A stretch of 61,054 bases of DNA, taken from a bacterium (GTDB taxonomy: Bacteria; CLD3; SB21). The stretch lies in the NCBI GenBank assembly GCA_019695335.1, contig JAIBAF010000015.1, positions 1 to 61,054 of the forward strand, in the 5' to 3' direction. Each line of letters opens with the position of its first letter. Within the stretch, counting starts at the first letter, position 1. The notes beneath the pieces were generated by a model that was not told where the DNA came from, did no database searches, and worked only from the letters and a program-made list of their open reading frames with translations. This document shows, in pieces, positions 1 to 61,054 of this stretch. The position numbers and the translations under genes are program-made.

Positions 1-1044
1 GATTATGCAACGGTTCCGGGTGAATCGCTTGGATTAATCGATTGCGCTACTTGCCATAGTTCATTACACACAGAATACACACTGGACGACATTGTTTTCA
101 CGAACACTGCTGCCGTTCCTATGACGATGTGGAAAGGCGCCAAAACTATCAATTTGACACAAGACGGTGGTGTATCCAATCTTTGCGTGAAATGCCATCA
201 ACCGCGTCCTTTGACCAAAGCAAGCCTTACTGATAAAGTTACGACGGATGCCGATTCACTTCGTTTTAACGGCGATGTTTTGGATTATGCCGGTTTAGCC
301 AGTGCACCAGCCGACACTTTCTGGTCCAATCATGATATATCAGCAAACGTACTTTTCCCAAGCTACAGAACGCATGTTCACTATGGAGTAGTTGGCGCTG
401 TGTTTGCGGGACAAGGCGGTGTTGAATTTGCAGGAACAGAAGCCTATGGTAATTCATCGCACACGACGGTTGCTTCCTGCCCGGATTGTCACATGGCTGA
501 TGTTTATCAAAGAGGCGGCGGCCACACATTCTTTATGCGTGGAACGGATGCTGAACTTGGTTTGACTTCCAGCACGACATGGAATTTCAATGGTTGCAAT
601 GTTTCCGGATGCCACTCAGCAGCCCCGATCAGCGCTACTTCGAGTAAATTTACAACACCGAGATCCAATCAAAAGACCAAACTGAACACCCTTGCTGCTA
701 AACTGAATGCGCTTGGTGGTGCAACGCCGATTCTGCACGTCAATACTGATCCTGTCAGCAATCTCTGGTACGGTCTGACAACCAATAATTATGATGGATA
801 TTTGGATATCTATGATCCATCAACGAATCCTGCCGGTGCATGGAGAAATCCGAATCCCAGCAGTTCATGGTCAACGGCACAAAAGAATACAAACAATGCA
901 TTGCCTAACTTCCCTTCGTTGACGAAGAGAGATATGGGTGCGATGATCAATTTCCAATTTGCATTGAGAGAATACAGCTTGGGAATTCATAACACGACCT
1001 ACACGAATGCTTTATTGACGAATACGATTGCTTTGTATCCATAA
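1..1044 (+). CDS. Multiheme c-type cytochrome, 5' end outside the window
   Basis: The reading frame is open from base 1 and already contains a CXXCH heme site (CATCH, bases 43-57), upstream of the first ATG at 121, so the true start lies outside the window. The visible 347 residues carry three CXXCH sites (CATCH, CVKCH, CPDCH) and one CX4CH site (CNVSGCH). The CPDCHM motif followed by GGHTF is typical of multiheme cytochromes of the nitrite reductase/hydroxylamine oxidoreductase/OTR superfamily, where a distal His ligates a neighbouring heme. The last 120 residues lack heme motifs and are rich in Asn, Ser and Pro. It heads the cytochrome block and is closed by a terminator at 1077-1104. It could be a periplasmic oxidoreductase or an exported electron-transfer protein; the missing N-terminus prevents a choice. 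Confidence 0.85.
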   Translation, partial: DYATVPGESLGLIDCATCHSSLHTEYTLDDIVFTNTAAVPMTMWKGAKTINLTQDGGVSNLCVKCHQPRPLTKASLTDKVTTDADSLRFNGDVLDYAGLASAPADTFWSNHDISANVLFPSYRTHVHYGVVGAVFAGQGGVEFAGTEAYGNSSHTTVASCPDCHMADVYQRGGGHTFFMRGTDAELGLTSSTTWNFNGCNVSGCHSAAPISATSSKFTTPRSNQKTKLNTLAAKLNALGGATPILHVNTDPVSNLWYGLTTNNYDGYLDIYDPSTNPAGAWRNPNPSSSWSTAQKNTNNALPNFPSLTKRDMGAMINFQFALREYSLGIHNTTYTNALLTNTIALYP

Positions 1045-1076
1045 CAAATTCGGACATGGGATTGACTTTTATGAAG

Positions 1077-1104
1077 AAAGGCTCCACAAATCGTGGAGCC
1101 TTTT
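1077..1104 (+). terminator. Rho-independent terminator after the first cytochrome gene
   Basis: An 11-bp perfect stem (aaaggctccac / gtggagccttt) with a 5-base loop runs into a short T-rich tract, 33 bases after the stop codon. It separates the first cytochrome gene from the porin-cytochrome pair downstream. Confidence 0.85.
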
Positions 1105-1213
1105 CTTCGATGTAAATAAAAAAATAATTTTAGATTGAATATTTTTATCGCAATACGTACTTTACAAATGCTTATCACTTCTCTAAACTTTCCCTGCATA
1201 TGAAGAGGTCACA

Positions 1214-2563
1214 ATGAAACCGATACAACTGCTTTTCGTGTTGACTTTCTTGCTCACCGGAATGATTCAGTCGCAAACAATGAATGCACGTTTTTCCACG
1301 TCCGTATATTCGTGGGAAGATCAGTTTACCGACCAAACTGCCGCAAAAAGTTTTCGTGGTTATCAAACGGCGATGTTTCAGGTGAACGGATTGAAATGGG
1401 ATAACCTGTCATTCAATACTTATTTGCGTTCGACGTATGACTTCGGAACGGAAAGCAAGGATAATCCGGACTATCGCATTTACAATATGTATTTGCGGTG
1501 GAGAGCATCTGAAAAAGCTAAAAACAAACTGGATGTACAAGTCGGTCGTCAACAAGTTTTTACCGGTATGCGTAGCCCTACGATCGACGGAATTCGAGCA
1601 GACTATAGTTACGATCATAATTTTAATTTTATGGGTTATTTCGGAGCCCTTCCTCCGGCTGATGGAGGAGCATCTGCTTTGAAACCTTTCCAGCGAAGAA
1701 GTTGGGGAATAAAATTGTCGACTTCAAAATTCTGGGCCACCAATGCATCGATTACGTATTTTGATAAAAGCCGTGAAGGGCCGTTTTATCACACTGAAAA
1801 TTCTCTGGGTTTCGACAGTCTTGTTACAAGGCCTGACTTGAAAGAAAGGGTTGTTGGTTTCGATGCTAACAGAATGTTCTTCAAAAAAATTAATGTTTTT
1901 GCGAATGCACAATACAATGCGTTAGAAAAAAACATTCAACGCGCATCAGGTGATTTTCAATATACTCCGAATAGCGACTGGTTTGTTGCAGTACAATACA
2001 TGTATCGGCGACCTTTATTGCTTTATAATTCAATTTTTAGTGCATTTGATGACGTTCGGAGCAATCAAGAAGTATGGATGCGAGTTCATTACCGTATTAA
2101 TGAGTTGTGGGGTGTGAACGGTGAATACGCCAATGTGTTCTATAAAATGAAGGATGCATGGCGATATGGACTTGGAATTAGTTTCATGCGAACCGGGCTT
2201 CAATATCAACGCCGTATGGGTTATGGCGGAACGATGGATGCATTTACTGCTTCAGCGTATTATCCGGTCAATAGCCGTTTAAAGATCAACGGGGCATTGT
2301 CGTATACACGATTTGATTTAGCCGACGATATTACCGCGGGTATTGTAGACCCGACCACTGCATCACCGGACGTTTTAAGAAATACCAATACAGCCTGGTC
2401 GGCTGTTGCTCGGATTAATTATCAAATCCTGCGTTCGTTTAACATAGATGTTGAAGGACAAATTCTTTCGCAGAACCTTAAAAGCTCACCGGTTTTTGCC
2501 GGAAGCAAATACGATGTACGTTTCTTCGTAAGAGCTAACTACTGGATTTTTAAAAGAATCTAA
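1214..2563 (+). CDS. Outer-membrane beta-barrel (porin-like) protein
   Basis: The 449-residue protein has a signal peptide (about residues 1-20, ending near SQT) followed by alternating amphipathic strands rich in Tyr, Phe, Asn and Arg, such as YNMYLRW, VQVGRQQVF and FVRANYW. This is the pattern of a large outer-membrane barrel. The N-terminal motif VGRQQVF resembles porins that build a substrate or ion channel. An SD-like gaggt lies 5' of the ATG. The 12-heme cytochrome gene begins only 13 bases after the stop, so the two are probably cotranscribed. By analogy with porin-cytochrome conduits it may sheath a multiheme cytochrome, but it is shorter than MtrB and I see no MtrB-specific motif. 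It could also be an ordinary porin. Confidence 0.75.
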   Translation: MKPIQLLFVLTFLLTGMIQSQTMNARFSTSVYSWEDQFTDQTAAKSFRGYQTAMFQVNGLKWDNLSFNTYLRSTYDFGTESKDNPDYRIYNMYLRWRASEKAKNKLDVQVGRQQVFTGMRSPTIDGIRADYSYDHNFNFMGYFGALPPADGGASALKPFQRRSWGIKLSTSKFWATNASITYFDKSREGPFYHTENSLGFDSLVTRPDLKERVVGFDANRMFFKKINVFANAQYNALEKNIQRASGDFQYTPNSDWFVAVQYMYRRPLLLYNSIFSAFDDVRSNQEVWMRVHYRINELWGVNGEYANVFYKMKDAWRYGLGISFMRTGLQYQRRMGYGGTMDAFTASAYYPVNSRLKINGALSYTRFDLADDITAGIVDPTTASPDVLRNTNTAWSAVARINYQILRSFNIDVEGQILSQNLKSSPVFAGSKYDVRFFVRANYWIFKRI

Positions 2564-2576
2564 CCGGTGAAAAAAT

Positions 2577-3677
2577 ATGAAACCATTTAAATTCAAATCA
2601 TTGGTCATTTTGCCCTTTACGGCATTTGTATTGCTCTTATTGGGTCTTTCGGGGATCGGGCATATCACAAAGTCAGGGCTTTTTCTTCCGTCTCAAGTCG
2701 TGTCAAAACTGGTAGGAGGGCATAACTACCATGATGTTTATAAGGAAGAAGACCGTAGCAAATTGATCAAATTCAGCCATGCCTACCACAAAACCGAAGT
2801 CGGCGCTGAATGTGCTCAATGTCATAGCGGCGTTGAGAAAAGTACAAAATCCACTGACAATAACTTAGGTCTGATGGAAGATTGCTACGCCTGCCATGAT
2901 AAGAAAAAAACCGATTGTTCAGTATGCCATATGGAAAAATCGGAGCCTTATTCGGCATTCGCCAATCCTAAACGCGAATTGGTATTTTCTCACAAGCAAC
3001 ACATTGATGCCGGATCTAAATGTGAAGACTGTCATACCAATGTCGGAGAAAAGGGATACGTCAATACCAGTTTTCTTCCGACTATGGAGTCATGTATGGG
3101 ATGTCACAATGGCGTCAAAGCCAGTAATGATTGTCAAACATGCCACACGGACATTCGTTTTATTAAACCAGCCGATCACGTCGGCGATTTTATGAGAACG
3201 CATAAACAAATTGTTGCAACTCAGGGCGATGTAAATTGCGTTATGTGCCATTCTTCCGAAACATGCGAAGAATGTCATGAAGGCGGCAATCTCGAAAAAT
3301 TCAAAAAGCATAATGATTTTACAACCTCTAAAGGTGCTTCCGGTGTAAACGGCAATAATTCGATGATATTACAACGTTCACACTCATTGGATTATCTTTT
3401 TACGCATCGTTTTGATGCAAAAGCAAAAACTTCCGATTGCCAATCGTGTCACGAAACAGAGACTTTCTGCGTCCAATGTCATACTCAGAATCCAAAAGTA
3501 TCAAAACCTGCGGGCCATGATGCCGCGGGCTTTGTAAATTTCACGGCCGGATCCGGAGGAGGATTGCACGCATCATTGGCGAAAAAAGATATGGAAAATT
3601 GTGTTTCCTGTCACGAATTAGAAACCGGAGATGTTACGTGTTTGCAATGCCATACCAATGACGGGAAAAGACGATAA
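2577..3677 (+). CDS. Dodecaheme c-type cytochrome (c7/c3-type repeats)
   Basis: Twelve CXXCH motifs occur in 366 residues, from CAQCH at 79-83 to CLQCH near 354-358. The repeated FSHxxH element ahead of a CXXCH (FSHAYH, FSHKQH) is the hallmark of class III c7/c3 domains with bis-His hemes. A hydrophobic stretch at residues 8-28 without an obvious cleavage site suggests a signal anchor or an uncleaved leader. A 50-residue heme-free stretch (about 245-290) divides an eight-heme from a four-heme part. The gene lies 13 bases after the barrel gene and 30 before a monoheme lipoprotein. The likely role is a long-range electron wire at the cell envelope. No catalytic site is apparent. Its redox partner is inferred only from context. 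Confidence 0.88.
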   Translation: MKPFKFKSLVILPFTAFVLLLLGLSGIGHITKSGLFLPSQVVSKLVGGHNYHDVYKEEDRSKLIKFSHAYHKTEVGAECAQCHSGVEKSTKSTDNNLGLMEDCYACHDKKKTDCSVCHMEKSEPYSAFANPKRELVFSHKQHIDAGSKCEDCHTNVGEKGYVNTSFLPTMESCMGCHNGVKASNDCQTCHTDIRFIKPADHVGDFMRTHKQIVATQGDVNCVMCHSSETCEECHEGGNLEKFKKHNDFTTSKGASGVNGNNSMILQRSHSLDYLFTHRFDAKAKTSDCQSCHETETFCVQCHTQNPKVSKPAGHDAAGFVNFTAGSGGGLHASLAKKDMENCVSCHELETGDVTCLQCHTNDGKRR

Positions 3678-3707
3678 TATATAACCTACGACGTAAGGTT
3701 GAAATTT

Positions 3708-4088
3708 ATGAAAACTTATGCATTCTTAAGCGGTATTTTCTTAATGATAGCCATTCTGGCTGGTTGCAGCGATTACCGGAGTATTACTGCCAGCGCCCCG
3801 CCGCCACCGCCACCGCCGGATTATGTCACGTACGATGCTAATATTAAACCCATTCTTGACAGCAAATGTATTGGGTGTCACAACGCTACGGCTCCGCTCG
3901 CTAATTACAACCTGACAACCTATGCCGGTGTTTTGGGTAATGGAACTGATGGCGCACCAAATGCGATTGCCGGCGATGCTACCTGCCGATTGATCACTCA
4001 GATCCAAACCGGTCATGGCGGATTGACTCAGAATCAAATCGATCTGATTTATCAATGGGTGGTCGATGATATGTTAAGACAAAATTAA
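3708..4088 (+). CDS. Monoheme c-type cytochrome lipoprotein
   Basis: The predicted 126-residue protein has a lipoprotein signal (residues 1-20, lipobox LAGC), a seven-proline linker, and one heme site (CIGCH). The segment NIKPILDSKCIGCH matches the small cytochrome c domain found in planctomycete-type and other envelope cytochromes. A TTG nine bases upstream (3699) is also in frame, but the aagg motif directly abuts it; the same motif is well spaced for the ATG at 3708, so I chose the ATG. Its place between the dodecaheme and tetraheme genes suggests it is a lipid-anchored electron shuttle. The anchoring membrane cannot be told from sequence. Confidence 0.8.
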   Translation: MKTYAFLSGIFLMIAILAGCSDYRSITASAPPPPPPPDYVTYDANIKPILDSKCIGCHNATAPLANYNLTTYAGVLGNGTDGAPNAIAGDATCRLITQIQTGHGGLTQNQIDLIYQWVVDDMLRQN

Positions 4089-4114
4089 CACCAATTATAG
4101 AAAGGAGAACCGTC

Positions 4115-4705
4115 TTGAAGACTTCATTAGTGCTCATCGTCGTCGCGATGTTTCTTGTATCGTTTAATGTGCGTTATTACATTGAACCTTCAACGGAAGG
4201 CGACGAACAAGATCAGACTCAACGCGTATTTGTTGGCGCAGACAAATGTAAGCCTTGTCACATGTCTCCTAAAAAAGGCGCCCAATATAAAAAATGGAAA
4301 GAAGAAAAACACTCTCAAGCTTTTGCAGCCTTAGCTTCTGATAAAGCAAAAGAATATGGGGCCAAAGTCGGTGTGACCAATCCTCAGGAAGATGGTAAAT
4401 GTCTCAAATGCCATATTGATGGTTACGGTGTTGATGCTAAGTTTTTAGGCGAAAAATATAACAAAGCCGATGGTGTTGGCTGTGAATCGTGTCATGGTGC
4501 AGGCGGCGATTATTGGACCAAAGAAGTAATGACCGATATCTCTGCAGGTAAAACAGATGGCGCCACAGTCGGTTTAGTTAAACCCAATGAACAAACCTGC
4601 AAACGTTGTCACAATGAAGAATCGCCTACATTCACCGGATTTAATTTTGAGGAATTTTCAAAGAAAATTGCTCATCCCATGCCAAAAGATGCTACCGGAG
4701 GATAA
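4115..4705 (+). CDS. Tetraheme cytochrome c554-like protein
   Basis: The 196-residue protein starts at TTG, which sits 8 bases after a strong aaaggag SD; no better start exists. A signal peptide or anchor covers residues 3-18. Four CXXCH sites lie at 45-49, 96-100, 123-127 and 162-166, in the order and spacing of the cytochrome c554 family (GADKCKPCH, then CLKCH, CESCHG and CKRCH). Cytochrome c554-type proteins accept or pass electrons in the periplasm. The gene closes the first cytochrome unit and is followed by a terminator hairpin at 4776-4828. The partner is unknown; a quinol-oxidising gate from the downstream unit is an inference. Confidence 0.85.
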   Translation: MKTSLVLIVVAMFLVSFNVRYYIEPSTEGDEQDQTQRVFVGADKCKPCHMSPKKGAQYKKWKEEKHSQAFAALASDKAKEYGAKVGVTNPQEDGKCLKCHIDGYGVDAKFLGEKYNKADGVGCESCHGAGGDYWTKEVMTDISAGKTDGATVGLVKPNEQTCKRCHNEESPTFTGFNFEEFSKKIAHPMPKDATGG

Positions 4706-4775
4706 GTGGGCGGACAAAAGATACTTCGTTTGATGCGTCCGAAGTGAACGTTATTTGTCAGATAAAAATTGTAAG

Positions 4776-4828
4776 AACGCTTTAACAAATCCGCGCAGGC
4801 GAAACAAGGTTTTGTTAGAGCGTTTTTA
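4776..4828 (+). terminator. Terminator after the porin/cytochrome unit
   Basis: A 14-bp stem (aacgctttaacaaa / tttgttagagcgtt, one mismatch or wobble) with a 21-base loop is followed by T residues. A further short hairpin (acttcg / cgaagt, 4723-4745) precedes it. The long loop makes efficiency uncertain. Confidence 0.65.
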
Positions 4829-4909
4829 TTTGAAAAGGCGCATGACCAAAATCATATCTTTCGATGATGAAGCTCTTTGAAGATTGAATGGGATATGATT
4901 AATTTATAA

Positions 4910-4952
4910 GCAGTAGGATGCGTCTTGCTGCTTAACTTCGGTAAAACCGAAG
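4910..4952 (+). promoter_or_regulatory. Two small inverted repeats in the leader of the monoheme cytochrome
   Basis: Bases 4910-4931 form an imperfect palindrome beginning gcag and ending ctgc, and 4936-4952 form a perfect short hairpin (cttcgg / ccgaag). They lie directly before the gaagaaaggag SD of the gene at 4969. They could be an operator, an mRNA structure affecting translation, or chance. Confidence 0.35.
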
Positions 4953-4968
4953 AAGAAAGGAGAAAAAG

Positions 4969-5298
4969 ATGAAAACGCTGCTATTGATTTTTGCCAGTGT
5001 CGGCGTGATTAGTCTTTTTGGGTCGAGTGGTTATACTCAAACCAAAGACGACGGAAAGACAATTTTTTTAGCGACCAAATGCCAACTCTGTCATTCCATT
5101 CAATCAGATGGAATTGAACGAAGCGGAAAAAAAGAGTACAGTGATCTATCTAAAATCGGCGCTAAAAGGACGGCTGATTGGATAATGAAGTATCTTAAGA
5201 AACAAGAAACGATCGATGGCGTTAAGCATATGAAAGTGCTGACCAATAACGATACGGAGATCGAAACTCTCGCCAAATGGCTTGCTTCACACAAGTGA
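4969..5298 (+). CDS. Small monoheme class I cytochrome c
   Basis: The 109-residue protein has a signal peptide (about 1-23, ending near YTQ), a single CQLCH heme site close to the mature N-terminus, and a C-terminal helix (TEIETLAKWLASH), the standard fold of a soluble class I cytochrome c. The Met in VKHMKVL is a plausible axial ligand. A strong SD (aaaggag) precedes the ATG. The gene is flanked by two terminators (4776-4828 and 5370-5408), so it appears to be its own transcript. It is the likely soluble periplasmic carrier between the inner-membrane gates and the envelope cytochromes, which is inferred from context. Confidence 0.85.
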   Translation: MKTLLLIFASVGVISLFGSSGYTQTKDDGKTIFLATKCQLCHSIQSDGIERSGKKEYSDLSKIGAKRTADWIMKYLKKQETIDGVKHMKVLTNNDTEIETLAKWLASHK

Positions 5299-5369
5299 AA
5301 GAGCTGTTGGTTTTAATTAAAACTTACCATGCACCTTTTCATCTTGCTTTCAAAGAGTTAAGTTATAAC

Positions 5370-5408
5370 TACCGTCAGTCCTACGTTGAGGATTGACGGT
5401 ATTTTTTT
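5370..5408 (+). terminator. Strong rho-independent terminator
   Basis: A 13-bp stem (taccgtcagtcct / aggattgacggta, one G-T pair) with a 6-base loop is followed by seven T residues. It isolates the monoheme gene from the large b/c cytochrome unit. Confidence 0.88.
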
Positions 5409-5447
5409 AAATGATTGAAATTTTGAAATAATTCGTCAGGTGACACG

Positions 5448-7604
5448 ATGAAATGTTTAGTAAAATTATTAATGGCATGTTTCTGCATGATCTTGGGGGT
5501 ATCAGCTTTGTTTGGGCAGACCAATCAAACATGTTTAGAGTGCCACAGTGACAATTCATTGACGATGACAAAAAACAAAAAAGAAGTTTCTTTGTACGTC
5601 AATGACAAAATTTTGAGTCATTCCGCTCATTCGAAGGTCGCGTGCGTCGCGTGTCATACTGGATTCAATCCGGATGATATCCCGCACAAAGAAAAAATAA
5701 CACCGGTCAATTGCCTTTCATGCCACAACAAAGCGCTTTTGAAACATCAATTTCACATCAATATGGTCAGCGCGACCGGAACGGATGGGAAAAAAGACGT
5801 TTCCTGTAAAGGATGTCACGGGACACACGATGTTCAGCTTACGAAAACCGAGGGAGCAAAATTCAGTAAAGAAAATTTAGTCAATGCCTGCGGATCATGT
5901 CATACAGATGTAAAAGAAAAATTTATTCATTCAGCACATGGTGAGGCGTCAAGTAAAGGATCGAAAGACGCTCCCAATTGTTTGACCTGCCATCAAAGCA
6001 ATATCACCCGGGTTACGGCCGCAATGGATTCCGTTCAGCTTAAAATCGCACAGGAAAAAGTCTGTCTTTCATGCCATTTAAATAATCCCAATGTTGCCGA
6101 TAAAACGGTAAGAGGAACCAAGTTCATTGAATCGTACGAAAACAGCATTCACGGCTCACAACTCCGGGGCGGCAATGCCAAAGCGGCTAATTGCGTCAGC
6201 TGTCATGGCAGCCATGAAATGAACAAAAGTATTGTTGAAAGTTCACGCGTCAATAAACTTAACATACAATCGGTGTGCGCAAAATGTCACGAGAAAATCG
6301 AACATGAGTTCAGTACCAGCGTCCACGCAGCAGCCGTCGCGAAAGGTAACAAAGATGCGCCGGTTTGCACCGATTGTCATGGCGAGCATAACATTCTTAA
6401 ACATGATGACCCAAATTCTCCGGTGTCATCACGAAATTTATCACAACAGGTTTGCGGAACTTGTCACGCGTCCGTCAAATTATCACAGAAATACGGTTTA
6501 TCTACCGATCGATTTAAAACTTTTTCAGATAGTTTTCATGGATTAGCAGCCCGAGGTGGTTCGGTAGAAGCTGTCAACTGTGCAAGTTGCCATGGTGCGC
6601 ATAATATTAAACCTCCGGGCGATTCGACGTCAACGGTCAGCAAAGATAATCTGACGAAAACTTGCGGGAAATGCCATCCTGGAGCCAATAATCGGTTTAC
6701 AGTCGGTTCGGTGCATTCCAGTGTCGAAGAAAAAGAAGATCAACCGATATTGTATTGGATCGCCAACTTTTATATTTGGATGATCGTGGTTGTCGTTGGT
6801 GGAATGTTTCTACACAATTTCTTTGATTTTCTTAAGAAGATCCGAAGAAAATTAGCAATACAAAGAGGGGAAATTGAAGAAGAACATGTTGGGCATGCTT
6901 TGTATTTACGCATGACCGTCAATGAACGTATCCAGCATGCCACTTTGGCTATCAGTTTCATCCTGTTGGTTGTTACAGGATTCATGTTACGATATCCTGA
7001 AGCATGGTGGGTCGTAGCCATTAGAAATATGAGCGACCATGCATTCGAGTGGCGAAGCTGGATACATCGAATTGCCGGCGTTGTCATGGTTGTCGCCAGC
7101 CTGTACCACATCATTTATGTTTCATTTACTGTACGGGGCCGCCAACTGATAAAAGATCTTGTCCCGAAAACAAAAGATATGTTTGACGCTATTCATGTGA
7201 TGAAATATAATTTTGGGCTTCTCAAAGAAAAACCGAAATTTGAGCGCTTTGGTTATGTCGAAAAGGCTGAATACTGGGCATTGGTGTGGGGCACGATTGT
7301 CATGGCGTTAACGGGGGCAATCATGTGGTTTGAAAACGCATCGATGGGCATGTTTACAAAACTCGGCTGGGATATTTCACGGACCATCCATTTTTATGAA
7401 GCCATTCTGGCAACTTTAGCAATTATCGTCTGGCATTTTTATTTTGTTATCTTTAATCCGGACATGTACCCAATGAACCTGGCATGGTTGACCGGGAAAA
7501 TATCCGAAAAAGAAATGATGGACGAACATGCGCTTGAACTCGAGCAGGTTAAAAAACTGGAAGCTGATACTGAAAAACGTAACAAACCCGCGTCCGAAGA
7601 ATAA
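5448..7604 (+). CDS. Multiheme c (13 hemes) fused to a b-type cytochrome membrane domain, CbcL-like
   Basis: A signal peptide (1-23) leads into a periplasmic domain of about 410 residues with 13 CXXCH sites (first CLECH 29-33, last CGKCH 406-410) and many extra His residues suited to bis-His ligation (SIHG, SVHA, SFHG). Five membrane helices follow (about 433-460, 495-514, 538-558, 609-628, 649-669). His 497, 540, 554, 648 and 663 in or near them fit b-heme ligation as in the FdnI/HydC cytochrome b family. This c-plus-b layout is that of Geobacter CbcL, an inner-membrane menaquinol oxidase gate for low-potential extracellular respiration, although CbcL has fewer c-hemes. The gene starts 39 bases after a terminator and is followed 12 bases later by a larger paralogue. 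Quinol oxidation is inferred from the family. Confidence 0.85.
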   Translation: MKCLVKLLMACFCMILGVSALFGQTNQTCLECHSDNSLTMTKNKKEVSLYVNDKILSHSAHSKVACVACHTGFNPDDIPHKEKITPVNCLSCHNKALLKHQFHINMVSATGTDGKKDVSCKGCHGTHDVQLTKTEGAKFSKENLVNACGSCHTDVKEKFIHSAHGEASSKGSKDAPNCLTCHQSNITRVTAAMDSVQLKIAQEKVCLSCHLNNPNVADKTVRGTKFIESYENSIHGSQLRGGNAKAANCVSCHGSHEMNKSIVESSRVNKLNIQSVCAKCHEKIEHEFSTSVHAAAVAKGNKDAPVCTDCHGEHNILKHDDPNSPVSSRNLSQQVCGTCHASVKLSQKYGLSTDRFKTFSDSFHGLAARGGSVEAVNCASCHGAHNIKPPGDSTSTVSKDNLTKTCGKCHPGANNRFTVGSVHSSVEEKEDQPILYWIANFYIWMIVVVVGGMFLHNFFDFLKKIRRKLAIQRGEIEEEHVGHALYLRMTVNERIQHATLAISFILLVVTGFMLRYPEAWWVVAIRNMSDHAFEWRSWIHRIAGVVMVVASLYHIIYVSFTVRGRQLIKDLVPKTKDMFDAIHVMKYNFGLLKEKPKFERFGYVEKAEYWALVWGTIVMALTGAIMWFENASMGMFTKLGWDISRTIHFYEAILATLAIIVWHFYFVIFNPDMYPMNLAWLTGKISEKEMMDEHALELEQVKKLEADTEKRNKPASEE

Positions 7605-7616
7605 GAAGTTATTTTA

Positions 7617-10382
7617 ATGCAAATGAAAAAGATAATCACAATTTTGTTGTCTCTCGCGGCATCATCGTTGTTTGCTCAGACCAATAACGATTGCTTTGAC
7701 TGTCATGACGATGTGACTTTAACGGTCACGCGCGCTGGAAAAGAAGTATCGTTATACGTCAACAAAAAGAAATTTGCGTTTTCATCGCATAAAGATGTCC
7801 AATGCGTCGGATGTCATGCTGAATTGGCCGGTAAAGAATTGCCGCACGAAGAATTTGTATCAAAAGCGCAATGCGTTCCTTGTCATGCCAGCGCACAAAA
7901 ATTTTACGACGAAGGATTACATGGCACAGCTTTTAAACAAGGTGATCGTCTTGCACCGACGTGCATTACCTGTCATGGATCGCCGCATGAAATCCTTTCG
8001 AAAACGAACCCCATATCGCCTGTAACTGCAATCAAGATTCCTGAACTTTGCGGACGTTGTCATCACGAAGGATCGCCGGTTCAAATCAAATATGACATCC
8101 CGCAATCCAATATTCTGGAAAATTACTCCGAAAGTATTCACGGAGAAGGTTTATTGCATAAAGGATTAGCTGTTAGCGCTAATTGTGCTTCATGCCACAC
8201 ACCGCACCGGATTTTGCCTCATACGGATCCCCGTTCGTCAATTGCGCGGACTAATATTGCAAAAACCTGCACCAAATGTCATCAGGCCATCGAAGTCGTT
8301 CATCAAAAAGTCATCAAGGGCGAATTATGGGAAAAAGAAGCCAATGTTTTACCGGCGTGCGTCGATTGCCATCAACCCCATAAAGCCCGCAAAGTTTTTT
8401 ATGATCAAGGTATGGCCAATAGTGACTGCATGATCTGTCACGATAAAAAAGATCTAAAAGCCAAAGACGGACGTTCGATGTATGTTGATGACCATAAAAT
8501 GCTCGATTCACGTCACAACAAAACCGCCTGCAGTCAATGTCACGTAGGTGTAACGCCTATCAATAAAGAACGGCCATGTGAAACTCTGACGCAAAAAGTT
8601 GACTGTGCAACGTGCCATGCTCAAGTCGGCGATGATTACAAAATCAGCACGCACGGAAAACTGCACGCCAATAATGATCCAAATGCGCCGGTTTGTGCTG
8701 AATGTCACGGCACGCATTTCATTCAAGGTAAAAATAATCCGTTGTCTCCGATTTTTGCATCGAACATTCCTAACCTCTGTGCCCGGTGCCACCGCGAAGG
8801 CGAAAAAGCGGCTGTACGATATAAGGGTGAACAGCACGATATCATTGAAAATTATCAAGAGAGTATTCACGGTAAAGGCCTTATTAAAAGCGGCCTTTTG
8901 GTTACCGCCAAATGCACCGACTGCCATTCGGCTCATCGTGAATTACCTAGTTCAGATCCGATGTCTACGGTGCATTTCAGCAACATACCCGAAACATGCG
9001 GAAAGTGTCATAGTGGCGTAGAAGAAAAATTTAATCAAAGTATTCATTCTGCGGCCGTCTCCACATCCGATAAAAAACTACCTGTGTGCAATGATTGCCA
9101 TACGGCGCATACGATTCGCCGGACTGATGAAACCGGATTCATGCTCAATATTACAAATACGTGCGGTAAGTGTCATGAGGATATTACCAAAACGTATTTT
9201 GATACTTACCACGGCAAAGTTTCTCAGTTAGGTTACACGAAGACCGCAAAATGTTACGATTGCCACGGTTCGCATGATATTTTACCTATTTCCAATTCTA
9301 AATCGCATCTCAGCCGGGAAAATGTCGTTGCGACTTGCCAAAAATGCCATCCTGAAGCGAACCGTCGTTTTGCGGGCTATCTTACGCATGCAACCCACCA
9401 CGATCCGAATAAATATCCTTATCTGTTCTGGGTGTTTTGGGGAATGACCGGTCTTTTAGTTACAACGTTTTTCTTCAGCGGACTTCACACGCTATTATGG
9501 CTGCCTCGCGCATTGCAAATGCGGCACGTTCATAAAGAATATGTCGTCGATCCGAATGAAAAACAGTTTCAAAGGTTCACGCGCCTAAATCGTATTTTAC
9601 ATATTTTCATGATTGTCAGTTTTATTAGCCTCGCTCTGACCGGGCTTACGTTGAAATTTTCAAATACAGGCTGGGCCAAATTCTTGTCACAGCTTTTTGG
9701 AGGATTCGAATCTGCCGGATACATTCATCGTGTTGCTGCCGTAATCATGTTCGGTATTTTTGTTACACACATCACGGATTTGATTAAGAGCAAACGGAAA
9801 AATTTTAAGAGCTGGAAAGCGATGATTTTTAGTCCCGACTCGCTGATGTTTAATAAAAAAGACTTGAAAGATTTATGGGGTTCAATTAAGTGGTTTCTCG
9901 GGGTAGGCAAACGACCGGAGTACGGGCGGTGGACGTATTGGGAAAAATTTGATTACTTTGCCGTATTCTGGGGAATTGCCGTTATCGGATCGACGGGATT
10001 ATTACTCTGGTTTCCTGAATTATTTACAAACGCTCTTCCGGGATGGGTTATTAATATTGCCACGATCATTCACTCTGATGAAGCCCTTTTGGCTGTAGGT
10101 TTTATTTTTACGGTTCACTTTTTCAATACGCATCTTCGTCCTGAGAAATTTCCTATGGACCTTGTTGTATTTACCGGGCGTATGCCATTGGAAGAATTTA
10201 AACGCGACAAGCCCGCGGAATATGAAGCGTTGGTGGCCAGCGGTGATTTGGAGAAATATTTAGTGGAGCCTTATCCCGCAATAGTGATCAGAGTGATCCG
10301 TATTTTCGGCTGGACGGCGCTAACCATAGGCTTCAGCATTGTCATTTGGATTATTTACGCCATGCTATTTTCATATAAGTAG
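7617..10382 (+). CDS. Multiheme c (19 hemes) fused to a b-type cytochrome membrane domain, CbcL-like
   Basis: The 921-residue paralogue of the preceding gene has a signal peptide (1-20), a 580-residue c-domain with 19 CXXCH sites (CFDCH 26-30 to CQKCH near 574-578), then about six membrane helices from residue 601 with His residues in LHIFMIV, YIHRVAAV, VTHITDL and the IHSDEALL...VHF segment as b-heme ligand candidates. Residues 86-225 and 330-470 are a visible internal repeat (both contain ENYxESIHGxGL and a following CHxxHR), which accounts for the extra hemes. The start could also be the ATG at 7623; 7617 has the better-spaced aagaag. The 12-base gap to the upstream gene implies cotranscription. 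Expected function: menaquinol-linked electron export across the inner membrane. Confidence 0.85.
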   Translation: MQMKKIITILLSLAASSLFAQTNNDCFDCHDDVTLTVTRAGKEVSLYVNKKKFAFSSHKDVQCVGCHAELAGKELPHEEFVSKAQCVPCHASAQKFYDEGLHGTAFKQGDRLAPTCITCHGSPHEILSKTNPISPVTAIKIPELCGRCHHEGSPVQIKYDIPQSNILENYSESIHGEGLLHKGLAVSANCASCHTPHRILPHTDPRSSIARTNIAKTCTKCHQAIEVVHQKVIKGELWEKEANVLPACVDCHQPHKARKVFYDQGMANSDCMICHDKKDLKAKDGRSMYVDDHKMLDSRHNKTACSQCHVGVTPINKERPCETLTQKVDCATCHAQVGDDYKISTHGKLHANNDPNAPVCAECHGTHFIQGKNNPLSPIFASNIPNLCARCHREGEKAAVRYKGEQHDIIENYQESIHGKGLIKSGLLVTAKCTDCHSAHRELPSSDPMSTVHFSNIPETCGKCHSGVEEKFNQSIHSAAVSTSDKKLPVCNDCHTAHTIRRTDETGFMLNITNTCGKCHEDITKTYFDTYHGKVSQLGYTKTAKCYDCHGSHDILPISNSKSHLSRENVVATCQKCHPEANRRFAGYLTHATHHDPNKYPYLFWVFWGMTGLLVTTFFFSGLHTLLWLPRALQMRHVHKEYVVDPNEKQFQRFTRLNRILHIFMIVSFISLALTGLTLKFSNTGWAKFLSQLFGGFESAGYIHRVAAVIMFGIFVTHITDLIKSKRKNFKSWKAMIFSPDSLMFNKKDLKDLWGSIKWFLGVGKRPEYGRWTYWEKFDYFAVFWGIAVIGSTGLLLWFPELFTNALPGWVINIATIIHSDEALLAVGFIFTVHFFNTHLRPEKFPMDLVVFTGRMPLEEFKRDKPAEYEALVASGDLEKYLVEPYPAIVIRVIRIFGWTALTIGFSIVIWIIYAMLFSYK

Positions 10383-10456
10383 GTTGCTGTTTTTTTAAAT
10401 AGGCCGAATAACTAACATGTCATAGATCTTATGATCGACAATTATTTTGGAGCCTT

Positions 10457-11950
10457 ATGAAAAGAATATTTCCCAATTCATTTTACAATATTTGGTCGCT
10501 TTTAGGCGCCGGCTTGGCGGGCTTGAGTCTTGGCCTTATTTTGTTTTTGCTTGTTCTTGAGGCAATGGCTGAGCATTCGAAGCCATACATGGGAATTATT
10601 ACGTTTATTATTTTGCCAATTTTTCTTGTTCTGGGATTACTTTTGATTGCGTGGGGAATCTGGCGCGAACACAGATTGCGGGCTCAAGGCAAAACCTCTG
10701 AAGGTCACTTACCGAAAATTGATCTCAACAATCCAAAACACCGTACAGCGTTTAGCTTTTTTATGATTGGAACGATTTTATTTCTTGCACTCAGTGCGTT
10801 CGGAAGTTTCAAGGCTTACGAATATTCCGATTCCGACCAATTTTGCGGCGAAATTTGTCACAACGTCATGCATCCGGAATACACGGCGTATCAATTTTCA
10901 CCGCATGCCCGGGTCGGCTGTGCGCAATGCCATATCGGGTCGGGTGCAGAGTGGTTTGTCAAAGCTAAAATTTCAGGCGCCTATCAGGTTTATTCTGTTA
11001 TTTTTAACAAGTATTCCAAACCCATTCCGACCCCGATTGAAAACTTACGCCCGGCACAGGAAACATGCGAACAATGCCATTGGCCGAAACATTTTTTCAG
11101 TGAAAAGCAAAGACACTTCGATTACTTCATTTCGGATGAAAAAAACACGCGGTGGTCGCTTAATCTATTAATGAAAATCGGTGGCGGTAATAACGAACAA
11201 GGTGCGACATCCGGTATTCACTGGCATATGAATATAAAAAATGAAATTACTTATGCGCCGCTCGATTCATCCCGGCAAACCATTCCATGGGTCAAAGTCA
11301 AAGGTCCTGACGGCAAGGAAAGTATTTACAAGAGTACGGAAGTAAAATTCAGCGACGAACAAGTTAATAGCGCTCACAAACGCCGTATGGATTGTATAGA
11401 CTGCCATAACCGCCCGACGCATATTTATCACCACCCGTCGCGTTCAGTGAATGAATTGATGTCAATTGGCTGGATTGATCGGAACTTGCCTTTCGTCAAA
11501 AATGTGGCCGTGCGCGTTCTGAATACCCCCTATCTTACTAATCAAAATGCCATGGACAGCATTGCTTATCAGATTCGTGATTTTTACAAAGCGAATTATC
11601 CGGAAATGATCACGACTCATAGTGTGAAAATTGACAGCGCAATCGCGCAGGTTCAGAAAATTTATAATCGTAATTTTTTCCCAGAAATGAGAGTCAGCTG
11701 GAAGGGATTTCCCGACAATATCGGGCATATGTATTCGCCAGGCTGTTTCCGGTGTCACGATGGCAAACATGTGAATGAATCAGGCAAAGTTCTTTCGCGC
11801 GACTGCAACGTTTGTCATACCCTTTTGGCGCAAAAATTTGAAAATGATAAACAGGAAGTTTCAATGCAAGGCGTCAATTACCGGCACCCGGTTGATGTTG
11901 ATAAAGCCTGGATGGAAATGAATTGCTACGATTGTCATCGAGAGGAATAA
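10457..11950 (+). CDS. NapC/NirT-family heptaheme inner-membrane cytochrome, ImcH-like
   Basis: Three membrane helices (about 14-34, 45-69, 98-118) precede a periplasmic domain with seven heme sites: an unusual CX3CH (CGEICH, 130-135, followed by NVMH), then CAQCH (155), CEQCH (204), CIDCH, CFRCH, CNVCH and CYDCH. The HNVMHPEY segment and the adjacent CAQCHIGSGAEWFV segment are characteristic of NapC/NrfH/NirT quinol dehydrogenases. The three-helix, seven-heme layout matches Geobacter ImcH, the inner-membrane gate for higher-potential extracellular acceptors. The SD (ggag) is well placed. Located 74 bases after the 19-heme protein, it probably belongs to the same unit. The role as a menaquinol oxidase is from the family; the link to an extracellular acceptor is inference. 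Confidence 0.85.
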   Translation: MKRIFPNSFYNIWSLLGAGLAGLSLGLILFLLVLEAMAEHSKPYMGIITFIILPIFLVLGLLLIAWGIWREHRLRAQGKTSEGHLPKIDLNNPKHRTAFSFFMIGTILFLALSAFGSFKAYEYSDSDQFCGEICHNVMHPEYTAYQFSPHARVGCAQCHIGSGAEWFVKAKISGAYQVYSVIFNKYSKPIPTPIENLRPAQETCEQCHWPKHFFSEKQRHFDYFISDEKNTRWSLNLLMKIGGGNNEQGATSGIHWHMNIKNEITYAPLDSSRQTIPWVKVKGPDGKESIYKSTEVKFSDEQVNSAHKRRMDCIDCHNRPTHIYHHPSRSVNELMSIGWIDRNLPFVKNVAVRVLNTPYLTNQNAMDSIAYQIRDFYKANYPEMITTHSVKIDSAIAQVQKIYNRNFFPEMRVSWKGFPDNIGHMYSPGCFRCHDGKHVNESGKVLSRDCNVCHTLLAQKFENDKQEVSMQGVNYRHPVDVDKAWMEMNCYDCHREE

Positions 11951-11978
11951 GGAATTTCTGTTAACTTCTGATGATGTT

Positions 11979-13028
11979 TTAAATTGCCTTTTCGAAATAT
12001 TTTCTTTTAAGCCACAACGATACATCGACTAATAGTATCAGGACCGGAACTTCAACTAAAGGCCCTATCACTGTGGCAAATGCCGCCTGCGAATTGATTC
12101 CAAATACTGCTACAGCCACCGCTATTGCTAACTCAAAATCGTTACTGCCCGCCGTAAATGCTACCGTCGTTGATTTCTCGTAGGAATTTCCCATTTTTTT
12201 TGCTGCGTAAAAAGTCGTAAAAAACATAACGGCAAAATATAATGTGTATGGTATCGCAACGCGCAGAACGTCCGTGGGCAATTCAACAATTTTATCCCCT
12301 TTGAGTGAAAACATTACAAAAATAGTAAATAGCAAAGCGAAGGGCGTGAGTGGGGAAATTTTCGGGACAAATTTTTCGTGGTACCAGATTTTATCTCTGA
12401 ATTGCAGTAACAAAATTCTTGTCAAAAGCCCGGCGCCGAAAGGAATTCCAAGATAGATCAAAACGGTTACAGCGATTTCACTGATCGAAACCTGGACTAA
12501 AGTTCCGTGCAAACCGAAAACCGGTGGAAGGATCGTGATAAAAACATATGCATAAACAGAATACAAAAAGACTTGAAACAGTGCGTTAAAAGCAACTAAT
12601 CCGGCCGCTAATTCAGGATCTCCTTTTGCGAGATCGTTCCACACCAAAACCATGGCAATGCAACGGGCAAGACCAACCAATATCACGCCAATCATCAAAT
12701 CGGGTTTGTCGGATAAAAGCAGTATAGCAAAGAGGAACATGATAAAAGGCCCGATGACCCAATTTTGAACGAGCGATAGCAGAAGTAATCTAACATTTCG
12801 AAAAACAATGGGCAATTCTTCATACTTCACCTTCGCTAATGGCGGATACATCATAAGAATAAGGCCAATGGCGATCGGAATATTCGTCATGCCTGAACTG
12901 AGAGAATCCCAAAAGCCGGCCATGCCCGGTAAAAAATAACCGGCAATCACACCGAAGAACATAATCAGGAAAATCCACGCGGTGAGATAACGGTCAAAAA
13001 AGGAAAGTTGTTTGCTGACGGCGTCCAT
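11979..13028 (-). CDS. acr3: Arsenite efflux permease, ACR3 family
   Basis: The 349-residue protein has about ten hydrophobic helices and ACR3 signatures: the [12 protein letters not shown] segment with the conserved Cys 123 needed for arsenite transport, the following NDLAKGDPE, and the later [16 protein letters not shown] helix. ACR3 exports arsenite using the membrane potential. The ATG overlaps the arsC stop codon by one base (TAATG), which suggests translational coupling, so the order of transcription is arsR-arsC-acr3. The gene ends 28 bases from the convergent cytochrome cluster. Length and motifs are normal for the family. Confidence 0.93.
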
Positions 13029-13444
13029 TATATTTTTAATTTGAGGTAGAAATCATAAAAACGTTCGTTGATTTCGTCGCGTATTCTTCGAAATTCACCC
13101 AATATAAATTCCTCTGTTCCGCTGGCTTCGGCCGGGTCATCAAAACCGATATGCAGACGGTGATTGACTTTTCCGGTAAAAATCGGGCAGTTTTCTTGCG
13201 CATGCCCACATACGGTGATAACATAGTCGAAAGCTTTGTTAATAAATTCATCCGTGTTTTTCGGGTAGTTTTTACTGAGATCGATGCCAACTTCCGACAT
13301 CACTTGAATTGCTTTCGGATGAACACGTTCGGAAGGTCTTGTTCCTGCAGAATAAACTTCCAATCGCGAATCAAACGATTTTAGAAATCCTTCAGCGATC
13401 TGACTACGGCATGAATTACCGGTACAAAGTATTAAAATTTTCAT
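13028..13444 (-). CDS. arsC: Arsenate reductase, thioredoxin-coupled LMW-phosphatase type
   Basis: The 138-residue protein carries the low-molecular-weight phosphatase P-loop CTGNSCRS (Cys 7, Arg 13) and a later Cys pair in VCGHAQENC (Cys 79 and 86), at the seven-residue spacing of the redox cysteines of the pI258-type enzyme. It reduces arsenate to arsenite, which Acr3 then exports, with thioredoxin regenerating the enzyme. A GTG at 13450 is in frame, but the ATG at 13444 gives the usual short N-terminus (MKILILC). It overlaps acr3 by one base and lies 28 bases downstream of arsR, with a palindrome in the gap. Confidence 0.93.
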
Positions 13445-13454
13445 AATCACTCAT

Positions 13455-13474
13455 ATTTCGTTAAATAGCGAATT
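13455..13474. promoter_or_regulatory. Second ArsR-type operator candidate, between arsR and arsC
   Basis: ATTTCG-N8-CGAATT, identical at 16 of 20 positions to the palindrome at the arsR start and with the same 8-base spacing. It overlaps the arsR stop codon and lies 10 bases upstream of the arsC ATG. It may give arsC-acr3 an additional regulated promoter. Confidence 0.5.
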
Positions 13475-13826
13475 ATTTACACAGTAAAGCGCGATCGACT
13501 TTGTTAATGGTAGCCCGGTCTTTTTTTATCAAATCAATGTCTTCTAACCAAATGTGCATCATTCCGATCAATGATGCTAATGCAGGGTCGGACGGTTTTC
13601 TATTGATAGAATAATTGACCCACTTTCCGTCTTTTTCTTCCAAAATATATCCGGATTCCTTCAAAATGCTCAAATGTTTAGATACCGTGGAAGGCGCGAG
13701 TTGCAATACTTCGGTAATTTCACAGACACACAGGTCTTTCATCTGCAACATTTTCAGAATTCTAAGCCGATTAGGGTCGGATACGGCTTTAAAAAGTTTG
13801 GCTTTATCAATCAGCATAAAAATCAT
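13473..13826 (-). CDS. arsR: ArsR/SmtB-family arsenic-responsive repressor
   Basis: The 117-residue winged-helix protein has the ArsR metalloid-binding motif DLCVCEIT (Cys 33 and 35), the KAVSDPNRLRIL N-terminal helix and the recognition segment LAPSTVSKHLSILKESG, followed by the beta-wing (EEKDGKWVNYSI). In this family arsenite binding releases the repressor from its operator. The first ATG (13826) lies inside the palindrome at 13825-13844; an in-frame ATG at 13817 would place the operator immediately upstream of the gene. Neither has a clear SD, so the start is uncertain by three residues. It heads the arsR-arsC-acr3 operon. Confidence 0.92.
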   Translation of the reverse strand: MIFMLIDKAKLFKAVSDPNRLRILKMLQMKDLCVCEITEVLQLAPSTVSKHLSILKESGYILEEKDGKWVNYSINRKPSDPALASLIGMMHIWLEDIDLIKKDRATINKVDRALLCK

Positions 13827-13844
13827 TTCGTTATATGACGAAAT
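13825..13844. promoter_or_regulatory. Palindromic operator candidate for ArsR
   Basis: ATTTCGTTATATGACGAAAT: a perfect 7-base inverted repeat around a 6-base centre, at the start of arsR and upstream of its coding body. Position and symmetry fit an ArsR autoregulatory operator; a related copy lies at 13455-13474. Confidence 0.7.
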
Positions 13845-13984
13845 ATAGATATTTTATATAGAAAAACAAAAGAGTTTTTCTGATAACCATGCTGCAATTT
13901 AGTTTACAGGACATTTCGTTTGAAATGGATTTTATAGTACATATATTTGTACCGCTTGGTTTCACTTTTTGAATGTTAAATCCG

Positions 13985-14986
13985 ATGAAAAAAATATTAA
14001 CGGTCTTATTAGTCGTACTTGCAGCCGGTTGCGAAAATCCTTCGTCCGAACTCAAAGAGCCTTTGCCGGAAAAAAGTGCCGGAACTTTTCGCATTGCTTT
14101 TGGTTCGTGTGATAATCAAAACGAACCCCAGACGATCTGGAGCGCCATTGAGAATTCTAAACCTGATCTTTGGATCTGGCTTGGTGACAATATTTATGCC
14201 GACACCGATAATATGACAAAAATGAAAACTATGTACGAATTGCAAAAGAGTTTTGAAGTGTACAATCGCTTTAGGAAACAAGTTCCGATTATCGGTACTT
14301 GGGATGATCATGATCTGGGCTACGACAATGCAGGTAAAGAATATCCTCAGAAAAAAGCAAGTATGCAGCTTTGTTTGGATTTTTTGGGAGAACCGGCCGA
14401 TAGCCCTCGCCGAAAACAGAATGGTGTATATGCCACGTACGAATTAAAAAAAGAAGGTGTTCCGGTCAGGATTATTTTATTGGACACACGTTATAATCGT
14501 GATCGGCCCGGCCCGAATAGCGATATGCTGGGTGAAGAACAATGGTCGTGGTTTGAAAACATTATTGAAACCGATACATCGGCGTTATGCATTATCGGCT
14601 CATCGAATCAGGTTTTTCCATTCGAACACTGGCGCGAAAAATGGGCAAGATTTCCTAAATCCAAAAAACAACTCATGCGGCTCTTAAAAGATCATACCGA
14701 TAAAAAATTTTTGTTCATTTCCGGTGATCGCCACTATGGTGATATTTCTAAAATCGATGGTGTTATGCCGGCGCCTTTATATGAAGTTACTTCCAGCGGA
14801 TTGACACATTATAAAGGCTTAGCTTGGTTTTATGCGGGCTTGGAAAAAAATAATTACAGAGTGAGTAAACCTTGGATTGGGCTCAACTTCGGTGTGATCG
14901 ATATTGATATGACAATGAAGCCTGTCCGAGTTTCAATGTATATTTGTGATAAAGAAGGTTTTGTGCGAATAAAAGCCCGGGATTGA
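13985..14986 (+). CDS. PhoD-like phosphatase lipoprotein
   Basis: The 333-residue protein has a lipoprotein signal (lipobox LAAGC, Cys 16), then PhoD-type metallophosphatase motifs: AFGSCDNQ, WLGDNIYAD, GTWDDHDLGYDN and SGDRHYGDI, supplying the Asp, Asn and His ligands of a dinuclear metal site. Such enzymes act on phosphomonoesters or phosphodiesters outside the inner membrane. An ATG at 13973 is in frame (adding MLNP), but the MKK start at 13985 gives a canonical lipoprotein leader. No clear SD precedes either. It is divergent from arsR, and its end faces a second metallophosphoesterase gene on the other strand. The substrate is not deducible. Confidence 0.85.
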   Translation: MKKILTVLLVVLAAGCENPSSELKEPLPEKSAGTFRIAFGSCDNQNEPQTIWSAIENSKPDLWIWLGDNIYADTDNMTKMKTMYELQKSFEVYNRFRKQVPIIGTWDDHDLGYDNAGKEYPQKKASMQLCLDFLGEPADSPRRKQNGVYATYELKKEGVPVRIILLDTRYNRDRPGPNSDMLGEEQWSWFENIIETDTSALCIIGSSNQVFPFEHWREKWARFPKSKKQLMRLLKDHTDKKFLFISGDRHYGDISKIDGVMPAPLYEVTSSGLTHYKGLAWFYAGLEKNNYRVSKPWIGLNFGVIDIDMTMKPVRVSMYICDKEGFVRIKARD

Positions 14987-15000
14987 ATTTCAAAAAACCC

Positions 15001-16167
15001 TTAAGCCTTACGTAAGGTAATAACGGTAATTTCAGGTCCCGAACCCAGCCTTAATGGTGGTCCCCAATACCCAGTTCCCCGATTGACATATATCCACATA
15101 TTATCATGGTTGTGAAGGCCTTTTAAATAAGGTTGTCCTGCCGCAGCGAGAAGATTACCCGGGAAGAATTGCCCGCCATGGGTGTGTCCGGATAACTGCA
15201 GATGGAATCCGGCTGCATGCGCGGCTTCGACGCTTTTAGGTTGATGTGCGAGCAGAATTTTGACCAAACCTTCCGGCGCATCTTTGATAGCACGTTTCGG
15301 ATCGGAAACATGACTGGGAATCATTGCTGAATAATCGGTAACGCCGGCCAAAACGATCTGTTGATTTTTATAATTGATCAGGCGATGCTCATTGAGCAAA
15401 ACGTCGAATCCCAATCGAGAGGCTTCTTTGCACCAGGATTCCGCTCCGGAATAATATTCATGATTACCTGTAATAAAAAACATTCCGTACGGCGCTGTTA
15501 ATTCCGTTAATGGAGCTACATCTTCCCGAAGCCACGATACGCTCCCGTCCACCAAGTCCCCAGTAAAAGCGATCAGGTCCGGTTTGAGTTCATTAACTTG
15601 ACGAACAACCCTTTCCACAAATCCGCGTTTGATCGTCGGGCCGACATGAAGATCAGAAAACTGCACAATGCGAAAGCCATCAAATTCATCCGGTAGTTTA
15701 TCGAGCGGAATTTCTATCGTTTCAACCGTTGCGCGGCGATGCGCTTCGTAAAATCCGTAGCCGGCTACCGCACTGCAAACAGCAGCTACTCCTAAATTAA
15801 TGCTTTGTGTAAGAAACAATCGCCTCGACGGATCAACAGAATTTTCACCGGAGGTAAAAAGTTTGGTAATCAGCGTATGTGACAACCCAATCGTATCTTT
15901 GATCAGAAATGCCGTTACAAGCAATGCAAAAAGTCCTAAGCTGATGTAGCCGGCATACAGGAGCACATCCAGCCATACGCCTTCTTGTCGTTGTAAAAGC
16001 AAATAAAATCCGGCCAGCGGCATTAGGCATAATACAAAAATTATCGACCACCACATCGGTTGCGATAAACTGTAATGGGATAAAGCCGGCACAATCCTAC
16101 GGCCGACATACCAATATCCAAGTGCCACAATGGCTGCCCACGTAAGAAAAAACCAGATAAATCGCAT
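15001..16167 (-). CDS. Membrane-anchored metallophosphoesterase (YaeI/YkuE type)
   Basis: About four N-terminal hydrophobic helices (first 120 residues) precede a calcineurin-like phosphoesterase domain with all core motifs: SDLHVG, GDLVDG, GNHEYY and SGHTHGGQ. A short helix near residue 150 may be a further membrane segment. The YaeI/YkuE subfamily includes UDP-2,3-diacylglucosamine or lipid phosphodiesterase-like proteins, often at the membrane; the actual substrate is unknown. The gene is first after the convergent end of the PhoD-like gene and appears to be transcribed after the VWA, UbiA and thioesterase genes (24-base gap to the VWA gene). Confidence 0.85.
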   Translation of the reverse strand: MRFIWFFLTWAAIVALGYWYVGRRIVPALSHYSLSQPMWWSIIFVLCLMPLAGFYLLLQRQEGVWLDVLLYAGYISLGLFALLVTAFLIKDTIGLSHTLITKLFTSGENSVDPSRRLFLTQSINLGVAAVCSAVAGYGFYEAHRRATVETIEIPLDKLPDEFDGFRIVQFSDLHVGPTIKRGFVERVVRQVNELKPDLIAFTGDLVDGSVSWLREDVAPLTELTAPYGMFFITGNHEYYSGAESWCKEASRLGFDVLLNEHRLINYKNQQIVLAGVTDYSAMIPSHVSDPKRAIKDAPEGLVKILLAHQPKSVEAAHAAGFHLQLSGHTHGGQFFPGNLLAAAGQPYLKGLHNHDNMWIYVNRGTGYWGPPLRLGSGPEITVITLRKA

Positions 16168-16191
16168 GAATATCCTTAAAAACCAGCAGTG

Positions 16192-17286
16192 TTAACGTAA
16201 ATTTTTCCGACGATTACGGATGTAGTCGACAAATATGTATTGGCCAAGATCATTGAGGCCGGCGTAAAAAGCTCGTCCTTTGTTAGTCTGAGTCAATGTT
16301 TCAACAAATCGCGTCAGATACGGATCATCGGTAATCATAAATGTTGAAATAACGACGCCGTCTTTTTTGCATTGCGCCGCTTCGTTTAAAGTCTGATTGA
16401 CAATTTTGCGATCAAGACCGTACGGATTTTTGTACAATTGACCTTCTTCCCAAATGCAGGAAGGTTTTCCGTCCGTGATCATAAAAATTTGTTTGTTCTG
16501 ATTACGGCGTTTGCGAAGGATTTGTCGTGATAGCCGCAAACCTTCTTTGGTATTGGTGTGAAAGGGACCGACTTGAATATACGGAATGTCTTCCAAATCG
16601 ATTTGTTTGGCATCGTCACCAAATGTAATAACATCGAGCGAGTCTTTAGGATAACGAGTGAGGATCAATTCCGTCAGCGCGAGCGCAACTTTTTTGGCCG
16701 GTGTGATACGGTCTTCACCGTACAAAACCATGCTGTGACTAATATCAATGGCCAGAACGGTAGCGCATGAAGTCAGATGCTCGGTTTCATATACTTCGAA
16801 ATCGTCTTCACGTAAATCAATATCGTCATTGTCACTATGTTTCATCGCATTGCTGATCGTTGTCATAAAATCGATGTTTGATGGAGGATCGCCGAATTGA
16901 TACGGTTTAGTTTCGCTCAATCGTTCGACCCCTTTGCCGGTATGATCGGTTTCATGCAATCCTGACGGCGATTTTTTCAGCGATGAAAATATTTCATCAA
17001 GAGAATCCTGACGAATTTTCTTTTCGCCTTTGGGCGTTAAAACAGGCGTTCCGCCTTGCTGTTCTTCGATATATCCTTCGTCTTTAAGCTTCTGGAGAAA
17101 ATCGTCGAACCCGAATTCATCCGAGAAAATTTTGTATTGTTTGTCCAATTCGGTCAGCCAATGCAGAGCTTCATTTACGTCGCCATTAGTGAAAAGCAGC
17201 AACTGATTGAAAAGTTTGAGAATATCCTCAAACTTCATGTTTTGTTTGATCAGATTATCGCGCCATTGCCCGTATTGAAAATGCAT
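16192..17286 (-). CDS. VWA-domain protein with intact MIDAS
   Basis: The 364-residue soluble protein has a helical, acidic N-terminal half and a von Willebrand A domain from about residue 174. The MIDAS motif DISHS (181-185) and the downstream FGDD and ITDGKPS elements are all present, so metal-dependent ligand binding is likely. Such VWA proteins often work with a MoxR/ChlI-type AAA+ ATPase, but no ATPase gene is adjacent here. The gene sits 12 bases downstream of the prenyltransferase gene on the same strand, implying cotranscription. Its function is unknown. Confidence 0.8.
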   Translation of the reverse strand: MHFQYGQWRDNLIKQNMKFEDILKLFNQLLLFTNGDVNEALHWLTELDKQYKIFSDEFGFDDFLQKLKDEGYIEEQQGGTPVLTPKGEKKIRQDSLDEIFSSLKKSPSGLHETDHTGKGVERLSETKPYQFGDPPSNIDFMTTISNAMKHSDNDDIDLREDDFEVYETEHLTSCATVLAIDISHSMVLYGEDRITPAKKVALALTELILTRYPKDSLDVITFGDDAKQIDLEDIPYIQVGPFHTNTKEGLRLSRQILRKRRNQNKQIFMITDGKPSCIWEEGQLYKNPYGLDRKIVNQTLNEAAQCKKDGVVISTFMITDDPYLTRFVETLTQTNKGRAFYAGLNDLGQYIFVDYIRNRRKNLR

Positions 17287-17298
17287 ACCGTACTTTCT

Positions 17299-18288
17299 TT
17301 AACGATTCGTCACGAAACGAATTTTACCGAATTTTTTATGCAAATAAAAACTAACTGATATTGGAATCATCATCCAGAGAAATTGAATATTAATCCAACC
17401 CGTAAAAGCGATTGTGTAAACGATCATGGCCAACGTTACCCATTTTCCTTGACGGATAATGGAATCCGGTGAAAAAGGATTAGTTGAAATTTGTAATAAT
17501 AACTGCACACCGGCACACAAGGTTAATAAATAAAAAACAGGGTGAATAAGAGCCGACAAGATTATTGAAAGAATCATTGAAGCCGAAAGCAAAATCATTA
17601 CATACGTTTTGCTTTTTTTCAAACCTAAATAAACAATCGTTGTGTTTTTTTTCGGATTGGCATGCGTGTCGCTTTCAAAATCAAGGTAATGAAAAAGCAT
17701 CATAATACCGATATAGATCAGGCCGGTCGTCGCTGCAAACGCCACGATATTCCACCGAACGGTGTCGGCTTGTACGAAATAAGTTCCGGTCATATTCAGC
17801 AAAATTCCGGTAAAGCCACCGAGCCACTCGCCGGCAAAAGGTCGATACGCCCAGCGAAAAGGCGGCATTGTATAAAAAATGCAAACAAAATAGCCGGTGA
17901 AAAAAAATATAAGACTTTCAATTCTTGTTCGATAACATAGGAGCAACATCAGAAGGAAACTCAAAACCGTCGTAATGATAAACATGATCCACAATTGCGG
18001 TATATCGGCCAAACCCGATTTGATAACTTTGCTTCCACCCGATTTTTCTCCAAGCTTTTTAAACCGGTCAGCGCCGCTCTGCCAGTCGAAAATTTCATTG
18101 ACAATATGTGCGGGAAAACCCTGTACGAGTGATGCGATTGCCAGGGTAAGTATGAAATCAACCCAGTTAATCCGGCCTGAATCAAGATACGCTATAGCCG
18201 CGCTCATCATAACGGTTAACACAGCCCAGACAACCACGGCAAGAATTCGAAAAATCATGAACCATGCCTTCAGCGGTGCCAGCGTCAT
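17299..18288 (-). CDS. UbiA-superfamily prenyltransferase, MenA-like
   Basis: The 329-residue protein has about eight or nine membrane helices. The first Asp-rich motif is NEIFDWQSGAD (Asn 64, Asp 68, Asp 74), which matches the NDxxDxxxGxD form of MenA rather than the NRxxDxxxD form of UbiA. The second, LDFESDTHANPKKNT, matches the MenA D-x-E-x-D...GK region. These bind the Mg-diphosphate of the prenyl donor. The expected reaction is prenylation of a naphthoate quinone precursor, but chlorophyll- or lipid-type prenyl acceptors are possible. Its start overlaps the stop of the hotdog thioesterase gene (ATGA), so they are coupled. MqnC occurs elsewhere in this window. Confidence 0.75.
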   Translation of the reverse strand: MTLAPLKAWFMIFRILAVVVWAVLTVMMSAAIAYLDSGRINWVDFILTLAIASLVQGFPAHIVNEIFDWQSGADRFKKLGEKSGGSKVIKSGLADIPQLWIMFIITTVLSFLLMLLLCYRTRIESLIFFFTGYFVCIFYTMPPFRWAYRPFAGEWLGGFTGILLNMTGTYFVQADTVRWNIVAFAATTGLIYIGIMMLFHYLDFESDTHANPKKNTTIVYLGLKKSKTYVMILLSASMILSIILSALIHPVFYLLTLCAGVQLLLQISTNPFSPDSIIRQGKWVTLAMIVYTIAFTGWINIQFLWMMIPISVSFYLHKKFGKIRFVTNR

Positions 18289-18746
18289 TTAATTTCCATT
18301 GGTTTAGTCAAAATAAAATTTAAGGTTGCTTTCGCTACGGGAGTATCTTCCGTGTCATATACATCGACATCAACGACATTGATACGTGAGCCTCTGCGTA
18401 TGACTTGAGCATGAGCATTGATTCGGCTTTGCGCTCGTGCCAGATAATTGATGTTAAGCTGGACCGTGGCGAAACTCATCTGTCCATCGAAATATGTGGA
18501 GAGTGCAAACGCCGCAGCCGTGTCGACAAGTGTGGCCACAATTCCGCCATGAACGGTGCCTCCGCTGCGTACACCATTGGTTACTTCTTCGCTATACTCC
18601 AACGCCATATTGCAATAACCTTTTCTAACAGCGTCAATCGTAAATCCCATCATTTTACTGATGGCATGGTTTTTAAGTCTTTGCAAAAGCTTTTGACTTA
18701 ATTCTTCAGATATCGATTCAAAATCTTCGGGATGTACACGTTTCAT
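18285..18746 (-). CDS. Hotdog-fold thioesterase (PaaI family)
   Basis: The 153-residue protein carries the PaaI-type motif HGGIVATLVDTAAAFAL, with the HGG turn and the catalytic-site Asp, followed by the NINYLARAQ strand and a C-terminal strand. The family hydrolyses acyl-CoA thioesters. An in-frame TTG at 18776 would add ten residues; neither start has an SD, and the ATG gives a usual N-terminus. The stop overlaps the MenA-like gene start by four bases. The coupling invites comparison with the DHNA-CoA thioesterase/MenA step, but substrate specificity in this family cannot be read from sequence. Confidence 0.82.
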   Translation of the reverse strand: MKRVHPEDFESISEELSQKLLQRLKNHAISKMMGFTIDAVRKGYCNMALEYSEEVTNGVRSGGTVHGGIVATLVDTAAAFALSTYFDGQMSFATVQLNINYLARAQSRINAHAQVIRRGSRINVVDVDVYDTEDTPVAKATLNFILTKPMEIK

Positions 18747-19017
18747 AGTAGTGATTGATGATGATATACTATTCAAACGAGAATCAACGCAGCAATATTC
18801 TGATTAAATAATATTATTCAAGATTTCGAAGAGATTCAATTGAAATATCTTTTAAATTTTTATAAAAAACGCATATCGGATATAACTTTCATTTACTTCC
18901 AGCGTATTTTCCGCTATTAATTACCAATTAAAATGTTGCTTGGAAGATTCAAAATCGCTATTTTCCAGCCGCATAGAGCTATATAAATAAAAATTTCTTA
19001 TTTAAGAAAGTAATACC

Positions 19018-19692
19018 ATGTTTCGTAATATTTTCTGGATAATAACATTGATTGCGTTCGGTTTTCGCTTCAGCTATGCTGGTGACGAAGAGAAAAAGAA
19101 CGTGATGTCTAATATGAAAATCAACAATGACAAAGTTACTTCGTTGCAGGCGAAAATGAAACAACGGAAAACATCGTCATTTATGGACAATGAAGTAGTA
19201 AGCCGTGCCGTATTTTATTATTCCAAACCGGGCAAATATATGCTGGATCCCGGCAACAAAGAAGACAATCAATACGTGATCAATGGTAAAGAAATCTGGA
19301 TGATTAATCACAAAAGCAAATCCGTCACCATCACCAACGATTCAGAATTAAATTTTTCACAATATATGATGGGCATTGGCAATTCGATGGATATGCTTGA
19401 AACATATTTTGACGTGAAAGTCGGTCCTAAAAAAGTCGAGAAAAAATTCAACTCGTTTAAGATGGAGTTAACGCCATTAAAAAACGGTAAGCTCGATGGA
19501 AAATTTGAAAAAGTAGTTATTTATATACGCGACGACCTCTGGTTACCGTATGGCGCAGAATTGTACGAAAATGATGGCGATACAACCATATGGGAATTCT
19601 CCGATTTTAAAATCAATCAATCGATTAAAGAAGATATCTTCAAACAAGAGGTGCCCAAAGGGTATACGGTAAAAAAGTATGAAAAAAAATAG
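19018..19692 (+). CDS. LolA-like outer-membrane lipoprotein carrier family protein
   Basis: The 224-residue protein has a signal peptide (1-21, ending SYAG) and a beta-rich fold with the LolA/COG2834 pattern: a lysine-rich start, a YYSKPGKYMLD segment, the YVINGKEIWMINHKSKSV strands and FKINQSIKEDIFKQEVPKGY near the end. LolA-like proteins bind lipid or lipoprotein acyl chains in the periplasm. Many members of this subfamily are not true LolA. An AT-rich 271-base region upstream, containing a small palindrome (18994-19009), is the likely promoter zone. The downstream barrel gene follows 13 bases later. Confidence 0.72.
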   Translation: MFRNIFWIITLIAFGFRFSYAGDEEKKNVMSNMKINNDKVTSLQAKMKQRKTSSFMDNEVVSRAVFYYSKPGKYMLDPGNKEDNQYVINGKEIWMINHKSKSVTITNDSELNFSQYMMGIGNSMDMLETYFDVKVGPKKVEKKFNSFKMELTPLKNGKLDGKFEKVVIYIRDDLWLPYGAELYENDGDTTIWEFSDFKINQSIKEDIFKQEVPKGYTVKKYEKK

Positions 19693-19705
19693 GACGGAGG
19701 CGTGT

Positions 19706-20308
19706 GTGAGAAATCTGATGGTGTTCGTATTGGTAATAGCTTCCGTTCATTCTTCATGGTCGCAGGCCCGCCGAAAAACTCAACCGAAGTCTCAAACCAA
19801 CGTGCAAGCAGGGGAAATTCCGCATTATCTTTCCGTAACAACTTCCATCAATAATATTACCGGCGTTTGTTACGAAATCGGCCTTCGAAACAAATACGGA
19901 GCCGTCAGCAAAAGTACCGTTTCATTCCTAGCCGGATATTCATCCCGTTACTCCGATTTTGAAGATCCCGCAACGTTTCAAATAAATAAAAAATGGATTC
20001 ACGGCGTTGGGTTTGCGCTTGTATTGAATAACTATATTTATAAATTAAATGAAGGTTTTGTTTGGAATGCCGGTGTAACAGGAAATTTATTTTTTGAACA
20101 TTCCGAAGTTGACAAAAAATTTTCCAACCAATTAAAAACGTATTCCGTCTTTTTTTTAGGCGGTTATCGTACTAAAATGAATGACCGTTATTTTATCCAG
20201 CCCAATATTGGCGTCGGCATCATGGGCTCCTCTTTCAAAAGTTCGACCGGATCAGAAATTAACGGGCTCTATCTCACCGGAGGAATAACCTTCGGATTTA
20301 AATTATAA
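19706..20308 (+). CDS. Secreted outer-membrane beta-barrel protein, unknown
   Basis: A strong SD (ggacggagg, 19692-19700) lies five bases before GTG at 19706, which gives a clean signal peptide (MRNLMVFVLVIASVHSSWSQ). An in-frame ATG at 19679 would overlap the upstream gene and lacks an SD, so GTG is the start. The mature 180 residues form amphipathic strands (SVTTSINNITGV, YSVFFLGGYRTKM, LYLTGGITFGFKL) and end in an aromatic/hydrophobic strand, as in small eight-stranded barrels. No specific family is recognised. Cotranscription with the LolA-like gene (13 bases upstream) is likely. Confidence 0.7.
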   Translation: MRNLMVFVLVIASVHSSWSQARRKTQPKSQTNVQAGEIPHYLSVTTSINNITGVCYEIGLRNKYGAVSKSTVSFLAGYSSRYSDFEDPATFQINKKWIHGVGFALVLNNYIYKLNEGFVWNAGVTGNLFFEHSEVDKKFSNQLKTYSVFFLGGYRTKMNDRYFIQPNIGVGIMGSSFKSSTGSEINGLYLTGGITFGFKL

Positions 20309-20323
20309 AATTTAAAACTTTTT

Positions 20324-21562
20324 ATGACTATGGACCTTTTTTCATCGTCCAAGGATTTCCTTGATGAGGAGCCAAGGAAACCAAAGGTCTATTCGGTAGT
20401 TGAAATTACCCGCCAGATCAAATTCCTGATCGAGGAAAGCTTTCCTTCTCTGATGGTACAAGGAGAGATCTCCAATTTTACCCGCCATGGTTCCGGCCAT
20501 CTGTATTTCACTCTCAAAGATGAAATGGCTCAGATCAAATGCGTCGTTTGGAGATCGGATGCGGAAACGATGGATTTACCTTTCACCGATGGCAACAAAG
20601 TTATCGTTCGGGGCCGGCTGGCATTGTATGAAAAAGGCGGCTATTATCAAATGACAGTTTCCCAAATTCAACCGATTGGAACCGGGGAACTACAAGCGGC
20701 GTTTGAAAGATTGAAACGAAAACTTTTCGAAGAAGGTCTATTTGATGAAGTGCACAAAAAACCTATTCCGGCATTTCCCCAGACCGTTGGAATCGTAACT
20801 TCACCGACTGGCGCGGCTATCCGCGATATCATCAGCGTGTCCAAAAGACGCTGGCCGGGCGTTGAATTGATCTTGCGGCCAACAAAAGTTCAGGGAATCG
20901 GCGCAGCCGATGATATTGTCCGGGCGATCGAAGAATTTGAAGAATACCGATTGGCCGACGTACTCATCATTGGCCGAGGCGGCGGTTCACTCGAAGATTT
21001 ATGGGCGTTCAATGAAGAAAAAGTTGCACGGGCGATTTTTGCATGTACGATACCAACCATCAGCGCCGTCGGACATGAAATCGATTTTACCATTACTGAC
21101 TTTGTTGCCGATGTCCGGGCTGCAACGCCGTCTGCAGCGGCCGAATTAGCCGTGCCGGATCGGGCTGAAACACAACAACAGGTTCGTAATTTGAAATATA
21201 CTTTGACGCAAAATGTCAGCAGCGTTATTGAACAGTATCGCGATGAATTGGAGCAATTACAAAATCGTTATGCGTTTCGGCAACCGGCCACAATGGTCGG
21301 TGAATACCGCCAACAAACAGACGACCTTGAGCGACAATTGGTTCGTAATTTTCGGCACCGGATCGGGCTTCTTAAACAAAAAACAGAACATATCGAAAAA
21401 CATTTGTCTGCTCTCAATCCGCGAAACACCCTCAGGCGCGGCTATTCCATTGCGCGGCAAAACGGAAAAATTGTACAACGCGCTAAAGAGTTTTCAGGAT
21501 CAAATGAAACAAGCATCGAATTTTTTGATGGTTCGGTCAAAATTATAGCAAAGAAAGAATGA
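20324..21562 (+). CDS. xseA: Exodeoxyribonuclease VII large subunit
   Basis: The 412-residue protein has the N-terminal OB-fold (VQGEISNFTRHGSGHLYFTLKD), then the catalytic domain with VGIVTSPTGAAIRDI, GRGGGSLEDLWAFN, SAVGHEIDFTITD and ATPSAAAELAVP, and a C-terminal coiled coil. Length and domain order are normal for XseA. Together with XseB it degrades single-stranded DNA from both ends. The start could also be ATG at 20330. No xseB follows: only a 14-codon frame (ATG 21559) overlaps the stop, and the next gene is the aldolase. Confidence 0.95.
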   Translation: MTMDLFSSSKDFLDEEPRKPKVYSVVEITRQIKFLIEESFPSLMVQGEISNFTRHGSGHLYFTLKDEMAQIKCVVWRSDAETMDLPFTDGNKVIVRGRLALYEKGGYYQMTVSQIQPIGTGELQAAFERLKRKLFEEGLFDEVHKKPIPAFPQTVGIVTSPTGAAIRDIISVSKRRWPGVELILRPTKVQGIGAADDIVRAIEEFEEYRLADVLIIGRGGGSLEDLWAFNEEKVARAIFACTIPTISAVGHEIDFTITDFVADVRAATPSAAAELAVPDRAETQQQVRNLKYTLTQNVSSVIEQYRDELEQLQNRYAFRQPATMVGEYRQQTDDLERQLVRNFRHRIGLLKQKTEHIEKHLSALNPRNTLRRGYSIARQNGKIVQRAKEFSGSNETSIEFFDGSVKIIAKKE

Positions 21563-21702
21563 AACACTCTTACGAATCAATAAAATGCAAAAAAAGAAAT
21601 TAGTGTTTTTTGCACGGATAAAAATTTCAGATAAACATTGAAGCGACATTGAATTTTTAATACATTCAACGGCCAAAAATCTACTTACCGGGAGACACAA
21701 CC

Positions 21703-22758
21703 ATGATGAAACAATTAACCGAACTTTTAGGACAAGAAGCGGATAAACTTCTTAAACATCAATGCAAAGGAATTACAAAAGACCAACTGCATTTACCGGG
21801 CCCTGATTTTGTAGATCGAATTTGGAAAGACAGTGATCGTAATGCGCAGGTGTTGCGTAATTTACAAATATTGTTCAATACAGGCCGTTTGTCAGGAACA
21901 GGTTACTTGTCAATCCTTCCGGTCGATCAGGGAATCGAACATTCAGCCGGGGCATCATTTGCGCCAAATCCGATCTATTTCGATTCAGAAAATATCGTCA
22001 AGTTGGCCATAGAAGGCGGATGTAATGCGGTGGCGTCTACATTTGGCGTATTAGGAACCTGTGCACGGAAATATGCGCATAAAATACCCTTTGTCGTAAA
22101 AATCAACCACAACGAATTTTTAAGTTATCCTAATAAATACGATCAAATAATGTTCGGTTCGGTCAAACAGGCATGGGACATGGGAGCAGCTGCCGTTGGC
22201 GCTACAATTTATTTCGGTTCGGCTGAATCGTCCAGACAGATACAAGAAGTCACCCAGGCATTTGCGTATGCTCATGAACTCGGTATGGCGACCATTTTGT
22301 GGTGCTATACACGCAACAACGCTTTTAAAACTCCTGAAAAAGATTTTCATACGGCGGCTGATCTTACCGGACAGGCCAATCATCTGGGAGTAACCATTCA
22401 GGCCGATATTATCAAACAGAAATTGCCGACCAATAACGGCGGATACGAAGCATTGAAATTCGGTAAATTTCACAAAAAGATGTATGATACTCTGGCGACC
22501 GATCATCCTATCGATTTGACACGGTACCAAGTTGCCAATTGCTATATGGGCCGTGCAGGATTGATCAATTCAGGCGGAGAATCCAAAGGAGCAAGCGACC
22601 TTTCGGAAGCGGTAGCTACAGCCGTCATCAATAAACGCGCCGGTGGAATGGGATTAATTTCCGGCCGTAAAGCATTCCAAAAGCCGATGGCAGATGGCGT
22701 CAAAATATTGAATGCCATTCAAGACGTTTATCTCGAAAAAGAAATCACGATTGCATGA
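21703..22758 (+). CDS. Fructose-bisphosphate aldolase class I, DhnA type
   Basis: The 351-residue TIM-barrel protein matches the archaeal/bacterial DhnA-type class I aldolase: [15 protein letters not shown] near the start, the [10 protein letters not shown] strand whose Lys is the likely Schiff-base residue, [10 protein letters not shown], and the phosphate-binding GLISGRKAF near the end. It catalyses cleavage and formation of fructose 1,6-bisphosphate in glycolysis and gluconeogenesis. The SD (gggag) is 8 bases upstream; the ATG repeated at 21706 could also be used. Its stop overlaps the next gene (ATGA). Use of this aldolase type is widespread in several deep bacterial phyla. Confidence 0.92.
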
Positions 22759-23432
22759 TTCGTTATATTTGGTTTTTATTCCTTTTTAATTTTATATCTA
22801 AACAGGTAAACGCCGGGGATGAGTCATCATGCGCGGTCCTTGGTTTTTCTCTTGATGGCCGCTATGTTGCATTTGAAATGTTTGGGGTTCATGATGGAAC
22901 GGGTTTTCCGTATAGCTCGGTTTTCATAGTAGACGTACCCGCTAATAAGTATTTGGTAGAATCATATGAAGTTGGGCAAGAAGAAGAAAACCAACATTGT
23001 GAAAATGTAGAACTCCAAATTCGGAAATTAGCTATTGAAAAAACTTCCGAAAAATTTGCCAAGTATCAGATTAGCTTCGGCAATGTTGGGCGTTCACAAA
23101 AACCTGAGAATATACTTCCACAATTTTTTCATTTTGTTGATGGCCAAATAAGTTACCAGATCGAAGTTATTGAAACTGAGTTGTATGGAAACAATATTAC
23201 TCAAAATTGTAATGACGGATTTCCAGTCAAACGATTTAATCTAGAATTAACAATTGGAAATTCAATTTGGATACTTGAAAAAGACATAATTAAAGATTGT
23301 CCTTTTTTTCATTCTATTGAAAACGTTGTCATTTATAAAAACAGCATCGTGATTTTTATTCGTTATAGCAAACCAGGCTTTGAAGGTCCTGATTACAGAC
23401 AAATTGCTTTAACATGTATGATCAAAACCTAG
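22755..23432 (+). CDS. DUF2259-family secreted protein
   Basis: A 20-residue signal peptide precedes [23 protein letters not shown] and [11 protein letters not shown], which match the characteristic start of DUF2259 proteins (FSxDGxxxAFExyGxxDGxGFPY). The rest, with several Cys (in QHCENV, QNCND, KDCPF and LTCMI), may form disulfides in the periplasm. The function of DUF2259 is unknown. The ATG overlaps the aldolase stop by four bases, so its translation is coupled to a glycolytic gene, probably without functional meaning. A weak SD-like stretch exists within the aldolase 3' end. Confidence 0.78.
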
Positions 23433-23443
23433 AATAAAAAAAT

Positions 23444-24010
23444 ATGAGTAAATATTTTTGCACATTTTTGTTTTTGGCGACTTTTTCAGTGTTTGCACAA
23501 TTTGATCGTGGCGGTGCTATGACGTACGAAGGCAAACACAGACATTCATTTTATCTTGAAATGCCTTTTCGTGCAGCGGATTTTGCTGTTGGAGGAACCT
23601 ATCGTTACTCCATCAAGGGCGAAAAATTTCTCGGTATCACGGCGACGTTTTTTGGGCGACCATTTGGAAAAAGTATTTTAGTTCAACATGGGCGCAGGAC
23701 GTATTTTCAATGGAAAGAGTACCGGTATGTAATTGCTGCGGGGTTGGATAAAAAATTCTGGTTGAATAATCGATGGGATGCCTTTATCAGCGCGTCGGGT
23801 GGTTATACATTTGCCGATTACCGCGGGTCGGGTGAAGGCACATTTATGGGAATGAGCCTCGAAACAAAGGATGGAATTACGCCGGTAATCAATGTCGGTG
23901 TATCGTACAAATTTTCACGTTATGTATTTCTGCGAAGCGGTTTGCAGTATAGCGATTTGAAAACAGTTCGCGGCGTCCGCATCTATGCCGGTTTAGGAGG
24001 TCAATTGTGA
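23444..24010 (+). CDS. Secreted beta-barrel protein, unknown
   Basis: The 188-residue protein has a signal peptide (about 1-18, ending VFAQ) and an alternating-strand mature part (YLEMPFRAADFAVGGTYRYS, RDGIRF-like motifs, VFLRSGLQYSDLK) ending in IYAGLGGQL, typical of a small outer-membrane barrel. I recognise no family. It starts 11 bases after the DUF2259 gene and its stop overlaps the next lipoprotein gene by one base (TGATG), so these form one operon. Confidence 0.68.
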   Translation: MSKYFCTFLFLATFSVFAQFDRGGAMTYEGKHRHSFYLEMPFRAADFAVGGTYRYSIKGEKFLGITATFFGRPFGKSILVQHGRRTYFQWKEYRYVIAAGLDKKFWLNNRWDAFISASGGYTFADYRGSGEGTFMGMSLETKDGITPVINVGVSYKFSRYVFLRSGLQYSDLKTVRGVRIYAGLGGQL

Positions 24011-24456
24011 TGAACTTCTTACGAAACACTTTTGTTTCTTTTGTACTATCAGCTATTATCCTAAACAGCGGATGTGAAGAATTATTAAATGCGGACGACG
24101 ATTGTGAAGTAGCGCCCTTTGATTGTATTGATTCGCGTCCGACGGAAGGCCAGTTAATCATTCGTTCTACGATCAATGCCCAAAATCCACAAGTACCGGT
24201 ATGGGTATATCTCGGAGATTTTGAAAACAATGATCTTGTAATGGATACGATGTTGTCCGTCAACGGTTTAACACTGATCCTGCCGGTCGATCATTATTAT
24301 TCAGTTGTTGCCAAATATATTCAAGCCGACGGTGATACCGTGTTTGCTGTTGACGGAGACGATATTGAAGTTGATGAGGAAGATTATTGCGATGCTACAT
24401 GTTTCAGTCTCGATAACGGGCACATCGACGTGCGATTGAAGTTCCCGAAGCAGTGA
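24010..24456 (+). CDS. Acidic lipoprotein, unknown
   Basis: The 148-residue protein has a lipoprotein signal (lipobox LNSGC, Cys 22) and a very acidic, Cys-containing mature region with two Cys pairs (CEVAPFDC near the start and CDATC near the end) that could form disulfides. The middle has beta strands (GQLIIRSTI, VWVYLGDFE, YYSVVAKYI) resembling an Ig-like or carboxypeptidase-regulatory fold. An aggagg SD at 23995-24000 fits the ATG at 24010 (or GTG at 24007). No family is recognised. It is cotranscribed with the preceding barrel gene. Confidence 0.68.
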   Translation: MNFLRNTFVSFVLSAIILNSGCEELLNADDDCEVAPFDCIDSRPTEGQLIIRSTINAQNPQVPVWVYLGDFENNDLVMDTMLSVNGLTLILPVDHYYSVVAKYIQADGDTVFAVDGDDIEVDEEDYCDATCFSLDNGHIDVRLKFPKQ

Positions 24457-24507
24457 CTTTAAATCCAAATCCTTCCTTTTTATAAAAAATCTTCCAATTC
24501 AAATCAA

Positions 24508-25572
24508 ATGATTCATTCTGACGTAGCGCAGTTGCGCTTGGCCAATCAAGGGTTAATTCAAAACCGCGGCGAAACTCCCTCAGAAATCGTTTCGTGGCTT
24601 GGCGCCATACAAGCTCAGGATTACACGATGGCGAAGTGGGCCATTGGCGTAAGGCTGCCCGGATCAACTGAGAAAACAATTGAAGCCGCGTTGGATGGCG
24701 GCGATATCTTAAGGACACATGTTCTGAGGCCGACATGGCATTTCGTTACCGGGGAAGATATCCATTGGATGTTGGAATTGACAGCGCCCCATATCCGGTC
24801 GTCGATGAAATCAAGACACAAACAATTAGGGCTTTCAGCAAGTGTCTTGTCTAAAAGTTATGCTGTTATCGAAAAATTTTTGATGGGAAATAATCATTCA
24901 ACTCGCGATGAATTGATGGCTAAATTAGAAAAAGCTAAAATTTCAACAAAAGATTCACGTGCATCGCATATTTTCCTGATGGCGGAGTTGGATGGACTGA
25001 TCTGCAGTGGTGTTTTAAAAGGAAAAAAAACAACGTATGCACTGCTTGATGAGCGAATTTCCAAAAAGAAAAAAATGACACGAGAGGAATCATTATATAA
25101 ATTATCCAGTCTTTATTTTTCCAGCCATGGTCCAGCCACGTTACAGGATTTTATATGGTGGTCAGGTTTACCAGTCGGCGATGCCAAAAGTGCTTTCCAA
25201 ACGATTCGAAAAAATTTTATTGAAAAGACTATAGATAAGCAAAATTATTTAATGAAAGATTCGTCAAACCAGACAATCAGCTCGGCTTTTTTACTTCCAG
25301 CGTTTGATGAGTTTTTGATCAGCTACAAAAACCGAAAAGCGTCCATACCTTCCGGAAATTTTGCTAAGGCGATTTCAAATAATGGAATTTTCTGGCCGAC
25401 GATTACTATTAATGGGCAAGTTGAAGGCACATGGAAACGAATACTAAAAAAAGACCGGATGTCCGTTGTTTTCAATTTTTTTAACAAAAAACTCAACACT
25501 ACTACACAAAAAAAATTACTTGAAAAAACCACTGAAGATTTGAAACTTTTTTTTGATTATCCCAACGTTTAG
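24508..25572 (+). CDS. Winged-helix protein of the AlkZ/YcaQ (HTH_42) family
   Basis: The 354-residue protein matches the HTH_42 family of bacterial DNA glycosylases (AlkZ, YcaQ). It has the catalytic QxQ motif (Gln 35-Ala-Gln 37 in LGAIQAQDYTMAKWAI), RPTWHFV near residue 75, SSHGPATLQDFIWWSGL and LLPAFDEFLISYKNR. In characterised members the QxQ motif excises bulky adducts or interstrand crosslinks. A glycosylase role is therefore plausible, but the family is diverse and many members are uncharacterised. Start ATG 24508 has no SD. It stands alone between an operon on the same strand and convergent genes. Confidence 0.82.
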   Translation: MIHSDVAQLRLANQGLIQNRGETPSEIVSWLGAIQAQDYTMAKWAIGVRLPGSTEKTIEAALDGGDILRTHVLRPTWHFVTGEDIHWMLELTAPHIRSSMKSRHKQLGLSASVLSKSYAVIEKFLMGNNHSTRDELMAKLEKAKISTKDSRASHIFLMAELDGLICSGVLKGKKTTYALLDERISKKKKMTREESLYKLSSLYFSSHGPATLQDFIWWSGLPVGDAKSAFQTIRKNFIEKTIDKQNYLMKDSSNQTISSAFLLPAFDEFLISYKNRKASIPSGNFAKAISNNGIFWPTITINGQVEGTWKRILKKDRMSVVFNFFNKKLNTTTQKKLLEKTTEDLKLFFDYPNV

Positions 25573-25638
25573 CGGACGAATTCATTGGGATGTTTCGGCA
25601 GCAGTGCATTAATAGCTGTTTTCAAGACAGCTTATTGT

Positions 25639-26646
25639 TTAAAAATCTGTCTCGCTTTGAATTCCGAACAACTTTCCTTTCTTCCACAAAGACAATTCTT
25701 CTTTAAGATTCTTTCGGTTGCGTTCAGTCAATTCTTTCGGATCTAGATTATTCAGATCAGGTTTGCCTGCATTAATCCAAGCTGTGTACCAGAAATTACT
25801 TGTTGAACGGATCGCATTGAGGAGCTGGCGCTCGATCATACCGTTGGCTTGGGCATGATATTGACGGGCGTAATTTAACGTGTGAATGACCTGGCTAAAT
25901 TTATTCTTGGCAGGTTTTCCGTCAGCGCCTTTGACTAAGATGCTATCCGGAGAAAAAGTTTTTTTAAGTTCACGATCAATCATCAAAAGCGTGTCAGCAA
26001 GCCTGTGAGAGTGGAGGATAATATCCCACGTTTCCGATTGGACGTTTTCAATGTATTTTGCTTCGTCGGTATGGAAATCATAAGTGGAACCAAACATTTC
26101 CGGTAATTGAGCCTCCCAAAATGCGTGGATGCCGCGTTGATTAGTCAATTGTCCGTCATGATTGGCCGATGTGTGCAGAGGCATATTGGCATCGCCGAGA
26201 TAATGACCGATGTCCGCTGCAAGAAACAGGATTTCGGTTTTTCTTTTTTCTTTAAAAGCGCGCGTCAGTTTATCCATCGATTCCATCAAATACCACGGCA
26301 AAATCCCGTTCGTGTCCAAAAATGCTTCGGAATATTTTATTTTCGCTTCTTTCATTGTCAAAGGAATGCTGTCAAGGATCCCGAAATTTTCCAGGTCAAT
26401 GTAATGGCGCGGATGTTCAGCTTTATCGCGCAACGTGTATTTCCGCAAATCCGGAACGGATGATTCCTGAGTAACAAAATCGATGTGATTGTAAAAAAAC
26501 TCCAGCAGCGGCGAAGGCAAAGCCAGCACGGCCGCCCGATTGATCCTTTCATGGCCGTACGCTCCCCAGCCTAAAATAACTGGAACGGCAATTACCGGCA
26601 AAATTATCAAAGTCAGTTTAGATCGAATAAGTTTTTTTATGGACAT
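25639..26646 (-). CDS. Zinc-dependent phospholipase C / S1-P1 nuclease-like protein
   Basis: An N-terminal membrane or signal helix (about 8-26) is followed by WGAYGHERINRAAV, with a Trp and a His suited to ligate zinc at the mature N-terminus, and then HYIDLEN, DIGHYLGDANMPLHTSANHDG and GIHAFWE. These supply the His, Asp and Glu set of the trinuclear zinc site of the phospholipase C/S1-P1 nuclease fold. The 335-residue length is usual. Whether it cuts phospholipids or nucleic acids is not visible. It is followed 6 bases upstream (on the same strand) by a serine hydrolase, so the two are probably cotranscribed. Confidence 0.82.
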   Translation of the reverse strand: MSIKKLIRSKLTLIILPVIAVPVILGWGAYGHERINRAAVLALPSPLLEFFYNHIDFVTQESSVPDLRKYTLRDKAEHPRHYIDLENFGILDSIPLTMKEAKIKYSEAFLDTNGILPWYLMESMDKLTRAFKEKRKTEILFLAADIGHYLGDANMPLHTSANHDGQLTNQRGIHAFWEAQLPEMFGSTYDFHTDEAKYIENVQSETWDIILHSHRLADTLLMIDRELKKTFSPDSILVKGADGKPAKNKFSQVIHTLNYARQYHAQANGMIERQLLNAIRSTSNFWYTAWINAGKPDLNNLDPKELTERNRKNLKEELSLWKKGKLFGIQSETDF

Positions 26647-26652
26647 GCTTGT

Positions 26653-27732
26653 TTAATCCTTTACTGCTTTTAAAATGTATTGTTGTAAAAAAATAATAGC
26701 TTGATCGTCATGACTTTCATCGTAATTGCCGCCGGTGGAGACCACCACCATGTCTAATTTTGGAATTACAAAAATAAATTGATCCGCAAACCCCCATGCA
26801 ATTTTTATGTCCTGACGCGTGGGAGAATGATTTTTCAAACTGTCGGCCGCTGTCATCCACCATTGGTAGCCATAACCGAAAGGATACGTTAAAACCGCAT
26901 GCAACGTTGTAGAAGTGTCGATCCAGTGGGATGAGATAATCGGTACACCTTGCCACATACCTTTTTGCAGATATAGATAACCGATTTTGGCCATGTCACG
27001 AGGCGTTAGATATAAACCGGCTCCGGTATTGGTAATCCCCATCGCTGCTTCCGTCCATTTATAATCGGTAATATTCAACGCATCAAACAGGGTTTCGCGA
27101 GCAAAAGATTCGGCTGATTGACCCGTCGCATTTTCCAACACACCGGACAACAAAACGCTTGCACCGGTATTATAGACGAAGCGACTACCCGGAGGATCGG
27201 ACATCGGCCGGTCTAAAACAAATTTACACCAATCGGAGCTGTTTGCCATTTGATTAAAATTATTCGATGGATCATAATAGGAGATGGACAATTCGTTCCA
27301 ACTAAATCCTGCTCGCATAGATAGTACATCCGACAATTTTACTGATTGTTTGTTGGAACTCATATTTTGAATCTGACTGTATTGCGGGAAAAATGAAAGG
27401 AGCGGTTGATTCAAATCATTGATCAGACCTTTGTCAATGGCAATTCCAATCAATGCGGATGTCACGGATTTTGTTACCGAATACATCGGATGTTTATTCG
27501 AAGCTCCATAACCACGGTAATAATTCTCCGTTACTAATTGTCCATGTCTGATAATCAGCAGGCTATGTACTTCTCCATAATATCCTGCTTCAATCCGGTC
27601 GGACAGTTCATTCAAGATGCCTGAATCTAAGTCCGCACTTTCTGGCGAAGCAACCGGAAGCCAAGGCTGCTCTTCGAGTCCGCCACAAGCAATGAAAAAG
27701 ACGGTAATCCAAATCCACTTAATTCTTTTCAT
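26653..27732 (-). CDS. Serine hydrolase of the class C beta-lactamase fold, lipoprotein
   Basis: The 359-residue protein has a lipoprotein signal (MKRIKW..FFIACG, Cys 16) and the penicillin-binding/beta-lactamase C fold: SxxK in YSVTKSVTSALIG (catalytic Ser and Lys), the YNTG motif in the YxN position, and a later GFADQF segment. Such proteins are esterases or peptidases, and only some hydrolyse beta-lactams. An upstream in-frame start would give a 374-residue protein, but an SD (ggag) sits 6 bases before ATG 27732 and produces a canonical leader, so I use it. It forms an operon with the phospholipase C-like gene. Confidence 0.85.
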   Translation of the reverse strand: MKRIKWIWITVFFIACGGLEEQPWLPVASPESADLDSGILNELSDRIEAGYYGEVHSLLIIRHGQLVTENYYRGYGASNKHPMYSVTKSVTSALIGIAIDKGLINDLNQPLLSFFPQYSQIQNMSSNKQSVKLSDVLSMRAGFSWNELSISYYDPSNNFNQMANSSDWCKFVLDRPMSDPPGSRFVYNTGASVLLSGVLENATGQSAESFARETLFDALNITDYKWTEAAMGITNTGAGLYLTPRDMAKIGYLYLQKGMWQGVPIISSHWIDTSTTLHAVLTYPFGYGYQWWMTAADSLKNHSPTRQDIKIAWGFADQFIFVIPKLDMVVVSTGGNYDESHDDQAIIFLQQYILKAVKD

Positions 27733-27877
27733 AGCAACTCCGGAACAAAACTTACGCAAGTGCCCAACCAATTTCAATAATGGTTATGGTAATGTTATTT
27801 ATTGACCGGTATTGGCTGAATATTTACCTTTCGGTCGTTCAAATCCAGACACATTTTCAGTGAAAGGTAAAATAATT

Positions 27878-29530
27878 ATGAAACGTTTCAGATTTATTTT
27901 TGTTGGGCTGTTTATTCTTTGCGGATTTGTTCTTGGCATGTTAGTGCAAACGCAAATGACGATTACGACAGCTGTGGTAGAACAAGCCGAGAAATTAATC
28001 GGCTTGAATTTCAATGAAGCCAAGAGAGATTCCATGCTGGAAGGGCTACAGGAACAGTTAGCAAATTATGAAAACATACGTAAAGTAAATTTGTCCAATT
28101 CCGTAATGCCGGCCGTTCAGTTTAATCCGATTCCGGGAGGATTTAAATTTGAAACTGAGCGTAAGCCGTTTAAATCGTCAAAACTTGATAAAGTCGATAT
28201 GCCTACGAAAATCGAGGATATCGCGTTTTACTCCGTCGGAGAATTAGCTTATCTCATCAAAAATAAAAAAATTACTTCCGTGCAATTGACGTCAATGTAT
28301 CTTGACCGGTTAAAAAAATACGGCCCGAAATTGGAATGCGTCATTACAATTACTGAAGAACTTGCCATGAAACAGGCGAAACGTGCCGATGAAGAAATAG
28401 CCAAAGGGAACTATCGCGGGCCGCTGCACGGTATTCCGTACGGCATTAAAGATTTACTTTCGGCCAAAGGTTATAAAACGACCTGGGGATCCGTTCCGTA
28501 CAAAGATCAGGTAATCGATGAAAACTCAACGGTTGTCAAACGTTTGGAGGAAGCCGGTGCCGTGTTAGTGGCGAAGCTCACGATGGGAGAATTGGCCTGG
28601 GGTGATGTATGGTACGGCGGTAAAACAAGAAACCCGTGGAATTTAGAGCGGGGTTCGAGCGGCTCGTCGGCCGGATCGGCTTCGGCCACTTCTGCCGGAT
28701 TAGTCGGTTTCTCAATCGGAACGGAAACGTGGGGTTCCATCGTCTCACCGTCGACGGAATGCGGCGTTACCGGCTTGCGTCCAACCTATGGACGCGTCAG
28801 TCGGCATGGCGCGATGGCATTAAGTTGGTCGATGGATAAAATCGGCCCGATCTGCCGGACTGTTGAAGATTGCGCTCTTGTGTTCAACGCCATTTATGGT
28901 CCGGATGGCGTCGACCCGACGTTGTATGACGCTCCATTCAATTACGATGCTTCGATCGACGTAAAAAAATTACGCGTGGGATATTTGAAAAACGATTTTG
29001 AAAAAGATTCAGCCGACATGAAGTATTATTCAGCCGTTTTTGAAACATTGAAAAATATGGGTGTGCAATTAGTTCCGGTGGAATTACCCAAATATCCGAC
29101 CTTCGACATCGCGATCATTCTCAGCGCCGAAGCCGGAGCTGCATTTGATGAACTCACACGCAGCGGCAAAGACGATTTGCTCGTTCGTCAAATTAAAAAT
29201 GCATGGCCAAATGTTTTCCGTGCCTCTCGTTTTATTCCTGCGGTTGAATATATTCAAGCCAACAGAATACGAAACCTGATTATTCAGGATATGCAAAAAC
29301 TGATGACGACGATCGACGTGTATCTTGCACCGCCATTTGCGGGGGATAATTTACTTTTGACTAATCTGACCGGCCATCCGTGCGTGGTACTTCCAATCGG
29401 ATTTACAGAAGATCATTTGCCGAGAACGATAACTTTTATGGGAAAACTTTTTGGTGAGGCACAGATTTTGGCCTTGGCCAAACGTTATCAGGATGCGACG
29501 GTATTTCATAAAAAACATCCGGCTTTATAA
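27878..29530 (+). CDS. Amidase signature family enzyme, membrane-anchored
   Basis: A hydrophobic N-terminal segment (about 5-25) anchors a 550-residue protein whose body is an amidase-signature domain. The Ser-cisSer-Lys triad is visible: Lys in GIPYGIKDLL and the Gly/Ser-rich loop RGSSGSSAGSASA. The IGTETWGSIVSPS segment forms the substrate channel seen in GatA/amidases. It hydrolyses amide bonds; the substrate is unknown. The ATG at 27878 has an aaagg SD; an in-frame TTG at 27812 would only add a poor leader. The stop overlaps the end of the anti-sigma gene by six bases, tail to tail. Confidence 0.85.
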   Translation: MKRFRFIFVGLFILCGFVLGMLVQTQMTITTAVVEQAEKLIGLNFNEAKRDSMLEGLQEQLANYENIRKVNLSNSVMPAVQFNPIPGGFKFETERKPFKSSKLDKVDMPTKIEDIAFYSVGELAYLIKNKKITSVQLTSMYLDRLKKYGPKLECVITITEELAMKQAKRADEEIAKGNYRGPLHGIPYGIKDLLSAKGYKTTWGSVPYKDQVIDENSTVVKRLEEAGAVLVAKLTMGELAWGDVWYGGKTRNPWNLERGSSGSSAGSASATSAGLVGFSIGTETWGSIVSPSTECGVTGLRPTYGRVSRHGAMALSWSMDKIGPICRTVEDCALVFNAIYGPDGVDPTLYDAPFNYDASIDVKKLRVGYLKNDFEKDSADMKYYSAVFETLKNMGVQLVPVELPKYPTFDIAIILSAEAGAAFDELTRSGKDDLLVRQIKNAWPNVFRASRFIPAVEYIQANRIRNLIIQDMQKLMTTIDVYLAPPFAGDNLLLTNLTGHPCVVLPIGFTEDHLPRTITFMGKLFGEAQILALAKRYQDATVFHKKHPAL

Positions 29531-29965
29531 GACATTACGTGAAGCCGATAGCAGATGCAATTCTGATAATGCGATCAGTAAAAACAAAAGAACAAACGTT
29601 TCAAAATTAAAAATCGAAAAACTTCTTTGAATTGCCGCCCAATTGTAGTTGTTGCTGAGAAATAAAACTGTAATTAAAATACATGCAGCAACCATGGAAA
29701 CTGATGTTCCTGTAGAAATCTGGCGGTTAAATTGGCGTACATTCAGCTCTTTTTTCTGCAATTCGCTTCGAATGAGGACCTGATGAAAAGGCGGAACGTC
29801 AGCCTGCTTCTCAGTTTCGGTTTTTATATTTTGAAAAGACTTAAGTAGCTGCTCAGCGAGCCGACAGGAAGCGCACGAGTCAACATGAACGCGTAATTCG
29901 TTTGTCCAACCATTTTTCACAATGGCCTGAATAACTTCATTTTCACGATGGCACTCAGAATTCAT
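29525..29965 (-). CDS. Anti-sigma factor with zinc-finger-like motif
   Basis: The 146-residue protein begins with an HxxxCxxC element (HVDSCASCRLAE, His 27, Cys 31 and Cys 34), the zinc-binding anti-sigma (ZAS) pattern, and ends with two transmembrane helices (about 90-104 and 120-135). Such proteins hold an ECF sigma factor at the membrane until a signal. Its start overlaps the stop of the sigma gene by four bases (ATGA), the typical arrangement of cognate pairs. Confidence 0.78.
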   Translation of the reverse strand: MNSECHRENEVIQAIVKNGWTNELRVHVDSCASCRLAEQLLKSFQNIKTETEKQADVPPFHQVLIRSELQKKELNVRQFNRQISTGTSVSMVAACILITVLFLSNNYNWAAIQRSFSIFNFETFVLLFLLIALSELHLLSASRNVL

Positions 29966-30444
29966 AACGATTCCTTTTTTGATAAAATTTCCAGCAAACG
30001 GTTTTTGGCACGAAACAGCAGAACTTTTACGCTTTTAGATTGAATGTTCAGGATTTCGGCGATTTCGGAATGAGAATAATTTTCGGCATAAGCTAACCAC
30101 AACAAAGAGCGCTGATTCGATGGTAATTGGCGAAAGGCGCTTTCGAGGTCAATTTTTTGAACAACCTTCAATTCGAAATTTTGTTCCATCTTATCTTCAA
30201 TGCTAAGCTCAGTCATTTTTTTGTTTGCACGCCAGTGATCCAATACCAGGCGCGTAGCCGTTTGAAACAGATAGGTTTTTCGCTGTTGATCGGTCAAGGA
30301 TGGAATTTCGCGGCTGAGCATACGCACAAACGATTCCTGAACGACATCGTTAGTCAGATCCTCATCATTACAAAAACGGCGGATGTAAGACCATAACGAT
30401 TTTGCATGCGACTCATACAATTGTTTGAATTCAGTTTCATTCAT
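29962..30444 (-). CDS. ECF-type RNA polymerase sigma factor
   Basis: The 160-residue protein has a sigma-2 region (FCNDEDLTNDVVQESFVRML) binding the -10 element and a sigma-4 region with the helix-turn-helix (SHSEIAEILNIQSKSVKVLLFRAKNRL) for the -35 element. Region 3 is absent, as in ECF sigma factors. It is coupled to the zinc-finger anti-sigma gene by a 4-base overlap. There is no clear SD. The regulon is unknown; the small membrane gene 18 bases upstream could be in the same unit. Confidence 0.9.
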   Translation of the reverse strand: MNETEFKQLYESHAKSLWSYIRRFCNDEDLTNDVVQESFVRMLSREIPSLTDQQRKTYLFQTATRLVLDHWRANKKMTELSIEDKMEQNFELKVVQKIDLESAFRQLPSNQRSLLWLAYAENYSHSEIAEILNIQSKSVKVLLFRAKNRLLEILSKKESL

Positions 30445-30462
30445 GCTGGTAGCGCGCGGTCA

Positions 30463-30894
30463 TTATTTTTGTAAAAACTTCTTGGCAATCACCGCATTGA
30501 TCAGAAGTCCCAGACCGATGGCAATGGCCATACTTCCCCAATAGTAAAAATCGTGCATTTTATTGATCTGGTTGACATCTTCATATCCGCTCCACGAATA
30601 GCCGTTTATCAGCATGGCAATGCCTGCCAAAATTAAAATAACCGCCGCACTCAAAAGCCTTAGAATTTTCAATTCAGCATTGCTCTGATGGTCAGGGAAT
30701 ATCTTTTTTCCATCGCTGCTTTTTAGAAATTCTATGAATTCCTGATACGTTGAGAATTTTTTGATCATTTCGTGTTTGATCTCCAGTTGCTTCATATTCT
30801 CGTCAGCCGATAACCGATATTTTCTGAACCAAAGCCATGAAATCCAGCCTGCGAGAGCCAGCAATGCCGGAAATATAAATAGTTCTTCATTCAT
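30463..30894 (-). CDS. Small membrane protein, unknown
   Basis: The 143-residue protein has three hydrophobic helices (about 5-24, 78-99 and 115-135) and a charged linker (residues 35-70) with an amphipathic helix. An SD (ggagtg) fits the start at 30894. It sits 18 bases upstream of the ECF sigma gene on the same strand, so it could be coregulated. No family is recognised. Confidence 0.65.
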   Translation of the reverse strand: MNEELFIFPALLALAGWISWLWFRKYRLSADENMKQLEIKHEMIKKFSTYQEFIEFLKSSDGKKIFPDHQSNAELKILRLLSAAVILILAGIAMLINGYSWSGYEDVNQINKMHDFYYWGSMAIAIGLGLLINAVIAKKFLQK

Positions 30895-30973
30895 AATTCA
30901 CTCCGCGTTTATAACAATAAGACGTAGCAGGCATGCCGAAAGTTAACATTTTTAATTCAAGCAGAGATTTAAT

Positions 30974-33900
30974 TCACGCAATCCCTTTGCCGAGATAGGA
31001 ACGCAATTTTGGAGGAATGGGACGTTGGACGAGGACGTTTTGCAGAGGCCATTTTTCAGGCTCGTTGATGTTTTCAAGGAACGTGACATCTTTGCCGTCT
31101 AAAAGCGCTACCGGAACGCCGTCGCGATAGAGAATACGATTGGCGGCAATATTGGAAACGCGTTTTTCGACGGTGATGACGCCGTGAAGATTGAGCGGAT
31201 CGGACGCGCTGATGGAAATAAGTTTGCCGGTTTTTTGTTCTTTTTTGATGGAACGTAATTTCGTGACGGCTTCCGGTAGTGCGAACTGCTCGCCCCACAC
31301 GCCTTCAACAAATCGTCCGCCGCGAATTTCACCGCGCGCTTCGAGCTTCCGGTAAATTTTAGCTAATTCGCGCCACGGCGGCGAAATGGCTTCACGTTCA
31401 GCGAGTTTTCTGAACACCACGCCGTAACGTCTGAGCAAAAGCCGGGCGGTAAATTCGATTTCCATGTTTGATTTGTCTGAAGCAGGTGCAGAGAGGGAGC
31501 CCGAAACTTGGCTATTGTCCAGAAGTAATCCCCAACGTCCAGCCTGATCCATCGTGAAAGGAGCTTGTTTTTTTCCACGTTCGTGTGCGCTGGCTAATTT
31601 GTATTTGGCCGGAACCAGCAACGCGCGCAGTCCTGTAAAACTGTCAGACGTGACAATTCCGAGCGCAACAAGTTCAGCAATGGCTTCTTCCGCTTGTGAC
31701 TTGAGCACACCGGCCTTGTCAACAATGTCATGGTAAAACGATGCGCCGCGTTCAACTAAAAACTCGTAAACTTTTTTAGTCGTATGCGACAGCGATTCTA
31801 AAATTTCTTTCGGCGCGTCGGAAAAATGTTTCCATGTTTCCAGATTCGTTCTCTGCACGAGCATGATCGGCGTGGATTTGACAGGTCCGCGGCCGGAGCC
31901 GTTCACACGAAATCGTCCCCATGCAGTGCGGCCGGATAAACAGGCAAAATCGAGCCAGGTAAAATCGTAATCGGTAATTCGCGCCGGTAAAATATCCGAT
32001 TCCCAAGCCGCTGCCGCCGCTTCAAATCCTTCCAGTTGATTCAAAACTACATTCAGCGCTTCCTGGCCTTCTAAGCGCTCCGCAGGATCGACGTGCTGCC
32101 ATGAAAATAAGAACCGCATGAAATCAGCCGGCGAAACCGCTTCGATTTCTTTACGCAATTTCTCAAGTGTATAGCGATGAATGCGCGCCAGAATTCGCCG
32201 TTCACACCATTCGGTTTCCAATGCATCCGGCTTGAATTTTCCACGGAAAGCAAATCCTTCAACTTCCAATTTGAGTAAAGACTGATCGATGTCAGAAGCC
32301 GGTAAGCCGACCGAAAGGGCAAGTTTAGAAGCTGTGACCGGGCCAAGTCCTTCAAGTCTTCCACGAATGATCTCTGTCAAAGCATCTTCGCGGGTCCACG
32401 ATTGAGCCAATAGTTTTTCAGGAAGATTCAATTCGGGCGTAAAGTGGCCGTTATCAAAAATCGCTTTGAATTGCTGGACGCGTTCGATAGCAAGATAACA
32501 GACTGTTTGATTAACCTGAAAAATCGTTGCGCGTTTTTGAGAAGCGAGTTCATCAAAATAATTTTTCCACGGTGCGATTTCCTGTTCGGTCAGAAAACCT
32601 AAAAGCGTCAGGGCGTCATGCAATTCATCCGCATTTTCAACTTCCGGCCAGACTTCATCACAGACCAATTCAATGGCAAGCGGATCGAGTTTGCCCAGAT
32701 CAGCGGCTTCGGAAGGATCAAGCCAGCGACGGCTCATCACGGCACGGGCACGGCGTTCTTCAATCGGAGCGTCATCGAGAAACGCGTACGGACGTGCGTT
32801 CAAAATTTCTTGCGCCAACGGCGACGGTTCGCGTAAATCTTTGGCTACCAGTTTGATCTCATTGGCTTCAATGCGCCGGAAAAGATTTTCGAGTTCACCG
32901 ACGTCCATCGCCTCGAACAAACAATCTTCGATAGTTTGATTGACCAAAGGATGATCCGGAACTTCACGATCGCCGGCGATATTTTCGAGGCACGCGAGTT
33001 GATCCGGGAAAACAAGCGCAACCAGATCCTGCGCGTTCATGCGTTGAATCTGAGCGGGAACTTTTTTTCCGTCACGGCGGCGCAGCATAGCCAGTGAGCG
33101 CGTTGCATTCCAGCGCCAGCGTATTTCAAACATCGGCGAATCGAAAACAGCTTGTACCAACGTAGGCCGGACGATTTTAGAATTGAGATACGTGAATACT
33201 TCATCGACCGGAAAACTATGCGTCGAACCGAGCGATAAAATAATTGCATCTTCTGTCGCCGCGGCCTGAAGCTCGAAATTAAATTTCCGGCAGAATTTTT
33301 TCCGAAGCGACAAACCCCATGCACGATTGAGCCGGCTGCCGAAAGGCGAATGAATGATCAGGTGCATGTCGCCGGCTTCATCAAAAAATCGTTCAAGCAC
33401 GATCGTTGTTTGCGAGGGGATTACGCCGAGTGCCGTTTTCGCAAGGGCGAGATATGTGACAATTTGATCGGCTGCCGCCGAGTGAATTCCAACTTCATTG
33501 ACTAACCAATCCGGAGCCGTGCCGCGCCATTTTGTCGGCGCAGTCTCTCGATCTTTGAGCGTGGTCGAAGAGTCGGGAGAGAGTTCTGAATTTGCTGCCA
33601 ATAATTCATCCAAATTTCCAAACCGTGAAGCCACCTCATCTCTGAATCTCGAAACGGCGTACGATAATTCGATACTCCGTCCCGGCGCTTCACCGAGCCA
33701 GAACGGAATACTCGGCGGTGACATGCCTGCGTCTGCAACGCGTACTACGCCATTTTCCACACGTAGAATTTGCCACGACTTATTACCCAATTGAAAAATA
33801 TCGCCGACGCTGGCTTCGAAAGCGAAATCTTCATTAAGCGTTCCGATAAACGTATTCGTCGGCTCGAGGATCACATCGTAATCAAATGTATCGGGAATGG

Positions 33901-35422
33901 CGCCGCCGGAAGTGATGGCAGCCAACCGGGAGCCTTTTCGTGCGCGCAGGCGTTTGTTGACGACATCGTTAAATAAGTACGCGCCGCGTTTACCACGACG
34001 TGTCGTAAATCCATTGACCAGCATCTCGATCGTCTCGTCAAATTCCTTACGCGTCAGATTCCGGTAGGGATACGCGCGCCGAAAAAGTTCGAATAACTCG
34101 TCCTCATGCCATTCCTGCGCGGCTACTTCGGCGACAATTTGTTGCGCCAGAATATCGACCGGTTTTTCCGGGATGATGATGTGATCAAGTTCGCCGCGGC
34201 GGATCGCGTCAAATAACGACGCGCATTCGACCAATTCGTCGCGTGTGAGCGGAAAAATCCGGCCTTTGGGAGTACCGGTCACGCTGTGTCCGGAGCGCCC
34301 AACGCGTTGTAGAAAAGTCGCAATTGATTTGGGCGAACCGATCTGGCACACGAGATCGACGGAGCCGATATCGATACCGAGTTCCAATGACGCCGTTGCA
34401 ACGAGTGCACGCAGTGCACCGGATTTTAATCGCTGTTCGGCATCCAACCGCTGCTCGCGCGACATACTGCCGTGATGTGCGGTAATTGTTTCGGGTCCTA
34501 GTTTTTCCGTAAGATAATGGGCGATGCGTTCGGCCAATCGGCGTGTATTCACAAAAATCAATGTCGTGCGGTGTTCGGCGATCAGTTCTTCGAGGCGGAT
34601 ATAAATTTCTTCCCATACTTCGGTGGACATCACGGCGGTAAGCGGAGAACGCGGAACTTCAATGCCAAGTTCCAGGTTGCGTTTGTGGCCGGTGTTGATG
34701 ATCGTACATTGGTTCCGATCTTTGAGCGAAGCCGAAGAGTCGGTTTGTGTTTGAGGAGCGGCTTGATCAATTCCAACCAAAAAATCCGCGATCGCTTCAA
34801 TCGGTTTTTGCGTCGCCGAAATGCCGATGCGCGTTAGCGGTTTTTGAACAAGCGCTTGTAAACGTTCGAGCGAGAGTGCCAGATGCGTTCCGCGTTTGTC
34901 GCGCACGAGCGCATGAATTTCATCCACAATCACCGTATGTACGTCATGTAACATTTTACGGCCGTTCTCACTCGTCAAAAGCAGAAACAACGATTCCGGC
35001 GTCGTGACGAGAATGTGCGGAGGATGTTTGAGCATCGCGGTGCGCTCGCTGGCAGGCGTGTCGCCGGTTCGAACCATCGTACGCAGTTCGACCCGCGGCA
35101 ACTGCATCGATGTTAATTCTTCTTCGATACCTTCAAGCGGTCGCTGAAGATTTTTTTCAATATCGTTGCTCAGCGCTTTTAATGGCGACACGTACACGAC
35201 CATCGTCTGGTTGGGCAACGGCGATTGCAGGCCTTGTTGAATCAAATCGTCGATCGTGGCGAGAAAAGAGGCCAGGGTTTTACCGGAACCTGTTGGCGCA
35301 GCAATGAGCGTGTGGCGGCGGCGTTTGATCGCCGGCCACGCGAGCGATTGTATTTCTGTCGGCTGACTGAAGGTTTTAGTAAACCAGTTTGCTACAGCCG
35401 GATGAAATTCGTTTAAAGACAT
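30974..35422 (-). CDS. lhr: Lhr-type ATP-dependent DNA helicase (large superfamily 2)
   Basis: The 1482-residue protein has helicase motifs at the N-terminus: the Q-motif region, Walker [10 protein letters not shown] (residues 41-49), DEIH, and SGHSVTG/GRxxR region (QRVGRSGH). They are followed by a long middle and C-terminal part matching the Lhr core, winged-helix and the C-terminal domain of bacterial Lhr. The family unwinds 3'-5' in DNA repair. The ATG at 35422 gives MSLNEFHP; an upstream GTG exists but adds a poor leader. Two short repeat-derived inserts lie in frame near residues 227-236 (nt 34715-34743) and 615-626 (nt 33544-33580). G+C is higher than in neighbouring genes. Confidence 0.93.
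33544..33580. repeat. In-frame REP-like palindromic insert in lhr, copy 1
   Basis: An imperfect palindrome whose outer arms are TCTCTCGA and TCGGGAGA (7 of 8 pairs). In the coding orientation it encodes [11 protein letters not shown] in the helicase linker. It shares CTTCG..CACGCTCAAAGATCG with copy 2 at 34715-34743; the 27-base cores differ at only 4 positions. Confidence 0.7.
34715..34743. repeat. In-frame REP-like palindromic insert in lhr, copy 2
   Basis: Sequence related to copy 1 (23 of 27 bases identical) in the same reading frame, encoding [11 protein letters not shown] between the helicase core and the VDAGH-type strand ([16 protein letters not shown]). Its core CTTCGGCTTCGCTCA differs by one base from the intergenic element at 40736. 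Confidence 0.7.
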
Positions 35423-35493
35423 AATTAAAATTTGATAATTATAATCGCCACAAAAAAACACAAAAATTTAAACAAATAGTACATGGAAGATAC

Positions 35494-35596
35494 GCACACA
35501 GATGACACGGATTTGACAGACTTCGCGCTAAATTTTTAACGATTGGCAATGATCAATCTGTGTTGATCAGTTATATCAGTGTTTTCCGTGTGCCAA
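35494..35596. repeat. Degenerate inverted repeat between lhr and the SpoIIE-type gene
   Basis: A stretch starting with cacacagatgacacgg and one ending with gatcagttatatcagtg and ttttccgtgtgc are recognisably reverse-complementary over much of their length (tcaa..tctgtgt / acaca..gat..ttga). It looks like a decayed interspersed repeat of the kind common in FCB-group intergenic DNA. It lies in the intergenic region 35423-35648, where no other signal was recognised. Confidence 0.4.
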
Positions 35597-35648
35597 GGTT
35601 ATCAACAATTTCTTGAACTCTACGTATTATTTGCTAAACTTATGCACC

Positions 35649-36749
35649 ATGAATACTAAATCCAACAAAAAAGAACCGCGATTTTTTGAAACGCTTGGTG
35701 AAGACTTTCGCACCGGCAATTTCATCGACAATCTGCGCAGAGAAATCCGTGAGTTGAATGATTTTTACCTCGACGAGGAAAAGCGGACCCGGCTTAAAAA
35801 TATGAACGTTTTTAAACGCGTGATATTTTTTATCGGATGGATTTTGAAAAGCATGTTTTACCGGCTCACGCCGACAAGACGCATTCTGATCATCTTCGGG
35901 CTGGTGTTTACATTCAATGAAATGACGTTTCGTTTGCATGAAGTTGATCTCCAGATTAATCTTGGCTCGATCGGCGGAATCGTCATTTTTTTCATTTTAT
36001 TACTCGAACTTAAGGACAAATTGCTTGCTCACGACGAATTAGCAGCCGGCCGTAAAATTCAAAACGCCTTAATGCCCGAAAAAAGTCCTGAAGTTCCGGG
36101 CTGGTCCTTATGGCTTTTTACAAGGCCGGCGAATGAAGTGGGCGGCGACCTTGTGGATTACCTGAAAATCACCGATAAACAATATGCCGTGGTCATGGCT
36201 GATGTCGCCGGCAAAGGCTTGCGTGCGGCGCTGTTTACGGCCAAACTTCAGGCTACCGTCAGGGCGCTCGCCTCCGAAAACATCCGTCCGTCGGCGCTTT
36301 GCAAGCAAATCAATGCGATCTTTCATCGCGATAGCCTACCCAATATTTTTGCGTCGCTGTTGTACGTGGAGCTCGCGCCGGATTCCGGAGAAATTCGGTT
36401 TGTCAATGCCGGTCATTTGCCACCGGTCATTCTAAGACAGCCGTTTGAATATAAAGAACTCGCCAAAGGCGGCCCGGCGCTTGGTCTATCGAAAAGCGCC
36501 GCGTACGAAGAACATTCCGTGACTCTGCAAAGCAGTGAAATATTTTTCGCGTACTCCGACGGACTTACCGAAGCCTGCAACGAAGCCGGCGAGTTTTTCG
36601 GATCGGAAAGACTCGCTGCACTCCTGTCCCGTCTTCAGAATTTCCCACCTCAAACGATCGGCGAAACCGTCGCCGCCGAAATCACCCGCTTCACCGGCAA
36701 CACCCGCGCCAGCGATGATCTGTCGATGATTGTAGTGAAAAGGATTTAA
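35649..36749 (+). CDS. SpoIIE-family PP2C phosphatase with membrane domain
   Basis: The 366-residue protein has a basic N-terminal cytoplasmic segment, three hydrophobic stretches (about 56-72, 79-96, 104-121) and a SpoIIE-type phosphatase domain. The domain carries EVGGDLVDY (Asp 167), MADVAGKGLRAAL (Asp 185), NAGHLPPV, FAYSDGLTEA and the terminal ASDDLSMIVV, giving the metal-binding Asp residues of PP2C enzymes. These proteins dephosphorylate Ser/Thr, usually anti-anti-sigma factors. A TTG at 35613 would extend it by 12 residues without support. No SD is clear. A terminator follows at 36791-36822. A decayed copy of the last 30 codons lies at 37618-37710. Confidence 0.88.
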   Translation: MNTKSNKKEPRFFETLGEDFRTGNFIDNLRREIRELNDFYLDEEKRTRLKNMNVFKRVIFFIGWILKSMFYRLTPTRRILIIFGLVFTFNEMTFRLHEVDLQINLGSIGGIVIFFILLLELKDKLLAHDELAAGRKIQNALMPEKSPEVPGWSLWLFTRPANEVGGDLVDYLKITDKQYAVVMADVAGKGLRAALFTAKLQATVRALASENIRPSALCKQINAIFHRDSLPNIFASLLYVELAPDSGEIRFVNAGHLPPVILRQPFEYKELAKGGPALGLSKSAAYEEHSVTLQSSEIFFAYSDGLTEACNEAGEFFGSERLAALLSRLQNFPPQTIGETVAAEITRFTGNTRASDDLSMIVVKRI

Positions 36750-36790
36750 AGAAACTCAATTGCTTGAAAAAGAAGATGTTTGATGATTAA

Positions 36791-36822
36791 AAAACCCGAA
36801 CAGTTTTGCTATTCGGGTTTTT
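36791..36822. terminator. Bidirectional terminator
   Basis: An 8-10 bp stem (aaaacccgaa / ttcgggtttt) with an 11-base loop, flanked by A and T runs, lies between the convergent SpoIIE-type gene and the VOC gene. It can serve both strands. Confidence 0.85.
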
Positions 36823-36849
36823 AAAGGTAGTAATTCTGACTCTACAAGT

Positions 36850-37308
36850 TTATTTTGACCAGGATTGCAATTCGATAATGTTTCCTTCCGGATCGGTAAC
36901 ATAACACCAAGTGACTTTAGTTCCGACTGAAGTTATCAGTGTCACAATTTCACCGATGGCTTTTCCGCCATTTTCCAAAATTATTTTTTGAGCAGATGGA
37001 ACATCATCGACCGAGAAAGCTATGTGTCCAAAACCCGGCCGATTGACTACATTTTTGCCGCGGTCTTCAAGGATATTATAATTAAAGATTTCCAAAGTAG
37101 GTCCTTCATCACCGTGTCCCGGCAAACGCAGGTGTTCTCCTCGAAGATGTGCACCCTGAATTCCTGTTCCGGCTTCGAGCTTTTCACCTTGAAAATCACG
37201 TTCCGGTGGTACCGGAACACAGCCAAAAACGGTCTGATAGAATTTTGAAAGACTTCGCCAGTCTTCTGCAATAAGATTCGTGTGACCATAGCGCGCATTA
37301 ATGAGCAT
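36850..37308 (-). CDS. VOC-family (glyoxalase/lactoylglutathione lyase-like) protein
   Basis: The 152-residue protein is a two-module vicinal-oxygen-chelate fold with metal-ligand candidates in their usual places: His in YGHTNLIAED, Glu in TLEIFNY, His in FGHIAFSVDDV and Glu in NIIELQSW. The second module contains the CYVTDPEGN element common to these enzymes. A strong SD (aaggag, 8 bases upstream) fixes the start at 37308; the 59 in-frame residues further upstream are AT-rich and not protein-like. Its reaction is unknown. It ends opposite the terminator at 36791-36822. Confidence 0.88.
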   Translation of the reverse strand: MLINARYGHTNLIAEDWRSLSKFYQTVFGCVPVPPERDFQGEKLEAGTGIQGAHLRGEHLRLPGHGDEGPTLEIFNYNILEDRGKNVVNRPGFGHIAFSVDDVPSAQKIILENGGKAIGEIVTLITSVGTKVTWCYVTDPEGNIIELQSWSK

Positions 37309-37584
37309 GTTTTTTTCTCCTTTTCTATTAAAAATTTTGTTGTCAAAAATTCCCGAATAAGATCCTGCAAAGAAAGCCTTCACAATGAAAATGAAGCCAA
37401 AAAATAAATTCATCTTAAGTAGAAAAAAAGTTTTAATGTAATTTTTTTTAAAATATAAGGAAACCGCCGTCTCTGCAATGGGCACTTCGTCCTATAAATA
37501 ACTGGAAAGACCCATAAACTAAATTATTTGATAGTGTCAAAATAAAATTTGATAAAATGTCTACTGCAACTAAATCGAAGAATC

Positions 37585-37609
37585 TTCGTGCCTTTCTGCT
37601 TTCGTGGTC
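37585..37609 (+). repeat. Short interspersed repeat, copy A
   Basis: A 25-base sequence (ttcgtgcctttctgc followed by tttcgtggtc) that matches copy B at 39045-39069 at 22 of 25 positions. Both lie in gene-free DNA. Confidence 0.55.
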
Positions 37610-37617
37610 TCCTCACC

Positions 37618-37710
37618 CCAACAATAGGCGAAACAGTTACCGCCGAAATCACCCGAACACTCGCGCGAGCGATGATTTTGTCTGTACAGATAAATTTAAA
37701 AAATCAGTAG
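37618..37710 (+). pseudogene. Decayed 3' fragment of a SpoIIE-type phosphatase gene
   Basis: Reading from 37618 gives PTIGETVTAEITRTLARAM.., which matches the end of the intact phosphatase (PQTIGETVAAEITRFTGNTRASDD, near 36647-36749). The DNA is about 27 of 30 identical over ggcgaaac..atcacccg. A 9-base gap and a frame change before the last ten codons abolish the rest, and the homology stops near the natural stop codon. No upstream part of the gene remains, so this is a relic, about 870 bases from the intact copy. Confidence 0.75.
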
Positions 37711-37770
37711 GCTGAGAATAGAATATTTTTGTATTTTACTTATAATTTTGTATATTGACTTAATCAAAGT

Positions 37771-37806
37771 AAAAAAACGAAACGCCTGTATTTATCAGGC
37801 GTTTCG
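37771..37806 (-). terminator. Strong terminator of the DUF1508 gene
   Basis: An 11-bp perfect stem (cgaaacgcctg / caggcgtttcg, 37778-37788 and 37796-37806) with a 7-base loop. On the minus strand it is followed by seven T residues (37771-37777). Confidence 0.9.
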
Positions 37807-37824
37807 AATTGTTAGATGCGGCGG

Positions 37825-37995
37825 TTACTGTTCGTAAACAGGCGCAGCAGAGGAGCCCTTGACAAGTTCAATCGCGTGCACGCAATCGCTCTTGTAAGAG
37901 TAGCCCTCACCGGATGTTGCAATTATCTTGTAATTAGAAGCAAGAAGCCTCCAACGCCAGTAACCGGCAGCATCTTTGTAAACCATGTAGGCCAT
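37825..37995 (-). CDS. Single-repeat DUF1508 (YegP-like) small protein
   Basis: The 56-residue protein (MAYMVYKDAAGYWRWRLL...) matches DUF1508: YKDxxGxxRWRL, the IIATSGEGY turn and SYKSDCVHAIELVK helix. Classical YegP has two tandem copies of this fold; here there is one. An aaggagg SD five to six bases upstream fixes the start at 37995. The gene is divergent from the small gene at 38019 with only 23 bases between starts, so its promoter overlaps that gene's coding start. A strong terminator follows. Function of the family is unknown. Confidence 0.85.
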   Translation of the reverse strand: MAYMVYKDAAGYWRWRLLASNYKIIATSGEGYSYKSDCVHAIELVKGSSAAPVYEQ

Positions 37996-38018
37996 AATAG
38001 CCTCCTTCTGGTTGGTTA

Positions 38019-38228
38019 ATGGATAATAAGAAAACAACACAATTATATTTGTTCTCATATTACCACGAAAATTCTTGGTGGTCTTTTGAAATTCCTGCGT
38101 TCAGTAAAGAAGATGCTATAGCAAGAATAAAAAAAATGCCACATGCAAAATTTGATGGTGAAGTCAAATTCAAAATTCCTGCTACTTCTTCTTTTCTTCG
38201 TCGTTTTCTGTCTCACTTTCTTCAATAA
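38019..38228 (+). CDS. Small 69-residue protein, conserved-looking, unknown
   Basis: The 69-residue protein (MDNKKTTQLYLFSYYHENSWWSFEI...) has an aromatic-rich start and a DAIARIKKMPHAKFDGEVKFKI segment, a pattern I associate with small uncharacterised proteins that often carry YHEGSWWGFEI-like motifs. No upstream in-frame start exists because of a TAG at 37998-38000. Its 3' end overlaps the convergent gene at 38182 by 47 bases. Codon use looks coding, but the overlap and the absence of an SD lower confidence. Confidence 0.55.
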   Translation: MDNKKTTQLYLFSYYHENSWWSFEIPAFSKEDAIARIKKMPHAKFDGEVKFKIPATSSFLRRFLSHFLQ

Positions 38229-38715
38229 CCTCCGATTTTTTATCAATTGATTTTGTCTTATCACGTTCCCGCAATTTATCAGGGTAAAATTCCCAAAGTC
38301 CATACGCATTTCCTTTTGCTGTATCAACAATAACAAAGTCATATCGATTCTTGCTCAAAGAAATAGCGAGGTTTTTTAATCTTAATTTTTGCTTCCAGTC
38401 CTTTGGCCATTCAAATCCACCTGTTGATAAGGCATCGAAAATTTCTTCAATTAGAGCGGCTTTTCCATTCATTTTGAGAAATTGTTTAACTGCAGGTGCA
38501 ACTCCCATTCCAAAAAACGTATCATGATCAATTTTAAGTCGTAATCTACCGGCTCCTGTAAAAGAATCAATAATATCAAACATTTTTTCTCTACCGATAG
38601 CTTCACACAAGCCGTTGATCAATTGCTTTGTCTTTGAGACATCCTGTTCCTGTTGCTCTAATTTTTGCAACAAAATATCAAGTGTCTTATTCAAACTCAT
38701 TTCATTGTCAGACAT
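38182..38715 (-). CDS. Uncharacterised protein, possible winged-helix domain
   Basis: The 177-residue soluble protein has a coiled-coil-like Gln/Lys-rich N-terminus (residues 10-35), a middle segment (VAPAVKQFLKMNGKAALIEEIFDAL and the following LRNLAISLSKNRYDFVIV) resembling a winged helix of the HARE-HTH/regulatory type, and an acidic-then-basic Glu/Lys tail (ENDEEKKK). A ggtga SD suits the ATG at 38715. The winged-helix reading is my inference from helix pattern. The tail overlaps the convergent small gene at 38019. Confidence 0.65.
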   Translation of the reverse strand: MSDNEMSLNKTLDILLQKLEQQEQDVSKTKQLINGLCEAIGREKMFDIIDSFTGAGRLRLKIDHDTFFGMGVAPAVKQFLKMNGKAALIEEIFDALSTGGFEWPKDWKQKLRLKNLAISLSKNRYDFVIVDTAKGNAYGLWEFYPDKLRERDKTKSIDKKSEVIEESETENDEEKKK

Positions 38716-39132
38716 AAAATCACCACTTTCATTATTAAGCCTAAGTCATCCATAATTGAATTTAAATGATCAGAAGGTGGTTGTCAAGTTAAAAACGCGG
38801 CGCGGCAAAAATATTTTTCCCCGGATTAAAATCCAAAAAATTAACCCTTGAAATGCAAATTAAGAATTTAAATACATAATAATTATATTTAAATAATTAT
38901 TTATTATCAGTTTACAATGCAAGTATTTAATAAAATTATTTGCTATTTATTTAAAAACTAAGCGTCTTTCTCATACATATAACAATTAAGTTTTATTTAT
39001 TGATAGAGTTGATGCGATTTACAAGTAGAATTTTTTTTAAAATTTTCGTGCCTTTCTGCCTTCGCGGCCTTACATTCCTAAAAAATCTCAGCGCACTCCG
39101 CGCTCTCTGGTGTAAAAAATTAACCTGACATT
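38716..39132. other. 417-bp AT-rich intergenic region
   Basis: Very AT-rich DNA (38760-39040) with no gene. Its end carries short-repeat copy B (39045-39069) followed by a ctcagcgcactccgcgctc stretch (39088-39106) that may extend the element. G+C changes sharply at the start of the antiporter gene. Confidence 0.6.
39045..39069 (+). repeat. Short interspersed repeat, copy B
   Basis: A 25-base sequence (ttcgtgcctttctgcc then ttcgcggcc) matching copy A at 22 of 25 positions. A weaker gtgccttttgtggc occurs at 46562-46575. Confidence 0.55.
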
Positions 39133-40722
39133 ATGGAATCCGTATTCATTGCTCTTGGCGCGCTGATCGCCATTACGATTTTCGGGATACTCGCGCAGCG
39201 TGCGCCGTCTTTTCCTTTTCCGATCATATTGGTTCTCGGCGGGCTTTTGGTAAGTTTGATTCCCGATGCGCCGCAGATCCGGCTCGATCCGGCGGTATTT
39301 TTTATTTTGTTTTTGCCGCCGCTGCTGTTTGCCGATGGCTGGCTGATGAATCTGCGCGATTTTAAAGCCGCGCGCCGCCCGATTTTGTTATTGTCCATTG
39401 GTTTGGTCATTTTCACGACGCTGGCGGTTGGCTGGATCATGCACATGCTGTTTTCCGATTTGCCGATGTCGGTGTGTTTTGCGCTGGGCGCGGTCATCTC
39501 GCCGACCGATGCCGTCGCCGTCTCCGCGATCACGGAGCGGCTGAAAGTTCCGCATCGCATCGTCACGATCCTGAACGGCGAAAGTTTGGTCAATGATGCC
39601 AGCGGGCTTGTCGCGTTCAAGTTTGCCGTGGCGGCAACGCTGACGGGCACGTTCCATCTGATGGACGTCGGATTTTCATTTTTGTGGTTGTCGGCAGGTG
39701 GCATTTGCATTGGCCTGATCGTTGCGTTTTTCATTCATAAACTCCGGTCGAAAATTCTGACCGATCCGAATTCATTGCATCATATTACGATTTCACTTTT
39801 GACACCGTTCGCGGCGTATATTCCTGCGGATGCGCTTGGCGTGTCGGGCGTTTTGTCAGCGGTCGCAGCGGGTTTGTACGGCGGCTGGGCCGATCCGCTT
39901 TCAATGTCTCCGCAGACACGTATGCGTGCGTGGTATGTATGGGAAATGTTCTTGTTCTGGTTCAACGGACTCGTGTTTTTCCTGCTTGGCATGCAGTTAC
40001 GCGCAGTTTTGGGCAATTTGCGTGACACGATGAGTTGGTCAGAGTTAATCGGTTATGCAGCATTAGTAGGCGTTGTCACCATCGTCGCGCGGATGGTGTG
40101 GGTTTTTCCGGGCGCGTATCTTCCGCGTTGGATTTCACGAAAAATCCGTGAGACGGAACCGCCGCTGCCGTGGCAAAACGTGTTTATCGTGTCGTGGGCT
40201 GGTATGCGAGGCGCCGTAACGCTCGCGGCCGCATTGTCGATACCGGTGTTATTGCCGGACGGTTCGGCTTTTCCCGGGCGTGAATTAGTCATTTTTCTGG
40301 CGTTCGGCGTGATTTTGATTACGCTGCTGTTCAATGGCCTCAGTTTGCCGTGGTTAATCCGTAAACTATGCATTCGTGACGACGGAATGCTGGACGTCGA
40401 AGAAAAAAATGCGCGGATTTTGGGTGCACGCGCGGCGCTGCTCAGCATCGAAGACGCCGTCGCTAAAATGGAAGTCAACGATTTTTACATCCGGTCCATT
40501 TTGGATGAATACCGCGACCGGATTCACTCGCTCGAGGGCGATGAAGTGCTGCGCCAAACGGCCGGCGCACGAATGGAGCGTTATCGCCATCTGCGGAAAG
40601 CCGCGATCCGGGCGGAACGTGAGACCGCAGTGCAATTGTACCGCGACAGCATTATCAATGACGACGTCCTGCGCCGGATCCAAAACGATATTGATTTTGA
40701 AGAAGCACGGTTGGGTAAATAA
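39133..40722 (+). CDS. Na+/H+ antiporter, CPA1 (NhaP-like) family
   Basis: The 529-residue protein has about 12 membrane helices and CPA1 motifs: GAVISPTDAVAVSAI, LNGESLVNDASGLVAF (with the ion-binding Asp) and WAGMRGAVTLAAALS. A hydrophilic C-terminal tail of about 110 residues (from residue 415) is regulatory in relatives. It exchanges Na+ or K+ for H+ across the inner membrane. Third-position G+C is clearly higher than in most of the window, while the intergenic DNA upstream is AT-rich; this gene may have been acquired separately. No good SD precedes the ATG. Confidence 0.9.
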   Translation: MESVFIALGALIAITIFGILAQRAPSFPFPIILVLGGLLVSLIPDAPQIRLDPAVFFILFLPPLLFADGWLMNLRDFKAARRPILLLSIGLVIFTTLAVGWIMHMLFSDLPMSVCFALGAVISPTDAVAVSAITERLKVPHRIVTILNGESLVNDASGLVAFKFAVAATLTGTFHLMDVGFSFLWLSAGGICIGLIVAFFIHKLRSKILTDPNSLHHITISLLTPFAAYIPADALGVSGVLSAVAAGLYGGWADPLSMSPQTRMRAWYVWEMFLFWFNGLVFFLLGMQLRAVLGNLRDTMSWSELIGYAALVGVVTIVARMVWVFPGAYLPRWISRKIRETEPPLPWQNVFIVSWAGMRGAVTLAAALSIPVLLPDGSAFPGRELVIFLAFGVILITLLFNGLSLPWLIRKLCIRDDGMLDVEEKNARILGARAALLSIEDAVAKMEVNDFYIRSILDEYRDRIHSLEGDEVLRQTAGARMERYRHLRKAAIRAERETAVQLYRDSIINDDVLRRIQNDIDFEEARLGK

Positions 40723-40735
40723 AGAATTAGAAAGT

Positions 40736-40759
40736 CATCCTTCGGCTACGCTCAGGATG
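40736..40759. repeat. REP-like hairpin element
   Basis: A 24-base hairpin with perfect 6-base arms (CATCCT / AGGATG) around CTTCGGCTACGCTCA. The loop differs by one base from the insert at 34715 in lhr. It lies just after the antiporter stop and may affect its mRNA 3' end. Confidence 0.75.
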
Positions 40760-40780
40760 CAACATTGATAAGGAGTAATG

Positions 40781-41374
40781 ATGGTATTTAAATTCATGAC
40801 CGTGCTGCTTGTGGTTACTCATTCTATTTTTGCTCAAAAAGCCAAACCTAAAACGGCGGATGAACTCAAACCGCTCGGGCGGGCGAAATTGATTCAAATG
40901 GCGGTGGAGCGCATTCAATCGAATTATCCTCAATTCAATCCGGTTAATTTTGATCGCGTGAATGTGTACACTGAAGGAGGCCGGTTGATCGTACGTTTCG
41001 ATGTTGCCGTCAAATTCATTCCAAAAAACATATGTGCGTATTACATTGTTACGGCGGAATTGACGCGGGGCTCGCTGGGCATGATTCCTTTCGGAGAAGT
41101 CGAAAATTGCAAGGATGACAATTTTTACGTGATAAACAAAAATGCGAACGATCATATTGCGTTGATCAGAAAAAAATTGCCTGGCTTGATTCCGGAAAAA
41201 ATTCAGAACGATGAGGCAATCGTTATTCAAGAATCGGATACCAGTTATAACGTGTCGATGGAAGGTTCGAGTTATTCCCATGGTTTTAAATTGGATAAAC
41301 AGTCGTTTCAAAAATATGATATCTTTGACGGTATGAAGGTACCGACTAAAAGCACCTGGATCGAAATTGAGTAA
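40781..41374 (+). CDS. Secreted protein, unknown
   Basis: The 197-residue protein has a signal peptide (1-19, ending SIFAQ) and a mixed alpha/beta mature region with a Lys/Arg-rich start and a YIVTAELTRGSLGMIP strand pair. No catalytic motif or family is recognised. A tandem ATGATG occurs; the aggag SD is spaced two bases from 40778 and five from 40781, so 40781 is preferred. It lies directly after a REP-like element and 36 bases before the PAP2 gene, with which it may share a transcript. Confidence 0.68.
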   Translation: MVFKFMTVLLVVTHSIFAQKAKPKTADELKPLGRAKLIQMAVERIQSNYPQFNPVNFDRVNVYTEGGRLIVRFDVAVKFIPKNICAYYIVTAELTRGSLGMIPFGEVENCKDDNFYVINKNANDHIALIRKKLPGLIPEKIQNDEAIVIQESDTSYNVSMEGSSYSHGFKLDKQSFQKYDIFDGMKVPTKSTWIEIE

Positions 41375-41410
41375 AAAGAACGGGTCTATAAAATCGCAAG
41401 AGAGTTGCCG

Positions 41411-42187
41411 ATGAAACTGGTTTTGATTCTTGCCATCACTTTAGTCTTTCTTAGTTTGTCATTCATCCTTCCCTTCATCCACCCGGGAATGAATGCCGGG
41501 AAAGATCTGACGAGTATCTGGCATATGGCCGCATACTGGCTCAGCGAAAGTGCCGGTCCCGTCGGCATGCCGATATGGGTTTTGCCGGTTATTATTTTCC
41601 TGATGGCAAAATCGACGCCGGTCGTCAAAAAACGTGTTCTCTGGACGGCCGTTACGATTACCGGGCTGATCGTTTTTCTTGCCGGCGGCGCGCAGTTTAA
41701 CGAACATGTGCTCAAACCGTATTTTAAAAATCCAAGGCCGAATATGGTTGAATTACTAAACGGTGAAGATTACAAAATCACATATTCGGTTTTTTATGAT
41801 GAACCGGATAAAGAAAAACGGCGCGATTATTTGAGGCAATTGATCGGCGATGATTTTCAATCGCGACATGGATTCGACATTCATCCGCTCATTGCCGAAC
41901 ACTGGATTCATGAAACCGGGTTTTCATTTCCGTCCGGCCACTCATTTGCGTCGATGATGTTTGCGACGTTTTGTTTGGTCTGGGTCATACGAAGACGGCT
42001 CCCGTTCAGACCCTGGCTGATTTTAATTGGCTGGTCGGTCGCCGTGTGTTATTCGCGTTGTATTCTGCGCGTGCATTGGCCGATGGATATTTTTTTTGGA
42101 GCGATGCAGGGCATGATCGGCGGCGGTTTTCTCGCTTACTTACTTTTTTCCATCCTCAAAGTTAATAAAGAAAATTCGGCGAGCTGA
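41411..42187 (+). CDS. PAP2-family membrane phosphatase
   Basis: The 258-residue protein has about six membrane helices and the three PAP2 motifs: KPYFKNPRPN (K-x6-RP), PSGHSFAS and SRCILRVHWPMD (SR-x5-H-x3-D). These form the catalytic His-Asp centre of lipid phosphatases such as PgpB/BacA-type undecaprenyl diphosphatases. An insert of about 50 residues separates motifs 1 and 2. A TTG at 41405 is also in frame, but the ATG at 41411 is the better start. The physiological substrate is not visible. Confidence 0.88.
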   Translation: MKLVLILAITLVFLSLSFILPFIHPGMNAGKDLTSIWHMAAYWLSESAGPVGMPIWVLPVIIFLMAKSTPVVKKRVLWTAVTITGLIVFLAGGAQFNEHVLKPYFKNPRPNMVELLNGEDYKITYSVFYDEPDKEKRRDYLRQLIGDDFQSRHGFDIHPLIAEHWIHETGFSFPSGHSFASMMFATFCLVWVIRRRLPFRPWLILIGWSVAVCYSRCILRVHWPMDIFFGAMQGMIGGGFLAYLLFSILKVNKENSAS

Positions 42188-42346
42188 TTTGACTTGAGGC
42201 AGAAATCGTTTTTGCCGAGTCGAATAGTGTTCATTTTTTCAACATTTTTTCTATCGCCGCTGATCCGGCCTCTTGCCAACCGCGTAAAATTGCCGTAATT
42301 TTAGAAACCAACTTTTTATCGCCTTCATCTTCAAGGAGGTGCGTTC

Positions 42347-42781
42347 ATGGATCAAGAAAATAAATACGATCATATCAGTGGATGGCTCTGGATTCTGGCC
42401 ATTTTGCTGATCATTAATCCGTTGCGTGTTTTGTATGTCATGGCGACTGTGTCGATTCCGGCGCAAGCTGGAATGGCGGGCTCGTCAATCGGGCCTTTCG
42501 GCATGATCGTCAATATCGTGTTTTTGCTGCTGTCGGTCTTGGCGGTGTATTTCTTTTTTAAAATGAAGAAGATCACGCCCGCGCTACTCATTACGCTGTT
42601 TCTTTTTAATATGGTTTTTGTGGCCGTGAATGGTACGATGACGGAATGGCTGCCGGCGAACATGATGCACGGCGCAGATTTATTCCGTGTGCGTGAATTT
42701 GTTATCGGCGGGATCGCATTGATCGTCGTGAGCGGCTATTTGCTGATGTCAAAACGCGTGAAAGCGACGTTTGTCCATTAG
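42347..42781 (+). CDS. DUF2569 membrane protein
   Basis: The 144-residue protein has four membrane helices and the DUF2569 pattern: HISGWLWILAILLIINPLRVL at the start and YLLMSKRVKATFV at the end. An excellent SD (aaggaggtg) lies six bases before the ATG. The function of DUF2569 is unknown. It stands alone, 160 bases after the PAP2 gene. Confidence 0.82.
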   Translation: MDQENKYDHISGWLWILAILLIINPLRVLYVMATVSIPAQAGMAGSSIGPFGMIVNIVFLLLSVLAVYFFFKMKKITPALLITLFLFNMVFVAVNGTMTEWLPANMMHGADLFRVREFVIGGIALIVVSGYLLMSKRVKATFVH

Positions 42782-42925
42782 GCATTCAAGGAATACATAA
42801 ATTTTGTGTATGGGCTTTTCTCAATGAGAAAAGGGAGGTGGCGTACATTTTTTTGATTTTGTGACCCGATTTTTGTATCGTAGCCCCGTCTTAAGTTTTG
42901 AATTTCAAAAATCCGGAATAATTTC

Positions 42926-43588
42926 ATGATTGACGCAGTCATTTTCGATATGGACGGAGTCCTGATCGATTCCGAGCCGTTTTGGCGCATCGCGTTGCAG
43001 GAAACGTTTGCGCGCGTGGGGATTAATATGACGGAGTCACTGGCCGCGCAAACAATGGGCATTCGCATCGACGAAGTGGTTAAATATTGGCACAAACGTT
43101 TTCCGTGGAACGGTCTTTCCGTGTCTGAAGTGGAATCGCAAATTGTCGATCGCGTGCAGGAATTGGTCGTACAAAAGGGCGAGATGTTAGCGGGCGTCCG
43201 GCAAACGCTCGACTTTTTTCATAAAAAAAATCTTCCCCTCGCGCTCGCGTCATCGTCACCGCAACGATTGATTCAAACAGTCGTTGGTCATCTTCATATT
43301 GTATCGGATTTTAAAATTATCCATAGCGGCGAACTTGAACCGTATGGGAAACCTCATCCGGCAATTTTTCTGACGGCGGCGAAGTTATTGAATTGCGATC
43401 CAACGCATTGCCTCGTGATCGAAGATTCTTTCAACGGTTTGATTGCCGCCAAAGCGGCGCGCATGAAAACGATCTGCATTCCCGAACATGCTTCTTTCAG
43501 CCAAACACGTTTTGATATTGCGGATATCAAATTGAAATCGTTAAATGAATTGTCTGAAAAAATTTTTGCTTCTTTAAATCAACATTAA
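42926..43588 (+). CDS. HAD phosphatase, HxpB/YniC-like
   Basis: The 220-residue protein has all four HAD motifs: the nucleophile segment FDMDGVLIDSE (Asp 8, Asp 10), ASSSP, the Lys in GKPHPAIF, and VIEDSFNG. The cap and overall length match the HxpB (YniC) group of sugar phosphatases, which hydrolyse hexose or hexitol phosphates such as 2-deoxyglucose 6-phosphate. Precise substrate choice is unresolved. The next gene begins 9 bases later. Confidence 0.85.
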   Translation: MIDAVIFDMDGVLIDSEPFWRIALQETFARVGINMTESLAAQTMGIRIDEVVKYWHKRFPWNGLSVSEVESQIVDRVQELVVQKGEMLAGVRQTLDFFHKKNLPLALASSSPQRLIQTVVGHLHIVSDFKIIHSGELEPYGKPHPAIFLTAAKLLNCDPTHCLVIEDSFNGLIAAKAARMKTICIPEHASFSQTRFDIADIKLKSLNELSEKIFASLNQH

Positions 43589-43597
43589 GGAAATCTC

Positions 43598-43849
43598 TTG
43601 GAAAAACTTGATCGCGGAAAATTAAAAACAATTCTTAGTGAGGTCAAAAAAGAACTGGATAGGGCGGCGGCTAAATTTGATCCTTATCATTCGTATCACG
43701 AAGGTTTCGCCGTGATCAAAGAAGAATTGGATGAATTGTGGGATGAAATCAAATCGAAAGATCACACGAATGAAACGTTGCGTATGGAAGCGATTCAGGT
43801 TGCCGTGACGGCCATTCGTTTTGTTCACGATTTATTGCCCGCAAAGTAG
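43598..43849 (+). CDS. MazG-like nucleotide pyrophosphohydrolase-like small protein
   Basis: The 83-residue protein starts at TTG, six bases after aagga. The stretch HEGFAVIKEELDELWDEIK and the later RMEAIQVAVTAIRF supply the ExxE...ExxD-type metal-binding helices of the all-alpha NTP pyrophosphatase (MazG) superfamily in a compact form. The length is that of a single-domain member. Cotranscription with the HAD gene is likely. Activity on nucleotides is inferred from the family. Confidence 0.75.
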   Translation: MEKLDRGKLKTILSEVKKELDRAAAKFDPYHSYHEGFAVIKEELDELWDEIKSKDHTNETLRMEAIQVAVTAIRFVHDLLPAK

Positions 43850-43988
43850 AGATTCAGTCTCAAATGTGTTAACATAGTTCTTGTAAACCGGAGTAATTTT
43901 GATGAAATTATAGAAATATCGGCGGTCTTGTGATAAGCGTGGTATCTCATGACTGGCATTGACATCACATCCGGAATTTAAAAATTTT

Positions 43989-44020
43989 AAAGAGCATGCG
44001 TGTGCGTGCTCTTTTTTTTA
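43989..44020 (+). terminator. Terminator upstream of the Na/Pi cotransporter gene
   Basis: An 11-12 bp stem (aaagagcatgc / gcgtgctcttt, one T-G pair) with a GTGT loop and a run of T. It lies 22 bases before the ATG at 44042, so it could also act as an attenuator of that gene. Confidence 0.8.
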
Positions 44021-44041
44021 TTTTAGAGGAGGAATAAAATT

Positions 44042-46066
44042 ATGAAGATCTGGATCAGTTGGTTGCTTTTTTGTGCAGTTTCTGCCGCAGGGTGGTCCCA
44101 GTCACATATTTTAAAAAATGTCTCGTATCAGCCCGGTCAGAAATTATTTGTCGGTTTGGAAGGTAACGATCTCGGTGCGCCGTTAAGGATTCAAGTTACC
44201 GATACGTCCGGAAAACCGGTGGCCGGCATTGCTGTGACGTTTGAAGTCGTTGGGAAGCCGGGCAAATCGCACGGTGAAAAATTGCATAAAGAAATCGTTG
44301 AAACAAACGCCGAAGGCATTGCCGAAAACGGATTTGTTCTCGGCGATCAGGCCGGCGATTATCTGATCATTGCACACTCGGTAGGAATGACCGGCGAAAC
44401 GCCCGTGATCCTTGTTCGCGCGCAAAGGACGCTCTGGTGGATGTTTTTGGTGATAGGACTTTTTGGAGGATTGGGAATTTTTCTGTACGGAATGGGACTT
44501 GGTTCCGGCGGTCTTCAGAAAATTGCCGGGGAACGTTTACGAACCATTCTTGCCGTTTTAACAAGCAACCGGTTTTTAGGATTGCTGGTTGGCATTGTCA
44601 TCACGGCGATCGTACAAAGCAGTTCGGCCACATCCGTGATGGTGGTCGGCTTGGTGAGTTCATCGTTGATGACGCTTACGCAAGCGATCGGAGTTTTGAT
44701 GGGCGCGCACATCGGCACGACGATCACGGTGCAATTGATCGCATTTAATGTATCGGATTATTCATTGCTCCTCGTCGCTGCAGGGTTTTTGATTACACTG
44801 ATCACCAAAAGAAAATTTTACATTTATCTCGGCGAAATTATTCTGGGGTTCGGTTTTATTTTCTTCGGCATGGCAGTCATGTCACAAGCGATCGGGCCGC
44901 TGAAGTCAATGCCGACGTTTATCGCATGGCTGTTGAAATTCGGGGAAAGCCCGTTGCTTGGAATTTTAGCATCGACTATTTTTACCGGCATCATTCAAAG
45001 CAGCGGTGCGACGATCGGTCTGTGCGTCGTGATGGCGGGAGAAGGGTTGCTGTCATTTGAATCAGCGATGCCTTTGGTATTTGGAGCGAATATCGGAACA
45101 TGTGTGACGGCGCTATTATCAGCTATCGGTGCAACGACTGAAGGTAAAAGAACCGCTTTAGCCCACACATTATTCAGCGTAATCGGTGTAATTTTATTCA
45201 CGCCTTTTTTGATTCCGTTTGAAAATGTTATCCGAACGATCACGCACGCGATGGGAACGGACGCCGTTCCGCGCTTGATCGCCAACGGACACATGTTCTT
45301 TAATATTTTTAACGCGGCATTATTGATCGCGTTTGTTCCTGTAACGGCGAAATTAATTACCAAGTTGATCCCAGAAAAAGCTGAATCAACGGAATTTAAA
45401 CCGAAATATCTGAACAATGCTTATCTTGAAACGCCGGAAATCGCACTGCAACAGGCACAATTGGAAGAAGACCGCTTGATGGATGTTGTGCGGCAAATGT
45501 ATGCGACCGTTCCGTCGCTTTTCAAACACGATAATGAAGCTGAAATTGCCACAATGCAGGAGCACATGAAAAATGTCAATATGCTGGAAGGCGAAATCAG
45601 GCGTTACCTGACGCGCCTTTCGCAAAAGAGTATCAGTTTGACACAATCACGGCGGTTAATGCGGTTGCTGTTGACGATCGACGACATCCGGCATATCAGT
45701 AACCGGTTGGGAGATTATGTGCCTGAAATCGCAACAAAGCTTTCGGATAACAAGTGGACATTACCGGAAGCCGACCGGAAAGATTTTGAAACGTTCATGA
45801 AAGCGGTCGGTGATAGAATGGAGAATACGTTCAAGGCTTTACAGAAAGAAAACAAAGAAGCGGCGGAAGAGTTGATCAATACGAAACGAACCATGTCGGA
45901 GATGGAAGTTCGTCTGCGTGAGTCTCATTTGCAACGGGTTCAGAAAGATTTTGCTACGTACATGAATACAAGTCCGGTAATGCTTGATCTGCTCACGGCT
46001 TTGAAACGCGTGGAGACTTTCTGTGTGAAAATTGCACACGAGGTAATTGATCAGTTTAAATTCTAA
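44042..46066 (+). CDS. Na/Pi-cotransporter with N-terminal Ig-like (Big_1) domain
   Basis: The 674-residue protein is a three-part fusion. A signal peptide (1-20) leads to an Ig-like domain (about 28-128) with VTDTSGKPVAGIAVTFEVVG, the Big_1 signature. A transporter of about eight helices follows (about 131-455), carrying the NptA QSSSATS repeat (192-198) and a second QSSGATIG (near 319-326). A PhoU-like helical bundle forms the C-terminus (about 470-674). It would import phosphate with sodium. The extracytoplasmic Ig domain in front of the transporter is unusual. The SD (gaggagg) is strong, with a terminator just upstream. Confidence 0.9.
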   Translation: MKIWISWLLFCAVSAAGWSQSHILKNVSYQPGQKLFVGLEGNDLGAPLRIQVTDTSGKPVAGIAVTFEVVGKPGKSHGEKLHKEIVETNAEGIAENGFVLGDQAGDYLIIAHSVGMTGETPVILVRAQRTLWWMFLVIGLFGGLGIFLYGMGLGSGGLQKIAGERLRTILAVLTSNRFLGLLVGIVITAIVQSSSATSVMVVGLVSSSLMTLTQAIGVLMGAHIGTTITVQLIAFNVSDYSLLLVAAGFLITLITKRKFYIYLGEIILGFGFIFFGMAVMSQAIGPLKSMPTFIAWLLKFGESPLLGILASTIFTGIIQSSGATIGLCVVMAGEGLLSFESAMPLVFGANIGTCVTALLSAIGATTEGKRTALAHTLFSVIGVILFTPFLIPFENVIRTITHAMGTDAVPRLIANGHMFFNIFNAALLIAFVPVTAKLITKLIPEKAESTEFKPKYLNNAYLETPEIALQQAQLEEDRLMDVVRQMYATVPSLFKHDNEAEIATMQEHMKNVNMLEGEIRRYLTRLSQKSISLTQSRRLMRLLLTIDDIRHISNRLGDYVPEIATKLSDNKWTLPEADRKDFETFMKAVGDRMENTFKALQKENKEAAEELINTKRTMSEMEVRLRESHLQRVQKDFATYMNTSPVMLDLLTALKRVETFCVKIAHEVIDQFKF

Positions 46067-46115
46067 AACAAATTTTTTTTGAATGTTTAAAACTCCACTT
46101 AACAACGGAGGGGTT

Positions 46116-46496
46116 ATGAACATTCAACGGTTTCTTTTTATTGTTCTTTGCATGATTATTATGCTCCCGGCTTGCGATGATGACGAATCAGTGAATTACA
46201 ATCTCACGGGGACTTGGTCCGGCCCGTACAACGGAGTCAGTGGTAGCGGAACGATCACCAGCATTTTGGGTCAAACCGGTAATCAGGTGACCGGTACTTA
46301 TATGACGGTGGACGACACTGGGACCGTGGCCGGAACAGTTGACGGCAAACGCTTTGAAGCAACAGTCACCAGTACGATTTACACTTGCGAATCGTATCTT
46401 CACTTTACGATCCAGGACAGCATGCATATAGGTGGATACTATGCCGGATACGATGCGTGTGCTGATTCGGGAAGTATTAGCATGACAAAACAGTAA
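46116..46496 (+). CDS. Small lipoprotein, unknown
   Basis: The 126-residue protein has a lipoprotein leader (lipobox LPAC) and a beta-rich mature region (GTWSGPYNGVSGSGTITSI, GNQVTGTYMTVDDTGTVAG, a GxYY-rich end), like a small beta-sandwich or barrel. A ggagg SD gives the start at 46116; an earlier in-frame ATG at 46083 adds a poor leader. No family is recognised. It lies 49 bases after the transporter gene. Confidence 0.7.
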   Translation: MNIQRFLFIVLCMIIMLPACDDDESVNYNLTGTWSGPYNGVSGSGTITSILGQTGNQVTGTYMTVDDTGTVAGTVDGKRFEATVTSTIYTCESYLHFTIQDSMHIGGYYAGYDACADSGSISMTKQ

Positions 46497-46510
46497 GCTT
46501 GGGAAAATGC

Positions 46511-46544
46511 AAAAAAAAACGGCGCATTTTTTTTAATGCGCCGT
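46511..46544 (-). terminator. Terminator of the deoxyhypusine synthase-like gene
   Basis: A 10-bp perfect stem (acggcgcatt / aatgcgccgt, 46519-46528 and 46535-46544) with a 6-base loop. The minus strand continues into a nine-base T run (46511-46518), so it serves the minus-strand gene. Confidence 0.88.
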
Positions 46545-46593
46545 CAAATGTGAGAATTTTTTGTGCCTTTTGTGGCAAATCGCAACAGTATTT

Positions 46594-47571
46594 CTACCAA
46601 CCCAAAATGTATGCAAACATCAGAGGCGCAACTATCGTAGCGTCCGATTCGATGATAAACTTCGGCGTATCTTCGGCTAATTTTCCCCAGGTGATTTTTT
46701 CGTTTGGCACTGCGCCAGAATATGAGCCATAACTTGTCGTCGAATCGCTGATCTGGCAGAAATACGACCACAGCGGAACATTGGTCCGGTGAAGATCCTG
46801 GTGCAGCATAGGCACGACGCAGATTGGGAAATCGCCGGCAATGCCGCCGCCAATCTGAAAAAATCCCACGCCGTACTTCGTTGCGTATTCGGTATACCAC
46901 TCGGCAAGCATCATCATGCATTCGATGCCGGTGCGCACAGTGTGGACATTTTTGATGTCACCTTCGATACAATGTCCGGCAAAGATATTTCCCAGAGTTG
47001 AATCTTCCCAGCCCGGGACGATAATCGGTAAATTTTTTTCCGCCGCGGCAATCATCCAGCTGTTTTTCGGATCGATTTGATAATATTGTTTTAATTTGCC
47101 GCTCAGCAAAATTTTGTACATGAATTCATGCGGGAAAAAAGATTTGCCGCCTTTATCAGCAGCCGTCCATTCATCGAGCACGGCTTTTTCGATCCTGCGG
47201 ATGGCTTCTTCTTCCGGAATACACGTGTCGGTGACGCGATTCAGGTGTTTATCCAGCAATTTTTGTTCGTCCGCCGGCGTGAGATCGCGATAATGCGGAA
47301 TGCGAACATAGTGATCGTGTGCGACCAGGTTAAAAATATCTTCTTCAAGATTGGCGCCGGTGCAAGTGATCGCGTGAACTTTATCCTGCCGAATCATTTC
47401 AGCGAGTGAAAGTCCAAGTTCCCCGGTGCTCATAGCACCGGCTAGTGTCACCATGAATTTTCCGCCCTTACTCAAATGCGCTTCATACGCTTTAACGGCA
47501 TCCACCAAAGCCGCCGCATTAAAATGACGATAGTGATGAATAATAAATTGCGAAATAGGTCCTTTGGCCAT
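46594..47571 (-). CDS. Deoxyhypusine synthase-like protein
   Basis: The 325-residue protein matches the deoxyhypusine synthase family. The HHYRHFNAAALVDAV start, GGKFMVTLAGAMSTGELG NAD-site segment, TGANLEEDIFN and GWEDSTLGNIF are typical, and the active-site Lys is present (Lys 297 in TWGKL), followed by ESDATIVAPL. The eukaryotic enzyme modifies eIF5A with spermidine; bacteria have no eIF5A, so members are thought to act on polyamines (for example forming homospermidine) or on an unknown protein. The SD (aaggag, 9 bases upstream) is good. The catalytic residue is intact, so activity is likely. Confidence 0.88.
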   Translation of the reverse strand: MAKGPISQFIIHHYRHFNAAALVDAVKAYEAHLSKGGKFMVTLAGAMSTGELGLSLAEMIRQDKVHAITCTGANLEEDIFNLVAHDHYVRIPHYRDLTPADEQKLLDKHLNRVTDTCIPEEEAIRRIEKAVLDEWTAADKGGKSFFPHEFMYKILLSGKLKQYYQIDPKNSWMIAAAEKNLPIIVPGWEDSTLGNIFAGHCIEGDIKNVHTVRTGIECMMMLAEWYTEYATKYGVGFFQIGGGIAGDFPICVVPMLHQDLHRTNVPLWSYFCQISDSTTSYGSYSGAVPNEKITWGKLAEDTPKFIIESDATIVAPLMFAYILGW

Positions 47572-47838
47572 GAGCGTAAACTCCTTTTTAAATGAACAAG
47601 CAACGGCAATTTACTAACTTAGAATAATTCTGCAATAGAAAAAAAGAAGTTATTTTAAAGGAAAAAATTAAATTAAAAATTGTATCGCAAAGGGATACTG
47701 ACATAACGGTGTCACTGAATAGCTTTAATTTACGTTGTTCTTGCTTTTTATAATATCGATCGGCACATTTTAAGTATCCACAAAGCCTACCTGTATCATT
47801 TATTTTCTTTTAAAAACTTAACTGAGAGGAGATGTTTT

Positions 47839-48429
47839 ATGAAAATCCGTATGTTTTTTTATGGAATTTTGTTGATGACATTTTTTGCAAGTGTAAGTGC
47901 TCAGGACAAAGCGGCTATGGATGAAATGATGAAAAAATGGATGGAAATGGCCTCGCCCGGTGAAGCGCACAAAAAACTTGCCGATTTTGTCGGTACGTGG
48001 GAAACAACCAGTACGATGTGGATGGAAGGACCGGATAAAAATCCGACCGTCACCAAAGGTACCTGCGAAACGAAATGGGTGCTCGACGGACGTTTTATCA
48101 TCGACGATTTCAAAGGTGAAATGATGGGTAAACCTTTTCTCGGGATCGGGCTGACGGGTTACGATAATCTCAAGAAAAAATACGTCGGATTTTGGGCGGA
48201 TAATTCATCGACGGCGATGTACATGATGGAGGGCAGTTTTGATCAATCTGGCAAAGTTCTGACGTTGTGGGGTAAAGCCGATGATCTCATGACCGGTGAG
48301 CGAGATAAAGTTGTCATGTATGTTTTGAAACTCGACAGCAAAGACAAACATACTTTTGAGTTCTATGATACCGCATTACCGGCCGGAAAGTCAAAAGTCG
48401 GTGAAATTGTTTACGTTAGAAAAAAATAA
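47839..48429 (+). CDS. DUF1579-family secreted protein
   Basis: The 196-residue protein has a signal peptide (1-21, ending VSAQD) and a DUF1579 domain: KLADFVGTWETTS, the KWVLDGRFIIDDF strand and GLTGYDNLKKKYVGFWADN, which form a beta-barrel of the nitrobindin/lipocalin-like type. The function is unknown. An agaggag SD precedes the ATG. A 14-bp stem terminator follows and overlaps the end of the convergent gene. Confidence 0.82.
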   Translation: MKIRMFFYGILLMTFFASVSAQDKAAMDEMMKKWMEMASPGEAHKKLADFVGTWETTSTMWMEGPDKNPTVTKGTCETKWVLDGRFIIDDFKGEMMGKPFLGIGLTGYDNLKKKYVGFWADNSSTAMYMMEGSFDQSGKVLTLWGKADDLMTGERDKVVMYVLKLDSKDKHTFEFYDTALPAGKSKVGEIVYVRKK

Positions 48430-48443
48430 AGCCAAAAGTCTAA

Positions 48444-48490
48444 AAACTCTGAGACTGTTTTGAATTGTTCGGCAGTCTCAGAGTTTATTT
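48444..48490. terminator. Bidirectional terminator between convergent genes
   Basis: A perfect 14-bp stem (aaactctgagactg / cagtctcagagttt) with a 15-base loop and a T-rich tail. Its right arm overlaps the last codons of the minus-strand gene at 48485. Confidence 0.9.
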
Positions 48491-48913
48491 TTTCCAGTCT
48501 TCTACGATACGCTTGATCAGCTTTCCATCAAATTCAAAAAACATAATTTGTGTTCTCTTCAAAGACGTCCATTTTCCATCCGATTTCATCTCGCCGGTTA
48601 ATTCCACTTCTACGGCAGCCATATTGAACCCGCTAATTAAGTGACGGATTTCAAACCGTACATTGCGTGTAGCTCCGAGCCATTTTACCATGCCGGTTTT
48701 ATCTTTACCCGTGATTTTGGCGTTAAATTTCGGATGTTCGTAAATGAAATTATCGGAATACATTGATAAAACTTTATCGACGTCTTTTTCAGTAGAATTT
48801 TCCTGCATTGTAGCCGCGCGTGCGATAAAATATTCATTGACAATATTTCCGGGATCGTCTTGTGCAAATAAATTGATGCCGAAAAACAGAATAAAACCAA
48901 TAACTCTTTTCAT
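48485..48913 (-). CDS. NTF2-fold (SnoaL/DUF4440-like) secreted protein
   Basis: The 142-residue protein has a signal peptide (1-19, ending LFAQ) and a cone-shaped alpha+beta NTF2-like domain: a helical start, MYSDNFIYEHPKFNAKITGKDK, and strands through MFFEFDGKLIKRIVEDWKK. The family binds small molecules or acts as isomerases and dehydratases. A gggagag SD fixes the start at 48913; an upstream start at 48973 adds a poor leader. Its stop lies inside a terminator hairpin. The role is unknown. Confidence 0.75.
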   Translation of the reverse strand: MKRVIGFILFFGINLFAQDDPGNIVNEYFIARAATMQENSTEKDVDKVLSMYSDNFIYEHPKFNAKITGKDKTGMVKWLGATRNVRFEIRHLISGFNMAAVEVELTGEMKSDGKWTSLKRTQIMFFEFDGKLIKRIVEDWKK

Positions 48914-49142
48914 TACGGTCTCTCCCAACGATGTAAAAAATTTGAGGATTGGAACGCCAATTGACAATCGCAAGTTTCAATAATGTCATCAACCGGTCCT
49001 TTAAAGGAATAAAATGGATTGAATGAAACTTGAATCGCTCAGACAAATTCTTCCTTGCACTAATTGCTCAAAATGCCTATCATTTTTGCCAACATTCCAG
49101 ATTGATTATTCCCGCATAACATCAAAAAATGGTATACTCAGC

Positions 49143-50873
49143 ATGATGAGCAATCTTTTCCGCCGCAAAACGATCGACAGCATTCTGGCCGATACGAAAG
49201 AAGGTTATGCCGAAGACGGAACTACACTCAATCGCACACTGACGGTTCGCGATCTAACGGCGTTCGGAATTGCCGCCGTCGTCGGAGCCGGAATTTTCAG
49301 TACGATCGGCAATGCCAGCGCGAGTGGCGGTCCGGCAGTTTCGTTGTTATTTGTTTTCACAGCCGTTGCGTGCGGATTTTCAGCCTTGTGTTATGCGGAA
49401 TTTGCGTCGATGATCCCTGTTTCGGGCAGCGCCTATACTTATGCGTACGCGTCGTTCGGAGAATTTATTGCGTGGATTATCGGTTGGGATTTATTAATGG
49501 AATACGCGATCGGTAATATCGCTGTTGCTATTTCATGGTCGGATTATTTTACCGGATTCCTAAGCGGAATCGGATTTGTGATTCCCGAATATTTTACGAT
49601 GGATTTTTTAACGGCGTGGCGAGGATACGATCAGGTGACTAAATTGCTGGCTGAAGGCCAGACGCTCGATACGATTTCAGCCGGGTTGGTTGATGCGTAC
49701 AATGCATGGTTGAATGCACCGACCATCGGATCGCTACGGATTGTTGCGGATATTCCGGCGCTTTTGATCACGCTGCTTATATCATACCTGATTTATATCG
49801 GCATCAAAGAATCGCGTACCGCCAGCAATATCATGGTGGGAATCAAACTCGCGATTATTTTTCTCGTCATTGCCATCGGTTTTTTTTACGTCAATCCCGA
49901 CAACTGGAGTCCATTCGCGCCTCACGGTGTCGCCGGTGTTTTGAAAGGCGTTTCGGCTGTGTTTTTTGCCTACATCGGATTTGATGCGATTTCCACAACG
50001 GCTGAGGAGTGTAAAGATCCGCAACGGGATTTACCCCGTGGAATGATTTATTCACTGGTAATTTGTACCGTTCTATACATCGTCATTTCATTAACGCTGA
50101 CGGGAATGGTTAATTATTCCGAATTGGCCGTGGGCGATCCGATGGCGTTTGTCTTCAAAAAAGTGGGTCTCAACTGGATCAGTGGTATCGTTGCCATCAG
50201 TGCGGTTATTGCAACGGCAAGCGTTTTCCTGGTCTTCCAGATCGGCCAGGCGCGCATATGGATGAGCATGAGCCGCGACGGGCTTTTGCCGAAAAAATTT
50301 GCAGCCATTCATTCTAAATATAAAACACCGTCGTTCTCGACAGTCATTGCCGGTTTCGTAGTCGCGGTTCCGGCACTGTTTATGAACCTAACGGAAGTCA
50401 CTGATCTGACGAGTATTGGAACGCTGTTCGCCTTTGTTCTCGTGTGTGGCGGAACGTTGATGCTGCAGAATTCATCGAATGTGAAAAACGCTAAATTCCG
50501 GGTTCCGTATATCAATGGACAATTCATTATTCCTGCCCTATTTTTGGGTACGATTGCGGTGATTTATTTTTATTATCCTGATTCATGGAACAGTTTTTTC
50601 AGCATGCAGGATCCCAATGGTACCGAACACGGCTGGGATGTATTTAAACACAAAATTCCCATGATACTTTTTATTTCTGTTTCAACGATCGTTACGGTTT
50701 TGTCATTCTTGAAAAAGTTTTCATTGATTCCGGTTCTTGGATTGACCAGTTGTTTTTATTTAATGTCGGAATTGGGCATTACAAACTGGAGCCGGTTCTT
50801 TATCTGGCTGGTAATCGGATTGATCGTGTATTTTCTTTTTAGTTATCGTCACAGTAAATTGCATCAAAAATAA
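49143..50873 (+). CDS. Cationic-type amino acid permease (APC superfamily)
   Basis: The 576-residue protein has 13-14 membrane helices and the CAT-type signature: FGIAAVVGAGIFSTIGNAS (helix 1 unwound segment), CYAEFASMIPVSGSAYTYAYASFGE, and AFFAYIGFDAISTTAEECKDPQRDLPRG. It probably imports an amino acid. The ATG at 49143 (or 49146) gives a normal N-terminus; an in-frame ATG at 49023 would add 40 unconserved-looking residues. A TATACT box with extended TGG (49130-49138) sits just upstream, but the short leader makes promoter function uncertain. Confidence 0.9.
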   Translation: MMSNLFRRKTIDSILADTKEGYAEDGTTLNRTLTVRDLTAFGIAAVVGAGIFSTIGNASASGGPAVSLLFVFTAVACGFSALCYAEFASMIPVSGSAYTYAYASFGEFIAWIIGWDLLMEYAIGNIAVAISWSDYFTGFLSGIGFVIPEYFTMDFLTAWRGYDQVTKLLAEGQTLDTISAGLVDAYNAWLNAPTIGSLRIVADIPALLITLLISYLIYIGIKESRTASNIMVGIKLAIIFLVIAIGFFYVNPDNWSPFAPHGVAGVLKGVSAVFFAYIGFDAISTTAEECKDPQRDLPRGMIYSLVICTVLYIVISLTLTGMVNYSELAVGDPMAFVFKKVGLNWISGIVAISAVIATASVFLVFQIGQARIWMSMSRDGLLPKKFAAIHSKYKTPSFSTVIAGFVVAVPALFMNLTEVTDLTSIGTLFAFVLVCGGTLMLQNSSNVKNAKFRVPYINGQFIIPALFLGTIAVIYFYYPDSWNSFFSMQDPNGTEHGWDVFKHKIPMILFISVSTIVTVLSFLKKFSLIPVLGLTSCFYLMSELGITNWSRFFIWLVIGLIVYFLFSYRHSKLHQK

Positions 50874-50984
50874 CCCGAAAGGGACTGAAACTTTACATCT
50901 CTGCTGGCGTATTTTCCACACATTTCGACCTAACCTGTCTTTGCTGAAAATCTGTTACCGGCCATTCATATATAAGGCTCAACT

Positions 50985-51458
50985 ATGCTCAAACTGGTAT
51001 TTTGGCTAATGGTATCCGTATCGGTTTATGGTCAGGAAATTATTTCATTTAACGATCTTCAAAAACGAACGCACCAAAATAATGATACAACCTATGTAAT
51101 AAATTTTTGGGCAACGTGGTGCAGCCCGTGTATTGAAGAGCTGCCGTACTTTGAAGTTTTGCGCGATAACTATCGCTCAGATAAATTGCGTGTGATTTTG
51201 GTTAGTCTTGATTTCAAATCGCAGTTGCAAAAAAAAGTCATTCCGTTTTTGCAGAAAAATAACATTCGTTCTACCGTGTGGTTATTAGACGAGCCCGATG
51301 CAAACGCCTATATCGACAAAGTCAGTAAAGAATGGTCGGGAGCGATTCCGGCAACTTTGATACTCAATGGAAAAAAGAATATCAAGCAATTTTATGAAAA
51401 ACAATTCACAGAGAATGAATTACAATCCATTATAAAACCTCTCATGAAAGGAGATTGA
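50985..51458 (+). CDS. TlpA/ResA-like thioredoxin-fold protein
   Basis: The 157-residue exported protein has a signal peptide (1-16) and the active site WATWCSPC in a thioredoxin fold, with cis-Pro in GAIPATLIL. It should act as a thiol reductant in the periplasm, a role that includes apocytochrome c reduction in some bacteria, which would fit the cytochrome-rich genome, though this is inference. The second thioredoxin-like gene begins one base after its stop. Confidence 0.88.
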   Translation: MLKLVFWLMVSVSVYGQEIISFNDLQKRTHQNNDTTYVINFWATWCSPCIEELPYFEVLRDNYRSDKLRVILVSLDFKSQLQKKVIPFLQKNNIRSTVWLLDEPDANAYIDKVSKEWSGAIPATLILNGKKNIKQFYEKQFTENELQSIIKPLMKGD

Positions 51459-51459
51459 T

Positions 51460-52062
51460 ATGAAGCGATTAATGTTTTTGATGTTTTTAATTCCTGTGAT
51501 CGCCTGTGCGCAGGACGGTTACAAAGTCGGCGATGCCGTTAAAGATTTTAAATTGAAAAACGTCGACAGCAAATTCGTGTCGCTGAAAGACATGAAAGAC
51601 GCCAAAGGCGTTATCGTTGTATTTACATGCAATACCTGTCCGTATGCTCAGGCGTATGAACAGCGTGTCATTGATCTGCATAATAAATTTGCATCGGCGG
51701 GTTATCCCGTAATAGCGATCAATCCCAACGATCCGAATGTACAACCCGGAGACTCCTTTGACAAAATGGTCGAACGCGCCCGTGATAAAAAATATCCATT
51801 TGCTTACGTGATGGACGAAACACAGGAAATAGCGAAAGCTTTCGGAGCCACGCGTACGCCGCATGTTTATTTATTGCAGAACAAAGGCGATAAATTCGAA
51901 GTGGCGTACATCGGCGCCATCGATGATAATACGGAAGACGGCTCCTTGGCAAAAAACAAATACGTTGAATTAGCCGTCGATGCTTTAAGTAAAGGTCAAA
52001 AACCTGCGACCAATTTCACCAAAGCGATCGGCTGTACGATCAAGTGGAAAAAGAATTCCTAA
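51460..52062 (+). CDS. Thioredoxin-like (AhpC/TSA-type) protein with CNTCPYA site
   Basis: The 200-residue exported protein (signal peptide 1-18) has a peroxiredoxin/thioredoxin fold with FTCNTCPYAQAYEQR, a CxxC centre in the position of the AhpC/TSA catalytic Cys, and the RTPHVYLL cis-Pro loop. Proteins with this motif are commonly annotated as thioredoxin family members and may be thiol-disulfide oxidoreductases. A good SD (aaaggag) ends seven bases before the ATG. It is cotranscribed with the TlpA-like gene, and a strong terminator follows. Confidence 0.85.
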   Translation: MKRLMFLMFLIPVIACAQDGYKVGDAVKDFKLKNVDSKFVSLKDMKDAKGVIVVFTCNTCPYAQAYEQRVIDLHNKFASAGYPVIAINPNDPNVQPGDSFDKMVERARDKKYPFAYVMDETQEIAKAFGATRTPHVYLLQNKGDKFEVAYIGAIDDNTEDGSLAKNKYVELAVDALSKGQKPATNFTKAIGCTIKWKKNS

Positions 52063-52081
52063 CGGTTCAGTTTCTATAATT

Positions 52082-52117
52082 AACCCCAATTTCGTTAATT
52101 TGAAATTGGGGTTTTTT
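52082..52117 (+). terminator. Terminator after the thioredoxin pair
   Basis: A perfect 12-bp stem (aaccccaatttc / gaaattggggtt) with an 8-base loop and a T run. Confidence 0.92.
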
Positions 52118-52200
52118 GTTAAATACAAATTATTGCTAATGCGAGGCATCTTTTGTAAATTGGAACCGACCCAATCTACAAACCTTGCTTTCACATTTTA

Positions 52201-52443
52201 ATGGAAAAACAGACCCAGCCTGCCGGTATGTCGCCGACCGATTTTATTAAAGGCGAGATCCGAAAAAAAGCGATGGAAAAAAACGGACAACTCGGCGTTA
52301 AGTATTATTCAGAAAATCCTGATGAATACGATTTTATAGGCAATTCACAGTTTGAGGATCATTTTCTTATGATATTTCGGTGTTCGCGGAGTTATTCTAG
52401 CCTTACCATTCGTATCAATAGGCGCCAAACTTCTAACCCTTAA
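52201..52443 (+). CDS. Small orphan protein, possibly decayed
   Basis: An 80-residue frame. Residues 1-52 (MEKQTQPAGMSPTDFIKGEIRK.. to NSQFE) look protein-like, but the last third is a mixture of Arg, Ser and Phe that could follow a frameshift. No SD is visible and no family recognised. It could be a small cytoplasmic protein or a truncated gene. The 222-base gap downstream contains only a weak hairpin near 52483-52515. Confidence 0.4.
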   Translation: MEKQTQPAGMSPTDFIKGEIRKKAMEKNGQLGVKYYSENPDEYDFIGNSQFEDHFLMIFRCSRSYSSLTIRINRRQTSNP

Positions 52444-52665
52444 AATTATAAAGAAGAGGAGGTTGACCCTACCTTCGCTTTTTGCCCGGTTTTTCATGCG
52501 TGAGAGATCGGGTTTTGTTTTTTTCCAGAAAATCTGATTGCACCTCTACAGAAATTTGCCTAAACTCTGGATGAGGCAGGAAAAAAACCTACAGTATTTC
52601 CATTCTTTTCATCCGGCATTTCTATTTTATCATTACCAATAAATTTTAAAACGGTTTAAAATTTT

Positions 52666-54996
52666 ATGACCGACCAAGAAAAAATCGAAGCGTTGGAAAA
52701 ACGGCTTCAATTTATTACAACAACCTTGATCAATGCCCAGACGGAACTAGCCAAAGTAAAGACTGATCTGGAGGTCATGCGGAAAAAGGAAGCCGGTCAA
52801 ACAGTCATTGAAACGAAAGTTGAAGCGAAAGCTCCAGTTGTTGCGCCGATACAAGAACACAAAACTGAAATTCCAAAGCCGGTGCAGCCTAAACCAACTA
52901 CAGTGACCGCTGCACCCTCGCCAGCAAAGAAAAATATGGAAGAATTTATCGGCGGGAATGTCATCAATAAAATCGGAATTGTCATTCTCGTTTTGGGGTT
53001 TGGAATACTTTTGAAGTATGCTATCGACAATGATCTGATCAATCCGCTTACACGCGTTGTCATTGGTCTGGCGTCTGGAGCCGCTGTGCTTGTATTGGCG
53101 TTCAGAATGAAAGAAAAATATAATGCCTTCAGCGCAGTATTGCTCAGCGGAGGCATTGCGATATTATATTTTTCTATTTTTGCGGCCTATGATTTTTACG
53201 GACTCATTCCGCAAGCATTGGCTTTTGTGCTGATGGTCCTGCTTACCGCTTTTACTGTCTTTGCTGCAACGATCTACAATCGGCAAATCATTGGTATATA
53301 CGGTCTCGTCGGCGCGTATGCGGTTCCTTTTCTTTTGAGTGAAGGAGAAGGCAAAGTAGTCATCTTATTATCGTATGTGACTATAATCAATGTTGGTATT
53401 TTATTTCTTGCTTTTCGGCGCAATTGGGTATGGCTTAATTATCTGGCCTTTACGTTTACCTGGCTGATTTTTAATGCTTGGTTTATTGACCGTTATAAAC
53501 AAGACGAGCATTTGGCCATTGCTATCGGCTTTAGCTTGGCATTTTTTATCATGTTCTATTTAATGACTGTGGCCTATAAGTTTATTAAAAAAGAAGTTTT
53601 TGGGATCAAAGACGTGTTCATTCTCTCGATGAATAGTTTTATTTATTACGGAGTCGGTTATACGATTTTTGATAAAATTGACAACGGCCTTTACCTTGGA
53701 TTATTTACTGTGGCCAATGCTGTTTTACATTTTCCTTTTACCGTCTATTCGTACAAAGCCAATCTTACAGACCGAAGATTCTTTTATTTACAAATTGGCT
53801 TGGTGCTTTCGTTTATAAGCATTGCAATTCCGGTGCAGTTGAATGGTAATTGGGTAACGTTGATATGGGGAATCGAAGCGTTCTTGCTTTTCTGGATCGG
53901 CCGTACTCAAAAAGTTGTTTTTTATGAAAGGCTGGCTTATGCCGTCGTGATCTTGAGTTTTATCAGTCTCATTCAGGATTGGGAAACCGCTTATAATTTT
54001 TATAACGTGGAAGATCCAGAAAACTGGCGATTCATGTTTAATATAAATTTCTTAACCTCATTGATCGTTGTACTTTCGTACATCTGCATTGTGAAATATT
54101 CTTTCGACTCTAAATTTTTATATGCCGAAATCGAAAAATCGTTGATAACGAAAATCGGCAACTACATGGTCGCAATCCTGATGATTTTTTTGACGTATTT
54201 TACAATGTTCAATGAGATCGGCGCATATTGGGATCACTTATATTATTCATCACAACTGGTCATCGATGGTACGATCTATAATTATGATCTGAATGAATTC
54301 AAAGACATTTGGCTGATCAATTACACGTTTGTATTTCTTTCGGTATTGACGTTACTGGTATATAAACGGTGGCCGATTCGCGGATTAGTATGGTCAGCTT
54401 TGGGGTTAAATATCTTTTTTATGACTATCGCATTGTTTGTGATTTTGGAGGCCTTGATCGCACTGAGAACAAGCTACATCGGCGTCAGCGAATTCACGCA
54501 ATATTTTCCTCCCGGACCGATGCATATTGGAATTCGTTATCTATGTTACTTTTTTGCCGCTGAATTGGTTTATTTAACGATGCAAATGTTGAATCGTCAT
54601 CTACCGGAATACACGCGGTACTTTCCTGTTTTCGTTAATTTACTCGTGATTGCAATACTGAGTAATGAACTTACAACATGGCTGGTTTTAATGAACCCTG
54701 AAGCATACGATGAAATGGAGCGGTTGTCGTATCAAATCGGTTATTCGATTTTATGGGGAGTATATTCGCTAGCTGCCATCGGGTATGGAATTTGGAAACG
54801 AAGAAAAGTATTGAGAATTTTTGCGATTGTTTTATTTGCCATCACTTTGATCAAACTGTATCTTATCGATCTTGGAGATATCTCAACCGGATACAAAATT
54901 ATCCTGTTCATTGCTCTCGGTGTTTTGCTGTTAACCGTTTCGTTCTTATATCAAAAATTCAAACATATAATCTTTGGAGAAGATGAGAAAAAATAA
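52666..54996 (+). CDS. DUF2339 polytopic membrane protein
   Basis: The 776-residue protein starts with a coiled coil (residues 1-45) and a Pro/Lys/Thr linker (up to about 90), followed by more than 20 hydrophobic helices. The segment FIGGNVINKIGIVILVLGFG and the following LLSGGIAILYFSIFAAYDFY mark DUF2339. The family is thought to be a large membrane protein of unknown function, often paired with DUF3999. The next gene overlaps its end by 14 bases and is DUF3999-like, so this is the usual pair. No good SD precedes the ATG at 52666. Confidence 0.88.
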   Translation: MTDQEKIEALEKRLQFITTTLINAQTELAKVKTDLEVMRKKEAGQTVIETKVEAKAPVVAPIQEHKTEIPKPVQPKPTTVTAAPSPAKKNMEEFIGGNVINKIGIVILVLGFGILLKYAIDNDLINPLTRVVIGLASGAAVLVLAFRMKEKYNAFSAVLLSGGIAILYFSIFAAYDFYGLIPQALAFVLMVLLTAFTVFAATIYNRQIIGIYGLVGAYAVPFLLSEGEGKVVILLSYVTIINVGILFLAFRRNWVWLNYLAFTFTWLIFNAWFIDRYKQDEHLAIAIGFSLAFFIMFYLMTVAYKFIKKEVFGIKDVFILSMNSFIYYGVGYTIFDKIDNGLYLGLFTVANAVLHFPFTVYSYKANLTDRRFFYLQIGLVLSFISIAIPVQLNGNWVTLIWGIEAFLLFWIGRTQKVVFYERLAYAVVILSFISLIQDWETAYNFYNVEDPENWRFMFNINFLTSLIVVLSYICIVKYSFDSKFLYAEIEKSLITKIGNYMVAILMIFLTYFTMFNEIGAYWDHLYYSSQLVIDGTIYNYDLNEFKDIWLINYTFVFLSVLTLLVYKRWPIRGLVWSALGLNIFFMTIALFVILEALIALRTSYIGVSEFTQYFPPGPMHIGIRYLCYFFAAELVYLTMQMLNRHLPEYTRYFPVFVNLLVIAILSNELTTWLVLMNPEAYDEMERLSYQIGYSILWGVYSLAAIGYGIWKRRKVLRIFAIVLFAITLIKLYLIDLGDISTGYKIILFIALGVLLLTVSFLYQKFKHIIFGEDEKK

Positions 54997-56236
54997 AACT
55001 AATGTTGTTATTGCATTGCTGATTCTTTTACAAAGCGCAGCTTTTGCGCAGATGAATCGGTACGATTACAAACGCCGTCTTGAAAATATTGCTGAGAAAA
55101 ACTGGTATTCTATTCGTCTCGGCGGCGAAATTCTGTCCAAAATGTCTTTGTCCATGGAAGACGTTCGTATTTACCGTCTCTCCAATTCAGACACGGTTGA
55201 AGTGCCATATGTGATGGAATCGATGGGATCCAAATTTGAAAAGAATGAACTAGCCTTTGAAATCATTAATAAAAGCTACGACAAGCAAAGCGGATGGCAA
55301 TATTTTACATTGCGGCAAGCCCAGCGGCATACGGTCAATCGTATTGAATTAAAGTTTGACGAGAAAAATTTTGATTGGAAAATCGATATTGATGGCAGCT
55401 TCGATCAGAAGCAATGGCTGACGGTTGCCGAAAATCAACGCATCGTTCGATTAAGCAATGAATTCGTCGAGTATGAATATGCTACTTTGGATTTTCCGGC
55501 GTCAGATTATACCTATTTCCGGGTGACACTTAAATCTTCTTCTAAACCGGTGCAACTGGAAAGAGCTGTTGTTTACGATTATGCACGACGTGAAGGAAAT
55601 TATTATGGCGCGCCGGTTATCGATATTAAAACCGAACAAAATAAGAAGGAACAGATCACGTCCGTTATCGTTGCTCTCCAACAAAAATATGCCGTAAATG
55701 AACTTCGATTGAATATAGACAATTCAAAAGATTTCTATCGACGTGTGAAGACATATCATTCGGCTGGACTAATCAAGACAGCAAATGGTGAGATTGAAAA
55801 CTGGATTTATATAGGTGATTTTATTGCTTCATCCCTTGAACCGGTTGATTATAGTTTTCAAGCAGTACAGACGAATAAATTGAAACTAGAGATCATCAAT
55901 CGTAACGATCAGCCGCTCAAAGTTGATTCAGTCAAAATTCTTGGAAATTATTTTGAACTTAAAAGTGAGTTGGAACCAGGTGCCGATTATTACCTTGTGT
56001 ATGGGCGCAAAGATGATGTATCGCCTCAATACGACGTTATTTATTTTCAAGACAAAATTCCTGAGAAATTAAAGAACGTGACATTAGGTGAAGAATGGAA
56101 AATGGAAAAACAAGTAGAGTTGACTCAGCCGCTTTTAGTTAGTCAATGGTGGCTGTGGGCTATTATGATTATTGTAATTTTATTGATTGGTGGATATTCT
56201 ATTCATATGCTGAAAGGCATGAGTAAAGCCGGGTAA
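54983..56236 (+). CDS. DUF3999-like membrane-anchored protein
   Basis: The 417-residue protein has a signal peptide (about 5-24, ending FAQ), an extracytoplasmic beta-rich body with repeated coagulation-factor-like (discoidin-type) strands such as TVNRIELKFDEKNFDWKI and VNELRLNIDNSKDFYRRV, and a C-terminal membrane helix (about 391-411). It corresponds to DUF3999. The start at 54983 lies inside the upstream gene; a ggag precedes it by four bases. The DUF2339-DUF3999 pair probably forms a membrane complex with unknown function. Confidence 0.82.
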   Translation: MRKNKTNVVIALLILLQSAAFAQMNRYDYKRRLENIAEKNWYSIRLGGEILSKMSLSMEDVRIYRLSNSDTVEVPYVMESMGSKFEKNELAFEIINKSYDKQSGWQYFTLRQAQRHTVNRIELKFDEKNFDWKIDIDGSFDQKQWLTVAENQRIVRLSNEFVEYEYATLDFPASDYTYFRVTLKSSSKPVQLERAVVYDYARREGNYYGAPVIDIKTEQNKKEQITSVIVALQQKYAVNELRLNIDNSKDFYRRVKTYHSAGLIKTANGEIENWIYIGDFIASSLEPVDYSFQAVQTNKLKLEIINRNDQPLKVDSVKILGNYFELKSELEPGADYYLVYGRKDDVSPQYDVIYFQDKIPEKLKNVTLGEEWKMEKQVELTQPLLVSQWWLWAIMIIVILLIGGYSIHMLKGMSKAG

Positions 56237-56238
56237 TT

Positions 56239-57612
56239 TTACGGTTTTAACTTTTCCAAAGCGTTCAAGATTCCTTTTGCTTTATCCCAACATTCTGCAT
56301 GTTCTTTCTTTGGGTCGGAATCCCATACGATAGCTCCCCCGGTTTGAAAATATCCTTTTTCTCCCATTAGAATCAGCGTCCTGATTATCACGGATAAATC
56401 GCAACTGCCGTCGAAGGCCATATACCCGATAGCGCCTGAATAAATACTGCGCTTGTAGGGCTCCAGTTTTTCAATGATTTTCATAGCACTGATTTTGGGA
56501 GCGCCGGTCATCGAGCCGGGAGGAAAACATGCGCGAATAGCATCCATAGCTGAGACGCCATCGCTCAACTTTCCTGAAATTGTGGATAGCATTTGGAATA
56601 CAGTTGAAAACTTTTCGATTTTGAATAAATCTTTGACAATAATCGAACCGGCCTTGGAGATACGGCCCAAGTCGTTGCGTACAAGATCGACAATCATCAG
56701 GTTTTCGGCGTGATCTTTATCGCTGGTGTACAGATCGAGATAATTTTGTTCATCTTCGGAAAATCCATTGCCACAAGGACGAGTCCCTTTGATAGGCTGA
56801 CTCTCAATTTCCCGGTCATGAATTTTTAAAAATCGCTCCGGTGAAGAACTGATCACAGAAAACTCCGGGCTCTTTATAATTGCTGAAAAAGGCGCCGAAC
56901 TGACTTCGGTGAGTGATCGGAAAATATTGAAATCACGCCAAGGTTCATTGCTTTTAAACTGTACGTGAAACCGTTGAGTTAAATTGACTTCATAGACGTC
57001 GCCGGCTCCGATGCTTTCTTTGATTGATAAAATATTGTTAATATACTCGCTCTCAGACACGCTAGGAGAAATGTTGTAATCGCAGGTGATCGTAGCAGGG
57101 GTAATCGTACTGTTAATTTTATCGATTAATTTTTGAGTTTCTTGGAGATTCCCAACGATAAAATAATTGTCATAATGATGGTCAATGACAATAAAACTTT
57201 GGTAAAACATCCAAAAACTGTCGGGCAAGTCAAATTCTTTTGCGGATTTTGATGGCAATTCTTCCAAAAAATCTTTCAAATCATATCCCCAATATCCGAC
57301 AGCGCCTCCGGAAAAATAATGTTGTTCAGTTTCCGTGAAAGTCCATTTCGAGAATTCTTCATTAAATATTTTCTCGAACTCAACCAGTGGATTTCCATTA
57401 AAATGATTCCATTTGCCATTTGCAAAAAATGAAATTGCCGGACCTTTCGATTGGAAAATCATATAAGGATCGTAGCCCATATATGAATAGCGTGAGTTGG
57501 GATGATCGTGCATCGAACTGAATAGAAAAAAGCTGAATGGGCTAGGATAGAGTTTCGCGTACAATTCGTGTGGAGATCCTAACCAATCAAACGATGTCGT
57601 TTGTAAAGTCAT
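56239..57612 (-). CDS. pabB: Aminodeoxychorismate synthase component I
   Basis: The 457-residue protein has an N-terminal substrate-sensing part and a chorismate-binding domain with IESQPIKGTRPCG, ENLMIVDLVRNDLGRI, GSMTGAPKISAMKIIEKLEP and SGAIGYMAF. It aminates chorismate to 4-amino-4-deoxychorismate for folate synthesis. A TrpE-like role is less likely because it is coupled to a class IV aminotransferase/lyase (pabC-type). The start overlaps the stop of that gene by four bases (ATGA). No glutamine amidotransferase gene (pabA) is next to it. Confidence 0.9.
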   Translation of the reverse strand: MTLQTTSFDWLGSPHELYAKLYPSPFSFFLFSSMHDHPNSRYSYMGYDPYMIFQSKGPAISFFANGKWNHFNGNPLVEFEKIFNEEFSKWTFTETEQHYFSGGAVGYWGYDLKDFLEELPSKSAKEFDLPDSFWMFYQSFIVIDHHYDNYFIVGNLQETQKLIDKINSTITPATITCDYNISPSVSESEYINNILSIKESIGAGDVYEVNLTQRFHVQFKSNEPWRDFNIFRSLTEVSSAPFSAIIKSPEFSVISSSPERFLKIHDREIESQPIKGTRPCGNGFSEDEQNYLDLYTSDKDHAENLMIVDLVRNDLGRISKAGSIIVKDLFKIEKFSTVFQMLSTISGKLSDGVSAMDAIRACFPPGSMTGAPKISAMKIIEKLEPYKRSIYSGAIGYMAFDGSCDLSVIIRTLILMGEKGYFQTGGAIVWDSDPKKEHAECWDKAKGILNALEKLKP

Positions 57613-58469
57613 TCGAGGATTTCTATTAAGGTTTGGCGGAACGTATTTAAGATTTTTTGAGTAATCGGCCCGATTTTACCATTAGAAATGGCTTTGACTC
57701 CGGCGTGGGTAACGGGTAAAATCTCAACATTAGTATTGGTCAGGAAAATTTCATCGGCGGCCAAAAGTTCTTTTTTAGAAAAACTGTTTTCAGCGAATGG
57801 TAATTGGAGTTTGTTTTGAGTGATTTCAATGACCCGTTTTCGTGTAATGCCTTCCAACACCCCTTTACTCAAGGGAGGAGTTGAAACTGTTCCGGCAGCT
57901 ACAATAAAAATATTACTCGATGTACCTTCCAATATCTTATCGAAGTGATCACAAAGGATCATTTCATAACACTGTTGGTCCAGCGCTGTTTGTTTCATCA
58001 ACGCATAATATTGAGCACTGGTGCTTTTGAGAGCAGCTCCGCTTTCAGGCATTATTGGAAAATGACTGAAATCGATACTCACACCATTTTGATAAAGATC
58101 TGCCGGAAGTTTTTTGTTTGGTCTGATCATAACAAGAAACGAAGATTCGGCTGAAGACGAAAAACCAAAACCAAATTGATCCGTTGTACCGCGAGTAATA
58201 GTGATTCGAATGGTTGCATCCGTAAGGGCATTACGTTGTAAGAGTTCGGTAATCACTTCACGAATTTCTACAGCTGTATAAGTCAAAGGTATTCGCGTAC
58301 GTCGACAGCCATCCTGAAAACGGTCAAAGTGATCATAGTAACTTACGACAGTACGGTTGACACACCTCAGCGTCTCAAAAAGGCCGTCTCCATATAGAAA
58401 ACCGCGATCGGTACAAGCAATAGCTATGTTTTTTTCGGGTAAATAATTCCCATTAAAAAATGCGATCAA
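57609..58469 (-). CDS. pabC: Aminodeoxychorismate lyase / class IV aminotransferase
   Basis: The 286-residue PLP protein begins at TTG (aggac SD upstream; no other in-frame start) and has the fold-type IV signatures: ACTDRGFLYGDGLFETLR, a Lys-containing LKSTSAQYYALMKQ segment, LEGTSSNIFIV and TRKRVIEI. It releases 4-aminobenzoate from aminodeoxychorismate. A branched-chain or D-amino-acid aminotransferase is possible from fold alone, but coupling to pabB favours PabC. Confidence 0.87.
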   Translation of the reverse strand: MIAFFNGNYLPEKNIAIACTDRGFLYGDGLFETLRCVNRTVVSYYDHFDRFQDGCRRTRIPLTYTAVEIREVITELLQRNALTDATIRITITRGTTDQFGFGFSSSAESSFLVMIRPNKKLPADLYQNGVSIDFSHFPIMPESGAALKSTSAQYYALMKQTALDQQCYEMILCDHFDKILEGTSSNIFIVAAGTVSTPPLSKGVLEGITRKRVIEITQNKLQLPFAENSFSKKELLAADEIFLTNTNVEILPVTHAGVKAISNGKIGPITQKILNTFRQTLIEILE

Positions 58470-58651
58470 AGGAAGTCCTGCGAAAGAGATACGGATGTTT
58501 AATCCAATTTACAAAAATCGGTTCGGGTGCGCAAATTGTAAAATTTTGACTTAAACAGCAATCATTACGGCAATAAAGATTAAAAAAACTTGAATTCCAA
58601 AAGACAATTATTTATGTTAGCGAAGTTTCAGAAAAATTTGAAAGTTTAAAG

Positions 58652-59737
58652 ATGCTCGACAAAATTTTTTATAAAATTGAAAATGGGGAACGGCTGACTT
58701 TTGAAGACGGGCTGGAGTTGTATCGTTGTAAAGAACTGCCCGTACTGAGTTTTATGGCCGATTACATGCGTCGTAAAAAGAAAAATGACAACGTGGTAAC
58801 ATATATTATAGATCGTAATATCAACTATACGAATGTGTGTGTGGACAAATGCAGTTTCTGCGCGTTTTATCGTCCGGTTGGCTCTGACGAAGGGTATGTA
58901 CTACTTTACGAAGAGATCGACCGAAAGATCGAAGAGCTAATCAGTCTTGAAGGTATTCAGATTCTAATGCAGGGTGGCTTGAATCCGAAATTGAAAATCG
59001 GGTATTACGAAGATCTTTTCCGCCATCTAAAATCGAAATTTCCACAAATCTGGCTGCATGTTTTGAGCGCTCCTGAAATCGATTACATTGCCAAAGTATC
59101 CGAACTTTCGGTTGAGGAAACGCTGGTTCGTTTAAAAGCGGCTGGTCTTGATTCAGTACCGGGAGCCGGTGCTGAAATTCTGGTCGATCGAGTGCGAGCG
59201 GCTATTTCGCGCGGCAAGTGCGACACGCATAAATGGCTTAACGTTCATGCCACGAGTCACAAGCTTGGCATTACTACGACGGCTACAATGATGTACGGTC
59301 ATGTTGAGACCCTCGAAGAGCGTATCGAACACATAATGAAAATCCGTGATTTACAGGATGTAAGTCTCGAAAAATACGGCAAAGGTTTTACCGCATTTAT
59401 CCCATGGAATTTCCAACCCGATAACGTGCCTCTTGGAACGAGAGAAAATATCCGGCTTACCACCCCGGTCGAATACCTACAGACGCTTGCAATTTCAAGA
59501 ATCATGTTGGACAATATTGATAACTTCCAAGTTTCTTGGGTGACGCAGGGAAAAGAAATCGGGCAAATGGGATTGAATTACGGTGCTAATGACTTTGGCA
59601 GTTTGATGATTGAGGAAAATGTTGTCAGCCAGAATGGTACGGCCTTTAATGTTACCGTCAAAGATATCGAAAAAATGATAACGGATGCTGGTTATCAACC
59701 CAAACGTAGAAATAATCACTACGAGTGGTTGAATTAA
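58652..59737 (+). CDS. mqnC: Cyclic dehypoxanthine futalosine synthase (radical SAM)
   Basis: The 361-residue protein has the radical-SAM CX3CX2C cluster (Cys 63, 67 and 70 in NVCVDKCSFCAFYR) and MqnC features: GIQILMQGGLNPKLKI, PGAGAEILVDRVR, KWLNVHATSHKLGITTTATMMYGHVET and FTAFIPWNFQPD. It cyclises the futalosine derivative in the alternative menaquinone pathway. MqnC rather than MqnE because of the FIPWNFQP element. No other mqn gene is in the window. The product, menaquinone, would feed the cytochrome gates at 5448-11950. Confidence 0.92.
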   Translation: MLDKIFYKIENGERLTFEDGLELYRCKELPVLSFMADYMRRKKKNDNVVTYIIDRNINYTNVCVDKCSFCAFYRPVGSDEGYVLLYEEIDRKIEELISLEGIQILMQGGLNPKLKIGYYEDLFRHLKSKFPQIWLHVLSAPEIDYIAKVSELSVEETLVRLKAAGLDSVPGAGAEILVDRVRAAISRGKCDTHKWLNVHATSHKLGITTTATMMYGHVETLEERIEHIMKIRDLQDVSLEKYGKGFTAFIPWNFQPDNVPLGTRENIRLTTPVEYLQTLAISRIMLDNIDNFQVSWVTQGKEIGQMGLNYGANDFGSLMIEENVVSQNGTAFNVTVKDIEKMITDAGYQPKRRNNHYEWLN

Positions 59738-59759
59738 AAAAAATTATTGTTCGTTAGCT

Positions 59760-60344
59760 TTATAGCTTTAAAATCATTCGCATTGTAATTGCTATCCACG
59801 AAATAAAGATCGCAGCCAATGTCGTTTTTTCAGATTTTAACGAAAGTCGAAGATCAGGCTCATTGTAGTCAGGTTTAAGGTATGAAAAAAAATCCGGAAT
59901 AAACCTTCTTACTGATTTTTTGTAAGCGATAAAAGGTGCGCCGAATGTTTCTTGCAAAAAGTTTTCTTCATATCGAATTATGCAATAATAAATGATTAAA
60001 AAGACAGAGAGTGTTATAACAGAAAATACCGGAAAGAAAACGTTTGACAATACTGCGAAACCTAAATATATTAATAAATTACTTAGATAAATCGGATTAC
60101 GTACTAGTCTATAAGGGCCTGAAATAACTAGTTTAGGGCCAATGGCTTTTTCTATTACACGCGATCCTGGACCTATGTGACTAACTGACCAGATTCTTAG
60201 CAATTCACCTGACAAAATCAAAGCAGTACCTGTATAATACATGAGCGGGTCAAATTGGCCCCACCACAAGCAAACTATAAGAAAAAGAATTGGTGTATAG
60301 CTTCTCATCTTGAATAACCAATATCCTATCTTTTCAATTTTCAT
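59760..60344 (-). CDS. ICMT/PEMT-family membrane methyltransferase-like protein
   Basis: The 194-residue protein has about five membrane helices and the isoprenylcysteine methyltransferase/phosphatidylethanolamine methyltransferase motif GPYRLVRNPIYLSNLL with the following FLQETFGAPFIAYKKSVRRFIP. The family methylates lipids or isoprenylated substrates using SAM. A ggaacggaaa stretch precedes the ATG at 60344; a TTG at 60383 is in frame but not needed. A perfect CRP-type palindrome (60376-60391) lies 32 bases upstream of this start. Confidence 0.82.
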   Translation of the reverse strand: MKIEKIGYWLFKMRSYTPILFLIVCLWWGQFDPLMYYTGTALILSGELLRIWSVSHIGPGSRVIEKAIGPKLVISGPYRLVRNPIYLSNLLIYLGFAVLSNVFFPVFSVITLSVFLIIYYCIIRYEENFLQETFGAPFIAYKKSVRRFIPDFFSYLKPDYNEPDLRLSLKSEKTTLAAIFISWIAITMRMILKL

Positions 60345-60375
60345 AGATTTCCGTTCCCTATGGAAAAAGTGTCTT

Positions 60376-60391
60376 TGTGACAATTGTCACA
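60376..60391. promoter_or_regulatory. Perfect CRP/FNR-family-type palindrome
   Basis: TGTGACAATTGTCACA is a perfect 16-base palindrome matching the TGTGA-N6-TCACA consensus of CRP-family regulators. It lies in the divergent intergenic region, 32 bases upstream of the methyltransferase ATG and 106 bases upstream of the secreted-protein start at 60498. CRP-type or HcpR-like proteins bind such sites. Confidence 0.65.
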
Positions 60392-60497
60392 GCGTGTAAT
60401 ACAAGCAGAGGGTTACCTTAAAGTAATTATGTTGATAAATTTTTTACTGTTTAAGACCAATATCATAAAAAAAAGCGTGAAAGCGCAAGGAGAAGTT

Positions 60498-61054
60498 ATG
60501 AGATTGAATGCTTTAGCAAGTCAATTAAAACACGGAGTCGTGTTTTTGTTGGCGTTATTTGCGATCTCCGTAAATAATCTGTCCTATGGTCAATGTACTG
60601 TCAACGGAGTGACTATCGAAGTCGAGCCTACAACTCCTATCCAATTCCAATTTTTCCCTCTGGCATTATTAGGTGTAGGTGATAAAACAGTTCCTGTATC
60701 TGGTTTTGAACGATTCGGAATCCGGTTTATTAACAGCGGAGGCTCGGCAGCTGATGTTTATATTGGCATTAATGCCCGTTTAGGAAATGAATCGATCTTA
60801 CGGCAACCTTTGTTTGCCGGATTAACGGTTCCTCCAGGCAGACATTTCATTAGTGTGAATGATTTTCTAGGAAATAACATTCCAAGTTTTATAAAAAATC
60901 CATCTGTAAGTGTCGATCAAGCCAGAATCAATAAAGATTTTGTTAAACGATTAGCCGGTGGTCTGCCGAGCGGAACGTTTTCTTTTGACATCAGTGCGGG
61001 TACCGATCCGGCAGCATTGTTACCGTGCGGAAGCATTATTGCTGAAGTACTTTC
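60498..61054 (+). CDS. Secreted protein, 3' end outside the window
   Basis: An aaggag SD five bases before ATG 60498 opens a frame that runs to the end of the window without a stop (185 residues visible). The N-terminus has a signal peptide (about 10-33, ending NLSYGQ). The mature region is beta-strand-rich (PLALLGVGDKTVPVS, FERFGIRFINSGG, VYIGINARLG) with two Cys. It resembles a secreted adhesin- or pilin-like beta protein, but no family is recognised and the C-terminus is missing. Divergent from the methyltransferase, it may be under the palindrome at 60376-60391. Confidence 0.75.
   Translation, partial: MRLNALASQLKHGVVFLLALFAISVNNLSYGQCTVNGVTIEVEPTTPIQFQFFPLALLGVGDKTVPVSGFERFGIRFINSGGSAADVYIGINARLGNESILRQPLFAGLTVPPGRHFISVNDFLGNNIPSFIKNPSVSVDQARINKDFVKRLAGGLPSGTFSFDISAGTDPAALLPCGSIIAEVL

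Follow-up and report, generated by a model that had tools for sequence, protein, structure and literature searches.

A Probable OmbB-Type Porin–Cytochrome Conduit Encoded Beside ImcH- and CbcL-Like Proteins in a Little-Studied Bacterial Lineage

Does a gene for an outer-membrane barrel, followed after 13 bp by a gene for a dodecaheme cytochrome, encode an electron conduit across the outer membrane, and would such a conduit be of a new kind? The pair lies near the start of a 61,054-nucleotide stretch of contig JAIBAF010000015.1 (assembly GCA_019695335.1; lineage CLD3; SB21), called the window here. An original prediction, drawn from the DNA letters, had described a 449-residue barrel, a 13-base gap, a 12-heme protein, and then a heme lipoprotein, with coordinates and counts that are right, and had read the pair as a porin–cytochrome conduit, possibly of a distinct type. 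Homology and gene order lend the conduit reading good support. Very probably, the locus encodes an OmbB-type porin–cytochrome conduit that moves respiratory electrons outward across the outer membrane. What is new is a divergent OmbB-type conduit in a poorly known lineage; the kind of conduit itself is already known. The locus brings a little-studied lineage into the set that carries OmbB-type conduits and reveals no new way of moving electrons.

Results

Locus Organization

Within about 12 kb lie the conduit genes, those for carriers, and those for three candidate quinol oxidases (Table 1), a compact target for testing a whole electron route. Because CbcL-like, 19-heme/b561, and ImcH homologues follow downstream of the conduit, the locus is predicted from its gene content to be a nearly complete extracellular respiration pathway. 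Next to the barrel–cytochrome pair, the one-heme small lipoprotein is probably an accessory electron carrier, and the tetraheme c554-type protein is likely a periplasmic carrier.

Table 1. Features of the predicted conduit locus, in window coordinates
Feature	Position	Strand	Basis
Putative surface cytochrome, C-terminal 347 aa	1..1044	+	Ortholog alignment; OmcB-position lipoprotein
OmbB-family outer-membrane barrel (predicted), 449 aa	1214..2563	+	OmbB-type HMM, hhalign
Dodecaheme cytochrome, 366 aa, predicted periplasmic	2577..3677	+	12 CXXCH; Pfam Cytochrome_C7; OmaB-type profile
One-heme small lipoprotein	3699..4088	+	CIGCH, lipobox-like start ILAGC; same position in relatives
Tetraheme c554-type cytochrome, exported	4115..4705	+	Pfam Cytochrome_C554 E 3.4e-18; 4 CXXCH
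Monoheme class I cytochrome c, exported	4969..5298	+	Pfam Cytochrom_C E 1.1e-6
CbcL/MtrH/MtoC-like protein, 13 c-hemes + b561/FdnI-like membrane domain	5448..7604	+	Pfam Ni_hydr_CYTB, Cytochrome_C7
Second c-heme/b561 fusion, 19 c-hemes + membrane domain	7617..10382	+	Pfam; CXXCH count; C-terminal hydrophobic segments
ImcH homologue, 497 aa	10457..11950	+	Identity, motif and TM layout

The cytochrome cluster is followed immediately by an arsenic-type cassette (11979–13826, minus strand). By motif recognition, it comprises an ArsR-like regulator, a protein resembling low-molecular-weight phosphatases/arsenate reductases, and an ACR3-like membrane protein.

Family Membership of the Barrel

The barrel carries an export signal at its N terminus and no CXXCH motif. 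One group of homologues combines a TetR-like regulator, a 403–405-aa barrel, a 223–242-aa octaheme protein, and a multiheme lipoprotein of the GCGSSSKEG type, and this layout is present in many related genomes, sometimes as tandem copies. We take the group to be ombB–omaB–omcB on the strength of its anatomy, the known Geobacter clusters, and published descriptions (PMC4589669, PMC4245776). Reference OmbB and OmaB sequences were identified by length, heme count, gene order, and lipoprotein start; the reference set (L047–L066) shows the orfR (TetR-like)–ombB–omaB–omcB layout in part or whole.

A profile built from ten 403–405-aa Geobacteraceae-type barrels recognized the window barrel at 82 bits (E 1.9e-27, calculated for a single target rather than a database), and hhalign aligned the two with 99.1% probability over 319 columns at about 24% identity. 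Run against the whole genome, the same profile returned the barrel at E 4.3e-17 and a runner-up at E 0.157; the barrel is its sole significant match there. Motifs are common to the family, among them GRQ with a conserved (I/L)DG after it. A crude alternation scan counted about 19–22 strand-like stretches in the window barrel and the OmbB-type barrels alike, some of these stretches being false and one lying inside the signal peptide; an AlphaFold model of the barrel from three sequences reached a mean pLDDT of 28, too low for use. Profile similarity assigns the barrel to the OmbB/Pcc porin superfamily.

Kinship with MtrB is rejected on the profile tests. A control profile of six MtrB-type barrels gave no HMM match to the window barrel and an hhalign probability of 6%, and a PF11854 search of the genome found nothing. 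The MtrB-type barrels fetched for comparison measure about 700–830 aa, most with decaheme partners. The original prediction noted that the 449-aa barrel is smaller than MtrB, but this is not distinctive, since Geobacteraceae-type OmbB members have only 403–405 aa. Its suggestion of a distinct conduit type is not supported, given the barrel's place in the OmbB/Pcc superfamily and the earlier publication of pairs joining a barrel to a 12–14-heme cytochrome (PMC4245776). That the conduit might still be of a type unrelated to known porin–cytochrome families is a reading we hold to be very improbable: the identity to OmbB-type barrels is indeed low, no PDB relative was found by sequence, and no NCBIfam model matched the barrel, but similarity is significant at the profile level both to OmbB-type barrels and to OmaB-type cytochromes, the GRQ...IDG motifs are held in common, and a generic barrel similarity, which would be the other way to account for the profile matches, is seen neither with MtrB-type barrels nor elsewhere in the genome.

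A Pfam LptD match (barrel residues 179–299, E 5.7e-7, above the family cut-off) would suit another alternative, in which the barrel is a solute porin or an LptD-like LPS transporter standing beside cytochrome genes by chance. The match is partial and involves the end of the LptD profile alone, whereas the OmbB-type profile is a much better fit and covers most of the barrel's length; the cytochrome neighbor, moreover, is kept across lineages. Because neither of the two orthologs tested (50% and 59% identical) matches LptD, we treat the match as spurious, and a transporter or solute porin placed here by chance strikes us as extremely improbable.

Modular Structure of the Dodecaheme Cytochrome

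The periplasmic partner contains exactly 12 CXXCH motifs in its 366 residues. Residues 199–361 align with the OmaB-type octaheme profile (hhalign 99.1%, E 6.5e-19, 33% identity), and in a wider alignment with 8–14-heme homologues, hemes 6–12 fall on OmaB hemes 1–7; the last six or seven hemes make up the OmaB-matching part. Toward the N terminus, hemes 1–3 (residues 79, 103, and 114) and hemes 4–6 (residues 149, 173, and 186) form two triplets of near-equal spacing, both in the region matched by Cytochrome_C7. Read from alignment and heme spacing, the protein consists of two added c7-like triheme modules (residues 79–190) and an OmaB-like core (about 199–361). Homologues with 14 hemes (G336, G062) show like spacing plus a terminal pair. 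The periplasmic partner is modular: putting zero or two c7-like triheme units ahead of an OmaB-like core produces much of the 8- to 14-heme range observed among lineages. Matches of the HmcA, DsrJ, and DmsE types were rejected as lying far under family cut-offs; they reflect shared c7/c3-type heme motifs.

We also considered that the N-terminal hydrophobic segment might be kept as an inner-membrane anchor, giving one tethered wire from the inner membrane towards the barrel, and give this arrangement little credence. Were it true, the two c7-like modules would replace separate PpcA-type shuttles.

Putative Surface Cytochrome Across a Contig Break

The window opens inside the surface cytochrome gene, and the original prediction had missed that positions 1–1044 are the end of this operon member. 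When the genome was searched with the N-terminal part of an ortholog, the missing 5′ piece emerged on another contig (C24:46541–47008). The end of C24 and the start of the window contig (C15) share an exact 127-bp overlap inside the gene, which makes the two contigs neighbors and the interruption a break of the assembly rather than of the gene.

The joined protein has about 467 aa and six hemes (five CXXCH and one CX4CH); it begins with a lipobox (VSSC), and a collagen-like stretch (GPRGPAG) comes next. In three relatives in which the gene is whole (G003, G004, and G005), the upstream lipoprotein has about 450 aa, five CXXCH motifs, and a conserved CX4CH, and a collagen-like stretch again follows the lipobox. 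We infer that the six-heme lipoprotein sits at the cell surface. With it recovered, the operon holds the three Pcc parts: surface cytochrome, barrel, and periplasmic cytochrome. A PDB search with the surface cytochrome gave nothing meaningful, its coronavirus protease matches (E > 0.1) being due to chance.

Conservation of the Barrel–Cytochrome Pair

Gene order is kept in four further genomes of the same family, at 50–59% identity for the barrel and 55–64% for the cytochrome, which argues that the pairing is not due to chance. In five genomes of the family, the genes for the surface lipoprotein cytochrome, the barrel, and the periplasmic cytochrome stand side by side, in pcc-like fashion. A contig scan found only two close relatives. 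Barrel homologues were not found in one genome of the same genus (G001, 91% complete) or one of the same family (G002, 85% complete), so either some members of the family do without the conduit or gaps hid it there.

Farther afield, a five-sequence barrel profile, made from the window barrel plus its four orthologs, retrieved homologues in many other lineages; three weak matches (L043, L045, and L046) were left out for odd frames or a position at a contig edge. A protein with 5–14 CXXCH motifs lies directly 3′ of the barrel homologue, on the same strand, at 10 of 10 distant loci with a readable neighborhood, and at most of these ten a multiheme lipoprotein adjoins as well. Trees of the barrel and the cytochrome have their main groups in common, as expected if the pair was inherited together, though a number of branches are long, with poor support.

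The relatives differ in detail around this core. At two of their loci (L008 1910–4898, minus strand; L010 12392–13923, plus strand), genes for a Rieske-like protein and a cytochrome b, named by eye, follow the ImcH homologue, and the fully visible L008 carries an 11-heme protein there as well; in the window, the arsenic-type cassette occupies the corresponding place. The small lipoprotein has CATTCH (CX3CH) in L009 (12049–12447) and L008 (12927–13325) versus CIGCH in the window, and its copy in G003 (L007 11709–12125) has no CXXCH.

Predicted Inner-Membrane Supply Side

ImcH is defined by a length of about 495–519 aa, six CX2CH motifs, and three TM segments with a CX3CH next to them (PMC6295460). 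The last protein of the cytochrome cluster, a seven-heme, NapC/NirT-related membrane protein, has three N-terminal TM segments, a CX3CH (CGEICH at 130) by TM3, and six CXXCH motifs. Five Geobacteraceae-type genomes each encode one protein that is 45–46% identical to it over the full length. All published sequence features are present, and on these grounds it is a clear ImcH homologue.

The 13-heme protein is 30–32% identical over about 530 aa to Geobacteraceae-type proteins of 623–639 aa. A simple hydropathy scan gave five segments besides the signal peptide, compared with the six TM segments of a CbcL-type domain. These features are consistent with a CbcL-like inner-membrane quinol oxidase, which would have in common with CbcL the layout of c-hemes joined to a b561 domain. 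Its neighbor, of 921 aa, fuses 19 c-heme motifs to a b561-type membrane domain. CbcL has nine hemes, as against 13 and 19 in the two CbcL-like proteins here; across the CbcL-type family, counts range from 3 to 23 (PMC6295460). Both the ImcH and the CbcL homologues are encoded beside the conduit in the window.

Proposed Electron Route and Its Direction

Electrons would leave the quinol pool through the ImcH- and CbcL-like inner-membrane cytochromes, and small periplasmic cytochromes would relay them to the dodecaheme protein. Its OmaB-like heme core, presumably held inside the barrel as part of a single complex, would carry them across the outer membrane to the six-heme surface lipoprotein, which could pass them to an external acceptor such as a metal oxide, a humic compound, an electrode, or a partner cell.

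The same components might run inward, taking electrons from an extracellular donor, for instance Fe(II) or a partner cell, and feeding them to the quinone pool. Barrel–cytochrome conduits of either direction are known from the literature, and CbcL/MtrH/MtoC homologues occur in Fe(III) reducers and Fe(II) oxidizers (PMC6295460). Against inward flow stands the ImcH homologue: to date, reports of ImcH come exclusively from Fe(III) reducers (PMC6295460), and this makes the inward direction less likely. The locus also has a dedicated surface lipoprotein cytochrome, which some mtr clusters for Fe(II) oxidation lack (PMC4245776). We therefore regard inward flow as unlikely, though still worth weighing, and favor outward transfer.

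Comparison with Known Systems

The closest parallel drawn here is Geobacter OmbB–OmaB–OmcB. Both systems have the barrel gene followed by that of the periplasmic cytochrome, predicted homologous barrels (the window's being about 45 aa longer), a homologous six- to seven-heme core in the periplasmic cytochrome, and a multiheme surface lipoprotein in the cluster. They differ in that the window cytochrome has two extra N-terminal c7-like triheme modules and is without OmaB's last heme; in that OmcB has 12 hemes and is encoded downstream, whereas the window surface cytochrome has 6 hemes and a collagen-like stretch and is encoded upstream; and in that no orfR-like regulator was seen beside the window conduit.

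Shewanella MtrCAB embodies the same principle of a barrel, a periplasmic multiheme wire, and a surface cytochrome, but the window barrel is not homologous to MtrB by any profile test. Outside the Proteobacteria, OmbB-like conduits have been reported from Ignavibacteria (PMC7399161, PMC4245776), which, compared by description, likewise combine an OmbB-like porin with multiheme cytochromes. Two-gene Pcc clusters of a barrel and a 12- or 14-heme cytochrome were described from Anaeromyxobacter and Kuenenia in 2014 (PMC4245776); their cytochromes, again compared by description, have 338–344 aa, similar to the 366 aa here. An outer-membrane multiheme lipoprotein cytochrome is present in most, not all, Pcc clusters, and the window, in contrast to the two-gene clusters of Anaeromyxobacter and Kuenenia, encodes a predicted one.
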